This document shows positions 1 through 11,648 of a stretch of 11,648 bases of DNA, piece after piece. The position numbers and the translations under genes were made by a program. Numbering within the stretch: the first letter of the stretch is position 1; each line of letters starts with the position of its first letter. The stretch is from Anaerolineae bacterium (lineage in GTDB: Bacteria; Chloroflexota; Anaerolineae; 4572-78; J111), in assembly GCA_020433835.1 (NCBI GenBank), contig JAGRBY010000188.1, positions 1-11,648 on the forward strand. Direction: 5' to 3'. Below the pieces are notes generated by a model. That model did no database searches and was not told where the DNA came from. It saw only the letters and a program-made list of their open reading frames with translations.

Positions 1-309
1 CACCCAGCCGAGCTTTTTATGGGCGATACCGGCTCTCTGGCCATCGGGGCTACGCTAGCCGTGGTAGCGTTAATGACCGGTCAGTGGCTTCTGCTGCCGG
101 TAGTGGGCTTTGTGTTTATGGCCGAAGCGGTTTCGGTGATTTTACAGGTAGGCTACTTTAAGCTCACCGGTGGTAAACGTTTGTTTAAGATGAGTCCGCT
201 GCATCATCATTTTGAATTACTTGGTTGGTCTGAAACCCACGTCACCCAACGCTTTTGGTTGATCGGTATTTTGACCGCCATGTTGGGCATCGCTCTGGCC
301 TTAATTTGA
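1..309 (+). CDS. mraY: Phospho-MurNAc-pentapeptide translocase MraY, 3' part
   Basis: C-terminal 102 codons; the start lies before the window. MraY is an integral membrane enzyme that transfers phospho-MurNAc-pentapeptide from UDP to undecaprenyl phosphate, making lipid I. The reading frame is open from base 1 and begins [16 protein letters not shown], the FMGDTGS block that carries a catalytic aspartate in this family. Further on comes [14 protein letters not shown], the MraY triple-histidine signature, at about residues 64-77 of the fragment. Hydrophobic stretches before and after it fit the last membrane helices, and the protein ends shortly after the last one, as is normal. It is the first recognisable gene of the dcw cluster here; a small ORF follows after 62 bp. 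Identification is firm. Confidence 0.97.
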
Positions 310-371
310 GCGAGTCTTATTGAGTAGAGATTGTGTCAATTTTAGCTTCTATAGTAAAGGGAGATCACAAA

Positions 372-656
372 ATGAAGCATACCCAAGTACAAACCTTGAA
401 TCACCGACCCCGCACCTATCCTGAATTGGTGAAGTCGACAGCCATGTCTGAGCAAGATGCTGCCTACTACGCCGCTCTGGAACTTGTAGCTCGCATTGAT
501 GATGATTTGACGCGCGGTATTCGCCATTATCGCACCAAAGCCGGGCTGCTACTGACCACGCTGGATGAAGTGATTCAGGCCATTCTCGAAGATAATCTGC
601 TGGCTCCGAGCCGGCACGAAAGTGAGATGGCCTGGACCCAGGAGTTGGCCGCCTAA
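372..656 (+). CDS. Small acidic protein of unknown function (94 aa)
   Basis: I do not recognise this protein. I start it at ATG 372 because GGGAG at 359-363 sits 8 bases upstream; a GTG at 333 would add 13 residues but lacks such a site. The product is soluble and has no membrane segment or signal peptide. Residues 25-75 look mostly alpha-helical (from SEQDAAYYAALELVARIDDDLTRG through TLDEVIQAILEDNLL, quoted here only as landmarks), with an acidic C-terminal half. It lies between mraY and murD in the same orientation and is followed within a few bases by a terminator-like hairpin, so it is probably the last gene of the mraY transcript. The clear ribosome site and cluster position support a real gene; its function cannot be stated. 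Confidence 0.7.
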   Translation: MKHTQVQTLNHRPRTYPELVKSTAMSEQDAAYYAALELVARIDDDLTRGIRHYRTKAGLLLTTLDEVIQAILEDNLLAPSRHESEMAWTQELAA

Positions 657-658
657 AG

Positions 659-686
659 GTATTGCGGGGATGCAATTACTTTTTTT
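659..686 (+). terminator. Probable Rho-independent terminator after the 94-aa ORF
   Basis: GTATTGC (659-665) pairs with GCAATTAC (672-679), leaving one T bulged, around a 6-base GGGGAT loop. Seven T residues (680-686) follow directly. The hairpin begins 3 bases after the stop codon of the preceding ORF. The stem is only 7 bp with three G-C pairs, so termination may be partial, but the uninterrupted U-tract in the right place makes this a good candidate. It would separate mraY and the small ORF from murD. Confidence 0.5.
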
Positions 687-828
687 CGATTGATGGGGAA
701 GGCGGTCGATGATGCCCGACCTGAATATTATCACTAATACTTGTGATGATAACCTAAAGCGGCGTACGAAACCGCGTATGATGTTTATGGCAGCCGTCGA
801 ATGATTTAGCACGTAGTTATGGTGGTTT

Positions 829-2292
829 ATGGCAGATATTGAGATGTTGTCCGGGTTACGAATTGTGGTGGTAGGCCTGGGTCGCGAAGGTGTGGCACTG
901 GCAAACTACTTGAGCAACCACAACCTAACCGTAACCGGCACCGATCTTAGAACCGAGGCAAAGTTAGGAGACGCTTTTAAGGCGCTGAACGATGCTGGCG
1001 TCTCATTAGTATTGGGCGAGCATCCTTCGTCTCTGCTTGACGAAGCGGATCTGTTATTTGTAAGCCCCGGCGTGCCTTTAGAAATTGACTTTTTACAGCA
1101 AGCCGTCGCCCGCAAAATTCCGCTGTGCACCGAAAGCAAGTTGTTTTGTATGCTTTGCCCGGCTCCGTTGATAGCCATCACCGGATCAAGCGGTAAAACC
1201 ACCACAACCACGTTGGTCGGCAAAATTATGGAGGCAACCGGCCGTAAAACGTGGGTCGGCGGCAATATCGGACAGCCGCTCATCGGTATGGTCGACCAAA
1301 TGTCAGCGGACGATGTCGTGGTTATGGAATTGAGCAGCTTCCAGTTGGAATATTTTCACGCTCGCCTCAACAAAGCGGTCGATATGGACAGTCTGCCGGG
1401 CAATGATCCGGCGGCGTTGGCCCAGTTGTTGGGCAACTTTAGCCCGCAAATAAGCGCCATCCTCAATATTACGCCCAACCATCTCGATCGCCATCCGACT
1501 ATGAAGCATTATGTCCGGGCCAAGCGAGCGATTATCGATTACCAGGGCCGAACAGGGGCTATCGTAATGAGTTTGGATAACGATATGACCCGGGCAGTGG
1601 GTAATCAATTTGGGTCAAAGGTGCGCTGGTTTAGCCTTGAAGCGCAGCCGGCCAATGGGGCGGGCATGGTGAATGATGATCTGGTTCTGTTTGATCAAGA
1701 TCTCAAACCGCAGCATTTGGCCCACAAGTCTGAAATTAAGCTGCGCGGATCGCATAATCTGTCCAATATTTTGGCGGCCTGTTTGCTGGCACGCGAGGCC
1801 GGTGCCTCGGTTGAAGCCATGCACAGCGTTATTACCAGCTTCACGGGCGTCGAGCATCGTCTGGAACAGGTGCGCGAACATAATCAGGTTACCTATTATA
1901 ACGATAGTATTTCCACTAGCCCGGAGCGTTTACTGGCCGCGCTCCACTCTTTTAGTGAGCCGATTATTTTGTTGGCGGGTGGTCGGGATAAGCATTTGCC
2001 GTGGGAAGAAGCTGCCTGGTTGATTTTGCACAAAACGCGTGATGTTATTCTCTTCGGCGAGTCGGCTGATTTGATCGCCGACTTTATTAAAGAAGCCCGC
2101 AGCCAAGTGCCTACGTCAAAAACGGTGCTTCATCATGTAGACAGTTTAGAGGAAGCAGTAGCGCTAGCAGCCGGTTCGGCCCAATTAGGTGATATTGTGT
2201 TGTTATCGCCGGGGTGTGCCAGTTATGATATGTTCAAAGATTACGTTGAGCGCGGTCGCCGCTTTAAATCTTTAGTGATGCAGTTGCCGTAA
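829..2292 (+). CDS. murD: UDP-N-acetylmuramoyl-L-alanine--D-glutamate ligase MurD
   Basis: Cytoplasmic Mur ligase of 487 residues that adds D-glutamate to UDP-MurNAc-L-Ala using ATP. Visible in order: an N-terminal Rossmann-like domain with VVVGLGREGVALA (13-25); the ATP-binding loop GSSGKTTT (119-126); MELSSFQLE (166-174); NHLDRH (217-222) followed by YVRAK, whose Lys232 corresponds to the carbamylated lysine of the family; a central domain with GSHNLSNILAA (307-317); and the C-terminal domain with YNDSISTSPERLLAAL (357-372), GGRDK (384-388) and LLSPGCASYDMFKDYVERG (458-476). Between SSFQLE and NHLDRH there are 42 residues, about 25 more than I recall for the E. coli enzyme. ATG 829 is chosen, with a modest GGTGG at 821-825; Met6 (844) is an alternative. 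ftsW follows after 34 bp. Confidence 0.96.
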   Translation: MADIEMLSGLRIVVVGLGREGVALANYLSNHNLTVTGTDLRTEAKLGDAFKALNDAGVSLVLGEHPSSLLDEADLLFVSPGVPLEIDFLQQAVARKIPLCTESKLFCMLCPAPLIAITGSSGKTTTTTLVGKIMEATGRKTWVGGNIGQPLIGMVDQMSADDVVVMELSSFQLEYFHARLNKAVDMDSLPGNDPAALAQLLGNFSPQISAILNITPNHLDRHPTMKHYVRAKRAIIDYQGRTGAIVMSLDNDMTRAVGNQFGSKVRWFSLEAQPANGAGMVNDDLVLFDQDLKPQHLAHKSEIKLRGSHNLSNILAACLLAREAGASVEAMHSVITSFTGVEHRLEQVREHNQVTYYNDSISTSPERLLAALHSFSEPIILLAGGRDKHLPWEEAAWLILHKTRDVILFGESADLIADFIKEARSQVPTSKTVLHHVDSLEEAVALAAGSAQLGDIVLLSPGCASYDMFKDYVERGRRFKSLVMQLP

Positions 2293-2326
2293 TTCTGATT
2301 TTTAATTGCTTATTTTACATTTATCG

Positions 2327-3541
2327 ATGTCATCAAATTCAGAAGAACTCCACAAAATCGATTACTTGCTGGTCATCACCATTGTCGCCTTGTCGATTAT
2401 CGGGTTGATGATGATTTATAGCGCAACCTTTGCGTTAGGCTATCAATTGTTTCAGCAGCCGACCTATTATTTTATTCGGCAGCTCTTGTGGATGGGCATC
2501 GGTATTTTGGCGATGATCGTTTTTACCCACATCGAATACCATACCTGGCAGCGATACTCGGTGCCGATTATGGCCGGCACGATGGTGCTGCTATTGATGG
2601 TACTTTTTATTGGCGATGAACGCTTTGGCGGGCAGCGTTGGCTTTTTAACGGATCAATTCAGCCATCCGAGTTGAGCAAGTTAGCCATTGTTATTTACAT
2701 TGCCGCCTGGCTATCATCGAAGGGCGATAGAATCAAGCAGTTAAGCTATGGGTTGGTTCCGTTTGCCATATTACTGGGGTTGATTACCGGGTTAATTGTA
2801 TTACAACAAGATTTGAGCACGGCAATGCTGGTTGGGGCAACGGCTATGGCGATGTTCTTTATCGCCGGCGGTAATTTGTTTCAAATTATAATAAGTGCTC
2901 TGTTTGGCGGTGCCACGTTGTACTTTTTAATTACACGCTCGGCCTATCGACTGGCCCGCATCGCCTCGTTTCTCGATCCGCTCAGCGGCGATCCATTGGG
3001 CGACGGCTATCAGATTAGACAGATTTTAATTGCTTTGGGATCCGGTGGTATCACCGGTTTGGGGTTGGGAGCCAGCCGTCAAAAGTTCGGCTACATTCCC
3101 GCCTCCCATACCGATGGGATTTTTGCCATTTTAGGCGAGGAACTGGGGTTGATAGGCTGTTTAGTAGTTATTGGGCTTTTTGCCTTTTTGGCCTATCGCG
3201 GTTTTCGCATCGCTCTGGCGGCCCCTGACGCCTTTGGCACCATCTTAGCTGCCGGTATTACCTGCGGCTTGATTTTACAAGCTATTGTCAATATCGGTGT
3301 GGTAACGGCCAGCCTGCCATTTACCGGCGTGCCATTACCGCTTATTAGCTTTGGCGGTTCGTCATTGGTGGTCACTATGGCCAGCTTGGGCTTACTGCTG
3401 TCTGTTTCTCGGCGTACTATGCCGGCCAGCCGGGAAGAGAGAGAGGAAGATCGTGAGGCTGATAATCTCCGGCGGCGGAACCGGGGGACACGTGTACCCC
3501 GCGCTGGCCGTCGTTCAAAGCCTAAACCGGCTTTGCGCTGA
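2327..3541 (+). CDS. ftsW: Septal SEDS peptidoglycan polymerase FtsW
   Basis: Polytopic membrane glycosyltransferase of 404 residues that polymerises lipid II at the division site together with its cognate class B penicillin-binding protein. The body is nearly all hydrophobic helices (about 13-365). SEDS landmarks are IQPSELSKLA (111-120), LQQDLSTAML (159-168; usually QPDLGTA), GDGYQIRQILIALGSGG (225-241), GLGLGASRQKFGYIPASHTDGIFAILGEELG (244-274 region) and TGVPLPLISFGGSS (333-346). The HTD aspartate thought to be catalytic is present, although the usual HTDFIF reads HTDGIF. ATG 2327 is preferred to TTG 2306; neither has a clear ribosome site. FtsW rather than RodA is inferred from the murD-murG context. 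The last 29 residues, a basic Arg-rich tail, are read from DNA that also encodes the start of MurG. Confidence 0.94.
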   Translation: MSSNSEELHKIDYLLVITIVALSIIGLMMIYSATFALGYQLFQQPTYYFIRQLLWMGIGILAMIVFTHIEYHTWQRYSVPIMAGTMVLLLMVLFIGDERFGGQRWLFNGSIQPSELSKLAIVIYIAAWLSSKGDRIKQLSYGLVPFAILLGLITGLIVLQQDLSTAMLVGATAMAMFFIAGGNLFQIIISALFGGATLYFLITRSAYRLARIASFLDPLSGDPLGDGYQIRQILIALGSGGITGLGLGASRQKFGYIPASHTDGIFAILGEELGLIGCLVVIGLFAFLAYRGFRIALAAPDAFGTILAAGITCGLILQAIVNIGVVTASLPFTGVPLPLISFGGSSLVVTMASLGLLLSVSRRTMPASREEREEDREADNLRRRNRGTRVPRAGRRSKPKPALR

Positions 3542-4577
3542 GGCCAATATCCAGCCCAAAATTTTGTGGGTCGGCAGTATCGGTGGAATGGAGCAGCAAT
3601 TGGTTGAACGGGCCGGTTTGGAGATTGAGTTGATCCCGGCTGGCGGACTACGCGGTAAAAGCCCGGTAGCCGCTTTGCAAGGTTTGTGGGCGCTTATGCG
3701 GGGCTATCGTCGCAGCCGACAAATTTTGCGTTGGTTTCAGCCTGATGCTCTTTTTGTAACCGGCGGATATGTGTGTGTGCCGGTTACGCTTGCGGCTCGA
3801 CACCTGGGCATCGCCAGTTTGATCTATTTGCCCGATATCGAACCGGGCTTGGCGATAAAATTTTTGTCGCGCTTTGTGGATCGGGTGGCGGTGACCACAA
3901 CCGAGACCAAGCAGTTTTTTAAGCCGGGCCAAAGCGTGGTAACGGGCTATCCCGTGCGAGAAGATTTGCTCATTGATATATCGGCTGAGGCCAAAGCCAA
4001 CGCCCGCCGTGAGTTGGGCTTAGAGGGTACCCTGCCGGTGCTGCTCGTTTTCGGCGGCAGTCAGGGCGCGCGTAGTATCAATCGGGCTTTAACAAATGAG
4101 ATTGCACGCTATTTGGCGGTCAGCCAGATTATCCACATCACCGGCACGCTTGATGCGGAGTGGGTTTTAGCTCGGCGCGATGAATTAGCCCCGATGCTGC
4201 AACAACGCTATCACGTCTTCGATTACATGCACGAAGCCATGACCTCGGCGCTACTGGCAGCCGATTTAGTAATTTCGCGGGCAGGAGCCAGCGTACTGGG
4301 CGAATATCCGGTGGTTGGTTTACCGGCTATTCTTGTCCCGTATCCCTATGCCGGCTCTCACCAGGCGCTTAATGCCCATTATCTGGCTCAGCAACAAGCT
4401 GCCATTGTGGTTGAAGATGCTAATTTGAGTCGCGATTTAAGCCCAATAGCGATTGATTTATTAACACATGAGGAGAAATTGCAGGCCATGAGCCAAGCCT
4501 GTCGACGTTTAGCCAAGCCTGATGCGGCGGCGCATCTGGCTCGAGAGATTTTAGAGGTGAACCGCAATGGAAATTAA
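3453..4577 (+). CDS. murG: Lipid II synthase MurG (UDP-GlcNAc transferase)
   Basis: Peripheral membrane GT-B glycosyltransferase of 374 residues that adds GlcNAc from UDP-GlcNAc to lipid I, giving lipid II on the cytoplasmic face. GTG 3453 is chosen because the family N-terminus (RLIISGGGTGGHVYPALA) begins there and AGGA (3444-3447) lies 5 bases upstream. Motifs: GGGTGGH (7-13), VTGGYVCVPVTLAA (102-115), GGSQGARSIN (201-210), ISRAGASVLGE (274-284), and GLPAILVPYPYAGSHQALNA (289-308) in the nucleotide-sugar domain. The acceptor-side loop that is HEQN-like in E. coli reads YLPDIEPGLA (125-134) here. The gene overlaps ftsW by 89 bp and the following membrane gene by 11 bp, so translation is probably coupled. 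Length is normal for the family. Confidence 0.96.
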   Translation: MRLIISGGGTGGHVYPALAVVQSLNRLCAEANIQPKILWVGSIGGMEQQLVERAGLEIELIPAGGLRGKSPVAALQGLWALMRGYRRSRQILRWFQPDALFVTGGYVCVPVTLAARHLGIASLIYLPDIEPGLAIKFLSRFVDRVAVTTTETKQFFKPGQSVVTGYPVREDLLIDISAEAKANARRELGLEGTLPVLLVFGGSQGARSINRALTNEIARYLAVSQIIHITGTLDAEWVLARRDELAPMLQQRYHVFDYMHEAMTSALLAADLVISRAGASVLGEYPVVGLPAILVPYPYAGSHQALNAHYLAQQQAAIVVEDANLSRDLSPIAIDLLTHEEKLQAMSQACRRLAKPDAAAHLAREILEVNRNGN

Positions 4578-5327
4578 CTGGACCTTGCTTTCTTACGTTG
4601 TTATCACAATTTTCGCGATTGTGGGATTTTACCGGGGGTGGTGGCGCGAAGCCATTATCTTTGTCTTTTTGGCATTTCTTATTTTTCTCTTGCTTAACCC
4701 CTCAATTGCTCAACTCATTATAGAGCAAGTCAATGGAGTGCTCGCGTTTATCTGGAATTTAATCCCTGCTGCGTTCAAACCAACGGTGAGTACCAGTATC
4801 GATGCCGCTTTTTCGGTGGATACAAGCGGTGGACCTCTCCAGATTAATCCCAGTAGTGGGGCTACCTGGATTATCATTCTGACACTCTTTCTGGTTGTCG
4901 CCGTGCTCATTGGTCGTGGCTTTTTGGCGGCTGATATAGCGCGTGGTGGTACGCGTTTCGCGCCTACCTGTTTGGGAGTATATTCGGGGGCTTACTCGGC
5001 GCACTCAATGGCCTCATCATCTTAAACTTAGTCCGCGAGTATTTGGACGGGCGTAATCTTCCCGGCGGAGCTTTACCGTCGGAAATTGCCCAAACTAGCG
5101 GCAATATCGGTATTAGTGCTTCCAGCTTTGCGGTAAGAATATCCGATGTTCCCCAATTCACGATTTTGGACAGCATTACGCCTTGGATATTCGTTGGTAT
5201 CGGCGCATTACTTATCATCGTTCTCTTAAGAAACCGCGTTCGGTTTGTGAAAAGCGCCCAAGGATTTAGAAAGATTGATCGCCTGAGACCGTATGGATAT
5301 CGGGAGATTGACGTTAAGGTTAAATAA
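4567..5327 (+). pseudogene. CvpA-like membrane protein, copy 1, frameshifted (or recoded) near 4971-4977
   Basis: ATG 4567 (GAGGTG at 4554-4559) opens a frame of 152 codons that ends at 5025. From about 4971 the similarity to the next gene moves to the -1 frame, which stays open to TAA 5325-5327. Joined, the two parts give about 253 residues, close to the 243 of copy 2. The junction PT-CL-GSIFGGLLGALNG aligns without a gap to PT-GF-GKLLGLGMGALNG of copy 2. The N-terminus (INWTLLSY...GFYRGWWREAI) and the G-rich GGLLGALNGLIILNLVREYLDG segment resemble the CvpA family, with membrane helices near 6-24, 28-46, 102-120, about 135-155, and one near the C-terminus. The shift fits loss of one T from a T4 run, an assembly error, or -1 slippage on T TTG GGA. 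The unshifted product would lack the last two membrane helices. CvpA membership is by eye; the role is unknown. Confidence 0.75.
4971..4977 (+). other. Slippery-type heptamer T TTG GGA at the frame change
   Basis: In the frame set by ATG 4567 the codons here are TTG (4972-4974) and GGA (4975-4977), preceded by T, which is the X XXY YYZ pattern used for -1 frameshifting. Slipping back one base gives TTT GGG and enters exactly the frame that encodes the rest of the protein. T TTG GGA is not among the most efficient known slip sites, and I see no convincing downstream pseudoknot, so a plain one-base deletion in the same T-run remains the simpler explanation. Confidence 0.3.
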
Positions 5328-5337
5328 AGGTTAAGGC

Positions 5338-5409
5338 ATGCCTGATGTTGGCGCGACTCTTGGTCTATCTGCCTATGGGGTTATCGAAGCCGCGCAAGAG
5401 GTTGAATGA
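5338..5409 (+). CDS. Possible 23-codon leader ORF overlapping the CvpA-like copy 2 start
   Basis: ATG 5338 has AAAGG (5326-5330) 7 bases upstream and reads MPDVGATLGLSAYGVIEAAQEVE before TGA at 5407-5409. This fills nearly the whole gap between the two CvpA-like genes. Its stop codon overlaps both candidate starts of the next gene (ATG 5406 and ATG 5409), an arrangement typical of translational coupling. An open frame this short is expected by chance about one time in three, so the support comes from the ribosome site and the overlap only. No homologue is recognised. Confidence 0.3.
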   Translation: MPDVGATLGLSAYGVIEAAQEVE

Positions 5410-6140
5410 TGCAAATTAACTGGACGCTTCTAACATATATAATCATTATCTTTTTTAGTATTGTCGGGTTTTCCAGAGGCTGGTGGCGCGAAGCCATTTT
5501 TACAGTCTTTTTTGGGATTCTTATTTTGTTATTGCAGAATCCTGATTGGGCCCAGACTATTATTACCTTTGTGAATGACATCATTGCCTCCGTTTGGTCC
5601 TATATCCCAACCGGGATCACCAATGTTGTTAACAACGGCTTAACCAACTTTTTTGCGATTACTACCCGCAGCGATACACCGTTTCAACTTGATCCCACAG
5701 CCCCTGAAACCTGGTTGTCTATCCTCCTTATAGGTATGCTCAGTGCCTATCTCATCGGCCAAATTGGCTTTACCTATAACCCTACCGGTTTTGGTAAATT
5801 GCTGGGTCTGGGTATGGGCGCTTTAAACGGCTATCTTCTTTTAAGTATTGCCCGAGAATATTTAGACGGACGCGCTCTACCCGGCCAGGGTACGGCTGCC
5901 GCCGCTGCAAGTTCTGAAGTTTCGCTGGTGGGGAGCAGTTCGTTTGGGCCACCTGTTTCAACCGTTACTATTCAGGCGGTTAACTTACCTGAGATCACGC
6001 TAATGGACAGCATTATTCCCTGGATTGCGATAGCAATTGGCGGATTATTCTTATTTACCCTTATTAACACCCGCTTTCGATTACTCTCCAGCAACGACGG
6101 CCGTAAGATCGAAGCCCGGGTTCCGCCGTTCCATAAGTAA
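5409..6140 (+). CDS. CvpA-like membrane protein, copy 2
   Basis: Membrane protein of 243 residues, function unknown. Helices are predicted at about 6-24, 28-46, 102-119, 129-147 and 199-219, with a polar loop at 47-100 and an Ala/Ser-rich loop at 160-190. Two segments resemble the CvpA (colicin V production) family: an N-terminus WTLLTYIIII...GFSRGWWREAI (5-30), and TGFGKLLGLGMGALNGYLLL (126-145), comparable to the TDRVLGICFGALRGVLIV segment I recall from E. coli CvpA. About 39 of the first 66 residues match copy 1 by hand alignment. ATG 5409 is preferred to 5406: GAGG (5398-5401) is 7 bases away and MQINW then aligns with MEINW of copy 1. It sits between murG and murC, so a role at the envelope or septum is a reasonable inference, no more. 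Confidence 0.8.
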   Translation: MQINWTLLTYIIIIFFSIVGFSRGWWREAIFTVFFGILILLLQNPDWAQTIITFVNDIIASVWSYIPTGITNVVNNGLTNFFAITTRSDTPFQLDPTAPETWLSILLIGMLSAYLIGQIGFTYNPTGFGKLLGLGMGALNGYLLLSIAREYLDGRALPGQGTAAAAASSEVSLVGSSSFGPPVSTVTIQAVNLPEITLMDSIIPWIAIAIGGLFLFTLINTRFRLLSSNDGRKIEARVPPFHK

Positions 6141-6156
6141 GGGAAGTTGATTGCAT

Positions 6157-7515
6157 ATGCCAACGGTTCACTTAATCGGCATCGGCGGTACAGGATTATC
6201 CGCCATTGCCACCGTACTTTTACAACGAGGTTATCACGTCACCGGCTCCGATGGCCAGGCTTCGGCTGCTACGGCCCGCCTGGAAGCCATGGGTGCGACG
6301 GTCTACATTGGCCAGCGAGCGGAGAATGTTAACCGTAATATTGACACCGTGATTGTCTCATCGGCGATTAGTCCGACCAATCCGGAACTGCAAGCGGCCC
6401 AACAGCTTGGCCTGACCATCTGCAAGCGCGATGCGTGGTTGGGCCAGATGATGGCCGGTTATGACGGTATCGCCATCGCCGGAACGCACGGCAAAACCAC
6501 CACCACGGCGATGACCGCCTGGCTGCTCGATCAACTGGGGCGCGAGCCAACCTACATCGTCGGCGGCTACATTCCGCAGTTAAATAGCAATGCTGCCGCC
6601 GGATCAGGCCGTGCGTTTGTGATCGAAGCTGATGAATACGACCATATGTTTTTGGGCTTACGTCCCACGGTCGCCGTCATCACCAATGTCGAGTGGGATC
6701 ATCCCGATATTTTTCCGACGCCGGATGTGTTATACCAAGCCTTCACCGATTTTGCCCAGTTGGTTCCCGTCGATGGCCTGATTATCGGCTGTGGCGATGC
6801 TCCTGGCGTTAAGGTTGTTACGCAGTCGGTGCAAGCGCCCCTGGTGACCTACGGCTTGCAGCCCGACAATGATTGGCGGGCGATTGATCCGCAGCCAAAC
6901 CCACGCGGCGGCTTCGACTTCACCGTTCAACGGGCCGCTGAGCCGGCGGCGACGGTTTCGCTGGCAGTGCCCGGTTTGCACAACGTTTGCAATGCGCTGG
7001 CGGCACTGATTATTGCCGATCAACAAGGGCTTGATCTTCAAACCGCAGCCGGTGTGTTAGGTGTCTTTCAAGGAACGAGCCGCCGCTTTGAGCGCAAAGG
7101 CGAGGTAAACAGCATTACGGTCATCGATGATTACGCCCATCATCCAACCGAGATCAAAGCCACGCTGTCTGCTGCGCGCAGCCGGTTTGGGGATCGCCCA
7201 ATTTGGGCCGTTTTGCAGCCCCATACCTTTAGCCGCACGTTAACCTTACTGGACGATTTCGCCGCCGCGTTTGACGATGCCGATCACGTCATTGTGGTCG
7301 ATATTTTTCCATCGCGCGAAACGGATGAGGGCCTGGTTAGCAGCCGTGATATTGTGAGCCGTATGACCCATCCCGACGCCCGATACATCGGCTCCTTGGC
7401 CGAAGCGGCCGACGTTCTCGCTGTGCAGCTTACAGCCCCGGCCGTGCTGCTAACGCTTGGCGCGGGCGACGGCTACAAAATAGGAGAGTGGGTGTTAGAA
7501 AAACTGGCCGATTGA
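6157..7515 (+). CDS. murC: UDP-N-acetylmuramate--L-alanine ligase MurC
   Basis: Cytoplasmic ATP-dependent ligase of 452 residues that attaches L-alanine to UDP-MurNAc, the first peptide step. Motifs in order: HLIGIGGTGLSAIA (5-18) in the UDP-binding domain; SDGQASAATARLE (31-43); the ATP loop AGTHGKTTTTAM (108-119); IEADEYD (156-162); TNVEWDHPDIF (176-186); PGLHNVCNALAA (272-283); FQGTSRRFE (304-312); DDYAHHPTEI (324-333); QPHTFSRT (354-361); and TLGAGDGYKIGEW (433-445) near the end. DDYAHHPTE and QPHTF(S/T)R identify MurC rather than Mpl or another Mur ligase. The start could be ATG 6157 or TTG 6151: AAGGGA (6139-6144) is better spaced for TTG, but ATG is the stronger codon. It follows the CvpA-like gene by 16 bases. 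Confidence 0.97.
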   Translation: MPTVHLIGIGGTGLSAIATVLLQRGYHVTGSDGQASAATARLEAMGATVYIGQRAENVNRNIDTVIVSSAISPTNPELQAAQQLGLTICKRDAWLGQMMAGYDGIAIAGTHGKTTTTAMTAWLLDQLGREPTYIVGGYIPQLNSNAAAGSGRAFVIEADEYDHMFLGLRPTVAVITNVEWDHPDIFPTPDVLYQAFTDFAQLVPVDGLIIGCGDAPGVKVVTQSVQAPLVTYGLQPDNDWRAIDPQPNPRGGFDFTVQRAAEPAATVSLAVPGLHNVCNALAALIIADQQGLDLQTAAGVLGVFQGTSRRFERKGEVNSITVIDDYAHHPTEIKATLSAARSRFGDRPIWAVLQPHTFSRTLTLLDDFAAAFDDADHVIVVDIFPSRETDEGLVSSRDIVSRMTHPDARYIGSLAEAADVLAVQLTAPAVLLTLGAGDGYKIGEWVLEKLAD

Positions 7516-7529
7516 TCGCTATCCCTGGC

Positions 7530-7559
7530 CGGCTGACTTGTATCGATAACGGTCAGCCG
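7530..7559 (+). other. Perfect 8-bp inverted repeat after murC
   Basis: CGGCTGAC (7530-7537) and GTCAGCCG (7552-7559) form a GC-rich stem around a 14-base loop that itself contains the palindrome TATCGATA (7541-7548). It lies 14 bases after the murC stop. No T-tract follows, so it is not a standard intrinsic terminator. It could stabilise the 3' end of an upstream mRNA fragment, act as a pause site, or bind a protein. Confidence 0.45.
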
Positions 7560-7603
7560 CCCACGGTTTGTGTTCAATCATCAAGCAAAGGAAGGATAAC
7601 CTG

Positions 7604-7831
7604 ATGCCGAAACGTAATCTAAAACTCATCCGTCAACGAGGACCCCAACTCCCAAAACACGAGCATGTTTTTTCCAAACACCCAATTCCGAACTTCCCCC
7701 TTGCTCTAACGCCTGCCGAGTACATTGAAGGTGCTCGCTTTAAAGTTTTAACCATCAAACGGGCGGCTCGACAAGCCAAAGTGCGCCAGATGATCGCCCG
7801 CTTACACGATATCGACAATGCCGCAGCATGA
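7604..7831 (+). CDS. Small basic protein of unknown function (75 aa)
   Basis: I do not recognise this protein. ATG 7604 is preferred because AGGAAGGA (7589-7596) lies about 7 bases upstream; a TTG at 7568 would add 12 residues. The product is strongly basic and soluble. The N-terminal part (MPKRNLKLIRQRGPQLPKHE) is rich in Lys and Arg, a Pro-containing middle follows (HPIPNFPLALTPAEY), and the C-terminal third (FKVLTIKRAARQAKVRQMIA) looks like an amphipathic basic helix. Such a protein could bind nucleic acid or acidic lipid head groups, but this is a guess from composition. Its last 14 bases overlap murB, so the two are probably translated together. The good ribosome site and tight packing support a real gene. 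Confidence 0.7.
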   Translation: MPKRNLKLIRQRGPQLPKHEHVFSKHPIPNFPLALTPAEYIEGARFKVLTIKRAARQAKVRQMIARLHDIDNAAA

Positions 7832-8759
7832 AGGTATAGCGGCGTTATGGCCGGTGGTAACCGAGGCCTTCGGCACCAAAGCCCGGACTAACGAACCCCT
7901 GGCCAACCACACCACCTCGCGGCTGGGCGGTCCGGCCGACATCTGGCTGCCCGTTACCACGGTCGATGACCTGGTTAAGGCCGTAACCCTGGCCCGACAG
8001 CACTGTGTACCCATTTTTATGCTAGGTGGCGGGGCCAACATTTTGATTACCGACGCCGGTATTCGCGGCATCGTCATTGAAAATAGAACCAAAACGGTTC
8101 ACGTTGAGCCGCCTCAGCGCGGCAGTAACAACCCAATAGTCACCGCCGACAGCGGCGTGGTACTGCCTAACTTGACCCGACGCTGCGCCCGTGAGGGCTT
8201 GAGCGGCTTTGAATGGGCGGTGGGTGTGCCGGGGACCATCGGTGGCGCAGTTGTCAACAACGCCGGTGCCTACGGCAGCGATATGGCGGCCACGCTGCTT
8301 CGGGCCGAACTGCTTTCGCCATCAGGGGAGCGAGTCTGGCAGCCGGTCGATTGGTTCGCGTATGCGTATCGAACCTCGGTGTTGAAACGACAGGCTAGCT
8401 CGGAGTGGATTGTCTTGCGGGCAGAATTGAGTTTGATGACGGCCTCGCCCGAGGAAGTTGAGGCCCGTATGAACGGTTTCAACGAGCGGCGCAAGAGCAG
8501 CCAGCCGCCGGGCGCAACAATGGGCAGTATGTTCAAAAATCCGTCGGGTGATTACGCCGGCAGGCTAATCGAGGCGGCGGGCTTGAAGGGCTATCAGGTC
8601 GGTCAAGCCCAAATCTCGACGGTTCACGCCAACTTTTTTCAAAATTTAGGCGACGCCACGGCAACCGATATGATCGCCCTAATCCAGGTTGCCCGGCAAA
8701 CCGTCGCAGAAAAATTTAAGGTCATGTTAGAGTTAGAGATCGAGGTGGTCGGTGAGTAA
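7818..8759 (+). CDS. murB: UDP-N-acetylenolpyruvoylglucosamine reductase MurB
   Basis: Cytoplasmic FAD enzyme of 313 residues that reduces UDP-GlcNAc-enolpyruvate with NADPH to UDP-MurNAc. Motifs: [17 protein letters not shown] (25-41), the FAD-binding [16 protein letters not shown] (69-84), [24 protein letters not shown] (130-153 region), YRTSVLK (184-190), the catalytic-serine block GSMFKNP (236-242), [15 protein letters not shown] (248-262), [10 protein letters not shown] (267-276) and a C-terminal [10 protein letters not shown] carrying the expected glutamate. The length and the absence of an extended C-terminal domain suggest the shorter type II class. The start overlaps the preceding small ORF by 14 bases and has no clear ribosome site of its own, consistent with coupling. 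ddl overlaps its end by 8 bases. Confidence 0.96.
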
Positions 8760-9879
8760 GCACCCCCAACCCCCCCACAAAATACGAGTCGGTGTTGTCT
8801 TTGGCGGTCGCAGTGGCGAGCACGAGGTCAGTTTGACCTCGGCCCAAGGCATAATGAAGGCCATGGATCCGACGAAATACGATATCGTGCCCATCGGCAT
8901 CACCAAAGCCGGGCAGTGGCTTAGCGGCGACAACGTTCACCGGCAGCTGCTCGATGCTGCGGCCGGCCATCCGATACTGGCCAATTCAACGGCTGTTGAA
9001 GAAGCTCCGCCCGAACAGGCGATGACGCTGCCCTTCTCCGAAACCGGCCCGCTGGATGTGATTTTTCCGGTGCTGCACGGCCCCTTTGGCGAAGACGGCA
9101 CGGTGCAGGGCTTTCTGGAGTTGGTCGGCCTGCCCTATGTGGGGGCCGGGGTGGTGGCCAGCGCCGTCGGTATGGATAAGGTGCTCTGCAAACAGGTTTT
9201 TGAAGCGCATGGACTGCCGATTTTGCCCTATCGCGCCTTTTTGCGACGCCAATGGCAAAACAACCCGGACGCTGTACTCGATAGTTGCGAAGCGGCCCTG
9301 ACCTACCCTATGTTTGTTAAACCGGCCAATTTAGGCAGCAGCGTCGGCGTCCACAAGGCCAAAAATCGTGACGATTTACGGGCCGGTCTGGCCGATGCGT
9401 CCCAGTACGATCGCAAAGTCGTTGTCGAACAAGGTGTCGAGGCCCGTGAGATTGAGGTGAGCGTGCTGGGCAATGATGATCCCATCGCCTCAGTGCCGGG
9501 CGAGATCGTCGCCTCGCGAGAGTTTTACAGCTATGCGGCCAAATACATCGACAACAGCTCAGAGTTGTTCATTCCGGCACCATTGAGCGATGAGCAAACG
9601 CATCGCGCTCAAGAGCTAGCGGTCGCGGCTTTTAAAGCCGTTGATTGCGCCGGTCTGGCCCGCTGCGATTTTTTGCTCGATAAAGCCAGCGGTGAATTGT
9701 ACTTAAATGAAGTCAACACCATGCCGGGCTTCACGCCCATCAGCATGTATCCCAAGCTGTGGGAGGCCAGTGGTTTGTCCTACAGCGCTCTAATCGATCG
9801 TCTTATCGAGCTGGCTTTAGAGCGATTTGACGATAAGCAGCAGAGTAAAACGACATTTGATGTCGATACAGCGGAATAG
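8752..9879 (+). CDS. ddl: D-alanine--D-alanine ligase Ddl
   Basis: ATP-grasp enzyme of 375 residues that joins two D-alanines for the pentapeptide precursor. GTG 8752 is chosen: GAGG (8742-8745) is 6 bases upstream and the stop of murB is overlapped. Motifs: [19 protein letters not shown] (13-31), [15 protein letters not shown] (106-120), [18 protein letters not shown] (126-143), the ATP-grasp [13 protein letters not shown] (188-200), [11 protein letters not shown] (257-267), [10 protein letters not shown] (301-310), and [17 protein letters not shown] (318-334). Tyr265 in AAKY corresponds to the tyrosine that marks D-Ala-D-Ala specificity; D-lactate-type ligases usually have Phe there. There is an extra loop at about 66-95. 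The C-terminus ends in a short acidic tail. Transcription may continue into ftsQ across a repeat-filled spacer. Confidence 0.97.
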
Positions 9880-9892
9880 AAAGTTAGTAAAT

Positions 9893-9979
9893 GGAGATAG
9901 GAGACTGGAGATTGGGAGATTGGAGATTTGGAGATGAATAAAAAGTCTCCAGTCTCCTAATCTCTAATCTCTAATCTCC
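9893..9979 (+). repeat. Inverted arrays of 7-base GGAGATT/GGAGACT repeats between ddl and ftsQ
   Basis: The left part (9893-9935) is a run of about six units of the type GGAGAT(T/A) or GGAGACT. The right part (9945-9979) carries the same units on the other strand (TCTCC, AATCTCT). TAGGAGACTGGAGA (9898-9911) has an exact reverse complement at 9946-9959, so RNA or single-stranded DNA could fold into a 14-bp stem with a 34-base loop. One strand is nearly all purine on the left and nearly all pyrimidine on the right. It fills the spacer and stops 8 bases before the ftsQ start. A mini-ORF (ATG 9934, MNKKSPVS, stop at 9960) has GGAG 8 bases upstream, but I give it little weight. There is no T-tract after the stem. 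Confidence 0.85.
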
Positions 9980-9987
9980 AAGAAGCT

Positions 9988-10884
9988 ATGTTTAACAAGA
10001 AAAAGCGACGACGTCGGCGCTCTGAGATGCGCTTAGGAACACAAGCTATCAATTACGAAACCACCGCCACCAAACCCGGCCTCTCTCTGGAACCGGTGAT
10101 GCGTTTCTGGCAATCGCGTGGTACAAACTATATCGCGTTTGCGCTGTTAGGACTGTCTCTATGGGTTTTGTATATGCTATTTACAGCGACTTCGTTCTTT
10201 GTTTACGGGGCTGAAATTCGTGGTAATGTGGCGATATCGGCCCGTGAGATTTACCTGGCGAGTGACATCGACAGCCAAAGCATCTTTTGGCTGAATCCGG
10301 TGGCCATAGAGCATAAGCTCGAGTCGCTGCCGAATATTAAATCGGCCTCAGTGTCGGTGGCGCTGCCGGCGCAGGTGGAAATTGTTGTCACCGAACGGCG
10401 TCCGCAGTTATTGTGGCAATCCGGTGACACCGTCTGGTGGGTCGATGAAGAAGGCACGGTTGTTCCACCCAAAGCCGAGGTGGAGGATATGTTAAAAATT
10501 ATCGATGATGACCGGCAGGCGCTTGAAGTGGGCTATCAAATCGACCCGGAACTCATTAAAGGCGCTCAGACGCTGCGCATTTTGGCCCCCGATGTTCGCG
10601 TTGTGCGGCATGCCCGGGCCAAGGGATTGATTGTGTCAACGCCGGAAGGCTGGCCCGTTTTTCTGGGCAGCGGCAGCGATATGAAATCGAAGTTGGTGGT
10701 GCTGAGTAACCTACTACCCACTCTCCGCCAAAACGAACGTCCGCCGTCTTATATCGATTTACGCGACCCGCTGCAGCCTGTTTATTATACGTTACCGGAA
10801 GTCCAAATCGAACCACCAACATTACGTCAACCTGTTCCCGCTTTCCCATCTCGAATACCAAGATTTGGACAAAATCCGCCTTAA
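9988..10884 (+). CDS. ftsQ: Cell division protein FtsQ (DivIB type)
   Basis: Bitopic division protein of 298 residues that links the septal synthase to early divisome proteins. It has a short, very basic cytoplasmic start (MFNKKKRRRRRSE), a long linker to about residue 46, one membrane helix (about 48-68), a POTRA domain (about 71-138, from FFVYGAEIRGNVAISAREIY to VEIVVTERRPQLLW), and a beta domain with WWVDEEGTVVPP (150-161), VFLGSG (224-229) and YIDLRDPLQPVYY (255-267). The last 30 residues are Pro-rich. Domain order and position just before ftsA identify FtsQ despite the weak sequence conservation of the family. The start has only a weak AAGAAG site, directly after the repeat arrays; Met14 (10027) is a less likely alternative. 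Confidence 0.9.
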   Translation: MFNKKKRRRRRSEMRLGTQAINYETTATKPGLSLEPVMRFWQSRGTNYIAFALLGLSLWVLYMLFTATSFFVYGAEIRGNVAISAREIYLASDIDSQSIFWLNPVAIEHKLESLPNIKSASVSVALPAQVEIVVTERRPQLLWQSGDTVWWVDEEGTVVPPKAEVEDMLKIIDDDRQALEVGYQIDPELIKGAQTLRILAPDVRVVRHARAKGLIVSTPEGWPVFLGSGSDMKSKLVVLSNLLPTLRQNERPPSYIDLRDPLQPVYYTLPEVQIEPPTLRQPVPAFPSRIPRFGQNPP

Positions 10885-10897
10885 ATTTTAAGGAAAA

Positions 10898-10913
10898 GTA
10901 CAATATGTTGTGG
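10898..10913 (+). promoter_or_regulatory. NrdR-box-like site 1
   Basis: GTACAATATGTTGTGG matches about 12 of 16 positions of the NrdR-box consensus as I remember it (acaCwAtATaTwGtgt). NrdR is the ATP/dATP-sensing repressor of ribonucleotide reductase genes and binds two such boxes. This site shares the 13-base core ATATGTTGTGGTA with site 2 and lies upstream of the proposed -35 element. Confidence 0.55.
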
Positions 10914-10922
10914 TATAAGATA

Positions 10923-10951
10923 TTGCAAAATACTATATGTTGTGGTAAACT
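10923..10951 (+). promoter_or_regulatory. ftsA: Candidate sigma-70 promoter for ftsA
   Basis: TTGCAA (10923-10928) and TAAACT (10946-10951) are separated by 17 bases; each matches four of six consensus positions, including TTG and the first TA and final T. Transcription would start near 10958, giving a leader of about 85 bases before the ftsA GTG. The 159-base gap, long for this cluster, supports a separate transcription start here. Confidence 0.5.
10930..10945 (+). promoter_or_regulatory. NrdR-box-like site 2, inside the ftsA promoter
   Basis: ATACTATATGTTGTGG matches about 13 of 16 positions of the remembered NrdR-box consensus. It begins 32 bp after site 1 (16-bp linker), the spacing of about three helical turns that is usual for NrdR box pairs. 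It fills the spacer between the proposed -35 and -10 elements, so a bound repressor would block RNA polymerase. Confidence 0.6.
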
Positions 10952-10986
10952 AGCTTTTACAACTTACTTAGTTTATCGGCTTTTTT
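10944..10986 (+). terminator. Possible terminator-like hairpin for ftsQ read-through
   Basis: GGTAAACTA (10944-10952) pairs with TAGTTTATC (10969-10977), one G-U pair included, around a 16-base loop. Six T residues (10981-10986) follow after three bases. The stem is AU-rich and the loop long, so the call is weak. Its 5' arm overlaps the proposed -10, so only transcripts coming from upstream would carry the whole hairpin, while those starting at the ftsA promoter would escape it. Confidence 0.3.
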
Positions 10987-11043
10987 CGACCGGATTTTCC
11001 TGCCAGACCTGCATAACCATGAATACAAAGGGGGTAAAATAGC

Positions 11044-11648
11044 GTGGACCGTACAGTTGTCGCCTTAGATATCGGCACTACAAAAATCTGTACATTGGTT
11101 GCCGAAGTCGGTCCGCCCCCAGAGAATACGATGCGGGTTGTCGGTGTCGGTATGGTTCCGTCACACGGAATTCGGAAGGGTGTGGTGGTTAATGTTAATG
11201 AAGTCACCGCCGCCATCGTCGAGTCGATAAATCGGGCAGAGCGAACTTCAGGCTACGAAATTGCCAGCGCCTACGTTGGCTTAGCCGGTGCGCACATTAA
11301 CGCTGTAAATAGTCGTGGTGTAGTTGCCATTAGTCGCGGTGAACGCGGCATTCGGCCTATCGATGTTGAGCGTGCTTTAGAAGCCGCTCGGGCCATCGAT
11401 ATCCCTCACAACCGTGAGGTGCTGCACATCATCCCTCGCGGCTTCTCTGTTGACGGCGACGACGGCGTGCGTGACCCGGTCGGGATGCAAGCCTATCGAC
11501 TGGAAGTAGAAGCGCACATCGTCACCGGCTCAACCTCCTCCATCCGCAATTTGATTAAGTGCGTGCAAAGCTCTGGCATCCAAATTGATGCGCTGGTGCT
11601 GGAACCGCTGGCCTCTGGTGAGTCCGTTCTTACGGATATGGAGCGCGA
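11044..11648 (+). CDS. ftsA: Cell division protein FtsA, 5' part
   Basis: Actin-like ATPase that anchors FtsZ filaments to the membrane; 201 codons are present and the frame runs off the window. GTG 11044 is chosen because AAGGGGGT (11028-11035) is well placed upstream and the family N-terminus starts at once: VVALDIGTTKICTLVAEV (5-22), the phosphate-1 region. Then come VVGVGMVPSHGIRKGVVVN (about 32-50), INRAERTSGYEIASAYVGLAGAHI (62-85 region) and NSRGVVAISRG (89-99) leading into the 1C subdomain. REVLHIIPRGFSVDG, DPVGMQAYRLEVEAHIVTG and LVLEPLASGESVL follow, all strongly FtsA-like. No internal stop is seen. ftsZ would be expected just downstream, outside the window. Confidence 0.95.
   Translation, partial: MDRTVVALDIGTTKICTLVAEVGPPPENTMRVVGVGMVPSHGIRKGVVVNVNEVTAAIVESINRAERTSGYEIASAYVGLAGAHINAVNSRGVVAISRGERGIRPIDVERALEAARAIDIPHNREVLHIIPRGFSVDGDDGVRDPVGMQAYRLEVEAHIVTGSTSSIRNLIKCVQSSGIQIDALVLEPLASGESVLTDMER

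Follow-up and report, generated by a model that had tools for sequence, protein, structure and literature searches.

It has long been asked how bacteria coordinate division with DNA synthesis, and most of the known links act through DNA damage, the position of the nucleoid or growth metabolites. A preliminary description of the locus analysed here, from an Anaerolineae bacterium, had pointed out on the promoter of the division gene ftsA two sites resembling NrdR boxes, which usually lie before ribonucleotide reductase genes. This raised the question of whether a sensor of dNTP status could sit directly on the promoter of a Z-ring gene. If so, the two processes would be linked in one step, and in one group of Chloroflexota the making of the division ring would perhaps be coupled directly to the supply of nucleotides.

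The box pair in the ftsA promoter

The window (the whole stretch of 11,648 nt that was analysed) is a dcw cluster, running from the end of mraY through murD, ftsW, murG, two small membrane proteins, murC, murB, ddl and ftsQ to ftsA, with some of these names assigned from gene order and sequence alone (Table 1). The nearest matches to its FtsA are in Anaerolineae MAGs (92% in a protein search), with 89% and 87% against H5_CFX5 and H5_CFX7, and in the two closest named genomes the ORFs of L001 and L002 place ftsZ about 0.1 kb downstream of ftsA. Elsewhere in the cluster, tandem, similar membrane-protein genes with no Pfam match lie in the murG–murC interval (4567-5025 and 5406-6140), the first of which runs on in another reading frame and is therefore frameshifted or misassembled; a small ORF of 107 codons lies between mraY and murD (333-656), with no Pfam match for the 95-codon portion that begins at 369.

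Table 1. Features around the ftsA promoter (window coordinates) and loci with related sites in relatives.
Feature	Position	Strand	Remarks
ftsQ-like gene	9988..10884	+	directly upstream of ftsA promoter; NF004039 E 9.6e-5, below its cut-off; dcw-cluster position
Octamer TTTTAAGG	10886..10893	+	starts 37 bp upstream of -35; possible activator or UP-like element
Predicted NrdR box 1, GTACAATATGTTGTGG	10898..10913	+	20.0 bits, matrix from nrdR promoters alone
-35 element TTGCAA	10923..10928	+	identical in 9 pair-bearing family rows; 17 bp to -10
Predicted NrdR box 2, ATACTATATGTTGTGG, between -35 and -10	10930..10945	+	20.4 bits, matrix from nrdR promoters alone
-10 element TAAACT	10946..10951	+	TAAACT or TACACT in 9 pair-bearing family rows
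ftsA, first 201 codons, runs off window	11044..11646	+	GTG start; TIGR01174 212 bits, over cut-off
Pairs before minC-minD	L176:961-1008, L211, L215, L217
Sites at phosphoribosyltransferase gene	L251, L253-L258, L262, L263, L265, L266

The description of two 16-bp sites with a common 13-base core, 32 bp apart, the second between TTGCAA and TAAACT, was confirmed by the coordinates. Between the ftsQ stop (10884) and the ftsA GTG (11044) the elements begin, in order, at 10886 (TTTTAAGG), 10898 (box 1), 10923 (-35), 10930 (box 2) and 10946 (-10). The core ATATGTTGTGGTA occurs without mismatch in the window only at 10903-10915 and 10935-10947. Measured start to start the boxes are 32 bp apart, equivalent to a 16-bp spacer; box 1 ends 9 bp ahead of the -35 element and box 2 occupies the 17-bp gap between the hexamers except for one base. 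The NrdR-box consensus is a palindromic 16-bp sequence, ACACWATATATWGTGT, and the two boxes agree with it at 12 and 13 of the 16 positions.

Scores were obtained with a weight matrix built from 26 boxes (13 pairs) of relatives' nrdR promoters, with no ftsA sequence included. The 13 training pairs score 27.4-44.2 bits, 12 of them 38 or more, and the pair in the window totals 40.4 bits. When the 163-nt ftsQ–ftsA spacer was resampled by a first-order model, none of 20,000 sequences reached that total, the maximum being 13.7 bits. Thresholds were chosen in this analysis: 24 bits for a clear pair, and 13 bits in the phosphoribosyltransferase survey described below. A background scan of 1.28 Mb (80 loci plus the window, with three true sites masked) gave only two places of at least 24 bits, one in the nrdR promoter after ftsZ in L051, the other in the space between trmD and HTH-mraZ-rsmH of a Dehalococcoidia MAG (L014:7823), and the next four scores (19.7, 19.7, 19.1 and 15.6 bits, in L016, L017, L075 and L014) were also upstream of nrdR. 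Because the top background places were mostly nrdR promoters, the matrix is specific for NrdR-type sites.

In published work, NrdR tetramers loaded with dATP and ATP act as repressors: they occupy two boxes set about three turns apart, where they kink the DNA, and high affinity requires both boxes (PMC9110341, PMC12051234). A C and a G nine positions apart are critical and are read by NrdR near D15/R17 (PMC9110341); spacers of 14-17 bp, or one helical turn more, permit binding, 16 bp falling in the commonest class (PMC12051234). The pair in the window has palindromic 16-bp boxes, a spacer within 14-17 bp, C and G nine apart and overlap with the predicted promoter. The reductase operators of Streptomyces coelicolor nrdRJ, Escherichia coli nrdHIEF and Listeria nrdDG share with it two palindromic 16-bp boxes separated by 15-16 bp, with about three turns from centre to centre, overlap with the polymerase site, and C4/G13 (PMC9110341, PMC12051234). 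Unlike these operators, and unlike the ordinary NrdR regulon, in which the target is a reductase gene or nrdR, the gene here is ftsA, and the sites remain in genomes in which nrdR is not linked to it. Counting against an ftsA target, NrdR has been described as specific to RNR (PMC9110341).

Conservation in relatives

The relatives compared were the 25 genomes of the order of H5_CFX5, 12 of which make up its family; 21 of the 25 yielded an FtsA, 11 of them family members. H5_CFX5 (L001) and H5_CFX7 (L002) keep the same ftsQ–ftsA promoter block as the window. Conservation of the pair and its spacing, on which the preliminary description had made its reading depend, was evident: 17 of the 21 ftsA promoters carry a pair of at least 24 bits (8/11 inside the family, 9/10 outside), with the boxes 32 bp apart in 16 and 31 bp apart (15-bp spacer) in G022. 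The eight pair-bearing family relatives score 36.3-43.3 bits, so that in the window's family the ftsA pairs stand level with the nrdR pairs, a comparison that the preliminary description had proposed and that was made here in the relatives; outside the family the pairs are weaker (24.1-39.4 bits, or 24.1-38.4 over the rows that were aligned, and a poor 16.7 in G023). C4 and G13 are both kept in 18 of 19 box-1 and all 19 box-2 ftsA sequences, the window included. Over the nine family rows the commonest base accounts for 91% in box 1, 96% in box 2, 94% in the octamer stretch, 100% in the -35 and 93% in the -10 element, whereas the variable linker has 69%, the 5' UTR 50% and the end of ftsQ 35%.

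Box 2 lies between the -35 and -10 elements in the window and in all the pair-bearing family rows, and with box 1 ending so close to the -35 element the boxes might owe their conservation only to the hexamers, or to chance. Such an explanation is very improbable and largely refuted. Box 1 lies outside the hexamers yet is conserved, and no resampled spacer approached the observed score. Moreover, a clade nested within the family (G009, G011 and G012; support 96/96) keeps an ftsA promoter with 17-bp spacing and TAAACT but not the boxes (below -20 bits), although it makes a less stringent control than it first seems, because its MAGs are possibly incomplete and because a contig of G011 ends in a half-site. 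The absence of nrdR from two of its MAGs may reflect such incompleteness, and the G011 contig (L103) breaks 310 nt upstream of nrdR inside a 12-nt box-like half-site, so that nrdR of G011 may still have boxes; the half-site scores 11.3 of a maximum 18.4 bits, a value reached by 2 of 26,090 positions of four loci.

A profile trained on nrdR pairs matched the ftsA pairs weakly (E 0.025-0.25 among the matches listed) because its spacing is 30 rather than 32 bp, and the spacing-tolerant matrix was used instead. A second profile, made from the ftsA pairs, matched 18 of the 396 genomes in the class with E values no higher than 1e-4, all from this order, in a search that scored at most 14 candidates per genome with stricter filters that lose weak matches. 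The match is at the ftsA promoter in 17 of these genomes, for 16 of them by construction, as those 16 and the window formed the training set and only G022 stood outside it; G021, in which no FtsA was found, matches elsewhere. Among the 62 of 80 wider loci compared together with the window, only L001 and L002 besides the window carry the pair, and in these three 25-26 of 32 positions agree with the consensus; in the other 60 the best pair upstream of ftsA reaches 20 of 32. The 18 loci omitted had titles naming another phylum or not enough sequence upstream. On these two results we rejected the idea that the pair is a general trait of Chloroflexota.

nrdR and its own box pairs in the same genomes

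An nrdR gene was likewise something the preliminary description had required. One gene over the TIGR00244 cut-off was found in 22 of the 25 genomes of the order (none in G009, G012 or G017); of the 17 genomes whose ftsA pair is clear, 16 have it, G017 being the exception. The family count of 10 in 12 covers relatives of the window's organism, which would presumably carry the gene as well. A reductase large-chain domain follows nrdR on the same contig and strand in nine of the ten family genomes with nrdR, and was not matched behind nrdR in G011. The NrdR of G001 matches solved NrdR chains, and the gene behind it encodes NrdJ, the adenosylcobalamin-dependent enzyme (TIGR02504, over cut-off).

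A pair of at least 24 bits precedes nrdR in 15 of the 22 genomes, 30 bp apart in 13 and 31 bp in two, and in the family rows these pairs sit downstream of a -10 element of TATACT/TATAAT type. No upstream pair of that strength was seen in G013, G019, G023 or G025, and G022 reached only 11.0 bits; the upstream sequence was limited to 310 nt for G011 and 389 nt for G024. In G022 the nrdJ ORF is immediately preceded by a 27.5-bit pair, and in G019 a 36.8-bit pair stands ahead of a short ORF with nrdJ behind it.

The octamer TTTTAAGG accompanies many of these pairs. Within the family, all nine ftsA promoters that carry a pair have it, the window's among them; in the eight relatives it starts 37-38 bp upstream of the -35 element, and it also occurs before nrdR (L081, L082 and L096, for example); the two octamers of G015 have the form TTTTAAGA. 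Its distances to the -35 element at ftsA and nrdR fall at 16-17, 26-28 or 37-39 bp, about one helical turn apart, the pattern expected if an activator contacts polymerase from a single face. No octamer was seen close to the three boxless ftsA promoters or to six of the eight pair-bearing ones examined outside the family. Counting either strand, there were 21 occurrences in 9.1 kb near pairs against 6 in 205.8 kb elsewhere in 56 loci, an enrichment that is descriptive, as nearly all the loci are of the family and were chosen for their sites. The phasing suggests that a second factor may be shared by the ftsA and nrdR promoters.

The hint of a further factor at these promoters would fit the alternative that the pair is bound not by NrdR but by a regulator recognising a similar palindrome, its likeness to NrdR boxes being incidental. 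The weak members of the set, which depart from the consensus in one half-site, would also fit such a regulator. We nevertheless find it quite improbable: the same motif, with spacing near that of NrdR sites, lies before nrdR or nrdJ in the same genomes, the family ftsA pairs match the nrdR pairs in score and keep C4/G13, and on other Chloroflexota loci the matrix found mostly nrdR promoters.

The sites could alternatively serve to autoregulate a long ftsA-ftsZ-nrdR(-nrdJ) transcript, with control of ftsA and ftsZ as a by-product. As the preliminary description had anticipated, nrdR does follow ftsZ in some genomes: in G014 (ORFs in L178), by position in G015, and in 12 of the 80 wider loci, where a sequence pattern locates nrdR on the same strand as the ftsA match, 2.4-6 kb further downstream; G017 has a 42.7-bit pair behind the FtsZ ORF at a contig end. 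As an explanation of the ftsA sites the linkage was rejected, because in the two closest named genomes (G001 and G002) nrdR-nrdJ is on another contig with a pair of its own, and nrdR was not found in the sequence available behind their ftsZ. In G019 nrdR is about 570 kb from the ftsA locus on the same contig, and the ftsA pair persists in all three; where nrdR does lie behind ftsZ it has its own pair as well (41.9 bits in G014, 27.4 bits in G015). We therefore regard the long transcript as an unlikely reason for the present sites, although it is possibly how the pair arose: the ftsA promoter may have gained its operator in an ancestor in which the genes were linked. Other Chloroflexota (L014, L016, L017 and L051) share this type of ftsAZ-nrdR linkage with a box pair at nrdR, but no pair was found before their ftsA, whereas the window's relatives have separate ftsA and nrdR pairs.

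The occurrence of nrdR, the conservation and the matrix scores in the relatives all agree with the pair being NrdR-type sites at the ftsA promoter, and the earlier reading is thus supported by sequence comparison. Our preferred reading, to which we give a probability of about 0.78, is that the two boxes constitute an NrdR operator integrated into the ftsA promoter.

Predicted regulation and further sites

Under control by NrdR, a tetramer loaded with dATP and ATP would hold both boxes, about three helical turns apart, and kink the DNA, covering the stretch just upstream of the -35 element together with the gap between the hexamers. Because box 2 fills that gap, occupancy should exclude RNA polymerase. 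Transcription of ftsA, and probably of ftsZ if the two are co-transcribed, would then be lowered when dATP accumulates, and the block would lift once replication consumes dNTPs. The sites allow this to be tested with one purified protein and one DNA fragment, for which the ftsA promoter of the boxless clade offers a natural control.

NrdR has been put forward once before as a putative division repressor, in sporulating cells of Clostridium beijerinckii (PMC6362236). That proposal has NrdR as a division repressor in common with ours and rests on nrdR lying near ftsA-ftsZ and on an expression profile; it is a one-line hypothesis, without binding sites and for another phylum (PMC6362236), whereas here a predicted operator on the ftsA promoter is conserved. 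Streptomyces WhiA binds at ftsW and nrdR, so that one regulator would reach both division and dNTP supply, as proposed here; WhiA appears to repress nrdR (PMC3781837), whereas here NrdR, a nucleotide sensor, would act on a division gene. For E. coli NrdR, FtsZ is reported in a database interaction network (PMC4898720). No NrdR site at ftsA or minC was seen among the openly licensed papers examined; on that basis the type of operator is known and the ftsA target appears to be new.

Profile searches of the order, in which at most 150 candidates per genome were scored and which therefore give a lower bound, found further sites. Pairs 32 bp apart (28.7-44.6 bits) precede minC in four of the 21 genomes with a minC match (G003, G005, G008 and G010), with none of note before minC in the other 17; MinC and MinD are named by NCBIfam in G003, and TTTTAAGG is present in reverse before minC in two of the four. 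G015 has a 34.5-bit pair before a PBP2-like gene upstream of minC. At a phosphoribosyltransferase gene, pairs of at least 13 bits, 29-32 bp apart and weaker than the ftsA pairs, were present in 11 of 22 genomes and absent at that threshold in the other 11, G009 and G011 among them; one box overlaps the TATAAT side of the promoter and the second is usually half-degenerate. This gene is xpt-like and adjoins a guaA-like gene where seen (Pfam: Pribosyltran and GATase; the names xpt and guaA are our own assignment). Sites confined to single genomes, before dnaN (G004, 26.2 bits), a NUDIX gene (G010, 43.2 bits) and others, may be noise or recent, whereas those at minC and the phosphoribosyltransferase gene recur.

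The ftsA pair argues that the NrdR regulon may extend beyond reductase genes. A broader and tentative view, for which we would not claim even odds, is that NrdR in this order acts as a cell-cycle regulator, jointly controlling reductase, the Z-ring (ftsA-ftsZ), Min in several species and purine salvage, with a second factor that binds TTTTAAGG at ftsA and nrdR, in helical phase with RNA polymerase; its Min target would be minC-minD, or the PBP2-like gene upstream of minC.

Two minor observations concern pairs in other surroundings. The background place in L014 (7823-7869), a 27.9-bit pair in Dehalococcoidia MAGs, lies between trmD and the HTH-mraZ-rsmH run leading to ftsA-ftsZ-nrdR-nrdJ and could serve either direction; a looser, 31-bp pair was read by eye at a similar place in L016 and L017. 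In G013 (L198:1500-1547) a 44.7-bit pair stands beside repeats of TTATCCACA, which we take to be DnaA-box-like.
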